A stretch of DNA of 41,198 bases, taken from IMG/VR virus record IMGVR_UViG_3300017967_003269, positions 1 through 41,198 of that record. One strand, written 5' to 3'. This document shows, one piece after another, positions 1-41,198 of this stretch; the stretch's first letter is position 1; each line of letters opens with the position of its first letter. The notes below the pieces were generated by a model. That model saw only the letters and a program-made list of their open reading frames with translations, searched no databases and was not told the DNA's origin. Both the position numbers and the translations under genes were made by a program. This DNA comes from a virus.

Positions 1-1
1 A

Positions 2-3000
2 GCTCTTACAAACACACTGTCGTCAACAAGTTATCAACAGCTAGAATCTGATAGACTAGGAAGGCCATTAGACAATGGCATTGTAACACAATATATTAAT
101 AGTAGTTTAACATTAGAAAGCGATACACTTACAATAGTCAGAGCACTTGAAAGAATATATGTAGAATCATTTGTTGCAGGATCACCTGATAACATTCCGT
201 CTGCAAACGAAGGAGCATACTGTACAATTAATGTAAAATCTGGAACATATCTTGAAGAACTTCCGATTGTTGTTCCTGCTAACACAGCAATTAATGGTGA
301 CGAACTACGTGGTACAACAATACAACCTGCTAATCCTATTAATACTTTATGTACACGAACAACAGGCGATATTAATGTGTTTACTGTAGGATCAACACGT
401 AATATGGTACATAATTCTCCGGTACAATTTGTTTCATTAAATCCAATTGACGAAATTAGTACTATAATTGGTAATGTTGTTGCAGGACAAACTTATTATG
501 TTATTGGCGACTCGATTACTGATACAACATTCAGTGTTTCTGAAGTACCAGACGGACCAAGTGTTGAATTACAAACAAACATTGGCGGAATGTATGTATA
601 TGGAGGTAATGCTCTTAAAGATATGTTCCGTGTGCGTAACGCTACAGGTATTAGAAATTTAACTGTCAAAGGTTTACGTGGTACATTAACAGAAGAAAAC
701 GAATACTTAACAAGACGTCCAACTGGAGGTGCATATGTAGCACTTGATCCAGGCAAAGGACCAGACGATACTGAAGCCTGGATTACATATAAATCTCCTT
801 ATATTCAAAACGTAACTACGTTCGGTAAAGGATGTACTGGTTGTAAAATTGACTCAACATTACACAATGGCGGAAATCGTTCAATGGTATCAAACGACTT
901 TACACAAATTATTTCAGATGGTATTGGTATTTGGTGTAAAGGTGGCGATGCATTAACAGAATGTGTTTCTGTGTTCTCTTATTATAACTATGCAGGTTAC
1001 TTTGCAGAAGACGGAGCAAAAATTCGTGCAACAAATGGTAACTCATCTTATGGTACTTTTGGTGTTATTTCAGAAGGATTTGACGATTCAGAAACTCCTG
1101 CAACTGGTATAATTAACAACAAATCAGGAGAAGCAACAGCTGAAGCAGTTTCTGCGTTAGGTGCAAATTCTGAAATATTAAAAATACAATATACACATGG
1201 CGGATCAGAATACTTTAAAAAGGTCACAAACTTATTAACTTATACAAACGATCTATTAGATTCTGTTTGGACCAATGACTCAAATATTAGTGTTATACGT
1301 GCAAATACTACTCCTTATGAAAACGAATTTGCTTGGAGAGTAACTGCAAATACTTCTCTAACTGACAGTGCATATTTTGAACAACAAATTGGTATTGGAC
1401 CTCAAGGAAGAACTTATACAAATGTTGCGGGAACAAATATTAGCGGTTCTGGTATTGAAGCAACATTTGATGTTAAAGTTCTTGCTGAAAGCTATGAGGT
1501 AACAGTTAATAACGGCGGCAGCGGTTATGTTATTGGTAATCAAATACAAATAGACGGTCGAAATTTCGGCGGACGATCACCAGAAAATGATATTACGGTT
1601 ACAGTGCAAGATTTGAGTATTACAGCAATTTCTGGAATTAATCATGAAGGTACAGTTCCTTTAGGATCTGCATTAAAATATAATGTTAGTATTCATGCTA
1701 AAAAAGGAGACACTGCTTATTTTGATTTAGAAGGAATTTTTAGTGGATCGCCTACACCAGGAGAAGAAAAAACATATAGTTGTCGTTTTAATTTTGATAC
1801 AGAGGAATTTACAACATTATCTCAATTAGGAAATTTAAATGACCCAACTGATCTTCGAGCCGACTTCTTAGAAGACGGTTGGTGGAGACTTTCATATTCA
1901 ATATTTGACGAAACAGCACAAAATACAAATTTAACAATGCGAGTTTATCCTCGAGGAATTGACGGTATTGCTGGGTATACAAATTTTTACGGAGCTCAAA
2001 TATTAATAGGCGATACTCCAGATTATTTTGTAGAAAATACTGACAGTACACCAACGGTACATGCCAATATCAATATAACAGGTGCTGGTACAGGAGTTAA
2101 AGTAATTGCAGACGAAGTAAGAACTGGATCAATATTCCAGTCAAGAATTCTTGAAAGCGAAACAGTTAGATTAGGCGGTTTAGGTTACAATATTCAGTCA
2201 AATAATGCTCAAGGCGGCAGCACAGAACTTTTAATATTAGCACAATCAGAAGTAGCAACAGCAACAGAATATGAAGGTATGAGATTAGTTGTACAGTCAG
2301 GTATTGGAGCTGGTCAATATGGTATTATTTCAAATTATGATCCAGTTACTAAGTATGCATCTGTTGTTAAAGAATCTTTTGATCAGCAAGAAATTGTAGC
2401 AGTAAACACTGCTGATAATACTCTTATATTTGGACCTAATACAGATTTTCATGGAATTTTTGTAGGACAAAAAATAGAATTTACACCTACATTTTATAAT
2501 ATAGACGTACTAAGTTCTTCACAAAGCGGAGTAAATGTTTTAGGTACATTAGGAGATTTAAATAACTACATGTACGTTGACAGTACTGCTAGATTACGTA
2601 TAGGACAAAAAATTAACTTTAGTGGTACAACATTTGGCGGCGTTATTGTTGGTTTTGATTATTATATTATTGACGTAATTGACGACAGAACAATCCAAAT
2701 TTCAACATCACTAGGCGGTGCTGTATGGCCGTTATCAAACGTAAACATTGAGGATCCAGATGATTCTCCGATTGTATTAACAGGAGAAATTCCGCCATTT
2801 ACATTAAACTATCCAGATCAAACTAGCTTCTTAGAAGCAGATACAACTGCTAATATGGAGGTAACACTTCCTATACAATTTACAGGTAAATCAATCGGCG
2901 GCGTTGAACTAGGTGCTACCTATTATATTCATGAAGTTTATAATGATACTGAGTTTGCAATTTCAGAAGCACTATTACCGATTGAAGTAACAGCATCTAG

Positions 3001-5800
3001 TGCAGTTGATAACAGTCTTACTATTGCTGATACTTCAGGCTTAAATTCATTAAACCCTATTATTTTTAAAGAAGGAACCATACTAGGCGGCTTACAAGAA
3101 AAAACAAAATATTATGTTAATAGTATTTTAAATGGGACAAACTTTACCTTAGCAAGTGATATAATTACAACTACAGCAACAGCAACTGAAGGCATATCAA
3201 ACCTTATAACAGTTGATAGTACAGCCGGATTTATTGTAAATGCTCCTATTAAGTTTACAGGTGTAACATTTGGACAACTTGATAATGATGAAGTTTACTA
3301 TATACAGGTTGTTAACGATGCTACATCATTTACAATTTCCGAAACACCAGGAGGCGCAGCCGTTCCATTAACAACAGCAGTCGGTAATGTAATTGTTACT
3401 ACGGTATTAGACGAAATTGTGTTAACTACAACCACAGGAACAATGAACGGCCAAACAACTGGCACTAAACTAGTATTAGAAGCTGGTAGAGATGCAATGG
3501 AAGGATCATTCTTTACAGAAATATTTGGCGGCATCGTAGAAGGAACAAAATATTTTGTAACTTCTAAAACTGATACGAATTCATCATACGAAATTACAAT
3601 TTCTGAAACAGAAGGCGGCCCGGATGTAACATTAATTGACGAAACTGGTTCTATGCAAATCAACGAAGTTGGTTGGGATCACATTAATGCAGGAACTCCT
3701 TTAGTTACACAGTTTGACTCTACATCAGTTTATATTATTGAACCAAGAATTACATTTGATAAACCAAACTTTTATGTTGAGTTACTACCAACTATACAAG
3801 GCGGCGACGGCTTAGGATTCTGTGCTATTGTAAGTGACGGATATAAAATGCTTGCAATACCTCGTCAGGGTGATACTGTTTTAGGAACTAGTGATTATAC
3901 TGACTGGGACGAAGTTTATACATTACCTATATCAGGCACTCCTGGTACTAATGGCGGTTGGGTAGATGCGTGTTACGGCAATAACACTTGGTTTATTTTG
4001 TCAGCTGATGGAACAGATTGTCTAGTTTCAGCAGCTGATGGGTTAACATGGTTATCAGTAGACTTACCTAGTTTAGGTGGTCTAAACTATGCAGCGGTAA
4101 CATACGGTAACGGAACTTTTGTTGCTGTAGCAAACGGCGGATCACAAATTGCTTATAGTAATAACAATGGTATTACATGGACTAGTGTAGTTTCACCAGC
4201 TATTGGTGACGAAGACTGGATCGATATTACTTATGGTAAAGAAACATTTGTAGTTATTTCTAGATCAAACGACATTGGAAAATATTCTACAGACGGAGGC
4301 GTTACTTGGATTGGAATGACTCTAAGAGAAGATGGCGACGGAAGTACTATTGACAACTGGAGCAGTGTTGAATTTGGAAACGGAAGATTTGTAGCAATAT
4401 CTAGAGACGACAGACCTTCAGCATATAGCTTTAATGGCATAAATTGGTATGCTTCTAATGTAGATGTTAGCGGATCATTTATTAAATATGGTCAAGGCGT
4501 TTTTGTAGTGATTAACCCAGATACAGGAATCTGTTATACATCGCCAGACGGTTATACCTGGGATCAAGAAACAGATACAGTCGGCGGCGATTATGATGTT
4601 TGTGCTTTTGGCATTGATCGAAATACTAACAAAGGTTGGTTTATGACTATAGATGAATTCGGCAGTTCTGCATATAAAGCTAGAGCAGGATGTAAAGCAT
4701 TTGGCAGAGCATCTGTTAGTAATGCTAGAATTACTGGAATTAGTTTATTAGAAACAGGTTCTGGTTATACTGATGACAGTTTTGGCCCTGGAGTTACTAT
4801 TACAGACCCTAACAATTCAGAAGAAGCTCTTATACAAATAAGAATTGGCGACGGAACACTAGGAGCTCCAACATTTATAAGTCAAGGAAGTGGGTATAAT
4901 TCAACATCTACTGCTATTGCGATTAGAGGTGATGGCTTCTCAGATTCGTTCCAAACTGGATTAGAATTTATTGCAAAAGGAATTACTAGATTCCCTGCTC
5001 CAGGTGATAATTTACAGTTTGACGGGAATCCAGAAATTTATAGAGTTGCAAGTGCAACTAGATTAAGAGGAACAGAAGTTCCAAATCTAGAAGCATTAAT
5101 ATCAATTAGTCCACAACTTACACAAGAAACAGCCCCTGAAAATGATACACCGTTTACCATACGTTCAAGATTTAGTCAATGTCGTATTACTAACCACGAC
5201 TTCCTAAACATTGGTTTTGGTAACGAAATACAATCTAACTATCCTAACTTACCAGTAGATACAGGACTAGAGCCACAGGATGAAGTCCAAGAGACAAATA
5301 ACGGTCGTGTGTTTTATTCAAGCACAGACCAAGATGGTAACTTTAGAGTAGGTGACTTGTTTGCAGTTGAGCAGGCAACTGGTGTTGTTACTTTGAGTGC
5401 ATCAGAGTTTGGACTTGAAGGTCTGACAGAATTGAGTATCGGTGGTGTTGCACTTGGCGGATCACCTACTGTTATTACAGAGTTTAGCACAGACGGTACA
5501 TTTGTTGCTAACTCAAATAATATTGTACCAACACAGAGGGCAATTAGAACTTACTTAGCAAGTAGGTTGTCACAAGGTGGTTCAGACACATTTACAGGTT
5601 TGCTACAAGCAGGTACTGTTAAAGTAGGCGGACCAGACGAAATTACATCTTCAATACCTGAAGGTGGTGAAGATTGGCAAGTTAAAATCGGAACCAAAGC
5701 AATGGTAGAAGGACCAACAGCAGCTTGGGCAGGAGACGGACTTGCAATGGCTTATTTCTTTAAGACATTTGTCGATCCTACACGCGGTGATTTGCAATAG
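2..5800 (+). CDS. Giant virion structural / tail-fibre-like protein, 5' end cut by window edge
   Basis: The reading frame is open from base 2 to the TAG at 5798-5800 (1932 codons). The GTG at 377 that could be taken as a start is internal: upstream codons continue without a stop, and residues near 100 (GDELRGTTIQP) align with GDELRTSVVQPQ of the next gene. The visible part has a beta-helix-like segment (about residues 190-370, with CTGCKI and a conserved GNRS..SNDFTQ region). After that come at least six copies of a ~45-residue beta module of the form GG..G..YYV..I.....F.IS...GG. A BNR/Ycf48-like region follows (bases ~3830-4560; repeated YSTDGGVTW, YSNNNGITW). The C-terminal tail, with STDQDGNFRVGDLF and VPTQRAIRTYL, is shared with the next gene. 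I infer a trimeric or fibrous virion component, perhaps host-binding. The function is not proven and the true N-terminus lies outside the window. Confidence 0.85.
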   Translation, partial: ALTNTLSSTSYQQLESDRLGRPLDNGIVTQYINSSLTLESDTLTIVRALERIYVESFVAGSPDNIPSANEGAYCTINVKSGTYLEELPIVVPANTAINGDELRGTTIQPANPINTLCTRTTGDINVFTVGSTRNMVHNSPVQFVSLNPIDEISTIIGNVVAGQTYYVIGDSITDTTFSVSEVPDGPSVELQTNIGGMYVYGGNALKDMFRVRNATGIRNLTVKGLRGTLTEENEYLTRRPTGGAYVALDPGKGPDDTEAWITYKSPYIQNVTTFGKGCTGCKIDSTLHNGGNRSMVSNDFTQIISDGIGIWCKGGDALTECVSVFSYYNYAGYFAEDGAKIRATNGNSSYGTFGVISEGFDDSETPATGIINNKSGEATAEAVSALGANSEILKIQYTHGGSEYFKKVTNLLTYTNDLLDSVWTNDSNISVIRANTTPYENEFAWRVTANTSLTDSAYFEQQIGIGPQGRTYTNVAGTNISGSGIEATFDVKVLAESYEVTVNNGGSGYVIGNQIQIDGRNFGGRSPENDITVTVQDLSITAISGINHEGTVPLGSALKYNVSIHAKKGDTAYFDLEGIFSGSPTPGEEKTYSCRFNFDTEEFTTLSQLGNLNDPTDLRADFLEDGWWRLSYSIFDETAQNTNLTMRVYPRGIDGIAGYTNFYGAQILIGDTPDYFVENTDSTPTVHANINITGAGTGVKVIADEVRTGSIFQSRILESETVRLGGLGYNIQSNNAQGGSTELLILAQSEVATATEYEGMRLVVQSGIGAGQYGIISNYDPVTKYASVVKESFDQQEIVAVNTADNTLIFGPNTDFHGIFVGQKIEFTPTFYNIDVLSSSQSGVNVLGTLGDLNNYMYVDSTARLRIGQKINFSGTTFGGVIVGFDYYIIDVIDDRTIQISTSLGGAVWPLSNVNIEDPDDSPIVLTGEIPPFTLNYPDQTSFLEADTTANMEVTLPIQFTGKSIGGVELGATYYIHEVYNDTEFAISEALLPIEVTASSAVDNSLTIADTSGLNSLNPIIFKEGTILGGLQEKTKYYVNSILNGTNFTLASDIITTTATATEGISNLITVDSTAGFIVNAPIKFTGVTFGQLDNDEVYYIQVVNDATSFTISETPGGAAVPLTTAVGNVIVTTVLDEIVLTTTTGTMNGQTTGTKLVLEAGRDAMEGSFFTEIFGGIVEGTKYFVTSKTDTNSSYEITISETEGGPDVTLIDETGSMQINEVGWDHINAGTPLVTQFDSTSVYIIEPRITFDKPNFYVELLPTIQGGDGLGFCAIVSDGYKMLAIPRQGDTVLGTSDYTDWDEVYTLPISGTPGTNGGWVDACYGNNTWFILSADGTDCLVSAADGLTWLSVDLPSLGGLNYAAVTYGNGTFVAVANGGSQIAYSNNNGITWTSVVSPAIGDEDWIDITYGKETFVVISRSNDIGKYSTDGGVTWIGMTLREDGDGSTIDNWSSVEFGNGRFVAISRDDRPSAYSFNGINWYASNVDVSGSFIKYGQGVFVVINPDTGICYTSPDGYTWDQETDTVGGDYDVCAFGIDRNTNKGWFMTIDEFGSSAYKARAGCKAFGRASVSNARITGISLLETGSGYTDDSFGPGVTITDPNNSEEALIQIRIGDGTLGAPTFISQGSGYNSTSTAIAIRGDGFSDSFQTGLEFIAKGITRFPAPGDNLQFDGNPEIYRVASATRLRGTEVPNLEALISISPQLTQETAPENDTPFTIRSRFSQCRITNHDFLNIGFGNEIQSNYPNLPVDTGLEPQDEVQETNNGRVFYSSTDQDGNFRVGDLFAVEQATGVVTLSASEFGLEGLTELSIGGVALGGSPTVITEFSTDGTFVANSNNIVPTQRAIRTYLASRLSQGGSDTFTGLLQAGTVKVGGPDEITSSIPEGGEDWQVKIGTKAMVEGPTAAWAGDGLAMAYFFKTFVDPTRGDLQ
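1031..1056 (+). repeat. 26-bp exact match to 13492-13517 (paralogous fibre genes)
   Basis: The 26 bases here recur identically at 13492-13517 within the aligned beta-helix-like region of the two giant genes (protein ATNGNSSYGT). Shorter matches occur nearby and in the shared C-terminal region (STDQDGNF). Confidence 0.85.
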
Positions 5801-5808
5801 GATAAATA
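5801..5808 (+). promoter_or_regulatory. T4-type late promoter octamer GATAAATA
   Basis: GATAAATA begins right after the stop codon of the preceding giant gene, 24 nt before the ATG at 5833. A Shine-Dalgarno GGAG lies at 5818-5821. The octamer matches the T4 late promoter TATAAATA at seven of eight positions and recurs ahead of other virion genes in this window. Confidence 0.65.
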
Positions 5809-5832
5809 TAAGAACACGGAGTTATATAAAAA

Positions 5833-8800
5833 ATGGCAGAGTTTAAACTAGGTAGAATTAGATTTGTTTGGCAGGGTGACTGGGCAGCAGAACGAGCATA
5901 TGTCGCAGACGATGTTGTAAGTTTTGGCGGTAAATCATACATATGTATTAGAAACCATACTGCATCAACAGATTTCCAAGCAGATTTTGATAACGAAATT
6001 CCAAAATGGGATATTGTATCAGATGGTACAAGTTGGCAAGGTGATTGGCAACCAGAATTTACATATGCACCAGGTGACGTTGTACGTTATGGTGCTATTG
6101 TTTATATTGCTGAAACAGGACATACATCAGCAACATTTGCAGATCCTGATTATTTAGGTCTTGAAGCAGACTTAGATAAGTGGACACCGTTTGCTACATC
6201 TTTTGATTGGAAAAGTGATTGGACAATAAATACCCGTTATAAAATTAATGACCTAGTAAGATATGGCGGTTATGTTTATGTATGTAACACTGCTCACGTT
6301 TCTTCTGCCACAGTAGCATTAGGCTTAGAAGCCGATCAAGGTAAATGGACGTTATTCAGCGACGGACTTGTATATTTAGGCGAGTGGGTAACTACAACTC
6401 GTTACCGTGTTAATGATGTTGTAAAATACGGCGGAAACGTTTTCATTTGTACTGCACCGCATGTTTCAAATGATTTTATTTCAGACGAAGTAAACTGGGA
6501 TGTCTTTATCGAAGGCTTCCAATTTGAAGATAGCTGGGATAATTCTACAGTCTATCAAATAGGAGACACAGTTACATACGGTGGCTATGTATATGTTGCT
6601 AAAACAAACAATACAAATGCACAGCCAACTGCAAGCCCAGATGATTGGGAAGTATTTACATCAGGATTTGCATTCCAAGGTGATTGGAGCTCATTAGATT
6701 CTTATAAAGTTGGTGATGTAGTAAGACTTGGCGGTAATACCTATGTAGCTATTGCAGATAGTTTAGATTTTGAACCACCGAACGATACTTACTGGAGTAG
6801 ACTAAACTCTGGTATTAACTGGACAAGAAGTACTGAGTCTTTCTCACAAGTTTCTGGTACTAACGAATCAGGCAGTGGTTCAGGAGCACGTTTTGATGTT
6901 GTTAAGTCAAATACAGTTTACACAGTCAGTATATCAACAGGATATGCTGGTACAGGTTATGCTCAGAATAATGTTATTGTAATTTCGGGTGCAGATGTTG
7001 GAGGAACAACTCCTGCAAACGACATTGTAGTTACTGTAACAGGCGAAACAGGCGGTGTCATTGACACAGTTACACATACTGGTTATTCATCTACTTGGGT
7101 ACCTGCTAACGATTATCATGTAGGAGATGTTGTAATTTATGGTGCAAGTTCATTTATTTGTACACAAAAACACACATCAGAAACTGCAAACAGACCAGAT
7201 AACGATCTAGTTGCAGATTATTGGAATATCTTAACAATCGGGTCTGAAGCACTAGCACTCGAAGCAGAAGGTGATTTAGTTTACTTTGGTAACAACGGTC
7301 CAACAAGATTACCAATCGGTGTTGATGGTCAGATTCTTCGTGCAACAGATGGTTTCCCAGACTGGGCAAACTATGGACTAATTGATAATGTTGTTTATGT
7401 TGGTCCTTTAGGTACAGATACGCCTGCACCAGAATCTGGATTAACAATCGACAAACCTTGGGCAAGTGTACGCTATGCACTAGATCAAATTAGAGAAGGT
7501 TATTTAAACCCTCAAACTAGAGATATTCTAAAAAATAACAAACAGTTCTTAATTAAAGAATCTACAGCATGGGTAAAGAATAATTATAAAGTTACTATAA
7601 CTGCTTCTGCAAGTGGTACACGTACTTTTACATGTAATAGCACAGAAAAATTACGTGACGGCATACCAATTGTATTTGATGGAACATTAGGCGGCGTAAC
7701 AGCTGGAACACAATATTATGTTGATGCTATTGTAAGTTCAACAGAATTTAGAATTAGTGACACCCAAGGTGGTATATCATTAATACTTACAGATGATACA
7801 GGTACTATGGAAGGTAACGCATCTGTAAACTTTGATAATCTAGAAGCAGATTGCGCTACTATTATTGACGGACTAATCTACGATATTTCAAGAGGTGGCA
7901 CATTAAAAACCACAACAGCAACTAACTTGTATTATGTAAATACTTACACATTTAGTGTTGAAAGTAACAATTATGTTTCTCAAGAAGTTCAAGAACAGAA
8001 AAAAATTAACGAAGAGGTTTATACAAAATTAAAAGAGTTTGTTTCAACAGTTCTTAATAATAGATCTCCAGTTAGTTATCAGTCATTAATTGGAATTGAG
8101 TTAGAAGATAGAGCCCAGCAAGTTATCGACTTTAATTTAACTGCTGAAGAAGTTGGCGCAGCAAAAGCAAATGAATTATTAGACATTGTTGTAAACGGTA
8201 TTGTTGCAGGTTCTAACACTGCTATTGCATTACCTATTCTTCCAAATACTACAGTGTTTATTAAAACAGGTACATACAACGAAGTACTTCCAATGATTCT
8301 TCCGGAATATACTGCGGTAGTAGGAGACGAACTACGTACAAGTGTTGTACAACCTCAAACAGCAATACCAGAATTAGCAAATGATGTAAACAAAACAACC
8401 AGTGCATTAAACAGAATTAAAGACGTAGCTGATGACATTTTACAAAATGTTGAGATTGCTAAGACTACTGGAAATAACGTAGATCAGCAGTATGTAAACG
8501 GATATGCTGGAAACACAGCTTCAACAAACAGACTAAACAATGGCGTTGAAGTTATAACTGATGTACTTGCAAATGGGTTACAAGTTGTACCAGACTTACC
8601 AGAAGTTGGTCCAACACCTACAAGCGGTACAAACAACGCAAGCGATGCGGGATTTGCAAACGCTGTTGCACAACTTGAAGCAAACAGAGATTTCATAGTA
8701 GCAGAACAAACAGCCTGGATTCAATTCCAAGTTGATAATACTATTGCACCATTTGATGCATTATTTACATTTGATACTGCAAACTGTGAAAGAGACACAA

Positions 8801-11800
8801 AATATATTATCGATGCACTACGTTACGATTTAACTTATGGCGGTAATTTAGAAACTACAGTAGCAGCAAGAAGTTATTTTGTAAATGGTAACCCAGTTTA
8901 CGGTACTGGTAAAAAAGCAGAAACGCTTGCTACATACGCACATTTAAAATCAATTATCGGAGATGTAATTACTGAAACAACAATTACTCCGACAGCAGGA
9001 AATACTGAAACTCAAGACACTTCAGGAACAGCAGGTAGTGCAGGTGCAGAAACATTTGCAGATGCACGTATTCAAGAAATTTATGATACTATTGACACAG
9101 ACGGTACATTACCAACACCGATACTTCCAGATACTAGCTGGACTGATACTGTTGTACAATCTATAGTTACAGATTTTACTAATGTAAAATCTAGTATTCA
9201 AACAGGTGCAACTAACTGGGTTAATGAAAATTATCCGGATCTAGATTATGATCAAGCTAAGTGTGAAAGAGACATTGGCTATATTGTAGACGCTTTAGAA
9301 TATGATGTTTTATTTGGAAGTACATTCCGTTCACTAAAAGCAGGCATGTCTTATCGTAGAGCAATTAGTTCTGCAGAACTTGTAATTGATAGTCAACTAG
9401 AACCAACACTAGGAACAATTGAATATACGAGAGATAGAATTAAGTATTACTCAACTAGAACAGCAAAAGTAGATGAAAGTACAAACTTAATTATAGATAT
9501 TTTAGAAAACGGATCAGGTTCAATTCCAACTAGTTATACATACACTGATCCAACAAACTATGATACAGGATTCTTTAATGCACGTAGACTTATTACTGCT
9601 AACAAAGACTTTATCATTTCTGAAATAGATGCATATATGACAGATAACCATGGTGCATTCTGGGTAGGTTTAGACTCAGATTCAAAAGCACAGTGGTTAG
9701 AAGATTTAGATGAACAGATTGAAGCAGTAAAATATGATTTAACATATAGAGGTAACTTAGCAACTATTATTCAATCTAGATTATTTTATGATTTAGACGG
9801 CGCATTTGTAAGAGGTGCAAGTCAAAAAACCGAAACACTTGATGCACAGCAAAGACTTATAGATATTATTTCAGATATTGCACAAGGTAATGCAATTACA
9901 AAATCTACAAGTAATGCCGATACACAGGATACTAATGGAACAGCAGGTTCACTTGGTGCAGGTACATTTGCTCAAGACAGAACACAAGAAATTTATAATA
10001 CTGCTGACACTGCATTAGCTCCAGCATTAATTAAGCCTTCAACTGCTTGGACTGACAATGCTTTAGAAAAATTAAAAAATGTGTTAACAGAAAGAACTCC
10101 GGTTATACAAGATGCATTAGTTGATTATATTGATTTTGTGTATCCTACTTTAACATATAACAAAGATCTTTGCAAAAGAGATGTTGGTTATATGATCGAC
10201 GGTATTGGTTATGACGTAATTTTTGATAGTAATTACTTGTCAGTACAAAATGCTATAGCATATCGTAGAGGTACAGTATCAACAGAACTAGTTCTAAATA
10301 GTCAACTACAAGAAACACTATCAACTGTTAGATTCTTAAATTCAGCAATAACAGAACTTACTATCGGAGTTATATCCGAACCTGGAACTAGAAAAGATGG
10401 CGATCGTGCATACAAACTAATTAAAGATATGAACACCATTGTTCAAAACGGTTTAGCAGCATTACCGCCAACTGTATTTCCAACAGCACCGGGTTACAAT
10501 ACAGTAGACTTTAGTGATACTGCTTATGCTACAGCATCAAACACAACTGGTGTTACTACAACATACGGTGATGCAGCAGCGCAAATTGTTGCTAACCATG
10601 CATTTATCCAAGATGAAATACGTCATTGGTTAGAAGATTCTAATAACGGTTACGATGTTATATGGGGATCTATTAGTGCTGACGGACAAGATCGTTGCAT
10701 CCGTGATGTAGGTTATATACTTGATGCAGTACGTTATGATTTAACATATGGCGGTAATACACAGTCAGAGATTGCAGGTAGCGCATACTATTCAAACTTT
10801 GTACTAACAATTAGTGCAAACGAACTTCCAGCAACTCTTGCAGCGTATGCAAGATTAAAAGTTGTTGTTGCAGAAGTCATTGCAGAAACTACTGTAACTA
10901 CTAGCCCAGGTGTAACAGAAGTACAAGATACAAGCGGTACTCCGGGTAACGCAGCATCAATTGAATTTGCTGAAGATAGAGTACAAGATGTACTTGACTA
11001 TATTAACAACGGCGAAGCAAACACTGCTATCGAAATTGCAAATAGTTGGCAGCAAATTGAAACAACAACAGCGTATAATAGAATTTTAAATCGTAAAAAT
11101 GAAATTGTTGAAGATGTTGTGTTTTGGGTAGAAAAATTCCATCAAGAACTAGAATACAATCAAGATACTTGCAGACGTGATGCAGGGTTAATTGTTGATG
11201 CACTTGCTAGAGATTTATATACCGGATCAAACTTTGCAACTACAAAAGCTGGAATGAGTTATTATAGACTTATTGCATCTGCTTTAGAAGTTGTTAATAA
11301 TGAACTATATGCAACTGTTGGTAGCATGGAGTTTATGGCACAAAAAGTAAGACGTGTTGCAACAGTATCAGCAAACGCTTCAGTAAACTTATTAATTGAA
11401 GACTTAACAAATTACATTAACGGCGGCAAAATTCCAGTTGCTAAATGGGTTGAACCTAGTGATGCTGACACAGCAGATGTTGCAGCAGCAAGCATTATTT
11501 GGGAAAATAAAGCATATGTAACAGCTGAAGTAATTGAGTTTTTAAATCAAGAGTATCCATCACTAACATATAATCAAACCAAGTGTGAACGAGATGTTGG
11601 AATGTTAGTTGATGCATTAAGATATGATTTAACTTATAACAGTAATTATGCATCAGTAAAATTTGCAGAATTTTACTATCAGAAAGACATTAACGGTGAT
11701 AATGAATTAGTTATTAGCGAAGATGAGAAAACTGCTACACTTGCTGCATATGATTATGCAAAACAAATTGTTACTGGATTAGCAGTAAACAGTGCCGTAA

Positions 11801-14800
11801 GTCCAGGACCATTACAAGGATATGTTGAACCAGTAATAAGAGATTCACTTCAGCCAGTAGGTGATGCCGGATCTTTAGCTAAAGTTGAAGAATTAATGAC
11901 AATAGTTTATGATAGCATAAACGATCAACAATTAAGACCTCGTGTTACAGTAACTGGCATATCTAGTAATGGGTTTATTTGTGACGTTAATCACAACTTA
12001 CGTGTAGGCGACATTGTCCAATTCTTAGACGAGTTCCAAGACTTTGAAACATACTATGTTAAGTCCATTGTTAATCCAACAACGTTTACTTTGTCAGGAT
12101 ACTTTAATGGACCTACTTATGAAGCAGATGATCAAAACGATATAATTGCTACTGCATACATTTATCAAACAGGTAGCATTACTGGTGTTTCTGGAACATT
12201 ACAACAGCAGTTCACAAACTTAACTGGTTCTTTATCTTCAATTAAGGCAGCTATTACATCATTTATTGCAGATAAGTATCCAACACTTGACTATGATGTA
12301 GCTAAGTGTGAAAGAGATGTAGGTTATATTGTAGAAGCAGTTGGTAGAGATATGATGAATAACACCAACTACTTAACACAAATTGTTGCACAGGCATACT
12401 ATAGAGGTACACAAGCAGACTTAGTTTTAGGAGCGCAAAAGAATGCTACTGTACAATCTTATAGAGAACTAAAAAATGTAATTGCTACATACATTGACGG
12501 TAGTGCATTAGCTAAAAAGCGTACTAATTCGTTAATGGATATTATTATTAATATGCTAGACAAAGGTAACGGAAACACTCCAGAAATTCATGGAACTATT
12601 ACGTACTTCGGTGATACAGAAACAATCAATGCTGTTGATATACTTAAAGCAAATAGAAACTTCTTAGCAAACGAGGCAACAGCTTGGATCACACAAAGTT
12701 ATGGTGGAACTGTAACTGACATTGAAGGTTCTCCAGGAACTATTAGATTCACTAGTGCCCACAACTTAATAGTTAACGATCCTATTGTGTTTGACGAAAA
12801 TGCATTTGGCGAACTAGTAGCAGGACAAACTTATTATGTTTCATCTATTGTAGATACAACAGGTGTTGAAATTTCTGATACCAGAGGCGGCGAACCTCTA
12901 GTACTTGATGTAGCTTCTGGATCTAGTGTTGCTAGATATGCATATGATCCTGCTCTATGCCGTAGAGACATGGAGCGTTATATTGATGCTATTGTATACG
13001 ATTTACAATATCCAGGAAATCACAAAGTTTGGAAAGCAGGTGAGCTATACTTAAATGCGGTTAATGGTTCTGAAAAATCAGATATGTATCATGTAAGAAA
13101 CGCAACTGGTGTACGTAACCAAACAGTTAATGGACTACGTGGAAACTTAACAGAACTTAATGACTTTGGAACAAGACGTCCAACAGCAGGCTCTTATGTA
13201 TCACTTGATCCAGGGTTTGGTCCAAATGATACCGAAGCATGGGTAACTAACAAATCTTGTTATGTACAAAACGTAACAACATTTGGTGTTGGTTGTGTTG
13301 GTTGTAAAATTGACGGTGCGTTACACGCAGGCGGTAACAGATCTATTGTTTCAAACGACTTTACACAAGTACTAAGTGATGGTATTGGCGTATGGTGTAG
13401 CGGTAACAACTCATTAACAGAACTTGTTTCTGTGTTCGCATACTATAACTATTCAGGTTACTTAGCAGACTTTGGCGGACGTATTCGTGCTACAAATGGT
13501 AACTCATCTTATGGTACATATGGTGTTATTGCTGAAGGTACTGACACAGGTGAAGAACCAATTACAGCAATAGTTGATAACTTATCACAAGAAGCAACAA
13601 TATATAGTGTAGCAACAGACGGAGAAGAAGAAGTTCTAGGATTTGAGTTCAGCAACGCTGGTAGAGATTACACCAATGCAGAATTTGCAATCAGTGGTAC
13701 AGGATTTAATGCAGCAGCAGACGATGATGAATTTAGAGATAGTGCTGTTGTTGAAACACGTATCATCGATTTAAACGATGGCAACGGTATCGGCGGTGAG
13801 GATTATGTAACTGCTCAAAACGTTGCGCAAGGCGGCGATCCAACATATATCACACTAGCTGCTACTGACTTTGCTCTAAGTAATGCATATTCAGGAATGA
13901 ATGTACAAATTACAGCAGGTTCAGGTGTAGGACAGTATGCTAAGATATTACGATTTAATAATGGTACTAAAAATGCAACTGTTTATAAACCAAGCATTGA
14001 GCCATTTACAATTACTGCTACAACTGCAACGACAAACATTGTTACTATAACTGGAAACTATGAGCATCTTAGCGTAGATGATCCAGTTTACTTAAATGCA
14101 AGTGTAGGCGGTTTAGATGAAGGTAATTCACCTAGCAATGTTTACTACGTTATTACAAATAACTTAGACGGCACTATTCAGCTAAGTGATTCCGTTGGAG
14201 GAGCAGCAGCAACACTAATAACTACAACAGGTCAAAGTGTTGCAATGTATACAGCTGGTTGGGATAATGTTATTCCAGGTAAAGCAGCAGTAGCAGGGCT
14301 AGACTTAACAACTGGTTATACTATTGAACCGTCAGTACATTATACAGAGCCAGGATTTACTGCAAATAATACTACTACAGCAGACGCTATTGGTTTTGAT
14401 AGAGTTGATTTTGCAATGGGTAGATATATAGCATTACCAAATAATGGTACACAAACTGATTACTCATTAGATGGTAAAACTTGGGTACAAGCTGGTGTAT
14501 TACCAGCAACAGGTAACTGGAGTGCAAGCGCATTTGGCGGCGGCACAGGAGCAACAGCAACAGCAGTTATCGGCGGACTAGGTGGTTCAGGTGCAATACT
14601 TGAAGCAGAGCTAGGTGAAATTAATAGTATTGGTTTACCAGGTCCGACACAGATTGCAAGAGTAAATGTAATTAATGGCGGCACTGGTTTTGTAACTGCT
14701 CCGACTATTGTGTTTACGCCAACAGCAGGTGGCGGCGGCGCAAGTGCTGTTGCAACAGTTAAAGACGGTATTATCCAAGAGATTATCATTACAAGTACTG

Positions 14801-17055
14801 GTGCAGGTTATTCACAAGCACCGACAGTAACTGCTGAAACAGACAAGGTTACTGAAATTATTGTTGACACAAAAGGTAATAACTACTTAACTGCTCCAAC
14901 TGTAACTATCACAGGCGGAGGAGCTTCAGTACAAGCTGAAGTAACTGCAACACTTGATAACAGAGGTGTAGCAACTATTACTATTGACGAAGATAATGAT
15001 GGTATTTTACTTAGAGGTTCCGGTTATACTTCACAACCAACAGTAACAATTACTGATGAAGATGCTAGATGGGTTGCTATTGCTCCTGGATCAACTAATA
15101 ATGCATACTTAACACAAACAGATGCTCCTGGCGCTGTTTGGGCAGCAGGTTCAGCACTACCAAATTCAAACTTTAATGATATTGCATTTGGTAACGGTGT
15201 ATGGGTTGTAGTTGGTGGTACAGGCGGATCAGGATCAGCAGGAACATCAACAGACGGCGAAAACTGGGTATCACGTGATAATACTACACCACCTGCAGGT
15301 ACTTTTGTAAGTGTAGCATATGGTGGTACAACATTTGTTGCTATTAACGATAACGGATATACGTCTTATAGCTCAAACGGTATTACTTGGACTGTAGGTG
15401 GCGCATTACCTGGTTCTTCAACTAATTGGATGAAGGTTGCATACGGTAATGGACGTTTTGTTGCAATTGGTTCAGCAGGTGAACAGGCTATAAGTTATGA
15501 CTTTGGTCAAAACTGGTCAGCAGGATCAACATCACTTGCTAATATTAGTTCATCAGGATGGAGTGATGTACAATATGGTCAAGGACTATTTTTAGCATCA
15601 GGACCAATTGGAGGTACTTTTGCAACTTCACAAGACGGTGTTATTTGGACAGATAGAACTACAGGTGATACTGCTGGGTTTGCAGCGGTAGCATTTGGTA
15701 ATCCAAGTAATGTTCCAATCTGGGCTGCTGTTACTAGTAGCGGCAGCAATGGTGCAAAGTGGATTGAAACTGGTGCTAGACCAAATGGTAGAACTTATGT
15801 AGATACAGATTCTATTGTAGCATTTACATTAAGAGAACCGGGTTCAGGATTTACACAAGGTTCTATTGTAAGTACAACTGCACCAAACACAATTGAACTA
15901 AACACAGTGTCTAACTTGTTTGTAGGACAACCTATCAACTTTGACGGAGACGGTTTAGCAGCAATTGGTATTGATTCCGAAGTCAAGTACTACATTTCGG
16001 CAATAGCTGGAACAGATATAGAAATTAGCTTACTTGATGGAGGAGCAAGTTTTGATATTGAAACTGTAGCACCAACTGCTATAGGTACAGCAACATTTGC
16101 AGGAAGTCCAAAAGCAACAATTGGCGATCCGAACGCAACTATCGATGTAGCTGTTAATTCGAGAATTAGAAATGGTGCGTTAGCTAACCCAACATTTACT
16201 AATAGAGGTGCAGGTTATACAACAGCAACAGCAGAGCTAGGCGGCGACGGTAACGCAGACTTGTATCAACCAAGCACATTTATTGCACTAAGAGGCTTGT
16301 TTGAATTACCAGAACCTGGATCAAATGTTGAGTTTGATAATATTCCTGGATCATATTACAAACTAGTTACAATTAGTAATGTTATAGGACAACCTGGAAG
16401 TTATACAGCAACTTTCCAAATTAGTCCAGGACTAGTAACATTAAATGCACCAAAAGATGGTACAAGAGTTGTTACAACTAACAAATACTCACAAGTACGA
16501 CTAACTGGACATGACTTCTTGTATATTGGTACAGGAAACCAAGCTAAAACGAACTATCCATTTGTTGATATTACTACAGCAGATATTAATAGACAACAAT
16601 TAAGTAGTGGCGGTGGTCGAGTGTTCTTTACAAGTACTGACCAAGATGGTAACTTTAACGTTGGCGGACTGTTTGGAGTTCAACAGTCAACAGGTACTGC
16701 GACGTTGGATGCTGATGCGTTTAACTTAGCAGGCTTGCAGTCATTGCAACTTGGTGGTATTGCTGTTGGTATTGGATCAGCAATTATTACACAGTTCAGT
16801 ACAGATCCATTCTTTACTGAAAATAGTGATAGTATTGTTCCAACGCAACGTGCAATTAAGAGCTACATTACAGCACAGATTGGTGGCGGTCAGAGTAGCT
16901 TGAACGTTAACACACTTACAGCAGGTGTTGTATTCATTGCAAATGATGAAATAACAACTACAAGTGGCGGACAGCTAAATATTAAAGCAAAAATGAATTT
17001 TACAGGTGGTATTGATGGAGCTCCAGTAGCACTTGGATACTTCTTAAGCAGATAA
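5833..17055 (+). CDS. 3740-residue giant repeat virion protein (tail-fibre-like)
   Basis: ATG with GGAG 11 nt upstream. Domains in order: seven N-terminal repeats of the CBM5/12 (chitin-binding type 3-like) form W..GDW....Y..GDVV.YGG..Y.C...HT (residues ~11-465); a short beta region with GTYNEVLP and VVGDELR; about ten repeats of ~150 residues marked by C.RD.GYI.DA..YDLTYGGN (residues ~670-2400); a beta-helix-like block closely matching the preceding gene (VRNATGVRN, GCVGCKIDGALHAGGNRS); five YYV/IS beta modules scattered through the protein; a Gly-rich insert; a BNR/Ycf48-like region (YSLDGKTW, YSSNGITW, TSQDGVIW); and the shared tail STDQDGNFNVGGLF plus VPTQRAIKSYI. It has no catalytic signature that I recognise. 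I infer a long fibre or baseplate-peripheral protein binding surface glycans. The size is far beyond T4 gp34 or gp37. Confidence 0.85.
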   Translation: MAEFKLGRIRFVWQGDWAAERAYVADDVVSFGGKSYICIRNHTASTDFQADFDNEIPKWDIVSDGTSWQGDWQPEFTYAPGDVVRYGAIVYIAETGHTSATFADPDYLGLEADLDKWTPFATSFDWKSDWTINTRYKINDLVRYGGYVYVCNTAHVSSATVALGLEADQGKWTLFSDGLVYLGEWVTTTRYRVNDVVKYGGNVFICTAPHVSNDFISDEVNWDVFIEGFQFEDSWDNSTVYQIGDTVTYGGYVYVAKTNNTNAQPTASPDDWEVFTSGFAFQGDWSSLDSYKVGDVVRLGGNTYVAIADSLDFEPPNDTYWSRLNSGINWTRSTESFSQVSGTNESGSGSGARFDVVKSNTVYTVSISTGYAGTGYAQNNVIVISGADVGGTTPANDIVVTVTGETGGVIDTVTHTGYSSTWVPANDYHVGDVVIYGASSFICTQKHTSETANRPDNDLVADYWNILTIGSEALALEAEGDLVYFGNNGPTRLPIGVDGQILRATDGFPDWANYGLIDNVVYVGPLGTDTPAPESGLTIDKPWASVRYALDQIREGYLNPQTRDILKNNKQFLIKESTAWVKNNYKVTITASASGTRTFTCNSTEKLRDGIPIVFDGTLGGVTAGTQYYVDAIVSSTEFRISDTQGGISLILTDDTGTMEGNASVNFDNLEADCATIIDGLIYDISRGGTLKTTTATNLYYVNTYTFSVESNNYVSQEVQEQKKINEEVYTKLKEFVSTVLNNRSPVSYQSLIGIELEDRAQQVIDFNLTAEEVGAAKANELLDIVVNGIVAGSNTAIALPILPNTTVFIKTGTYNEVLPMILPEYTAVVGDELRTSVVQPQTAIPELANDVNKTTSALNRIKDVADDILQNVEIAKTTGNNVDQQYVNGYAGNTASTNRLNNGVEVITDVLANGLQVVPDLPEVGPTPTSGTNNASDAGFANAVAQLEANRDFIVAEQTAWIQFQVDNTIAPFDALFTFDTANCERDTKYIIDALRYDLTYGGNLETTVAARSYFVNGNPVYGTGKKAETLATYAHLKSIIGDVITETTITPTAGNTETQDTSGTAGSAGAETFADARIQEIYDTIDTDGTLPTPILPDTSWTDTVVQSIVTDFTNVKSSIQTGATNWVNENYPDLDYDQAKCERDIGYIVDALEYDVLFGSTFRSLKAGMSYRRAISSAELVIDSQLEPTLGTIEYTRDRIKYYSTRTAKVDESTNLIIDILENGSGSIPTSYTYTDPTNYDTGFFNARRLITANKDFIISEIDAYMTDNHGAFWVGLDSDSKAQWLEDLDEQIEAVKYDLTYRGNLATIIQSRLFYDLDGAFVRGASQKTETLDAQQRLIDIISDIAQGNAITKSTSNADTQDTNGTAGSLGAGTFAQDRTQEIYNTADTALAPALIKPSTAWTDNALEKLKNVLTERTPVIQDALVDYIDFVYPTLTYNKDLCKRDVGYMIDGIGYDVIFDSNYLSVQNAIAYRRGTVSTELVLNSQLQETLSTVRFLNSAITELTIGVISEPGTRKDGDRAYKLIKDMNTIVQNGLAALPPTVFPTAPGYNTVDFSDTAYATASNTTGVTTTYGDAAAQIVANHAFIQDEIRHWLEDSNNGYDVIWGSISADGQDRCIRDVGYILDAVRYDLTYGGNTQSEIAGSAYYSNFVLTISANELPATLAAYARLKVVVAEVIAETTVTTSPGVTEVQDTSGTPGNAASIEFAEDRVQDVLDYINNGEANTAIEIANSWQQIETTTAYNRILNRKNEIVEDVVFWVEKFHQELEYNQDTCRRDAGLIVDALARDLYTGSNFATTKAGMSYYRLIASALEVVNNELYATVGSMEFMAQKVRRVATVSANASVNLLIEDLTNYINGGKIPVAKWVEPSDADTADVAAASIIWENKAYVTAEVIEFLNQEYPSLTYNQTKCERDVGMLVDALRYDLTYNSNYASVKFAEFYYQKDINGDNELVISEDEKTATLAAYDYAKQIVTGLAVNSAVSPGPLQGYVEPVIRDSLQPVGDAGSLAKVEELMTIVYDSINDQQLRPRVTVTGISSNGFICDVNHNLRVGDIVQFLDEFQDFETYYVKSIVNPTTFTLSGYFNGPTYEADDQNDIIATAYIYQTGSITGVSGTLQQQFTNLTGSLSSIKAAITSFIADKYPTLDYDVAKCERDVGYIVEAVGRDMMNNTNYLTQIVAQAYYRGTQADLVLGAQKNATVQSYRELKNVIATYIDGSALAKKRTNSLMDIIINMLDKGNGNTPEIHGTITYFGDTETINAVDILKANRNFLANEATAWITQSYGGTVTDIEGSPGTIRFTSAHNLIVNDPIVFDENAFGELVAGQTYYVSSIVDTTGVEISDTRGGEPLVLDVASGSSVARYAYDPALCRRDMERYIDAIVYDLQYPGNHKVWKAGELYLNAVNGSEKSDMYHVRNATGVRNQTVNGLRGNLTELNDFGTRRPTAGSYVSLDPGFGPNDTEAWVTNKSCYVQNVTTFGVGCVGCKIDGALHAGGNRSIVSNDFTQVLSDGIGVWCSGNNSLTELVSVFAYYNYSGYLADFGGRIRATNGNSSYGTYGVIAEGTDTGEEPITAIVDNLSQEATIYSVATDGEEEVLGFEFSNAGRDYTNAEFAISGTGFNAAADDDEFRDSAVVETRIIDLNDGNGIGGEDYVTAQNVAQGGDPTYITLAATDFALSNAYSGMNVQITAGSGVGQYAKILRFNNGTKNATVYKPSIEPFTITATTATTNIVTITGNYEHLSVDDPVYLNASVGGLDEGNSPSNVYYVITNNLDGTIQLSDSVGGAAATLITTTGQSVAMYTAGWDNVIPGKAAVAGLDLTTGYTIEPSVHYTEPGFTANNTTTADAIGFDRVDFAMGRYIALPNNGTQTDYSLDGKTWVQAGVLPATGNWSASAFGGGTGATATAVIGGLGGSGAILEAELGEINSIGLPGPTQIARVNVINGGTGFVTAPTIVFTPTAGGGGASAVATVKDGIIQEIIITSTGAGYSQAPTVTAETDKVTEIIVDTKGNNYLTAPTVTITGGGASVQAEVTATLDNRGVATITIDEDNDGILLRGSGYTSQPTVTITDEDARWVAIAPGSTNNAYLTQTDAPGAVWAAGSALPNSNFNDIAFGNGVWVVVGGTGGSGSAGTSTDGENWVSRDNTTPPAGTFVSVAYGGTTFVAINDNGYTSYSSNGITWTVGGALPGSSTNWMKVAYGNGRFVAIGSAGEQAISYDFGQNWSAGSTSLANISSSGWSDVQYGQGLFLASGPIGGTFATSQDGVIWTDRTTGDTAGFAAVAFGNPSNVPIWAAVTSSGSNGAKWIETGARPNGRTYVDTDSIVAFTLREPGSGFTQGSIVSTTAPNTIELNTVSNLFVGQPINFDGDGLAAIGIDSEVKYYISAIAGTDIEISLLDGGASFDIETVAPTAIGTATFAGSPKATIGDPNATIDVAVNSRIRNGALANPTFTNRGAGYTTATAELGGDGNADLYQPSTFIALRGLFELPEPGSNVEFDNIPGSYYKLVTISNVIGQPGSYTATFQISPGLVTLNAPKDGTRVVTTNKYSQVRLTGHDFLYIGTGNQAKTNYPFVDITTADINRQQLSSGGGRVFFTSTDQDGNFNVGGLFGVQQSTGTATLDADAFNLAGLQSLQLGGIAVGIGSAIITQFSTDPFFTENSDSIVPTQRAIKSYITAQIGGGQSSLNVNTLTAGVVFIANDEITTTSGGQLNIKAKMNFTGGIDGAPVALGYFLSR
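5863..7232 (+). repeat. Seven CBM5/12-like repeats encoded at the N-terminus of the 3740-aa protein
   Basis: Seven copies of ~50-60 residues, each with an initial Trp-containing segment, then (Y/V)..GD.V.YGG..Y.C or a close variant. Examples are YVADDVVSFGGKSYIC, YAPGDVVRYGAIVYIA, YKINDLVRYGGYVYVC and YRVNDVVKYGGNVFIC. The pattern resembles the carbohydrate-binding module family 5/12 seen in chitinases and phage tail proteins. About 90 residues without a clear repeat separate copies 6 and 7. Confidence 0.75.
7837..13030 (+). repeat. About ten ~150-residue Cys-x-Arg-Asp repeats inside the 3740-aa protein
   Basis: Recurring signature CERDIGYIVDALEYD or a variant, near residues 668, 982, 1139, 1291, 1442, 1617, 1775, 1913, 2154 and 2372. 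Most copies are spaced 138-175 residues apart. Eight copies have Cys-x-Arg-Asp; the first (DCATIIDGLIYD) and fourth (EQIEAVKYDLTYRGN) have lost part of it. Each is followed by a hydrophobic/Tyr stretch, often YDLTYGGN. The preceding paralogous gene lacks the whole block in the visible part. Confidence 0.8.
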
Positions 17056-17071
17056 GGACGGAGAATTAAAA

Positions 17072-17392
17072 ATGGCAACAGGAAGACTAGGAGTACAAGA
17101 CTTAACATTAAATACAGACACCACTGTATATACTGTTCCGGTCGGTACATATGCAGTAGCAAACGTTTCAATTACTAATAGAAACCAAAACGCTATTTCA
17201 ATGAAATTAGCAATGGCAACTACAGGCGTGCCAAATGATGAAGAATGGATCGAATGGAATACAATTATTATTCCAAACGGTGTGTTTGAACGCACAGGCT
17301 TAGTTATGCAAGGTGGACTAAATATAGTAGTAAACACAGATGCATCAAATGTTGGAGTTACTGTGTACGGCATTGAAACATCTACAACGTAA
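17072..17392 (+). CDS. Small virion structural protein (106 aa), function unknown
   Basis: ATG after GGAG in the 16-nt gap behind the giant gene. The 106 residues are rich in beta-branched and polar residues, with a hydrophobic core pattern (TTVYTVPVGTYAVANVSITN, residues ~15-34) and a Trp pair in EEWIEWNTIIIPNG. It has no signal peptide, membrane segment or cysteine. It sits between the giant fibre-like gene and the S74 fibre in an evidently single transcript. The VP.GTYA..NV sequence resembles small beta-sandwich proteins next to tail-fibre genes in marine T4-like phages. A fibre-attachment or cap role is only a guess from position. Confidence 0.7.
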   Translation: MATGRLGVQDLTLNTDTTVYTVPVGTYAVANVSITNRNQNAISMKLAMATTGVPNDEEWIEWNTIIIPNGVFERTGLVMQGGLNIVVNTDASNVGVTVYGIETSTT

Positions 17393-17407
17393 TTAGGGGA
17401 ATAAAGA

Positions 17408-19612
17408 ATGGCACGTTATAATACAGCACCACAAACGCTAGAAGTAACCGGAGCAACAGAATTTACCTATGCGTTTACAGGTGGAATTATCAGTTTAACC
17501 GGAACTCCGGGATATACAGTTGAAATGGTAAGTCCTGTATTTTTCCCTGGTAGCAAACAAACATTTTATAATGCTACTGCTGATATGATTACTCTTAGTA
17601 CAGCAGCAGGACAAATTACTGGTAACGGTGTTACACTAGGTACTGAGATTGATATTCCAACAAACTCAACTTATACTTTAACATCAGACGGTACTAATTA
17701 CGTTCTAACAAGTGCGTTAGCAGGTACTACAGTATTTGAATTACCAGTTACATTTAATGATGTACTAAATGCAGATGGTCCAGTAGAACTTAATCCTGCA
17801 GATGAAAACATACAAATTAAACCAACAGGAACAGGAACAGTTGACATTAGTCCGCAATCCTCCGTCTCAATACAGCCAGGCGGACAAGCAACTATTCGTC
17901 CTGCAGGAAACTTAAATTTAAGTTCTAGTACGGGTACAGTATCAATCGGTGATGCAGGAGAAACTACAAGTTTTCCAGGTAACATTGAATTTACAACGTC
18001 AGGACAAACTGTTACAATTTCTCCAACAGATGCAGGTTCAGCAGTTACTATAGATCCAGATGGTCCAGTAGTAATAGGATCAGGTACTACAGTAACAATT
18101 AGTTCTGACAGTGCAGGTACAATAGATGGCATGAATATTGGTGCTACAACACCAGGAACTGGTAGATTTACAACACTTAACGCAAGTGGTAATGTAACAC
18201 TTAGCTCTGCAACAGCAAGTTCAGGAACAGGAAGCGGTGCAGTAGTTGTAACAGGTGGTGTAGGCGTAGGTGGATCAATCTACGCAGGCGGAATCAATGG
18301 GCCAGTTGGCAGCGGTACAGCTAATACAGGTGCATTTACTACACTAACATCAAGCGGTGCAACAACATTTACAGCAAATACAGCATCAACTAATACTACA
18401 ACAGGTACAGTAGTTATAACAGGCGGATTAGGTGTAAGCGGAGCACTTTATTCAGGTAGTTTCCAAGGTCCAATTGGTAACGTAAGTAGCAATACAGGTA
18501 CTTTTACAAGTGTAACAGCAAGTGGTGTAGTAGATATTACAGGCACAGGTGAAGCAACAAATGCAACAGGTGACACAGGACAGTTACGTTGTGAAGGTGG
18601 TGCAAGTATTGCTAAACGTGTTTATTCAGGAGGCGGCTTTGTAGGCGCAATTGGTAACGTATCAAGAAGTACTGGACAGTTTACAACACTCGATGCTAAC
18701 TCAACAGTTACATTTTCACCAAATAATGCTAACGTAACTATGTCACCAAGTGGTACAGGTACAGTTACTATATCACCAGCAGGGTCACTAACACTTAACC
18801 CGGGTAGTGGTACAATTAACAATATGTCAATCGGTGCAAGTAGTGCTAGTTCAGGTGCATTTACAAGTCTAAGTGCAAGTGGTAACTTTAGTTATAACGG
18901 TAACGGCACACTAGGTAATGCAACAAGTGACTCACATACTATTAACGGTACTATTAATAATAACGGCGGTAAAATAAACTTATACGGTACTACTAATCCA
19001 GGTATTACATTTAATGGTTCAAGTGACTCAGGCGTTGACTGTGAAATACTTGCAACACCTGAAGGATTAGACTTTAAAGAACCAGAAGATTCAAATAAAA
19101 TTTGGTTCCAAATTTTAGACGATACAGGTATTAACGTAAACGTTGGTGCTATTAAAATGGCAGGCAATGATTTGTTTGACTCAAGCAAAAATCTTACAAG
19201 TGTACGTTGTATTGGTGTTAACACAGCAGATCCAAACGTTGCAGGACGTATTACTGCTACTGAAAATATTATTTCAAATACTTCAGATGCAAGACTTAAA
19301 ACAAATATTAAAAACATTGACAGTGCATTAGATAAAGTTATGTCACTAAACGGTATAACATATAACTGGAATGAAACAGCCATTGAAGCTGGATTTAGTG
19401 CTGAAGTCGAAGAAGTAGGTTTAATAGCGCAAGAGGTTCAAAAAGTTCTTCCTCAAGTGATTCACGATGCTCCATTTGATAGAGGAGAAGAAGGTGAAAG
19501 TATTTCAGGCAATGACTACATAACATTGCAATACGAAAGACTTGTACCATTATTAGTTGAAGCAATCAAAGAACTAAAAGCAGAAATAAATAGTTTAAAA
19601 GGAGAGGAATAA
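17408..19612 (+). CDS. Tail fibre protein with C-terminal peptidase S74 intramolecular chaperone
   Basis: ATG 8 nt after an AGGGGA ribosome-binding site. The 734 residues are mostly Gly/Ser/Thr repeats. Residues ~135-240 hold repeats such as GTGTVDISPQSSVSIQPG, and residues ~255-400 hold repeats of the form GTVVITGGLGVSGALYSG typical of trimeric beta-stranded fibres. The C-terminus is a peptidase_S74 domain: the self-cleavage signature SDARLKTNI starts at Ser626 with Lys631, followed by GLIAQEVQKVLPQVI and a terminal helix ending in KELKAEINSLKGEE. In known members this domain drives trimerisation and cuts itself off just before the Ser; both the Ser and the Lys are present here, so it looks active. 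The stop codon abuts the next ATG. Confidence 0.88.
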   Translation: MARYNTAPQTLEVTGATEFTYAFTGGIISLTGTPGYTVEMVSPVFFPGSKQTFYNATADMITLSTAAGQITGNGVTLGTEIDIPTNSTYTLTSDGTNYVLTSALAGTTVFELPVTFNDVLNADGPVELNPADENIQIKPTGTGTVDISPQSSVSIQPGGQATIRPAGNLNLSSSTGTVSIGDAGETTSFPGNIEFTTSGQTVTISPTDAGSAVTIDPDGPVVIGSGTTVTISSDSAGTIDGMNIGATTPGTGRFTTLNASGNVTLSSATASSGTGSGAVVVTGGVGVGGSIYAGGINGPVGSGTANTGAFTTLTSSGATTFTANTASTNTTTGTVVITGGLGVSGALYSGSFQGPIGNVSSNTGTFTSVTASGVVDITGTGEATNATGDTGQLRCEGGASIAKRVYSGGGFVGAIGNVSRSTGQFTTLDANSTVTFSPNNANVTMSPSGTGTVTISPAGSLTLNPGSGTINNMSIGASSASSGAFTSLSASGNFSYNGNGTLGNATSDSHTINGTINNNGGKINLYGTTNPGITFNGSSDSGVDCEILATPEGLDFKEPEDSNKIWFQILDDTGINVNVGAIKMAGNDLFDSSKNLTSVRCIGVNTADPNVAGRITATENIISNTSDARLKTNIKNIDSALDKVMSLNGITYNWNETAIEAGFSAEVEEVGLIAQEVQKVLPQVIHDAPFDRGEEGESISGNDYITLQYERLVPLLVEAIKELKAEINSLKGEE

Positions 19613-20476
19613 ATGGCAACTTGTTTATACGCAGATGGTATTAGATTTCCAGACGGAACGTGCCAAAGAACACAAGGTGTTACCTCTGGGGGCATGTTTC
19701 AATGTTTTAATACATGCTCAGTGTGTAACGGTCCGCACGGATGTCGAGCGCACTGCGGACGTTGCGGAAGTTGGTCGGCACCAACGTGTGCATCAGAGAT
19801 AACATTTGAAGTATGGAGTGGCGGCGGCTCGGGAGCAGGCCAATGTTGTAGAAACTGTTTCTGCGACATTGCAAGTTGTGGCGCTTATGCTGGATATTAT
19901 GGTCGGAAGACTATTAGAAGAATTGATGGACAGTTTGTACCAGGATGTAGTTACAACTACTGTGTAGGAGCAGGCGGCAATGGTACAACCAATAACGGTT
20001 GTGGGTGTTTTACGGCTTGTTGTGATGCACCAAGAGGATGTGGTAGTTGGTTTAGCGGATCGGGTATATGTTGCGGATGTGTACCGGGCGGAAGAGGCGG
20101 ATACAATCTATATTGTGTATGCTTCTGTATCAACCAAGGTAACAGAAGTGAAGGCATGTGTAACTTAGGACTATGTATTGGTTGTAAATGGGATTTTGTT
20201 GACTTAGGTAACGAATCTTATTTTAACAGATACAGATCAAACATGAACTGTGGTTCACGAGCAAGTGCTACATCAGAATCATGGGGTATTAAAAATAGAC
20301 ACGAATATGCTATGCAGACAGGTACTAAGTACTGCGGTTGTACAAATTGTTGTAAAGGATTTAGACAAATTGCCAAGGCAGGGTCAAATCTAATTAAAGC
20401 AACGTGTGGACAGGATTTAGGAAACTGTAGAGGTACACCTGGAAATCCTGGACTAGTAAGAATTACTTGGAGATAA
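19613..20476 (+). CDS. Cysteine- and glycine-rich putative adhesin (287 aa, 37 Cys)
   Basis: ATG directly after the previous stop, with GGAGAGG inside the previous gene's end. I count 37 cysteines in 287 residues (13%), many as CC, CxC or CxxC, with no secretion signal. The N-terminus YADGIRFPDGTCQRTQG resembles the F.DGT.Q.T element of marine phage fibres. Residues ~62-130 fit the Gly_rich_2 type fold of phage receptor-binding proteins (ITFEVWSGGGSGAG, then GYYGRKTIRR..G.FVPGCSYNYCVGAGG), with cysteines set into the glycine loops. The end PGNPGLVRITWR also matches that fold. I infer a tip adhesin served by the S74 fibre before it, analogous to T4-type gp38. Metal binding or disulfide bonding of the cysteines is open. 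Confidence 0.75.
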   Translation: MATCLYADGIRFPDGTCQRTQGVTSGGMFQCFNTCSVCNGPHGCRAHCGRCGSWSAPTCASEITFEVWSGGGSGAGQCCRNCFCDIASCGAYAGYYGRKTIRRIDGQFVPGCSYNYCVGAGGNGTTNNGCGCFTACCDAPRGCGSWFSGSGICCGCVPGGRGGYNLYCVCFCINQGNRSEGMCNLGLCIGCKWDFVDLGNESYFNRYRSNMNCGSRASATSESWGIKNRHEYAMQTGTKYCGCTNCCKGFRQIAKAGSNLIKATCGQDLGNCRGTPGNPGLVRITWR

Positions 20477-20479
20477 TTA

Positions 20480-21319
20480 ATGGCTGATGACAATTTAAAT
20501 GATGAATTAGAAAGCGAAGTAGTTGATTATCGTACTATAACAGATACTGATGAACACGGTACTGAGTGGGTTGAGGTAAATTATACATATGATTGTCCTA
20601 ATGATAATTATCTAGACGGTGAAACAACAGAAACAATTAGTATGACATATAAAGGACCTAAGTATCTTTATTTTTATGCTTGGAAGGATACGGAAGGAGC
20701 AAATCCTGTAGGATCATTTGAGTCTGTATGGAGAGAATTTGAAGCAAGAGAAATCACACAAGATTTTAGTCAAATTCCAGAAGAAGTAGAACTTATTAAA
20801 CTCGATGCTACTGTAGATCCATTGGGTGCTGAAGTTTTATCAGATTATCATGATAATTATAAAGATTTAGAAGATTGGGAGGAAACTCCTGGTGAAAAAA
20901 CAATCCCTGCAACTCCGATTGAAGGGTATGGACATTTTTCATACGAATATCCAATTCATCCAGACGAGTTATACGATGATAAAAAATCTATATGGAACTT
21001 TGAAACTAATTCGTTAGACCTATATAAAAATTCAAACGTAGATGTAATGGGACTACCTCAGACATGGCCTATGATAAAAGTTGAGAGAAACCAAAGACTT
21101 GCCGAAGCAGATGCACCGGCAATGGTTTTTTCAAGCGTAGATGCAGACAGAGCCGCAGGCATCGAAACATACAAGCAACGTCTTAGAGACTTTCCGCAAG
21201 TAATGCAAGATGCAGGAATTGATTTAATCTTTGTTGATTCTTGTTGGCCAGAGTGTGATGAACTAAATGAAGAGTATGGCGTTGAAGGCTATGATTCTAA
21301 TAACCCATACGGTGAATAA
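20480..21319 (+). CDS. Acidic protein of unknown function, last gene of the fibre cluster (279 aa)
   Basis: ATG 3 nt after the preceding stop, with GGAG inside that gene's last codons. Strongly acidic (N-terminus MADDNLNDELESEVVDY and long Asp/Glu runs), Tyr- and Trp-rich, no membrane segment. Recognisable stretches are YKGPKYLYFYAWKDTEG (residues ~55-72) and a more helical end (AAGIETYKQRLRDFPQVM) followed by IDLIFVDSCWPECDEL. I do not recognise the family. Its position after the fibre and the Cys-rich protein, just before the terminator, suggests a fibre-associated or assembly protein. Confidence 0.7.
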   Translation: MADDNLNDELESEVVDYRTITDTDEHGTEWVEVNYTYDCPNDNYLDGETTETISMTYKGPKYLYFYAWKDTEGANPVGSFESVWREFEAREITQDFSQIPEEVELIKLDATVDPLGAEVLSDYHDNYKDLEDWEETPGEKTIPATPIEGYGHFSYEYPIHPDELYDDKKSIWNFETNSLDLYKNSNVDVMGLPQTWPMIKVERNQRLAEADAPAMVFSSVDADRAAGIETYKQRLRDFPQVMQDAGIDLIFVDSCWPECDELNEEYGVEGYDSNNPYGE

Positions 21320-21337
21320 CTGTTACATATAAAACTT

Positions 21338-21368
21338 AAAAGGCTGTATATTTGTACAGCCTTTTTTT
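21338..21368 (+). terminator. Rho-independent terminator after the fibre cluster
   Basis: Stem AGGCTGTA (21341-21348) pairs with TACAGCCT (21355-21362) around a 6-nt loop, followed by six more T. Preceding A residues extend the stem. It separates the fibre genes from the sugar genes. Confidence 0.88.
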
Positions 21369-21404
21369 ATGAAACCATTTTTGTAATTATAGGATCAAGT
21401 GTAC

Positions 21405-21412
21405 TATAAATA
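21405..21412 (+). promoter_or_regulatory. T4-type late promoter TATAAATA
   Basis: Perfect match to the T4 late octamer TATAAATA, 26 nt before the ATG at 21439 and 36 nt after the terminator's last T. It would drive the glycosyltransferase, carbamoyltransferase and oxygenase genes late in infection. Confidence 0.75.
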
Positions 21413-21438
21413 TTTTGTAATTACAAAAAGGTATCTTA

Positions 21439-22419
21439 ATGACTAGATCTACAGCATTCTTTATTAACGGCGGTGCCGGTCGTGTTATAACCTCAATTCC
21501 AGCACTTGAACTATATGAAAAAGAAAATCCAAATGACGATTTTATTATTGTTTGCGAAGGCGGAACTGACTTTTATAAAGGACATCCTACACTTCATAGA
21601 CGTGCATACGATGTATGGCATAAAGGATTATTTGAACAATATATCAAAGATAGAAATTGTGTAAGTCCAGAACCATATCGTATATGGGAATATTATAATC
21701 AAAAATGTAGTCTTGCACAAGCATTTGATATTGAAATTAATAAACAAGGCATAAGAGAAGTACCTATACCTAACATATATCTTAATAAATCAGAACAGCA
21801 TAATGGAAAATCAGTAGTACAAGAAGTAAAAGATGTTACTGGATTTAATAAAGTTATTGTAATACAACCATTTGGCCGAGGTGTTGAAGAAAGTTTAATA
21901 GACCAAACATCTAGAAGTTTTAGAGCAGAAGATATGCTTGATATTGCTAATCAACTGAAACAAGATTATGGTGTTATTATTATGAGTGAACTTCCCTTAC
22001 CATTTTATAATGAAGACGGCGATAACACTCCGCTTGCACAACCTCAAATACCGGATATTAGAATATGGGCAGGTGTAATAGAAGCAGCTGATCATTTCTT
22101 AGGTTGTGACAGTGTAGGACAACATATTGCTAAATCTTTAGGAAAACAAGCAACTGTAATTACAGGAAGTACTTTTCCTATCAACACAACTTATCTAAAT
22201 GACAAAGATATAACAGTGTTTGATATAGGAGACGGTAGAAGAGTTTATAGTCCTATACGTGTAAGTACTGAAGAAGAACCAGATAGATTAAACGATAAAG
22301 CAATGAATATGAGCAAAGAACATATTAATGATATCGTAAAATCAATTAAACAAACTGTAGGTAAGTCTATTAAGACTGCACCTAAACAACCAAAAGAAAA
22401 TTTCGGAGAAAATGTATGA
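21439..22419 (+). CDS. Glycosyltransferase family 9-like (heptosyltransferase-type) protein
   Basis: 326 residues. It resembles GT9 / ADP-heptose:LPS heptosyltransferases: an N-terminal Rossmann start with a Gly-rich turn (FINGGAGRVITSIPALELY, residues ~8-26) and a C-terminal donor-binding segment AADHFLGCDSVGQHIAKSLG (residues ~215-234). The latter matches the GT9 pattern of a hydrophobic run, (C)DS, Gly/H, A..LGK, then a Gly-Ser/Thr-x-Pro turn (ITGSTFP). GT9 enzymes move a heptose from ADP-heptose to an acceptor. The sugar and acceptor cannot be read from the sequence, but the neighbouring - strand operon makes an ADP-heptose-type donor. The C-terminal ~60 residues are charged and low in complexity. 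The last 4 nt overlap the next gene (ATGA), so translation is coupled. Preceded by AAAAAGG and a late promoter. Confidence 0.72.
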   Translation: MTRSTAFFINGGAGRVITSIPALELYEKENPNDDFIIVCEGGTDFYKGHPTLHRRAYDVWHKGLFEQYIKDRNCVSPEPYRIWEYYNQKCSLAQAFDIEINKQGIREVPIPNIYLNKSEQHNGKSVVQEVKDVTGFNKVIVIQPFGRGVEESLIDQTSRSFRAEDMLDIANQLKQDYGVIIMSELPLPFYNEDGDNTPLAQPQIPDIRIWAGVIEAADHFLGCDSVGQHIAKSLGKQATVITGSTFPINTTYLNDKDITVFDIGDGRRVYSPIRVSTEEEPDRLNDKAMNMSKEHINDIVKSIKQTVGKSIKTAPKQPKENFGENV

Positions 22420-24209
22420 GTATGTGGATAGCAGGACTTGCTAGAGGACACAATGCTGGAGTATGCTTATTAAAAGATGGAGAAATAGTTTTTTCTATTG
22501 AAGAAGAAAGACTTACTCGTAAAAAGTACGATGGAGGACCGTTAGCGTCAATTCTAAAAATTTTAGAGTATACAGACAAACTTGATTACATGGTAATATC
22601 GCATACACAAACTCTTGCAGAAACAGCTGGTAGAGTTGATTATACTGCTGAGGATATTTACACAGGTCTTGCTAGAAAAGTAGGTCTAATAGAGTATTCT
22701 CCGCCTTGGGATCCGCATCCACAAGTAATCGATGTATCTAAACTACATCATAAAATGCATGCCAGTTTAGCATTTTATAGAAGTGGCTTTGAAGAAGCAG
22801 TAGCAGTTATTGTTGACGGTGCTGGGACTTGTTTTGATTTAGAAGTTGACGGATCTATAAAACATATGTGGGAAACTGAAACATTATATAAATGTACATA
22901 TCCAGACAATATACAAACTCTTTTTAAAACTATGGGTTGTAGAGACTATCTGCCAACAGCAGAACTTACAGCACCTGATCAAGATATTTTTGGTAAAGAA
23001 ATAGGTAAATTTTCAACTTCGTTATCTGATAGAGCAGGCATTGTTAAGTGTTATGAGGGTGTAACAGAATACTGTGGCTGGGATGCCATTGAAGCTGGAA
23101 AAACTATGGGATTATTTCCATATGGTAAACCTAATGATTTAATTCCTCCGGTATTTGATCCATATACTGATTTGCCTATTCCAGTAAGTAATAGAAGTTT
23201 ATTTGTTCCGAGATATCCAAACGGTTCTATTCTAAACGAAAATTTATATAGTTATTTGATTGACAAAGGTGAAGAAGATGCAACACTATGCCAAAATAGA
23301 AGAGATATGGCATATGCAGTACAAGTAGAATCTCAAGCAGCGGTAACTCAACTAATAAAACATGCTGTTGAATCTACAGGAATTAAAAATGTTGTTATAA
23401 GCGGTGGATATGGGTTGAATTGTGTTGCAAATTATCATTATTTAAAAGAGATAGACAATGATATTAATCTTTATGTAGAGCCGGTTTCAAATGACGGCGG
23501 CACTGCAATGGGTGCAGCATTGTGGTTACATAGAAGTCTTACTAAAGATATGTCGATTGATTCTCAAGCTGAAACTGTTTATCTAGGACCAGATTATAAA
23601 ATTACAGAAGGTGATATCCAACAACTAGCAAAAAAATACTCTGCCGAAGTTACAGATGCTACTAATGAAGATGTTATCGACTTAATTACAAACAAAAATA
23701 TTGTTACAATATTTCAAGGACGTAGTGAAAACGGCCCACGTGCATTAGGTAATAGAAGTATTCTTTATGATCCAACAGATCCTGACGGAAAAGATTTTGT
23801 AAATCGTGTTAAAAACAGAGAATATTTCCGCCCATTTGCAGGATCTATTCTAGAAGAAGATGTGCATGAATGGTTTGACTTGCGAGGTATGAAAAACTCT
23901 CCTACAATGATGTATGCTGTTAATTGTCAGCCCGGAGTAGAAGAAAAGATTCCTGCTATTATTCACGTAGACGGAACTTGCCGTATTCAAACTGTTAACA
24001 GAGAACAAAATGCAAACTACTATGATTTGATTAAAGCCTTTAAAGAAAAGACAGGTTGTCCGATTATTTTTAATACAAGTTTTAATTTAGGCGGCGATCC
24101 TCTAGTTGAAACTTTAGAAGATGCATTCCATACACTAGCAAAAAGTAAAATTGAATATTTGTATTTGCCAGAAAAGAAAAAGTTAGTAAAGGTAAAAAAT
24201 GAGTCTTAA
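22416..24209 (+). CDS. Carbamoyltransferase, NodU/CmcH/TobZ family
   Basis: 597 residues, close to the usual family length. The N-terminal YrdC/Kae1-like ATPase-type fold starts with GLARGHNAGVCLLKDGEIVF and EEERLTRKKYDGG (residues ~7-45), the hallmark of O-carbamoyltransferases. It continues with a metal-binding-type LHHKMHASLAF (~110), IVDGAGT (~132), ISGGYGLNCVANY (~329) and NDGGTAMGAALWLHR. The C-terminal domain has GRSENGPRALGNRSIL, REYFRPFAGSILEED and IFNTSFNLGGDPLVET. These enzymes transfer a carbamoyl group from carbamoyl phosphate to a sugar or antibiotic hydroxyl. Its coupling to a GT9-type gene suggests a carbamoylated heptose product, as with the 7-O-carbamoyl heptose of the Pseudomonas aeruginosa LPS core; that link is inference. 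It overlaps the next gene by 11 nt. Confidence 0.9.
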   Translation: MSMWIAGLARGHNAGVCLLKDGEIVFSIEEERLTRKKYDGGPLASILKILEYTDKLDYMVISHTQTLAETAGRVDYTAEDIYTGLARKVGLIEYSPPWDPHPQVIDVSKLHHKMHASLAFYRSGFEEAVAVIVDGAGTCFDLEVDGSIKHMWETETLYKCTYPDNIQTLFKTMGCRDYLPTAELTAPDQDIFGKEIGKFSTSLSDRAGIVKCYEGVTEYCGWDAIEAGKTMGLFPYGKPNDLIPPVFDPYTDLPIPVSNRSLFVPRYPNGSILNENLYSYLIDKGEEDATLCQNRRDMAYAVQVESQAAVTQLIKHAVESTGIKNVVISGGYGLNCVANYHYLKEIDNDINLYVEPVSNDGGTAMGAALWLHRSLTKDMSIDSQAETVYLGPDYKITEGDIQQLAKKYSAEVTDATNEDVIDLITNKNIVTIFQGRSENGPRALGNRSILYDPTDPDGKDFVNRVKNREYFRPFAGSILEEDVHEWFDLRGMKNSPTMMYAVNCQPGVEEKIPAIIHVDGTCRIQTVNREQNANYYDLIKAFKEKTGCPIIFNTSFNLGGDPLVETLEDAFHTLAKSKIEYLYLPEKKKLVKVKNES

Positions 24210-24822
24210 TGTAATTTTTGGCACACCTGTATATAAAACAAAAATGCCTAATCACGAAGAAATTTTAAAAGGATTTACTCCTTTTATTGAGTCTGAAGAT
24301 AATTTTGATCAAGCAACATTTTGGGATTGTGACTGTAGAACAACAATTCAAAATGATGAAAAAAATAGTTTATTTCCTTGGCATTTGTTTTTTAAAACTG
24401 TTTATAATTTAGTAGACGAATATGCATATTCTATAGGATTGTCACAAGAAGCATGTGAAAAAATGTACGGACAAGCATGGGCAAATAGATATACAAAAGG
24501 ACAATACCAAGAAGTACATTCCCATAGTGGTGGAAATTTAGTAATTAGCTGTGCATATATGTTAAAGTTACCACCAAACAGTGCAAGTTTTTCTTTTTAT
24601 GATTCTAGTTACAGTCATTTTCCGGTACATCTTGCACAATGCTTTACAAACAAACCGTTTATGGGAAGAAGAGTTACGCCGCCGCTAGAAGAAGGGGATA
24701 TTATTTTCTTTCCTGCTAGTTTAGATCATTATGTATCAACACACAAGGCTGATGAATTAAGATCCACTATTAGTGCAAATTTTGGAATAGCTATCGACGA
24801 GATAACCAATCAGCAAAGCTAG
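24199..24822 (+). CDS. 2OG-Fe(II) oxygenase-like protein (PF13759-type)
   Basis: 207 residues. ATG at 24199 lies inside the end of the carbamoyltransferase gene, with AAAGG just upstream. Residues ~93-200 follow the double-stranded beta-helix pattern of phage-type 2OG-Fe(II) oxygenases: QAWANRYTKGQYQEVHSHSG (first metal His pair region), a core strand ISCAYMLKLP, FSFYD, then EEGDIIFFPASLDHYVSTH with the distal His and the 2OG-binding Arg in LRSTISANFG. Such enzymes hydroxylate proteins or small molecules; the substrate here is unknown. Position suggests it modifies the product of the glycosyltransferase and carbamoyltransferase, or a virion protein. Its 3' end overlaps the convergent gmhB gene by 32 nt. 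Confidence 0.8.
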   Translation: MSLNVIFGTPVYKTKMPNHEEILKGFTPFIESEDNFDQATFWDCDCRTTIQNDEKNSLFPWHLFFKTVYNLVDEYAYSIGLSQEACEKMYGQAWANRYTKGQYQEVHSHSGGNLVISCAYMLKLPPNSASFSFYDSSYSHFPVHLAQCFTNKPFMGRRVTPPLEEGDIIFFPASLDHYVSTHKADELRSTISANFGIAIDEITNQQS

Positions 24823-25489
24823 ATAAATTATCAAAAACAATAGTTTTCTTTTTAATTTTTTGATTAGAAAACTTGTTAAGTTCTTTTAACGTTTCATTTC
24901 CGTAGCCTGTTTTTACTAGTACAGGCTTTGCTCCCATTTTAAAAGCAGCTTTTAGATCTGATATTTTATCGCCTACATAAAATCCTTTTGAAAATTTAAT
25001 AAAAGGAAATTCTTTTTCACATCTTTTAAACATACCGGTATTAGGTTTTGCATACTGGTCCCATCTAGCACTAGTTTCGCTATAATAAAGAGCATCTATA
25101 CTTGCACAGCCTGCTTCACCTAATAAATTAAACATATGATTATGTACAGTGTCAACATCGTTTTGAGTATAAATGCCTTTACTTATACCGCCTTGATTTG
25201 TTATAATAACAATTTTATGACCTAGTCTACGAATTTTAGCTATTGCTTTTAAACTACCTTCGATCGGTTCAAAGTCGTCTACCTTGTAGGTATAGTCTCC
25301 ACGATCAACATTAATAACACCGTCTCTATCTAAACCTACAACAACTTTTGGTGCAATATTATTCACAGTATCGTAGAATGGAATATTATATTCTTCTTCT
25401 GTTTTATCTGTACTGTATCGAATCGCAGATTCTTTTTTATCGGATACAGTGTTGTCTGATTTTTTATTGCTCCAGTTTATGCTATACAT
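24791..25489 (-). CDS. gmhB: GmhB-like HAD phosphatase (heptose 1,7-bisphosphate 7-phosphatase), zinc loop absent
   Basis: 232 residues. HAD motif I GLDRDGVINVDRGDY (residues ~52-66), motif II VIITNQGGISKG (~93), motif III Lys in YAKPNTGMF (~139), motif IV YVGDKISDLKAA (~160). This is the HisB-N/GmhB subfamily, which removes the 7-phosphate of D-glycero-D-manno-heptose 1,7-bisphosphate. The CxH...CxC zinc loop found in Escherichia coli GmhB just before the KP.PGM motif is missing: the segment YYSETSARWDQYAKPNTGM has no Cys or His. A ~45-residue polar N-terminal extension precedes motif I and has no alternative Met. Last gene of the - operon, 1 nt after the cupin. The substrate is inferred from its neighbours. 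Confidence 0.82.
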   Translation of the reverse strand: MYSINWSNKKSDNTVSDKKESAIRYSTDKTEEEYNIPFYDTVNNIAPKVVVGLDRDGVINVDRGDYTYKVDDFEPIEGSLKAIAKIRRLGHKIVIITNQGGISKGIYTQNDVDTVHNHMFNLLGEAGCASIDALYYSETSARWDQYAKPNTGMFKRCEKEFPFIKFSKGFYVGDKISDLKAAFKMGAKPVLVKTGYGNETLKELNKFSNQKIKKKTIVFDNLSSFADWLSRR

Positions 25490-25490
25490 T

Positions 25491-25877
25491 TTATTCTTCG
25501 CTTAATACTTGACTGTCGCCGGGAATAATTCTATAGTTGTCTTCAACACTATCTGGAGTGCTAACTTCTGTAACACTTCCTTCTTTCGAAAGACAAATTA
25601 ATTGATGTGGCTGTAATGGAGGATTCCTCCAAACTTCGCCTTCATTAAGTTCTTTTTCATGTAGTTTTGAATTTTTTGTATCAATGTATGCAACCTTAAA
25701 TTTGCCGTTGTTTACAAACCAAGTTTCGTCTTTTTCTTTATGAAAGTGCATACTAGTTTTTGCTCCAGCTCTAGTAAACACCATAATTTTTCCGCAGTAT
25801 AAATCATTTGTGGCCCAAATCATTTCGTAGCCCCAACCTTTTTGATCTACACCTGACTTTCTAGTTGGCTGATCCAT
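25491..25877 (-). CDS. Cupin-fold protein, putative sugar(-phosphate) isomerase/epimerase
   Basis: 128 residues, a single cupin barrel. The motif GAKTSMHFHKEKDETWFV (residues ~38-55) supplies the His-x-His...Glu metal set and PPLQPHQLI (~85) the distal His. It ends with VTEVSTPDSVEDNYRI, as in mannose-6-phosphate isomerase-type and related cupins that occur in nucleotide-sugar clusters. It overlaps hldD by 17 nt and is followed by gmhB after 1 nt, so it is part of the same operon. No GmhA (sedoheptulose-7-phosphate isomerase) is present in the window, so this cupin is a candidate for an isomerase step, but that is speculative. Confidence 0.78.
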   Translation of the reverse strand: MDQPTRKSGVDQKGWGYEMIWATNDLYCGKIMVFTRAGAKTSMHFHKEKDETWFVNNGKFKVAYIDTKNSKLHEKELNEGEVWRNPPLQPHQLICLSKEGSVTEVSTPDSVEDNYRIIPGDSQVLSEE

Positions 25878-26679
25878 TTATATATTCCTCTACTGTTGTA
25901 AAATTAATTTTTACAATATTACTTAATTTTGAATTGTCTGCACATGTGTACTCTTGATATTGATTTGCTAAATGATCCGGCATCGGTACATATTTAATTT
26001 TTGCATCATATTTTTTAGCAATAATGTCTGCTATTTGTTGAAAACTTGTAGTAGTTCCTGTTCCTATATTATAAATGTCGGAAACATCACTAGATAATAA
26101 TTTTTTATGTGCTTCACATACATCGCCTACAAAAATAAAATCTCTTTTGTATTTGTCGCTGTTTTCAAATAAAGAAATAGTACCAGTTTCTTTTGCTTGA
26201 TTAGTAAATTTAGTTATAGGACTTGCTTGATGTCCTTTGTGGTCTTCTAAAGGACCGTATACATTAAAATATCTAAATCCTTGAACTATAATGTTTCTTT
26301 TTGAGAGTCCAGTAACCCATCTATCAAAAAGATACTTGCTCCAAGCATACGGACTTTGTGGTTGTTTTGGATCTTCTTCTTTAAACTTTTCGTATGGTCC
26401 ATATACACTTGCACTAGATGCATATTGAAAATTTACACCTTTTAGATTACATTGATTAAACAACCATTTTGAAAATTCATAATTTTGTAACATGATCTTA
26501 TCAACATTACGTTCAGCTGTGCTTGAAATAGCACCTAAATGAATAACCCAATCATAGCCTTCAACTTCAGGCAAATAATCAGCTTGCCATTCATATCCTG
26601 ATAGCTCGTGTTCGTCTTGTAATCTAAGAGTTAGATTTTGTCCAATAAATCCTTTGTGTCCAGTAATTAAAATTTTCAT
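25861..26679 (-). CDS. hldD: ADP-L-glycero-D-manno-heptose 6-epimerase-like SDR (HldD)
   Basis: 272 residues (E. coli HldD about 310). NAD(P)-binding GHKGFIGQNL at the start, HLGAISSTAERNVDKI (~48), YASSASVYGPYEKFKEED (~86) with the catalytic Ser region, YAWSK (~110; Tyr-x-x-x-Lys), FRYFNVYGPLEDHKGHQAS (~136) and RDFIFVGDV (~175), IYNIGTGTTTSFQQIADI (~200). The pairing of GAISST.E with RYFNVYGP.E.HKG is specific to the HldD/RfaD branch of extended SDRs. HldD converts ADP-D-glycero- to ADP-L-glycero-beta-D-manno-heptose. It overlaps hldE by 4 nt (ATGA). UDP-sugar epimerase activity cannot be excluded, but the neighbours support heptose. Confidence 0.85.
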   Translation of the reverse strand: MKILITGHKGFIGQNLTLRLQDEHELSGYEWQADYLPEVEGYDWVIHLGAISSTAERNVDKIMLQNYEFSKWLFNQCNLKGVNFQYASSASVYGPYEKFKEEDPKQPQSPYAWSKYLFDRWVTGLSKRNIIVQGFRYFNVYGPLEDHKGHQASPITKFTNQAKETGTISLFENSDKYKRDFIFVGDVCEAHKKLLSSDVSDIYNIGTGTTTSFQQIADIIAKKYDAKIKYVPMPDHLANQYQEYTCADNSKLSNIVKINFTTVEEYINGSAN

Positions 26680-27818
26680 ACAGACGCCTCTAAAATTTTT
26701 GTTGTACTGTAACCTTGTACTGTAGGTACAATATGCACAGGTGCTAAATCATGTCCTACAATTTCTTCTACAGTATAGTCTCCACCTTTAACAATTAAGT
26801 CTGGCTTTAGTTCTTTAATAAGCTCATATGGCGTATCTTCATGAAATACAATAACTTCGTCTACATACGGAATAAGTTCTAATTGTTCTCGTCTTGTTTC
26901 AAGATCGTTAAACGGTCTGTTGTCTCCCTTTAAGCGTTTTACACTACCGTCACTATTCAGTCCTACTACAAGTTTATCACCTAAACTGCGAGCTTCTTTT
27001 AGTAATGTAAGATGACCTTTGTGCAATACATCAAAACATCCGTTAGTAAAAACAATACGTTTATTCAAGTCTTTTTCAGTAAGAATATATGTACCTACGT
27101 GTTTTACACTTTCAGTTGATCCTCTATTTGCTAAATCTAATGCTTTTTGATAATCATACCCTTTAGTTAGCGCATAAACAAATGCAGCAAGAAAACAATC
27201 TCCGGCTCCGGTTACATCATTAACTTCTAAAGGTTCAGGTTGCGAAACATAACGTTTTAAATCAAATTCAGCAGTAGTAGTTTTACTAGAATTAGTGACA
27301 ATTATATTACCGTCCCATTTTTCAAACCCTAATTCTTTGTATTCTTTGTAATTAGGTTTTACTAACCAAGCCCCGTCATAACAACTAACGTGGCGTTTAG
27401 GATCTACAATAACTTTACAATCAAAACTATTAAGATGTGCAATAATATCTTTTGAATATTCTAATACACCTTTATTGTAATCGCTAAGAATAACATATTC
27501 AAAATTAGATAAATCTAATTTTTTAATATCATTGTAAATATCTAATCCGTTAGCATAACGATCGTCGTCTATTCTTGTAACATAATGGCCATCACAGATT
27601 ACACGAGTTTTTTCACTTTTTGGATCGTCGTATTCTAATAAAGTTGCATCGACGCCTAAACTTTTTAAGTTGTTATAAACAAGTCCTGCGCCACCAAGAA
27701 ATTCTTCTATACGATCCTGACTTACAATAGGTACAGGTGCTTCAGGACTTAACCTAGTCGAAGAACCAAAAATATACCTATCATTTATTAAATCACCAAT
27801 AACTAATACTTTAGACAT
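26676..27818 (-). CDS. hldE: HldE-like bifunctional heptose-7-phosphate kinase / heptose-1-phosphate adenylyltransferase
   Basis: 380 residues (E. coli HldE about 477). The N-terminal PfkB/ribokinase half (residues ~1-250) has EEFLGGAGLVYNNLKSLG, VDPKRH, VKPNYKEY and the catalytic anion-hole motif VNDVTGAGDCFLAAF. The C-terminal nucleotidyltransferase half (~255-380) has FTNGCFDVLHKGHL (HxGH), GLNSDGSVKRLKGDNRPFN, EDTPYELIKELKPDLIVKGG and the terminal GYSTTKIL. These match HldE closely. It phosphorylates heptose-7-phosphate at C1 and, after dephosphorylation, adds AMP. The kinase half is shortened by roughly 70 residues relative to E. coli, but the catalytic motifs remain. First gene of the - operon; a near-consensus sigma-70 promoter ends 5 nt before its ATG. 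Confidence 0.88.
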   Translation of the reverse strand: MSKVLVIGDLINDRYIFGSSTRLSPEAPVPIVSQDRIEEFLGGAGLVYNNLKSLGVDATLLEYDDPKSEKTRVICDGHYVTRIDDDRYANGLDIYNDIKKLDLSNFEYVILSDYNKGVLEYSKDIIAHLNSFDCKVIVDPKRHVSCYDGAWLVKPNYKEYKELGFEKWDGNIIVTNSSKTTTAEFDLKRYVSQPEPLEVNDVTGAGDCFLAAFVYALTKGYDYQKALDLANRGSTESVKHVGTYILTEKDLNKRIVFTNGCFDVLHKGHLTLLKEARSLGDKLVVGLNSDGSVKRLKGDNRPFNDLETRREQLELIPYVDEVIVFHEDTPYELIKELKPDLIVKGGDYTVEEIVGHDLAPVHIVPTVQGYSTTKILEASV

Positions 27819-27823
27819 AATTT

Positions 27824-27852
27824 ATTATACTACCTTTATGATTATTAGTCAA
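27824..27852 (-). promoter_or_regulatory. Sigma-70-type promoter for the hldE-hldD-cupin-gmhB operon
   Basis: On the - strand, TTGACT (27852-27847), a 17-nt spacer, then TATAAT (27829-27824). This differs from the bacterial consensus at one base. The -35 overlaps the stop codon region of the NUDIX gene, and the -10 ends 5 nt before the hldE ATG. Transcription would begin at or next to the start codon, so the AAAGG in the spacer would not be on that transcript. Confidence 0.65.
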
Positions 27853-28276
27853 GTAAATCTATTACTTCGATTACTGTTTTTAATTTAGTAATATTACTTT
27901 TTCTATTGAGAGTGCTTTGCAAACCTGAGTGTAAAGGTTTCGGCCATTTACTAAATTCTACCCAAGCAAATCCGTCATGCTCGTTATTAAGTTTAGGAAT
28001 AAAAATATCTTCGATAACGCAAAGATATGTATGGAACTGGAACTTAGAATCGTTAGATACAAATGTTTCTAAAGGAATAGTTTTCTTTATATTTATAGAG
28101 CCTATTTCTTCTTCAATTTCTCTGCGCAAACCTTCCCAGGGTGTTTCTAAACCTTCGTTAGTTCCACCAACTAAGCCCCAAACATTATTACGGCTTCCGT
28201 TTGCTCTATGCAGAAATAGAAACATTTTAGACTTTAGAGAATAAATTAATGCACCACTACAAATAATGTCTTTCAT
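27845..28276 (-). CDS. NUDIX hydrolase
   Basis: I place the start at the ATG at 28276 (143 residues, MKDIICSGALIY). Longer in-frame starts up to 28333 would overlap the gp15 gene, which stops at 28290. A complete Nudix box, G-x5-E-x7-REIEEEIG, spans residues ~48-70 of this form (GTNEGLETPWEGLRREIEEE and following). The fold start CSGALIY and the Arg-rich FLHRANGSRNNVWGLVGG are typical. It hydrolyses a nucleoside diphosphate linked to X; the substrate cannot be deduced. It is last in the gp14-gp15-NUDIX transcript, has no good ribosome-binding site (stop of gp15 11 nt upstream, likely coupled) and abuts the sugar operon. It could act on nucleotide sugars or on nucleotides. Confidence 0.82.
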   Translation of the reverse strand: MKDIICSGALIYSLKSKMFLFLHRANGSRNNVWGLVGGTNEGLETPWEGLRREIEEEIGSINIKKTIPLETFVSNDSKFQFHTYLCVIEDIFIPKLNNEHDGFAWVEFSKWPKPLHSGLQSTLNRKSNITKLKTVIEVIDLLD

Positions 28277-28289
28277 ACTAATAATTATC

Positions 28290-29714
28290 TTAGTATGTAA
28301 ACCTCCAAGAGCCATTTGGATATTCTCCTTCATAAGAGAGTATCCAATACTCGCCTGTCCATTTGTATTGTGTTTGTGTGTTTAGATTAGTTACAAATGC
28401 TTCGTTAGTTTCTTCACTAGCATCAAAAACAATGTGCCAGCGTGAACCGTCCCATTCTACAATATCATTTTCACTTGCTACAAAATCTGAGTTATCTGAA
28501 TTCTTCCATGCCAGAGCGCCATTAGTATTATTAGGATCACCTATACTACCTAATAATAAAAGTCTATTATTTGATTGCGATTGCATTGGATCAAATCTTA
28601 GTGGATCTATAATATAATCAACATATGTTTTGTCACCAGCAGGACCTGGTATAACAGAATCTGCTGGTAATGTTTCTGCATCAGGAGCATTTAGTATAAG
28701 TCGTGTTTCGTCTGTAGTATCAATACTATCAATAGTAAATACTATTTCTAAACCGTTTGCACGTTGTAATCGTAATTGTGTAATTCCAGGTTCAAATGTA
28801 AATGGTTGCGCAATGTTCCAAGCAGTCCATGTATCGTTTCGATTAACACCATTCTTTAATAATCTTGCAACACCATCAAACACTTCTAATCCATAATCTT
28901 GATATGTAGTTACTACTAATGCACTTTCATTAGTCAATGCTTCATCTGGTTGACTATTAACTTTGTCTGTTTCTTCGTTCTCTTTAATTTTTTGTTCAAC
29001 TAAACTTTGTGTGTAAGCAGTTTCGTCTATATTAACTTCTAATCCGTGATCTGCAAATACTGCTGTAATTATTTTACTAATAACTCCTAATTTTTTAACT
29101 TTTGCAGGAGGACTAATAAAGATAGGTGTTGTTAAACTAATCGAAGCAACATCAATTTCACTTTCAGTACCAGTTGGTATACTTCTACTACTAAAGTTTA
29201 TGTTATCTATATTTAAAACACTTAAACTAGTCCAATCGATATAATTGTCTGTTGTTTGTATTTCTAAACTAGGATTAAACAACATAAAAATTTGTTCAAG
29301 TATTTGTAATTTTTGATCCGTATTAGTAGTCCATATGTCTACGTTTACAGTAAGAGTATAAGGGGTTGGCATTATACGTTCTACTGTATAATTTTTACCT
29401 GCTTTATTTAAATATTCTTGGCCGTCTACATCATATGCACGTTCTCTAATGTTTAGCTTATTAACATAACTGCTATCTGCTAGACGTGAAGTATCCATTT
29501 CTAGTCCGGTTATATACACAGCCATTCTTGGTGCGCTAGGAATTTTATTTTCAGAATTATCTCTAAGGATACTTCCTACTTGTCTTGTTAAGTCGCCGTA
29601 TGTAACTGGAACTTGTACTAGTCTACCCTTACCGTCTTTATAACTAAATTGTCCAAACAATCTAACTATTTGTGTAAGATATCTACGTATTTGTCCATCA
29701 TAAAAATGTTGCAT
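28290..29714 (-). CDS. gp15: gp15-like tail completion / sheath stabiliser protein
   Basis: 474 residues against about 270 in T4. The N-terminus FYDGQIRRYLTQIVRLFGQF followed by RLVQVPVTYGDLTRQV aligns with T4 gp15 (FYNSSFRRYATLMGDLFSN and VRVPITY-type). PYTLTVNVDIWTTNTDQKLQ with ILEQIFMLFNPSLEIQ matches its next conserved part. In T4 gp15 caps the tail tube and sheath and joins the tail to the neck. The extra C-terminal ~220 residues hold a Gly/Trp-rich beta region (ENDIVEWDGSRWHIVFDAS, QYKWTGEYWILSYEGEY) also seen in other virion proteins here. Start codon and gp14 stop share one base (TAATG). It lies on the opposite strand to gp13 and gp18. Confidence 0.85.
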   Translation of the reverse strand: MQHFYDGQIRRYLTQIVRLFGQFSYKDGKGRLVQVPVTYGDLTRQVGSILRDNSENKIPSAPRMAVYITGLEMDTSRLADSSYVNKLNIRERAYDVDGQEYLNKAGKNYTVERIMPTPYTLTVNVDIWTTNTDQKLQILEQIFMLFNPSLEIQTTDNYIDWTSLSVLNIDNINFSSRSIPTGTESEIDVASISLTTPIFISPPAKVKKLGVISKIITAVFADHGLEVNIDETAYTQSLVEQKIKENEETDKVNSQPDEALTNESALVVTTYQDYGLEVFDGVARLLKNGVNRNDTWTAWNIAQPFTFEPGITQLRLQRANGLEIVFTIDSIDTTDETRLILNAPDAETLPADSVIPGPAGDKTYVDYIIDPLRFDPMQSQSNNRLLLLGSIGDPNNTNGALAWKNSDNSDFVASENDIVEWDGSRWHIVFDASEETNEAFVTNLNTQTQYKWTGEYWILSYEGEYPNGSWRFTY

Positions 29715-30817
29715 TAGTTATCCGCCTTAGGTTTTAGTGCTTGAGAAATACTTTGTCTTTCTTCGGTTACTTCGCCACCTATATTATTAGTATTGGTATT
29801 ATTAATAAATGTGCCACGCTGGGTATTAGTTTCATCTGCACCGTAAACAAATGCACGTTTAACATCGTAAATTTTGTTCCATTTATTATTTCTAAATTGA
29901 AACAATCTATTAGGTAAAAAATCTGTTCTTAAAAAATAATCATTAGTTTCTGGCTCTGCCGGAAACTGAACTCCAAAGCCAAATGCTTCTCCATTAGGTG
30001 AAATAGAATCACCAATAATATATCCTTTGTATCCTGCTCTATCAGGCGGCGCCATCTCGGATAAACCGTCTGCGTCTTTTGTTTCAGTTAATTCTACTAT
30101 ACCGTTGTCGTCAACGGATACTGAAAAGTAATGACTGATATCATATCCGCTTTTTTGAGTTTCTTCTGTTGCTTCTTGTATTACTCCTGTAGTAATATTC
30201 ATTTCTCTTTCGTATGTAGATAATATATCTCTTAAAGTATCTCCATCGGGCGCATCTTCACTTGCTGGTAAATCTAAAATATCTTTATATTCTTGTCCGT
30301 CGTATATTTGTTTTAGTTTTACACGATATAAGTGCGGATACCATGTTTGTGAAAATCCTTCAGCAGCACGATTAATATCTTCTACAACGTAGAATCTTTT
30401 AAGAGCAACACTGGCATCATTTTCTGCATATTCATCTATTAAATGCGGCAACTCAAATACATCACCAGGCATAATTTTTCTACCAATGGTTTCAACACTG
30501 CTGCGTATATGAACTGTCATAAACAATGTGTCGTTGCTTAAAAACAAACCAAACTGACTTAAATCAAAATCTTGATCTTGTACATTGTATATGCCTCTAA
30601 GTCTGTAAATATCTTGATCGTATTTTCTATCTCGATTTTCAAGAAACATTAAATCTTGTATTTGAGTATGATCTTTAACGGTTGTTCCGTCATCAGTACC
30701 GATATATTTGTATACATGTATGTCTGTACCACCAACAGTAAACATCTCTAGAATTTGTTTATCTAGGAAGTTAAAATCGTTACCACGTTCGGGTTTATAT
30801 AAGCTAAGTCTTGGCAT
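29714..30817 (-). CDS. gp14: gp14-like neck protein
   Basis: Start chosen at the ATG at 30817 (367 aa, MPRLSLYKPERGNDF). The ATG two codons upstream (30823) overlaps the late promoter octamer and would not be transcribed from it. Conserved features of marine T4-like gp14 are FLDKQILEMFTVGGTDIHVYKYIG (~16 onward), ENRDRKYDQDIYRLRGIYN, IMPGDVFELPHLIDEY and FYVVEDINRAAEGFSQTW. With gp13 it forms the neck to which tails attach. The C-terminal part has a Trp module (NDYFLRTDFLPNRLFQF, NNKWNKIYDV) and a low-complexity Asn/Thr tail. No Shine-Dalgarno precedes the start. Divergent from gp13 across a ~45-nt gap. Confidence 0.88.
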   Translation of the reverse strand: MPRLSLYKPERGNDFNFLDKQILEMFTVGGTDIHVYKYIGTDDGTTVKDHTQIQDLMFLENRDRKYDQDIYRLRGIYNVQDQDFDLSQFGLFLSNDTLFMTVHIRSSVETIGRKIMPGDVFELPHLIDEYAENDASVALKRFYVVEDINRAAEGFSQTWYPHLYRVKLKQIYDGQEYKDILDLPASEDAPDGDTLRDILSTYEREMNITTGVIQEATEETQKSGYDISHYFSVSVDDNGIVELTETKDADGLSEMAPPDRAGYKGYIIGDSISPNGEAFGFGVQFPAEPETNDYFLRTDFLPNRLFQFRNNKWNKIYDVKRAFVYGADETNTQRGTFINNTNTNNIGGEVTEERQSISQALKPKADN

Positions 30818-30822
30818 ACACA

Positions 30823-30830
30823 TATTTATC
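30823..30830 (-). promoter_or_regulatory. Late promoter octamer GATAAATA for gp14, 5 nt before its ATG
   Basis: Reading the - strand: GATAAATA, then TGTGT, then ATG (30817). With T4 late promoter spacing the first transcribed base would be at or beside the A of ATG, giving a leaderless mRNA. It forms an inverted repeat with the + octamer at 30835-30842. Confidence 0.65.
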
Positions 30831-30834
30831 GAAA

Positions 30835-30842
30835 GATAAATA
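30835..30842 (+). promoter_or_regulatory. Late promoter octamer GATAAATA for gp13
   Basis: GATAAATA 21 nt before the gp13 ATG (30864), with Shine-Dalgarno GGAG at 30850-30853. It is the mirror image of the gp14 octamer, with only GAAA between them. Confidence 0.7.
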
Positions 30843-30863
30843 CTATATCGGAGAACTTTATAT

Positions 30864-31613
30864 ATGGCTACACAAAAACAAGAAATATTTGACTACGTCC
30901 ACGCAATGCTAGGCGGCGGCATGGTCGATGTCGAACTAGATCCTATCCATTATGAAACTGCTTTAGTTAAATCATTAACTAAATTTAGACAGCGTTCAGA
31001 TAACAGTGTAGAAGAATCGTATTTGTTTATGGAAACTATGGAAGATACAAATGAATACACACTTCCAAACGAAGTTATTGAAGTTCGAAGAATCTTTCGT
31101 AGATCAATTGGATCAAGAACAGGCGGCGGAGACGGCGGCACTTTGTTTGAACCATTTAACCTTGCGTACACTAACACATATCTGTTAAGTTCATCTAATA
31201 TGGGAGGACTAGCAACATATGATTTGTTTAGCCAATACCAAGAACTTGTAGGACGTATGTTTGGATCGTTCATCGAATTCAAATGGAATCCTACAACACA
31301 TAAACTTACATTATTACAGCGTCCGAGAACAGACGAAACACTAATGCTCATGGCGTACAATTATCGTCCAGACGAGCAACTACTTGATGATTATCTAGCA
31401 AAGCAGTGGATTAAAGATTATACTTTGGCAAACTGTAAATATATGTTAGGCGAAGCACGTTCAAAGTTTGCTACTATTGCAGGACCACAAGGTGGGTCAA
31501 CCCTTAATGGTAATGATCTTAAAAATGAAGCAATGCAAGAAATGGAAAAACTAGAGCAAGATGTAATTCAGCAAGTTGCTGGTGGCGTAGGTTACGGATT
31601 TACAATCGGCTAA
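30864..31613 (+). CDS. gp13: gp13-like neck protein
   Basis: 249 residues. The N-terminus QEIFDYVHAMLGGGMVDVEL and HYETALVKSLTKFRQRSDN, the central EVRRIFRRSIG, DLFSQYQELVGRMFGSFIEF and RPRTDETLMLMAYNYRPDEQ, and the C-terminal QWIKDYTLANCKYMLGEARSKF are the standard features of gp13 neck proteins of marine T4-like phages. With gp14 it seals the filled head and binds the tail. Good ribosome-binding site, ATG start, late promoter upstream. The usual gp13-gp14-gp15 order is broken: gp14 and gp15 lie on the other strand. Confidence 0.9.
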   Translation: MATQKQEIFDYVHAMLGGGMVDVELDPIHYETALVKSLTKFRQRSDNSVEESYLFMETMEDTNEYTLPNEVIEVRRIFRRSIGSRTGGGDGGTLFEPFNLAYTNTYLLSSSNMGGLATYDLFSQYQELVGRMFGSFIEFKWNPTTHKLTLLQRPRTDETLMLMAYNYRPDEQLLDDYLAKQWIKDYTLANCKYMLGEARSKFATIAGPQGGSTLNGNDLKNEAMQEMEKLEQDVIQQVAGGVGYGFTIG

Positions 31614-31650
31614 AAATACCCCAATGTTAGCGCACTAAATGTAACAGTAA

Positions 31651-31658
31651 TGTAAATA
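31651..31658 (+). promoter_or_regulatory. Late promoter-like octamer TGTAAATA, 4 nt before an ATG
   Basis: TGTAAATA, then CTGT, then ATG at 31663; no Shine-Dalgarno is visible. The arrangement matches the gp14 and 37131 genes, with one base less spacing. Confidence 0.45.
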
Positions 31659-31662
31659 CTGT

Positions 31663-31884
31663 ATGTTAAGAAATGATCTTAAAGAAGAGTACAGATTATT
31701 TTACATGGTCAAGGGCCACCTTGACGCCACCCCAGAAACAGTAGTAGCAAGTGCAGAAGGTTATTTCAAACGTCTATGGTATGACGGTTGCAATGGTGCA
31801 CCTTTGTACGACTATGCAGAACAGTTCGAACAAGCATGGAGAGATAGACAGAATGGTTTCACGGAAGATACAAGACCTAAGTAA
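31663..31884 (+). CDS. Small protein of unknown function (73 aa)
   Basis: 73 residues, Tyr/Trp/Phe-rich, largely helical in appearance (MLRNDLKEEYRLFYMVKGHL; a middle AEGYFKRLWYDG; the end FEQAWRDRQNGF). No known motif. It follows gp13 after 49 nt and its last 32 nt overlap the next small gene in another frame. I call it coding because it has a plausible promoter-abutting start and amino-acid composition and tight packing with its neighbours. Expression is not proven. Confidence 0.6.
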   Translation: MLRNDLKEEYRLFYMVKGHLDATPETVVASAEGYFKRLWYDGCNGAPLYDYAEQFEQAWRDRQNGFTEDTRPK

Positions 31885-32065
31885 TGAGGACTTATCGTAC
31901 TTAGAAAAGTTGTTAGGTGAAAAGTTTGCTGAACAACTAGAAGCAGATCAAACTTGGGCATCAAAAAATCATTATGATCGCCCTGGCAATAAAAAGAAAC
32001 AAATACTTCGTATTATGGATGCTATTCGTTCACAAAAACGGTTGAAAAGTGTTGCTAAGTGGTAA
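31853..32065 (+). CDS. Small basic/helical protein of unknown function (70 aa)
   Basis: I choose the ATG at 31853 (MVSRKIQDLSNEDLSYLEKL); GGAGA lies 14 nt upstream. Longer in-frame starts run through the preceding gene in a composition that looks non-coding. The product is charged and probably helical (LSYLEKLLGEKFAEQLEADQ, then KKKQILRIMDAIRSQKRLK). Similar short ORFs occur near gp13-gp18 in marine T4-like phages to my recollection, but I cannot assign a function. Confidence 0.65.
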   Translation: MVSRKIQDLSNEDLSYLEKLLGEKFAEQLEADQTWASKNHYDRPGNKKKQILRIMDAIRSQKRLKSVAKW

Positions 32066-32071
32066 TATAGG

Positions 32072-32100
32072 TTGACAAAATATCATTAATAACATATAAT
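32072..32100 (+). promoter_or_regulatory. Perfect consensus sigma-70 promoter
   Basis: TTGACA (32072-32077), 17-nt spacer, TATAAT (32095-32100): exact bacterial consensus in both boxes and spacing. The predicted start of transcription is near 32107, giving a ~20-nt leader with GGAG at 32116-32119 before the ATG at 32128. It implies immediate-early expression by host RNA polymerase within an otherwise late region. Confidence 0.85.
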
Positions 32101-32127
32101 AAAATTATACTATGTGGAGATTAATTA

Positions 32128-32688
32128 ATGTTACCTAAACTACTTGTTGTAGGACACGGCAGACACGGCAAAGACACTGTTTGCGAAATGCTAGAACTTT
32201 ACGGATATTCATTTCAATCTAGTTCTAAATTTTGTAGTGAATTGTTTATTTTTGATGAATTAAAAGACAAGTACAGTTATACTGACGAAGAAGAATGTTA
32301 TGCAGATAGGCACAATCATCGTAAACTATGGTATGACATGATACATGATTATTGTAAAGATGATCTTGCTAGACTAGGACGTAATTTATTTGCAGAACAT
32401 GACATATACTGCGGACTTCGCAACAAACGTGAATTTTTTGCAATGCAAAACGAAGAAATTTTTGATTATGCTATTTGGGTAGATCGTTCAGACCACTTGC
32501 CGCATGAAGATAACAATTCAATGACAATTGAACAATGGATGTGTGATTACACAATTGACAACAACGGCGATCTAAAGCGTCTAGAAAAGAATGTAGCAAT
32601 GCTAATGCGTACTATTTTTAAAAATCAGGGATTAAGTCTCCCTGTTTCCACTGCACCCCAGTTTTTTGCAGAATACGTTGACAGTTAG
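32128..32688 (+). CDS. P-loop (deoxy)nucleoside monophosphate kinase-like protein
   Basis: 186 residues. The N-terminal P-loop VVGHGRHGKDTVCEMLE (residues ~6-22) follows the G-x4-GK-D-T form seen in T4 gp1 dNMP kinase and related phage kinases. SSKFCSEL and DLARLGRNLF sit where the NMP-binding and LID regions would be; DYAIWVDRSDHLP resembles the Walker B-side strand. It probably phosphorylates deoxynucleotides or another small substrate; the exact one is unsure. It has its own perfect sigma-70 promoter and a good ribosome-binding site. Its last 71 nt overlap the convergent HNH-like gene. Confidence 0.72.
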   Translation: MLPKLLVVGHGRHGKDTVCEMLELYGYSFQSSSKFCSELFIFDELKDKYSYTDEEECYADRHNHRKLWYDMIHDYCKDDLARLGRNLFAEHDIYCGLRNKREFFAMQNEEIFDYAIWVDRSDHLPHEDNNSMTIEQWMCDYTIDNNGDLKRLEKNVAMLMRTIFKNQGLSLPVSTAPQFFAEYVDS

Positions 32689-32953
32689 CACACACTGTTT
32701 TTAAATTGCTAGGACGGCAATTTTCTAAGTTGCCGTCAATATGAAACACGTTAAACTGTTCTTGATGCTTGCTTGTATAACCACATTTTTCACAAGTATC
32801 TTTTTTAATATATCCTGCTTGCTTCCATTTTGGTATTCCGTGTCCTAATCCGTTGCGTAGGCACGTCTCACACAATTTACGATAGTAAATTTTGTTTCCT
32901 TTTTTATAATTTATAGCTGCCGGACGCTGTCCGCATTTACATAATGGTCGCAT
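32618..32953 (-). CDS. HNH-like zinc-binding protein, possibly degenerate
   Basis: 111 residues. Zinc pairs: CKC near residue 5, CETC near 28, CEKCG near 51, and CANC near 88. The HNH-like core runs from VFHIDGN to RPSNLKTVCANCQR (residues ~68-92). Compared with canonical HNH (HHID...N..NL...C..CH), the first His is Phe and the last is Gln, so nuclease activity may be lost. It could be a homing-type endonuclease relic or a DNA-binding regulator. It lies antisense to the end of the P-loop kinase gene (71-nt overlap) and diverges from gp18. Confidence 0.75.
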   Translation of the reverse strand: MRPLCKCGQRPAAINYKKGNKIYYRKLCETCLRNGLGHGIPKWKQAGYIKKDTCEKCGYTSKHQEQFNVFHIDGNLENCRPSNLKTVCANCQRILQKTGVQWKQGDLIPDF

Positions 32954-32957
32954 ACTG

Positions 32958-32965
32958 TATTTACC
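32958..32965 (-). promoter_or_regulatory. Late promoter-like octamer GGTAAATA before the HNH-like gene
   Basis: On the - strand GGTAAATA, then CAGT, then ATG (32953). The overlapping GAGG could instead act as a ribosome-binding site, so this assignment is less certain than the others. Confidence 0.4.
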
Positions 32966-33020
32966 TCACCTTTTCGGTCCCTTTTTCGGGGGTATTTGCA
33001 CAGAGTTTTTTCTTTTAATT

Positions 33021-33028
33021 GGTAAATA
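33021..33028 (+). promoter_or_regulatory. Late promoter-like octamer GGTAAATA for gp18
   Basis: GGTAAATA 38 nt before the gp18 ATG (33067), with CAGGAG directly ahead of the start codon region. The expected transcript start is near 33034. Confidence 0.55.
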
Positions 33029-33066
33029 CATGTAATAAACAATACACTATCCAACAGGAGATTAAA

Positions 33067-36000
33067 ATGGCATTAGTATCACCAGGTGTACAGGTTAGCG
33101 TAGTAGACGAGAGTTTTTACACTCCCGCTGAACCAGGAACTGTACCAGTAATTTTTGTTGCATCGCAAGAGAACAAACTAAATGCTTCAGGATCAGGAAC
33201 AGCGATAGGTACACTAGCAGAAAATGCCGGTAAGCCTTATTTAATGACATCGCAACGTGACCTAGCTGAAACATTTGGCGACCCAGTTTTCCAAATTGAT
33301 GCAAGCAATAATCCAATTCACGGTTCAGAATTAAGTGAATACGGATTACAAGCAGCTTATTCATATTTAGGTGTAAGCAACAGAGCATGGGTTGTAAGAG
33401 CCGACATAGACTTAAAACAACTAGTTCCTCAATCATCAGTTCCAACAGCATTTCCAGATGCAGGAACATATTGGTTAGATACTGGTTCAAGTGCATTTGG
33501 TATCCAGGAATGGAATAATGCAAGTGAAACTATAACAGGCGGACAATCATTTACAACACAAACACCTATTGTTATTACAAGTCAATCAGACGTTATAGAT
33601 TACGAAAACGAAGATTATACACCACTAGGCTCAATTGGCTCAGTTGGAGATTATGCAGTCGTTGCTGTAACTACTCTTAACAAAGTTTGGTATAGAGCAA
33701 GCGCAGGTTGGGTTGAGCTAGGTTCAACTGCTTGGAAGGATGCCGTTCCAACTGTAGTTAGTAGCAAAACAAGTACAACATTTGGCGACGATTCAACAGA
33801 TGAAGGCTCAGACGTTTTTGTATTAAATGGAACTGTTATTACTGTTACTACTGGCGAAACTGTTACAGACATAGCAGCAACAATTAACGGACTATCAATT
33901 CCGGGTATAAGAGCAGCCGTAATAAGCGGAGAGATTGCATTTTACAATGATGGTAGTTCAACAACATCATTAGAGTTTGCAGCAGGTTCAAATGCATCTA
34001 CAGCGGTTTTAGAGTTCTTAAATATTGATGCAGGAACTTATTTAATTCCAGCAGTACAAATTAGTAAGCACACACAAATTCCAGACACATTTAAAGTAGG
34101 AACTGCATATAATGGCCGTCCAACAGGAAGTGTATGGCTTAAAACAACTACACCAAACGGTGGTGCTCGCTGGAGAGTTAGACAATGGAATGACGATACT
34201 AAATTATGGGATTCTATTGAAGCACCGATTTATCCAACAAATGAATCTGCTCTAGTTGAACTAGACAGAACAGGTGGCGGATCAAATTTACAAATAGGTG
34301 ATTTATATGTACAATCAAATGTTGCAGGAGACAGTGATCCGTTAGGTACATTTAAAATATTTAAAAGAGGCACAGTTGGAAATACTCAAGTTTCTTCACA
34401 ACCAATTACACTATCAAACTTCACAGATGGTGAAACTTACAAAATGTTAATTACTGCAACTTCACCAGGTTCAGCAGTGTTCAGCAGCGATGTTCCAGGA
34501 CTAATTGAAGTTGAAGCACAGTCAACAGCAGCTGATACTGCTATTGCTATTGCAGCAGCAATTACAAGTGCAAACATTCCGTATGTAAGTGCATCAGTTG
34601 ATGAAAACAATGCAGTTGTTATTAAACATAGCCAAGGCGGCGAAATGAAATTTGTTGATGTTGCAAGTAGTTTTGCGCCAATGCTTACTGCATTAGGTAT
34701 TAGTACTTCAACACGCTTTGTATCAGACGAACCAGGAATTGATAATTCATTAGGTAATCCTGTTCAGTACAGAGTAAGTAATTGGGAAGTACTAAGTTAC
34801 ACAGCATCAGAAAACGAACCAACAAATACTGCCGAAACAGGAACACTATGGTATAACTCAATTGTTGATGAAGTTGACATTATGATCAATGACGGTAACA
34901 AATGGGTTGGATATAGACATCCGGACAGCCCAGTTTATTCATTAAGCAATAGCACAGATGCTAACGGGCCTATTGTAAGTGCATCACAACCAACTACACA
35001 ATCAGATGGTAGTAGTGCATTAGTAGAAGGCGATTTATGGATTGACACTTCAGACTTAGAAAACTATCCAGTAATTTACAAATATCGTAAAAGTACTGAT
35101 CGTTGGATTTTAGTAGACAACGGTGATCAAACAACAGAAAACGGTATTGTTTTTGCAGATGCACGTTATGGGTCAAGTGGAGCAACAGGAAACACAGCAG
35201 CAGATATTACAGATTTGCTTGCAGTAAATTATGTAGATCCTGATTGTCCAGATCCAGCATTGTATCCAAGCGGAACATTGCTATTCAATACACGCAGAAG
35301 TGGATTTAATGTTAAGCGTTTCGAAAAGAATTATGTTGATACAACAGACGTTAACTTACGCTTTGGTGACGAATCGATGGTAAACTATGCTGCTGATCGT
35401 TGGGTAACTGAAAGTGCAAACAATGTAGATGGTTCAGGCAGCTTTGGGCGCAACGCACAGCGTAAAGTTGTTGTACAAAAACTACAAGCAGTTGTTAATT
35501 CAAACGACGAAATACGCAACGAAGATGCACGTAGATTTAACTTAATATCTTGCCCAGGTTATCCAGAACTAATTGGCGAACTAGTAACACTTAACGCTGA
35601 TAGAGGATTAACAGCATTTGTAGTTGGCGATTCGCCAGCAAGATTAACACCAGATGCTACTTCATTAAATGAATGGGCAACAAACGTTCGTGCAGCAGTA
35701 GAAGACAATGACGATGGTCTTGTTACTAATGACGAATATTTAGGTGTGTTTTATCCATGGGGCTTTACAAGCGACAACTTTGGTAACAATGTTGTTGTTC
35801 CGCCAAGCCACATGATGCTAAGAACTATTGCACTAAGTGACCAAGTTAGCTATCCATGGTTTGCACCAGCAGGTACAAGACGTGGCGGCATTAACAATGC
35901 AAGTTCAACTGGCTTTATTAACAGCGAAGGAGAATTTGTAAGCACACCACTAAATGAAGGACAAAGAGATACATTATATGCACAAGGTGTAAACCCAATT

Positions 36001-36390
36001 ACGTTTATTACAGGTGCAGGACTTGTTAACTTTGGACAGAAAACTCGTGCTAGAGGCGCAAGTTCGCTAGACAGAATTAACGTTGCAAGATTAGTAGTTT
36101 ATTTACGTAGCCAACTTAATCAACTTGCGAAGCCATATATCTTTGAACCAAATGATAAAATCACACGTGATGAAATCAAAGGACAAGTTGAAAGTTTACT
36201 ACTTGAACTTGTTGGCCAAAGAGCACTATTTGACTTCTTAGTTGTGTGCGATGAAACTAACAACACTCCAGCAAGAATTGATCGTAATGAACTATATGTA
36301 GACATTGCTATTGAACCTGTTAAGAGTATTGAGTTTATCTACATTCCACTACGCTTGAAAAATACAGGCGAAATAAGTGGTGAAGCGTAA
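33067..36390 (+). CDS. gp18: Tail sheath protein gp18
   Basis: Start at the ATG at 33067 (1107 aa, MALVSPGVQVSVVDESFY) after CAGGAG; a TTG at 33019 extends the frame but has no support. The N-terminal SPGVQVSVVDESFYTPAEPG and the C-terminal half (NLISCPGYPELIGELV, YPWFAPAGTRRGGINNASS, INVARLVVYLRSQLNQLAKP, FLVVCDETNNTPARID, KSIEFIYIPLRL) are diagnostic of T4-type contractile sheaths. T4 gp18 has 659 residues. The excess lies mainly in the middle (residues ~130-700), where several small Gly/Trp modules occur (GTYWLDTG near 132, GSVWLKTT near 354, GTLWYNS near 592, GDLWIDTS near 655). These probably form outward-facing domains on the sheath. Confidence 0.93.
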   Translation: MALVSPGVQVSVVDESFYTPAEPGTVPVIFVASQENKLNASGSGTAIGTLAENAGKPYLMTSQRDLAETFGDPVFQIDASNNPIHGSELSEYGLQAAYSYLGVSNRAWVVRADIDLKQLVPQSSVPTAFPDAGTYWLDTGSSAFGIQEWNNASETITGGQSFTTQTPIVITSQSDVIDYENEDYTPLGSIGSVGDYAVVAVTTLNKVWYRASAGWVELGSTAWKDAVPTVVSSKTSTTFGDDSTDEGSDVFVLNGTVITVTTGETVTDIAATINGLSIPGIRAAVISGEIAFYNDGSSTTSLEFAAGSNASTAVLEFLNIDAGTYLIPAVQISKHTQIPDTFKVGTAYNGRPTGSVWLKTTTPNGGARWRVRQWNDDTKLWDSIEAPIYPTNESALVELDRTGGGSNLQIGDLYVQSNVAGDSDPLGTFKIFKRGTVGNTQVSSQPITLSNFTDGETYKMLITATSPGSAVFSSDVPGLIEVEAQSTAADTAIAIAAAITSANIPYVSASVDENNAVVIKHSQGGEMKFVDVASSFAPMLTALGISTSTRFVSDEPGIDNSLGNPVQYRVSNWEVLSYTASENEPTNTAETGTLWYNSIVDEVDIMINDGNKWVGYRHPDSPVYSLSNSTDANGPIVSASQPTTQSDGSSALVEGDLWIDTSDLENYPVIYKYRKSTDRWILVDNGDQTTENGIVFADARYGSSGATGNTAADITDLLAVNYVDPDCPDPALYPSGTLLFNTRRSGFNVKRFEKNYVDTTDVNLRFGDESMVNYAADRWVTESANNVDGSGSFGRNAQRKVVVQKLQAVVNSNDEIRNEDARRFNLISCPGYPELIGELVTLNADRGLTAFVVGDSPARLTPDATSLNEWATNVRAAVEDNDDGLVTNDEYLGVFYPWGFTSDNFGNNVVVPPSHMMLRTIALSDQVSYPWFAPAGTRRGGINNASSTGFINSEGEFVSTPLNEGQRDTLYAQGVNPITFITGAGLVNFGQKTRARGASSLDRINVARLVVYLRSQLNQLAKPYIFEPNDKITRDEIKGQVESLLLELVGQRALFDFLVVCDETNNTPARIDRNELYVDIAIEPVKSIEFIYIPLRLKNTGEISGEA

Positions 36391-36391
36391 T

Positions 36392-36399
36392 GATAAATA
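36392..36399 (+). promoter_or_regulatory. Late promoter octamer GATAAATA for gp19
   Basis: GATAAATA 1 nt after the gp18 stop and 23 nt before the gp19 ATG; Shine-Dalgarno AGGAG at 36410-36414. It allows the tube to be transcribed independently of the sheath. Confidence 0.68.
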
Positions 36400-36422
36400 C
36401 TATTGAACTAGGAGCAAATTAA

Positions 36423-37049
36423 ATGGCAATCTCATCATTATCAAAAATTACAGTTCCACTAGCAAGCGGCGACAGTGCCGCTAGCCAGGGTCTGTTGATG
36501 CCGAAGCTCCAGTACCGCTTTAGGGTGTCGCTGGAAAACTTTGGAGTTTCAACACCAACAACGGAACTTACAAAACAAGTTGTTGACGTAACTCGTCCGA
36601 CAGTTGCATTTGAGCCAATGGAAATACATGCGTATAACTCAAAAGCATACTTAGCAGGTAAGCACACATGGTCACCGATTACACTAAACTTACGTGAAGA
36701 CGTGAACAATGCTGTACAAAAACTTGTTGGCGAACAGCTACAGAAACAATTCGACTTTATGGAGCAGTCAAGCCCGGTTTCAGGACAAGATTATAAATTT
36801 ACAACACGTATTGAAATCTTAGATGGTGGTAACGGAGTTTATACACCAAATGTACTTGAAACATTTGAACTATACGGATGCTTTATTACAAATGCTAACT
36901 ACAACACACTAGCATATCAAAATAATGAACCAGTTACAGTTACATTAGAAGTCCAATACGACAACGCAATCCAAACAGATGCTGATGGTGGTATTGGTGT
37001 TGCTGTACCGAGGGGCAGCGGTAGTTTAATTACCGGCGGCGGCGCATAA
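36423..37049 (+). CDS. gp19: Tail tube protein gp19
   Basis: 208 residues. The order LQYRFRVSLENFG, TELTKQVVDVTRPTVAFEPM, IHAYNSKAYLAGKHTWSPIT, LREDVNNAVQKLVGEQLQKQ, FELYGCFITNANYNTLAYQN and VTVTLEVQYDNAIQ matches T4-type gp19, which stacks in hexamers to form the inner tube. It follows gp18 as in other T4-like genomes. Good ribosome-binding site. A strong terminator follows, which probably makes it an independently abundant message. Confidence 0.93.
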   Translation: MAISSLSKITVPLASGDSAASQGLLMPKLQYRFRVSLENFGVSTPTTELTKQVVDVTRPTVAFEPMEIHAYNSKAYLAGKHTWSPITLNLREDVNNAVQKLVGEQLQKQFDFMEQSSPVSGQDYKFTTRIEILDGGNGVYTPNVLETFELYGCFITNANYNTLAYQNNEPVTVTLEVQYDNAIQTDADGGIGVAVPRGSGSLITGGGA

Positions 37050-37064
37050 AAAATATCTTTATTT

Positions 37065-37092
37065 AAAAAGGGGCTCTTAGAGCTCCTTTTTT
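37065..37092 (+). terminator. Rho-independent terminator after gp19
   Basis: GGGGCTC (37070-37076) pairs with GAGCTCC (37080-37086) across TTA, with one G-T pair, then TTTTTT (37087-37092). An A run precedes the stem, so it may also work on the other strand. Confidence 0.85.
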
Positions 37093-37117
37093 ATTATCTA
37101 CATACATAATAATATTA

Positions 37118-37125
37118 GATAAATA
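37118..37125 (+). promoter_or_regulatory. Late promoter octamer GATAAATA, 5 nt before an ATG
   Basis: GATAAATA, then TTTGT, then ATG at 37131, directly after the gp19 terminator. No Shine-Dalgarno is present. Same geometry as gp14, predicting a leaderless late mRNA. Confidence 0.68.
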
Positions 37126-37130
37126 TTTGT

Positions 37131-38369
37131 ATGAGTACTAACGCTTTTCGAGATAGCCTTGGAGGAAAACAAGACGGCATTACATTGCTTGATTACAACC
37201 ATGCGGCTAGATTATATACAAATCAAAATTTTAAATTTGCTCCTAAAACAAAGTTTCTTTATCATTGTTGGTTTGGAATCGATCCTGGGGTTAAAGATAT
37301 TAATCCAGGATTAATAGAGAAATATAATACTGAAATAGGACTACTAGTTAAACAAGCAGATTTGCCTAGATTTACAGCAAATGTTGAAACTAAAAAGAAA
37401 TATAATAGAACTAAGCATATTCAAACAAGTATTCAATATCAGCCAATAACACTTACATTTCATGACGATAATCACGGTGTTACTACTGCTTTGTTAGAAG
37501 CATATTATAGATGGTATTACGCAGACGGCTGGCATGCTAGTCAGCCTGGAGCATTTAACAAAGCAGGCGACGGAGATAACACTTATAAGAGCAGAGAAAG
37601 AAACCAATTTCGTTTTGGATTAGATAATAATTTAAGTGTTCCGTTTTTTAAAAGAATACAGTTATCTCAAATTGCAAGAACTCAATACACAACTTACACA
37701 TTAGTAAATCCGATTATTACAAATTGGGAACATGATTCTGTTGATAATTCCGATGGCAGCGGCATGATGCAAAATACTATTACAGTACAATACGAAGCAG
37801 TGCATTATAGTAGAGGTACTGTTCAAGTAGGACCCGATGGCGATCCTATAGCATTTGGATTTGCACACTATGACTCTTTTCCAAGTCCACTAGCTAATAT
37901 TAATACAACAACACAATTAGATCCAAATGATGTATCAGTTAGAACACCGCCTGCTTCATTTGAAACTAATATTGGTAATAGAACAGAAGGGACTAATACG
38001 TTTCCGACATCAGTAAGCAATCCTTTGCTTAGTAGCATTTCTACAGTAACAAATACAGACGACATTGGAGGTATAAGTGATATAATTATACCTAAAACAC
38101 AAGGTGCCGATGGCGCACAAAACATTGTATCTTCTTCACCGACTACAATTACAACAAATAGTACAGCAGCCAGAAATGTAAATGTAACAGCGCAATCATT
38201 ACAAAATAATCCTGCAAAATTAGATTCGTTAGCAATACAACAATTTAAAGGTACTTTCTTAAGCACTGGTGGTAATGGAATAAATGATTTAATTAGTGCT
38301 TGGAATGCACTTCCTGAAACAGAAAAAGAAGCATACAGAAAAGAAGTCTTAGAAGGTACAAGACAATGA
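37131..38369 (+). CDS. Tail-tube-fold virion protein, possibly baseplate/tube-initiator type (412 aa)
   Basis: 412 residues. Residues ~60-150 (FLYHCWFGIDPG, GLLVKQADLPRFTANVETKK, YNRTKHIQTSIQYQPITLTF, LLEAYYRWYYADGW) and ~180-245 (FFKRIQLSQIARTQYTTYTL, NPIITNWEHDSVD, ITVQYEAVHYS) follow the pattern of gp19-like tube domains also found in T4 gp48 and gp54. The last ~160 residues are low-complexity Ser/Thr/Asn, then a short helix (ETEKEAYRKEVLEG). Being next to gp19, it may cap or start the tube at the baseplate; I cannot decide between gp48- and gp54-like. It overlaps the next gene by 4 nt. The transcript is probably leaderless. Confidence 0.72.
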   Translation: MSTNAFRDSLGGKQDGITLLDYNHAARLYTNQNFKFAPKTKFLYHCWFGIDPGVKDINPGLIEKYNTEIGLLVKQADLPRFTANVETKKKYNRTKHIQTSIQYQPITLTFHDDNHGVTTALLEAYYRWYYADGWHASQPGAFNKAGDGDNTYKSRERNQFRFGLDNNLSVPFFKRIQLSQIARTQYTTYTLVNPIITNWEHDSVDNSDGSGMMQNTITVQYEAVHYSRGTVQVGPDGDPIAFGFAHYDSFPSPLANINTTTQLDPNDVSVRTPPASFETNIGNRTEGTNTFPTSVSNPLLSSISTVTNTDDIGGISDIIIPKTQGADGAQNIVSSSPTTITTNSTAARNVNVTAQSLQNNPAKLDSLAIQQFKGTFLSTGGNGINDLISAWNALPETEKEAYRKEVLEGTRQ

Positions 38370-38836
38370 GTAGTAGTTTACCAATAAACATATCTAAAAA
38401 AACTGATGCTAGAACTAATTTGTATTTTGACACTTATTATTCTAGAGTATTAAACTTAGCAGACAATGATCTAAATACTGTTGTTGCATTTTTTGAAACA
38501 CAAGGTTTTGAAAGATCAGCAGCAATAGCAGTTAGTAATGTTTTATTACAACAAGCAAAAAATGAAAATATAAAAATTTTTAAATTGTTAGATACGCTTA
38601 AAAAGTATAGCGGAACACAGTTAAGTTCTGTAGTTGCTGAAATTTTAAATTATGATAGAAAAAGAACTAGTGTTATAGGTTATCGAAAAGAACGAAGAAT
38701 AGCAACATTTGAATCTAGAAATATAATCGAAGGCAATCCAATTAATTTTACAACTGATGAAATTACAAGTGATAAAGATCTTAGTAGTACAGAAACTACG
38801 TTGGATAGCGAGCTAGTAACTATAGACGGAGAATAG
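38366..38836 (+). CDS. Protein of unknown function, probably a virion/baseplate component (156 aa)
   Basis: 156 residues, starting in an ATGA overlap with the preceding gene. Polar and mainly helical in appearance: TDARTNLYFDTYYSRVLNLA, VVAFFETQGFERSAAIAVSN, LLQQAKNENIKIFKLLDTLK, then a basic patch YDRKRTSVIGYRKERRI and an acidic end. No motif that I recognise. Tight coupling to a tail-tube-like gene and a fibre-like gene suggests a small tail or baseplate part or a chaperone. Confidence 0.68.
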   Translation: MSSSLPINISKKTDARTNLYFDTYYSRVLNLADNDLNTVVAFFETQGFERSAAIAVSNVLLQQAKNENIKIFKLLDTLKKYSGTQLSSVVAEILNYDRKRTSVIGYRKERRIATFESRNIIEGNPINFTTDEITSDKDLSSTETTLDSELVTIDGE

Positions 38837-38840
38837 CACA

Positions 38841-40187
38841 ATGGCTAAAGAAATACTTAATAGAGGGGTTAATCCAAACGATGGATCTGGAGATTCTTTA
38901 AGAAATGCATCAAATAAAATTAACCTTAATTTTGATGAAATATACAATACAATAGGTAATGGATCTACACTATTGTCAGATGACATAGATTTTGGATCTA
39001 ATAAAATTTATTATAGAAATACTGTAGAAACACGTAGCGATTTAAATAGTATTTCTCCATCTACTTACATGGGTATGATAATGCATGTGCATGATGAAGG
39101 TGCATTATATTTTGCTCATGCCGGTGGCTGGCACAAACTACTACTAGATACCTCTGAAGTTACTCCTTCTAACTATAATTCACCATTGTCTGCATCAGCG
39201 TTTTCAGGATCATTTGATGATTTAGAAAATCGTCCAACAATTCCGACTAGTATATTAAATTTAGGAATATCCGACGGATTAGCAGGACAGTTTTTAAAAA
39301 CAGACGGCTTTGGGAATTTTTCATTTGCAGTACCGCCGGCAGGAAGTTATAATGATTTGTCTGATTTACCTGTTTTGTTTAGCGGAAGCTATAACGATTT
39401 AACAGATACTCCTGATTTAAGTGTATTTCAATTAGCAGCAGAAGCGTTTGATGGAGATTATTTTAGTTTAACAGGACGTCCTGTTATTCCAGGTGACGTT
39501 AACGAATTAGAAGACACTGACAACTTACTAGCAGGCTTTAGCGGCGATTATAACGACTTAATTAACAAACCAAACTTTGCAACAGAATCGTTTGTGTTAG
39601 GTCAAGGATTTGCAACACAATCATTTGTAACGGGACAAGGATATCTAACTCCGGGAGATTTGTCATCTTTTGCAACACAATCATTTGTGTTAAGTCAAGG
39701 ATTTATTACTTCAGAAACAGACAGTCAAACACTTACATTAGCAGGAACTGATTTATCAATTAGTAACGGCAATACTGTTGACTTATCGGGTATTGTAGGC
39801 GATACTGTAGGTAATTTTAGTTTTGCTGCAAGTGTAATTGATACAGACGATTCTAGTGCAATTACAGTTACTCCTTCTATGATTATGAGTAGCGATTTAA
39901 CTGTTGAAAATGATTTAGTTGTTAACAACAAATTTACAGTGAATGGCGAAATAACAACAGCAGGTACAGGTGCTCCTGAATTGTTTTCAGAATCTAACAT
40001 TTTACTAACAGCTAGTACAAGAGTTGAAGTAACACAAAGTCCATTTAAACTTGCAAATTTTACAAACGCACAAAGAGATGCACTAACTGCTGAAAACGGA
40101 GATATGATCTATAACACAGATGACAATAGGTTCCAAGTTTATCAAAACGGTACTTGGTTAAGATTAGATACAAGCCCAATAGTATAA
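38841..40187 (+). CDS. Fibre-like virion protein with SYNDL repeats (448 aa)
   Basis: ATG with GGAG upstream. The N-terminus (LNRGVNPNDGSGDSLRNASN, KINLNFDEIYNTIG) is a common head of marine T4-like fibre or structural proteins. Then comes a module MGMIMHVHDEGALYFAHAGG ending in WHKLLL. Five copies of a (S/D)YxDLxxxP element follow (SFDDLENRPTI, SYNDLSDLPV, SYNDLTDTPD, DYFSLTGRPVI, DYNDLINKPN), then FATQSFV..QGF repeats, a beta stretch, and a final GDMIYNTDDNRFQVYQNGTW module. I infer a trimeric short fibre or baseplate-decorating protein. Confidence 0.8.
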   Translation: MAKEILNRGVNPNDGSGDSLRNASNKINLNFDEIYNTIGNGSTLLSDDIDFGSNKIYYRNTVETRSDLNSISPSTYMGMIMHVHDEGALYFAHAGGWHKLLLDTSEVTPSNYNSPLSASAFSGSFDDLENRPTIPTSILNLGISDGLAGQFLKTDGFGNFSFAVPPAGSYNDLSDLPVLFSGSYNDLTDTPDLSVFQLAAEAFDGDYFSLTGRPVIPGDVNELEDTDNLLAGFSGDYNDLINKPNFATESFVLGQGFATQSFVTGQGYLTPGDLSSFATQSFVLSQGFITSETDSQTLTLAGTDLSISNGNTVDLSGIVGDTVGNFSFAASVIDTDDSSAITVTPSMIMSSDLTVENDLVVNNKFTVNGEITTAGTGAPELFSESNILLTASTRVEVTQSPFKLANFTNAQRDALTAENGDMIYNTDDNRFQVYQNGTWLRLDTSPIV

Positions 40188-40196
40188 GGAAACATT

Positions 40197-41198
40197 ATGT
40201 CAGAAAACTATTATGCTATAGGAACACATACAGCAGAGCAATTTAATGAAGTACACAATGAATTGTGTAATCCTGGATCTTCAATAGAAGCTATTCCGGT
40301 AAGAGAAGTTGAGTGTACAGATCATGTAGAACATAGTCCAACTAGAGGAATATTTTTATTAACTGATGAAGAAGCAGAATTATTAAAAAACGATTCAAGA
40401 ATACAATTTATTAATTTAGATTTTAAACATAACAAAGATTTGTATAATGTTCCAGAAGACGACTTACTTTTTGAAAATCCAACAATATATCAACGTTATG
40501 AACAAGCATACGAAAACGCTCAAATATGGTACGGTAATGGAAATTTTAATACTAACGCATTAAATAGAAATACCAGTCAGTTATTAAGACTAACAGAAAA
40601 AGTCAGTCCGTGGTTACAAAATGGTAATAACGATAGCACTATTATAGATAGTGCTATACCTACACACGGTGCAGGAGAAGATGTTGATGTTATTGTTTGC
40701 GATAACGGATGTTGGTTTGGTCATGTAGAATTTATTAACAGAGGAGTTACAAATGCTGTTAATCCTGTAAATTATAAAGGCGGAAATGTATTGCCTGGAA
40801 ATGGCTACTGTGATTTACTCGATATTGTATTTGATTCTCCGTACTATATTGATCCAGAATGGTTTGATGCTGATCCAACTAGATTAGAAACTCGTTGGGA
40901 CGGCACTATTGTTCCAACCGAAACAGCAGCACGAGCATGGTGGGAACAAACAAATCAACGTTCTCCGCAGTTTGCAGAATTTGGATCAATACAAATAGAA
41001 AACCTATATACTCGTACAGGTAATAACGGTAACAATAATTCATATCCTACTACTGCATCTGGAACTCATGGAACCCAATGTGCAGGTTTAACATATGGTA
41101 GAACTCAAGGTTGGGCATATAATGCTAACAAGTGGCATCTTAATCATATCGGCGGCGGCAGAGTAGACTGGGATGTAGGATTTGATATACAAAAAATA
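40197..41198 (+). CDS. Subtilisin-like (S8) protease-domain protein, 3' end cut by window edge
   Basis: The frame opens at ATG 40197-40199 after AAGGA and stays open to the last base (334 codons seen). Residues ~45-80 (RGIFLLTDEEAELLKNDSRI then FINLDF) resemble an inhibitor I9-type propeptide. At ~163-178 DVIVCDNGCWFGHVEF has the subtilase Asp-box form (hydrophobic, Asp169-x-Gly, His-x-Glu-Phe). At ~287-297 SGTHGTQCAGLTYG is the His box, with His291 and a Cys-Ala-Gly as in kexin-like members. The Ser box would lie beyond the window. About 110 residues between the boxes hold an unusual insertion. It sits in a virion-gene transcript, so it may be a maturation protease or a host-surface protease carried on the tail. 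Confidence 0.75.
   Translation, partial: MSENYYAIGTHTAEQFNEVHNELCNPGSSIEAIPVREVECTDHVEHSPTRGIFLLTDEEAELLKNDSRIQFINLDFKHNKDLYNVPEDDLLFENPTIYQRYEQAYENAQIWYGNGNFNTNALNRNTSQLLRLTEKVSPWLQNGNNDSTIIDSAIPTHGAGEDVDVIVCDNGCWFGHVEFINRGVTNAVNPVNYKGGNVLPGNGYCDLLDIVFDSPYYIDPEWFDADPTRLETRWDGTIVPTETAARAWWEQTNQRSPQFAEFGSIQIENLYTRTGNNGNNNSYPTTASGTHGTQCAGLTYGRTQGWAYNANKWHLNHIGGGRVDWDVGFDIQKI

Follow-up and report, generated by a model that had tools for sequence, protein, structure and literature searches.

A phage-borne heptose gene cassette with a cupin as the likely sedoheptulose-7-phosphate isomerase

The window, by which we mean the whole stretch of 41,198 nucleotides that was analysed, covers part of the genome of a T4-like phage, probably of marine origin. 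It carries a cassette of sugar genes in which a small cupin probably replaces GmhA, a role that it seems to have in some archaea and bacteria as well. We think so because GmhA is missing, the cupin has the active-site residues of D-lyxose isomerase, it keeps company with heptose kinases, it is fused to pathway enzymes in some loci, and it and GmhA exclude each other beside the kinase. It is likely, too, that the cassette encodes a heptose pathway of the phage whose first-step isomerase is the cupin, an estimate that covers this pathway and does not extend to transfer or carbamoylation. The basis of the pathway is computed: protein families, fold, gene order, active-site residues, fusions and the kinase-side exclusion of GmhA. 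What we infer is which reaction the cupin catalyses, which donor and acceptor the glycosyltransferase uses, and what the cassette is for.

Layout of the cassette and its activation enzymes

The cassette sits between fibre genes and neck genes. A sequence-only reading had reported these flanks together with seven open reading frames for heptose synthesis, transfer and carbamoylation, and the flanks and all seven frames, in their places and on both strands, are as described there. The plus strand carries a GT9-like glycosyltransferase, a NodU/TobZ-type carbamoyltransferase and a 2OG oxygenase; the minus strand carries HldE, an HldD-like enzyme, the cupin and a GmhB-like enzyme. That reading merely listed the cupin and did not remark on the GmhA gap. 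Profile searches agree with its families for HldE, the HldD-like and GmhB-like enzymes, the carbamoyltransferase, the oxygenase and the cupin, and gave no Pfam or NCBIfam match for the glycosyltransferase.

HldE (26676..27818, minus strand) is compact, with 380 residues against 475-477, and unites a kinase domain (about residues 1-248) and an adenylyltransferase domain (about 249-380) within one chain. It matches PRK11316 in four stretches (279.6 bits, E 4e-83; the cut-off of 521 is for the full-length protein). The kinase domain scores 171 bits with TIGR02198 (cut-off 345) and the adenylyltransferase domain 163 bits with TIGR02199 (cut-off 181.5), and the PDB matches are 5x9q and 4e84. For the HldD-like ADP-heptose 6-epimerase (25861..26679, minus strand, 272 aa), TIGR02197 is the best model at 240.1 bits (E 3.1e-71), below its cut-off of 274.6; the protein is short of about 25 residues near the N-terminus and aligns to PDB 1eq2 (E 4.8e-47) with the YxxxK and HKG motifs matched. 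The GmhB-like HAD phosphatase (24791..25489, minus strand, 232 aa) reaches 137.3 bits with PRK08942 (E 3.9e-40), below the cut-off of 178, and in the PDB it comes closest to heptose-1,7-bisphosphate phosphatases (4pnh, E 5e-23).

Upstream of hldE lies a Nudix hydrolase gene (27845..28333, minus strand; PF00293, E 3.1e-13), which adjoins hldE in loci L004-L021 and L064-L065 as well and whose membership in the cassette is uncertain. A promoter-like sequence before hldE (27824..27852, minus strand) has 11 of 12 consensus bases and shares 8 bases with the end of the Nudix gene; it is the best of 32 such sites, against 34.3 in shuffled sequence, and is no evidence by itself. The same applies to a terminator-like 11-bp inverted repeat (21338..21365, no strand assigned) between a fibre-assembly-like gene and the glycosyltransferase gene, one of 3 such repeats where shuffling gives an expectation of 3.0.

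The check on synteny that had been proposed found the cassette with unchanged gene content and order in L004-L008, of which L004-L007 carry an identical glycosyltransferase; L009-L021 keep the order but have one or two further 2OG genes in between. The cassette is not a product of chance, since it recurs unrearranged in these relatives and its families recur, differently ordered, in P-SSM2 and S-CAM1. Nor is it new in itself, as these named cyanophages carry the same set in that other arrangement. The window phage was also considered as a plain cyanophage, an assignment that we rejected: by its tail sheath it stands closest to Phosso, Atu_ph07 and PA5oct-like phages, whose records are 284-490 kb long. 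Megablast with window positions 19000-41000 found nothing in the phage collection.

The cupin and the missing GmhA

The cupin (25491..25877, minus strand, 128 aa) matches PF00190 above the cut-off (25.5 bits) and PF07883 just below it (26.7 bits). Its top PDB profile matches are quercetinases, MncA and oxalate decarboxylases, and matches to D-lyxose isomerases span positions 11-101 and 10-102 of the 110 in its profile. It is not listed for PF07385, the Pfam D-lyxose isomerase family, at E 0.01, and the P-SSM2 cupin scores 17.4 bits against a cut-off of 20.8. The predicted structure, an all-beta fold, resembles cupins; CapF, quercetinase and KdgF reach scores equal to or above those of isomerases, and this comparison of a predicted fold does not by itself single out isomerases among cupins.

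The active site is of the D-lyxose isomerase type, HxH...KxE...H, with H44, H46, K49, E51 and H91 coinciding with H75, H77, K86, E88 and H143 of the isomerase TsLI, its metal ligands and active-site lysine (PMC8378251). Across 55 aligned cupin sequences H46, K49 and H91 are invariant and H44 and E51 nearly so. Of 114 cupins in viral loci that bear a kinase, a total in which four contigs count twice, 112 retain the motif HxHxxKxE; the second histidine is absent in the viral, kinase-bearing L215, and the first in the cellular, kinase-adjacent L141, L143 and L144. Five cupins lie in glycosyltransferase loci without a kinase in the flank: two have lost the motif, and the other three are in records with an adenylyltransferase elsewhere.

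An HldE-type kinase is present in 31 of 35 phage records with the cupin and an HddA-like type in the remaining 4, which fall outside the 60 of 78 records that one of our two record lists shows. The HddA-like GHMP kinase was read directly before the cupin in Bellamy, SynMITS9220M01 and AG-345-E15, and from its duplicate we infer the same for a second Bellamy record; the HddA model NF049969 is the best model here, at 279 and 287 bits, below its cut-off of 600. Three HddA-like kinase queries found no match in L004-L225. The isomerase and the phosphatase are the steps common to the HldE and HddA routes. Kinase and cupin form a single open reading frame in four archaeal loci (L135, L138, L140, L142), and L136 has GmhB, cupin and adenylyltransferase in one frame of 504 aa with the kinase upstream. 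The cupin family may have other roles too, since 39 of 62 cellular relatives, some with full flanks (L086, L087, L099), lack a heptose kinase within 3 kb.

Searches of the window for GmhA (SIS domain and TIGR00441) at E 0.1 gave no match. TIGR00441 matched 1 of 39 and 0 of 40 virus records to which heptose or cupin loci belong; the two sets, each drawn from part of the viral loci, share G005 and G008 and consist mostly of fragments. The sole match, a divergent SIS protein that Pfam hardly sees, belongs to a second kinase cassette of SynMITS9220M01; given this protein, PF13580 (SIS_2) alone was too narrow, and the GmhA test was therefore repeated with TIGR00441. An E. coli GmhA query missed the same protein in the phage collection and is thus insensitive; against L004-L225 it found no match. 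Among cellular genomes searched whole, 15 of 35 have a TIGR00441 match somewhere; these searches covered 37 (PF13580) and 35 (TIGR00441) of the 62 cellular loci, in 35 genomes each.

In the archaeal phylum of G058, TIGR02198 at E <= 1e-40 gave 69 kinase matches from 67 of 279 genomes. Counting matches of at least 75 bits, which dropped six cupin (28.8-44.2 bits) and nine GmhA matches (25.3-31.4 bits), a cupin lies within 3 kb of the kinase in 16 cases, GmhA in 32, both in none and neither in 21 (Fisher p 7e-6), counts that are uncorrected for kinship and come from records many of which are fragments or draft MAGs. Removal of five discovery-set genomes leaves 11, 32, 0 and 21 (p 3e-4, two-sided). 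The kinase shares one open frame with the cupin in 7 cases and with GmhA in 3 (G207, G227, G358), and 3 of the 67 genomes hold both cupin and GmhA somewhere.

An alternative is that the phage draws on the GmhA of its host, or on heptose 7-phosphate made there, and that the cupin performs a later or side step, for example by epimerising or isomerising the activated sugar in the way RmlC-type cupins work in capsule heptose synthesis. Cupins generally take part in nucleotide-sugar pathways, and the best NCBIfam model for the window protein is the WbuC cupin (at only 25.5 bits). We nevertheless consider this explanation improbable, as the cupin accompanies HldE-type and HddA-like kinases alike, forms fusions with the kinase and, in a different locus, with phosphatase plus adenylyltransferase, and occurs beside kinases without adjoining GmhA and never beside one with it (0 of 69). 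These observations argue for the cupin as the replacement of GmhA.

Glycosyltransferase, carbamoyltransferase and possible targets

The glycosyltransferase (21439..22419, plus strand, 326 aa) belongs to the unnamed PHROG phrog_8954 (E 3.6e-132). As Pfam and NCBIfam gave no match, the GT9 fold was assigned by structure prediction; the GT9 model PF01075 does not match the window protein and gives its P-SSM2 homologue 15.4 bits against a cut-off of 22, and a profile search of the PDB found no GT9 chain. Foldseek places the AlphaFold2 model (pLDDT 86.9, pTM 0.87) closest to TibC, 3tov (GT9), WaaF and WaaC, with Z of 22.5 for 3tov, 20.7 for WaaF, 19.8 for TibC and 19.2 for WaaC; the top rows span 18.7-22.5 and the next group lies at 11.7, and plant NDH-complex chains also score 18.8-19.6. 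As modelled, the enzyme has the GT-B fold of GT9 heptosyltransferases. Its C-terminal half carries D-S-x-x-x-H, weakly aligned to WaaF. Arg15, invariant in 36 homologues, aligns with Asp13 of E. coli WaaC (hhalign, weak and partial, E 0.012), the catalytic residue of that enzyme. The GT9 type named in the sequence-only reading therefore stands as a fold, and not by PF01075 or by the catalytic Asp.

The O-carbamoyltransferase (22416..24209, plus strand, 597 aa) matches PF02543 (84.9 bits) and PF16861 (201.1 bits), both above the cut-off, as well as 7xb6 (E 6.2e-57) and TobZ 3ven (E 5.9e-41) in the PDB. The 2OG-Fe(II) oxygenase family protein (24199..24822, plus strand, 207 aa; phrog_81) matches PF13759 with 51 bits (E 1.7e-13). 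A carbamoyltransferase accompanies the glycosyltransferase in all 80 loci examined, the best 80 of 440 stretches in viral contigs that code for a relative of the glycosyltransferase.

It is possible, though we give it somewhat less than even chances, that the glycosyltransferase, carbamoyltransferase and oxygenase are a module independent of the neighbouring heptose genes, and that the transferase uses another sugar. The examined flanks of 43 of the 80 glycosyltransferase loci (again the best 80 of 440) have no heptose kinase, and only 8 of 80 cupin loci (the best 80 of at least 583) have both glycosyltransferase and carbamoyltransferase in theirs, figures that overstate the separation, as many loci are short. 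When 35 kinase-less records were searched whole, an adenylyltransferase match appeared elsewhere in 10, two of them doubtful (a 24-bit fragment in G131, an internal stop in G132), and kinase-less loci often have halogenases, DUF6445 or other oxygenases instead. Arg15 in place of the WaaC Asp points the same way. On the other side, the closest folds are those of ADP-heptose users, the glycosyltransferase gene adjoins heptose genes in the window, its close relatives, P-SSM2, S-CAM1 and others, and many records are fragments.

A further explanation concerns purpose, and is compatible with a cupin-dependent pathway: these may be ordinary LPS-type auxiliary genes that remodel the host O-antigen against superinfection, a reading to which we give slightly better odds than to separate modules while still leaning against it. 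The pelagimyophage study (PMC7029224) describes LPS-type genes (rfaE, glycosyltransferases), usually in a host-recognition cluster, and proposes a change of the O-chain. This leaves unaccounted for the tail-assembly-chaperone-like gene within 800 bases before the glycosyltransferase in 65 of the 80 loci (best 80 of 440) and the fold match to TibC. The acceptor of TibC is a protein.

Proposed pathway and comparison with known systems

Together, our data suggest the following model. The cupin would convert sedoheptulose 7-phosphate to D-glycero-D-manno-heptose 7-phosphate in place of GmhA, by a metal-dependent aldose-ketose isomerisation via a cis-enediol as the literature proposes for D-lyxose isomerase. 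The HldE kinase domain would then phosphorylate C1, the GmhB-like HAD would remove the 7-phosphate, the HldE adenylyltransferase domain would form ADP-heptose, and the HldD-like enzyme would epimerise C6. The GT9-fold enzyme would probably transfer the activated heptose, and the sugar or its glycan would be O-carbamoylated, on a fibre protein or the host surface; carbamoyl-heptose at either place is plausible. A bolder version, which we hold only tentatively and think rather doubtful, is that the cupin founds a new, non-homologous sedoheptulose-7-phosphate isomerase family across viruses, archaea and bacteria, here feeding a TibC-like protein heptosyltransferase and a carbamoyltransferase that decorate marine phages' own fibres.

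Literature searches on a cupin isomerase for sedoheptulose or heptose, on cyanophage heptose with carbamoyltransferase or NodU in cyanophages, and on phage ADP-heptose as an auxiliary metabolic gene each found no paper. If the cupin is the isomerase, a textbook step of surface-sugar synthesis can be carried out by a second, unrelated enzyme that annotation has overlooked, phage records misname the cupin and apply the label phosphoheptose isomerase to a small protein resembling a phosphatase, heptose synthesis is explained in genomes with a heptose kinase but no GmhA, and phages complete the heptose route by themselves. The glycosyltransferase-carbamoyltransferase pair is a concrete candidate for phage glycan decoration.

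Compared with the E. coli ADP-heptose pathway (GmhA, HldE, GmhB, HldD), the window has homologues of the last three, HldE in its compact form, and a cupin where GmhA is lacking; the earlier claim of heptose synthesis genes next to a transferase of GT9 fold and an O-carbamoyltransferase holds, except that the set has no GmhA. The D-lyxose isomerases TsLI, 2y0o and 3kmh share the cupin fold, metal ligands and active-site lysine with the window cupin, at 22-25% identity over the aligned part only. Their substrates are free, unphosphorylated sugars, and we know of no genomic link between them and heptose. The carbamoyltransferase has both domains of TobZ/NodU enzymes. The glycosyltransferase resembles TibC, WaaF and WaaC in whole-chain fold and in D-S-x-x-x-H, but is only 9-15% identical to them and has Arg for WaaC Asp13. 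In P-SSM2 and S-CAM1 the heptose genes differ in order and strands, HldE is split into two genes, the cupin is annotated as cysteine dioxygenase or nucleotidyltransferase, and a HAD protein of 107-114 aa labelled phosphoheptose isomerase replaces the GmhB-like gene. We considered these small proteins of P-SSM2, P-TIM68 and S-CAM1 as GmhA and rejected them, as they have a HAD-like DxDGT motif (by eye) and no SIS match. The two cyanophages nevertheless share with the window the same families, a glycosyltransferase directly before the carbamoyltransferase, adjoining heptose genes, and fibre genes beside them.

The cassette and its setting

The window, a 41,198-base IMG/VR virus record, has structural genes matching those of T4-type myophages (a neck adaptor Ad2, a sheath stabiliser, a sheath, a pair of tail-tube proteins and fibres). 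The nearest relatives of its sheath are the sheaths of Phosso, Atu_ph07 and PA5oct-like phages, and from its relatives we infer that the phage is marine. Two tail-tube-like genes lie in tandem (36423-37049, 208 aa; 37131-38369, 412 aa). The seven genes that the sequence-only reading had grouped as a set for heptose synthesis, transfer and carbamoylation (21405-27852) are present where it placed them and form two convergent runs with a 32-base overlap at their ends: a GT9-like glycosyltransferase (GT, 21439-22419), a carbamoyltransferase (22416-24209) and a 2OG oxygenase (24199-24822) on the plus strand, and GmhB-like (24791-25489), cupin (25491-25877), HldD-like (25861-26679) and HldE (26676-27818) genes on the minus strand. 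Profile searches support the families proposed for all of these except the GT, and five of the six (all but the oxygenase) are also backed by solved relatives. Several cassette proteins fall short of the curated thresholds set for their equivalog models; we read this as phage divergence and shortening rather than membership of other families.

The window GT found no match in Pfam or NCBIfam. Its predicted structure (pLDDT 86.9, pTM 0.87) matches the GT9 proteins TibC, Veillonella 3tov, WaaF and WaaC at Z 18.7 to 22.5, against 11.7 for the next group, in agreement with the proposed GT9 type; chains of the plant NDH-PSI complex also reach Z 18.8-19.6. By its title, the TibC structure is that of a heptosyltransferase solved with ADP-heptose. 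The acceptor of TibC is a protein. The window GT has an Arg, invariant in 36 homologues, that aligns weakly with the catalytic Asp13 of WaaC. On balance we favour use of the heptose by the GT; as for its target, modification of a phage fibre rather than the host surface has about an even chance.

Two modules joined in one window

Relatives of the GT are encoded by 440 stretches in viral contigs. Around the best 80 of these 440, a carbamoyltransferase is present in all 80 loci, at most 300 bases after the GT in 72. A heptose kinase lies in the fetched flank of 37, together with an epimerase and a cupin in 34 of them, leaving 43 flanks without the kinase. When 35 of these 43 records were searched whole, a heptose adenylyltransferase match was found elsewhere in 10, two of them doubtful. 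Tryptophan halogenases occur in 26 GT loci, 23 of them kinase-less, and DUF6445 proteins and 2OG oxygenases are also frequent there. Since the pair is so often found without a heptose kinase and in this other company, we consider it a separate module. The heptose unit is another, and the window joins both: 80 viral loci collected solely by their similarity to the cupin, which have four contigs in common with the GT set, include a kinase or adenylyltransferase in 79 and an HldD-like gene in 79, and GT and carbamoyltransferase together in 8.

Loci without heptose genes (L028, L054, L056, L066-L072 and others) often show the pair beside tryptophan halogenases, DUF6445 proteins, 2OG oxygenases and unnamed proteins roughly 200-300 aa long. 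Upstream of the window GT lies a Cys/Gly-rich protein (19613-20476; 287 aa, 37 Cys, 50 Gly), whose blast cluster has 174 members, is found in 71 of the 80 GT loci and, for the representative tested, has no Pfam match. A second small flanking protein is tail-fibre-assembly-like, a tested member of its cluster having a tail assembly chaperone domain. Both are candidate acceptors or helpers of the cassette.

The cupin as a predicted isomerase

From its sequence and gene neighbours, the cupin is quite probably a sedoheptulose-7-phosphate isomerase standing in for GmhA. In two lists of virus records, mostly fragments and with two records in common, the GmhA model TIGR00441 found one match among 39 and none among 40. 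Across the phage collection, 31 of 35 cupin records have an HldE-type kinase, the other four lying outside the 60 of 78 records listed. In the three of these four that were read, Bellamy, AG-345-E15 and SynMITS9220M01, the gene immediately preceding the cupin is an HddA-like GHMP kinase, and an HddC-like nucleotidyltransferase follows the cupin; the remaining record is also from Bellamy. Among NCBIfam models the kinases score best with HddA (279 and 287 bits, cut-off 600), the AG-345-E15 kinase being placed there by its 73-75% identity to the others; the nucleotidyltransferases match HddC weakly (60-62 bits, cut-off 300). The kinases of the HldE-type and HddA-type routes are unrelated, and the isomerase and phosphatase steps are common to both. 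A second cassette in SynMITS9220M01 has a GHMP kinase followed by a divergent GmhA-like SIS protein (47 bits).

The association extends to cells, where a heptose kinase lies within 3 kb of 23 of 62 cupin relatives. Four Woesearchaeota loci (L135, L138, L140, L142) fuse kinase and cupin in a single ORF of 444-446 aa, and a 504-aa archaeal ORF (L136, 7335-8846), with a kinase directly upstream, fuses GmhB, cupin and adenylyltransferase. In 279 genomes drawn from the phylum of the L135 genome, a search at E <= 1e-40 gave 69 heptose-kinase matches, spread over 67 genomes, 30 of which exceed the curated cut-off. Within 3 kb of these 69 kinases lie a cupin in 16 cases, GmhA in 32, both in 0 and neither in 21 (Fisher p 7e-6, kinship ignored); without the five discovery-set genomes the counts are 11, 32, 0 and 21 (p 3e-4, kinship likewise ignored). 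Counted by genome, the cupin alone occurs in 17, GmhA alone in 34, both in 3 and neither in 13. Seven kinases of this set share an open frame with a cupin and, in parallel, three share one of 512-527 aa with GmhA (G207, G227, G358). In the cellular genome of L126 two kinases lie 16 kb apart, one adjacent to the cupin and the other with a GmhA-like protein no more than 2 kb away.

In stereochemical terms, conversion of sedoheptulose 7-phosphate to manno-heptose 7-phosphate is the fructose-to-mannose reaction one carbon longer. Across 55 cupin relatives H46, K49 and H91 never vary and H44 and E51 hardly ever do, and these five align with the HxH, KxE and late His of Thermofilum D-lyxose isomerase (by our own count of residues in the aligned stretch). 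PMC8378251 gives that enzyme's metal ligands as H75, H77, E88 and H143, with K86 a possible enediol stabiliser. D-lyxose isomerase profile matches span positions 11-101 and 10-102 of the 110 in the cupin profile, and these enzymes have the highest identity to the cupin (22-25%) among 50 rows of structural alignment. CapF and quercetinase outscore them in fold comparison, so that overall fold is not decisive, and the C-terminal cupin of E. coli ManC (CpsB) also aligns (E 3.6e-6).

The HxHxxKxE motif is kept in 34 of 35 cupins of kinase-bearing loci in the GT set, in 78 of 79 in the cupin set and in that set's one kinase-less locus. Of the five cupins in kinase-less GT loci, three retain it and come from records with an adenylyltransferase elsewhere, while the records of the two that have lost this metal-site motif (L030, 18476-18838; L033, 13008-13367) have none. 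L026 has one intact and one degenerate, motif-less copy (19759-20112), and the L215 cupin has lost the second motif His. Among cellular cupin stretches the motif is intact in 58 of 63; L141, L143 and L144 lack its first His.

Against cupin-for-GmhA replacement counts a TIGR00441 match somewhere in 15 of 35 cellular genomes searched; the MAGs and viral contigs behind our counts are incomplete. The family is wider than heptose, as 39 of the 62 cellular relatives have no kinase nearby, some with full flanks (L086, L087, L099). In the literature searched, with most subscription papers outside it, no cupin was described as a sedoheptulose-7-phosphate isomerase.

Comparison with named cyanophages

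Cassettes closely resembling those of the phages occur in contigs assigned to Neomarinimicrobiota, Rhodobacteraceae and Euryarchaeota MAGs (L084, L085, L114, L139), which are possibly misbinned phage contigs. PMC7029224 describes pelagimyophage LPS-type genes, including rfaE and glycosyltransferases, usually in a host-recognition cluster, and proposes O-chain change for them.

The gene cassette is already known from named cyanophages, and its isomerase step is missing: TIGR00441 has no match in the full records of P-SSM2, P-TIM68, S-CAM1, S-SM2 or Bellamy. This absence is masked because phage annotation gives the name to other proteins. The "phosphoheptose isomerase" label in P-SSM2, P-TIM68 and S-CAM1 is misplaced, the products being small HAD-like proteins (L001 15113-15457, L002 14272-14610, L003 13086-13409). 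The cupin is labelled cysteine dioxygenase (as is its PHROG, 7851) or nucleotidyltransferase in phage records. P-TIM68 has the heptose genes without the GT-carbamoyltransferase pair in the stretch examined, whereas P-SSM2 and S-CAM1 have the whole set of the same families, with the heptose genes in a different order.
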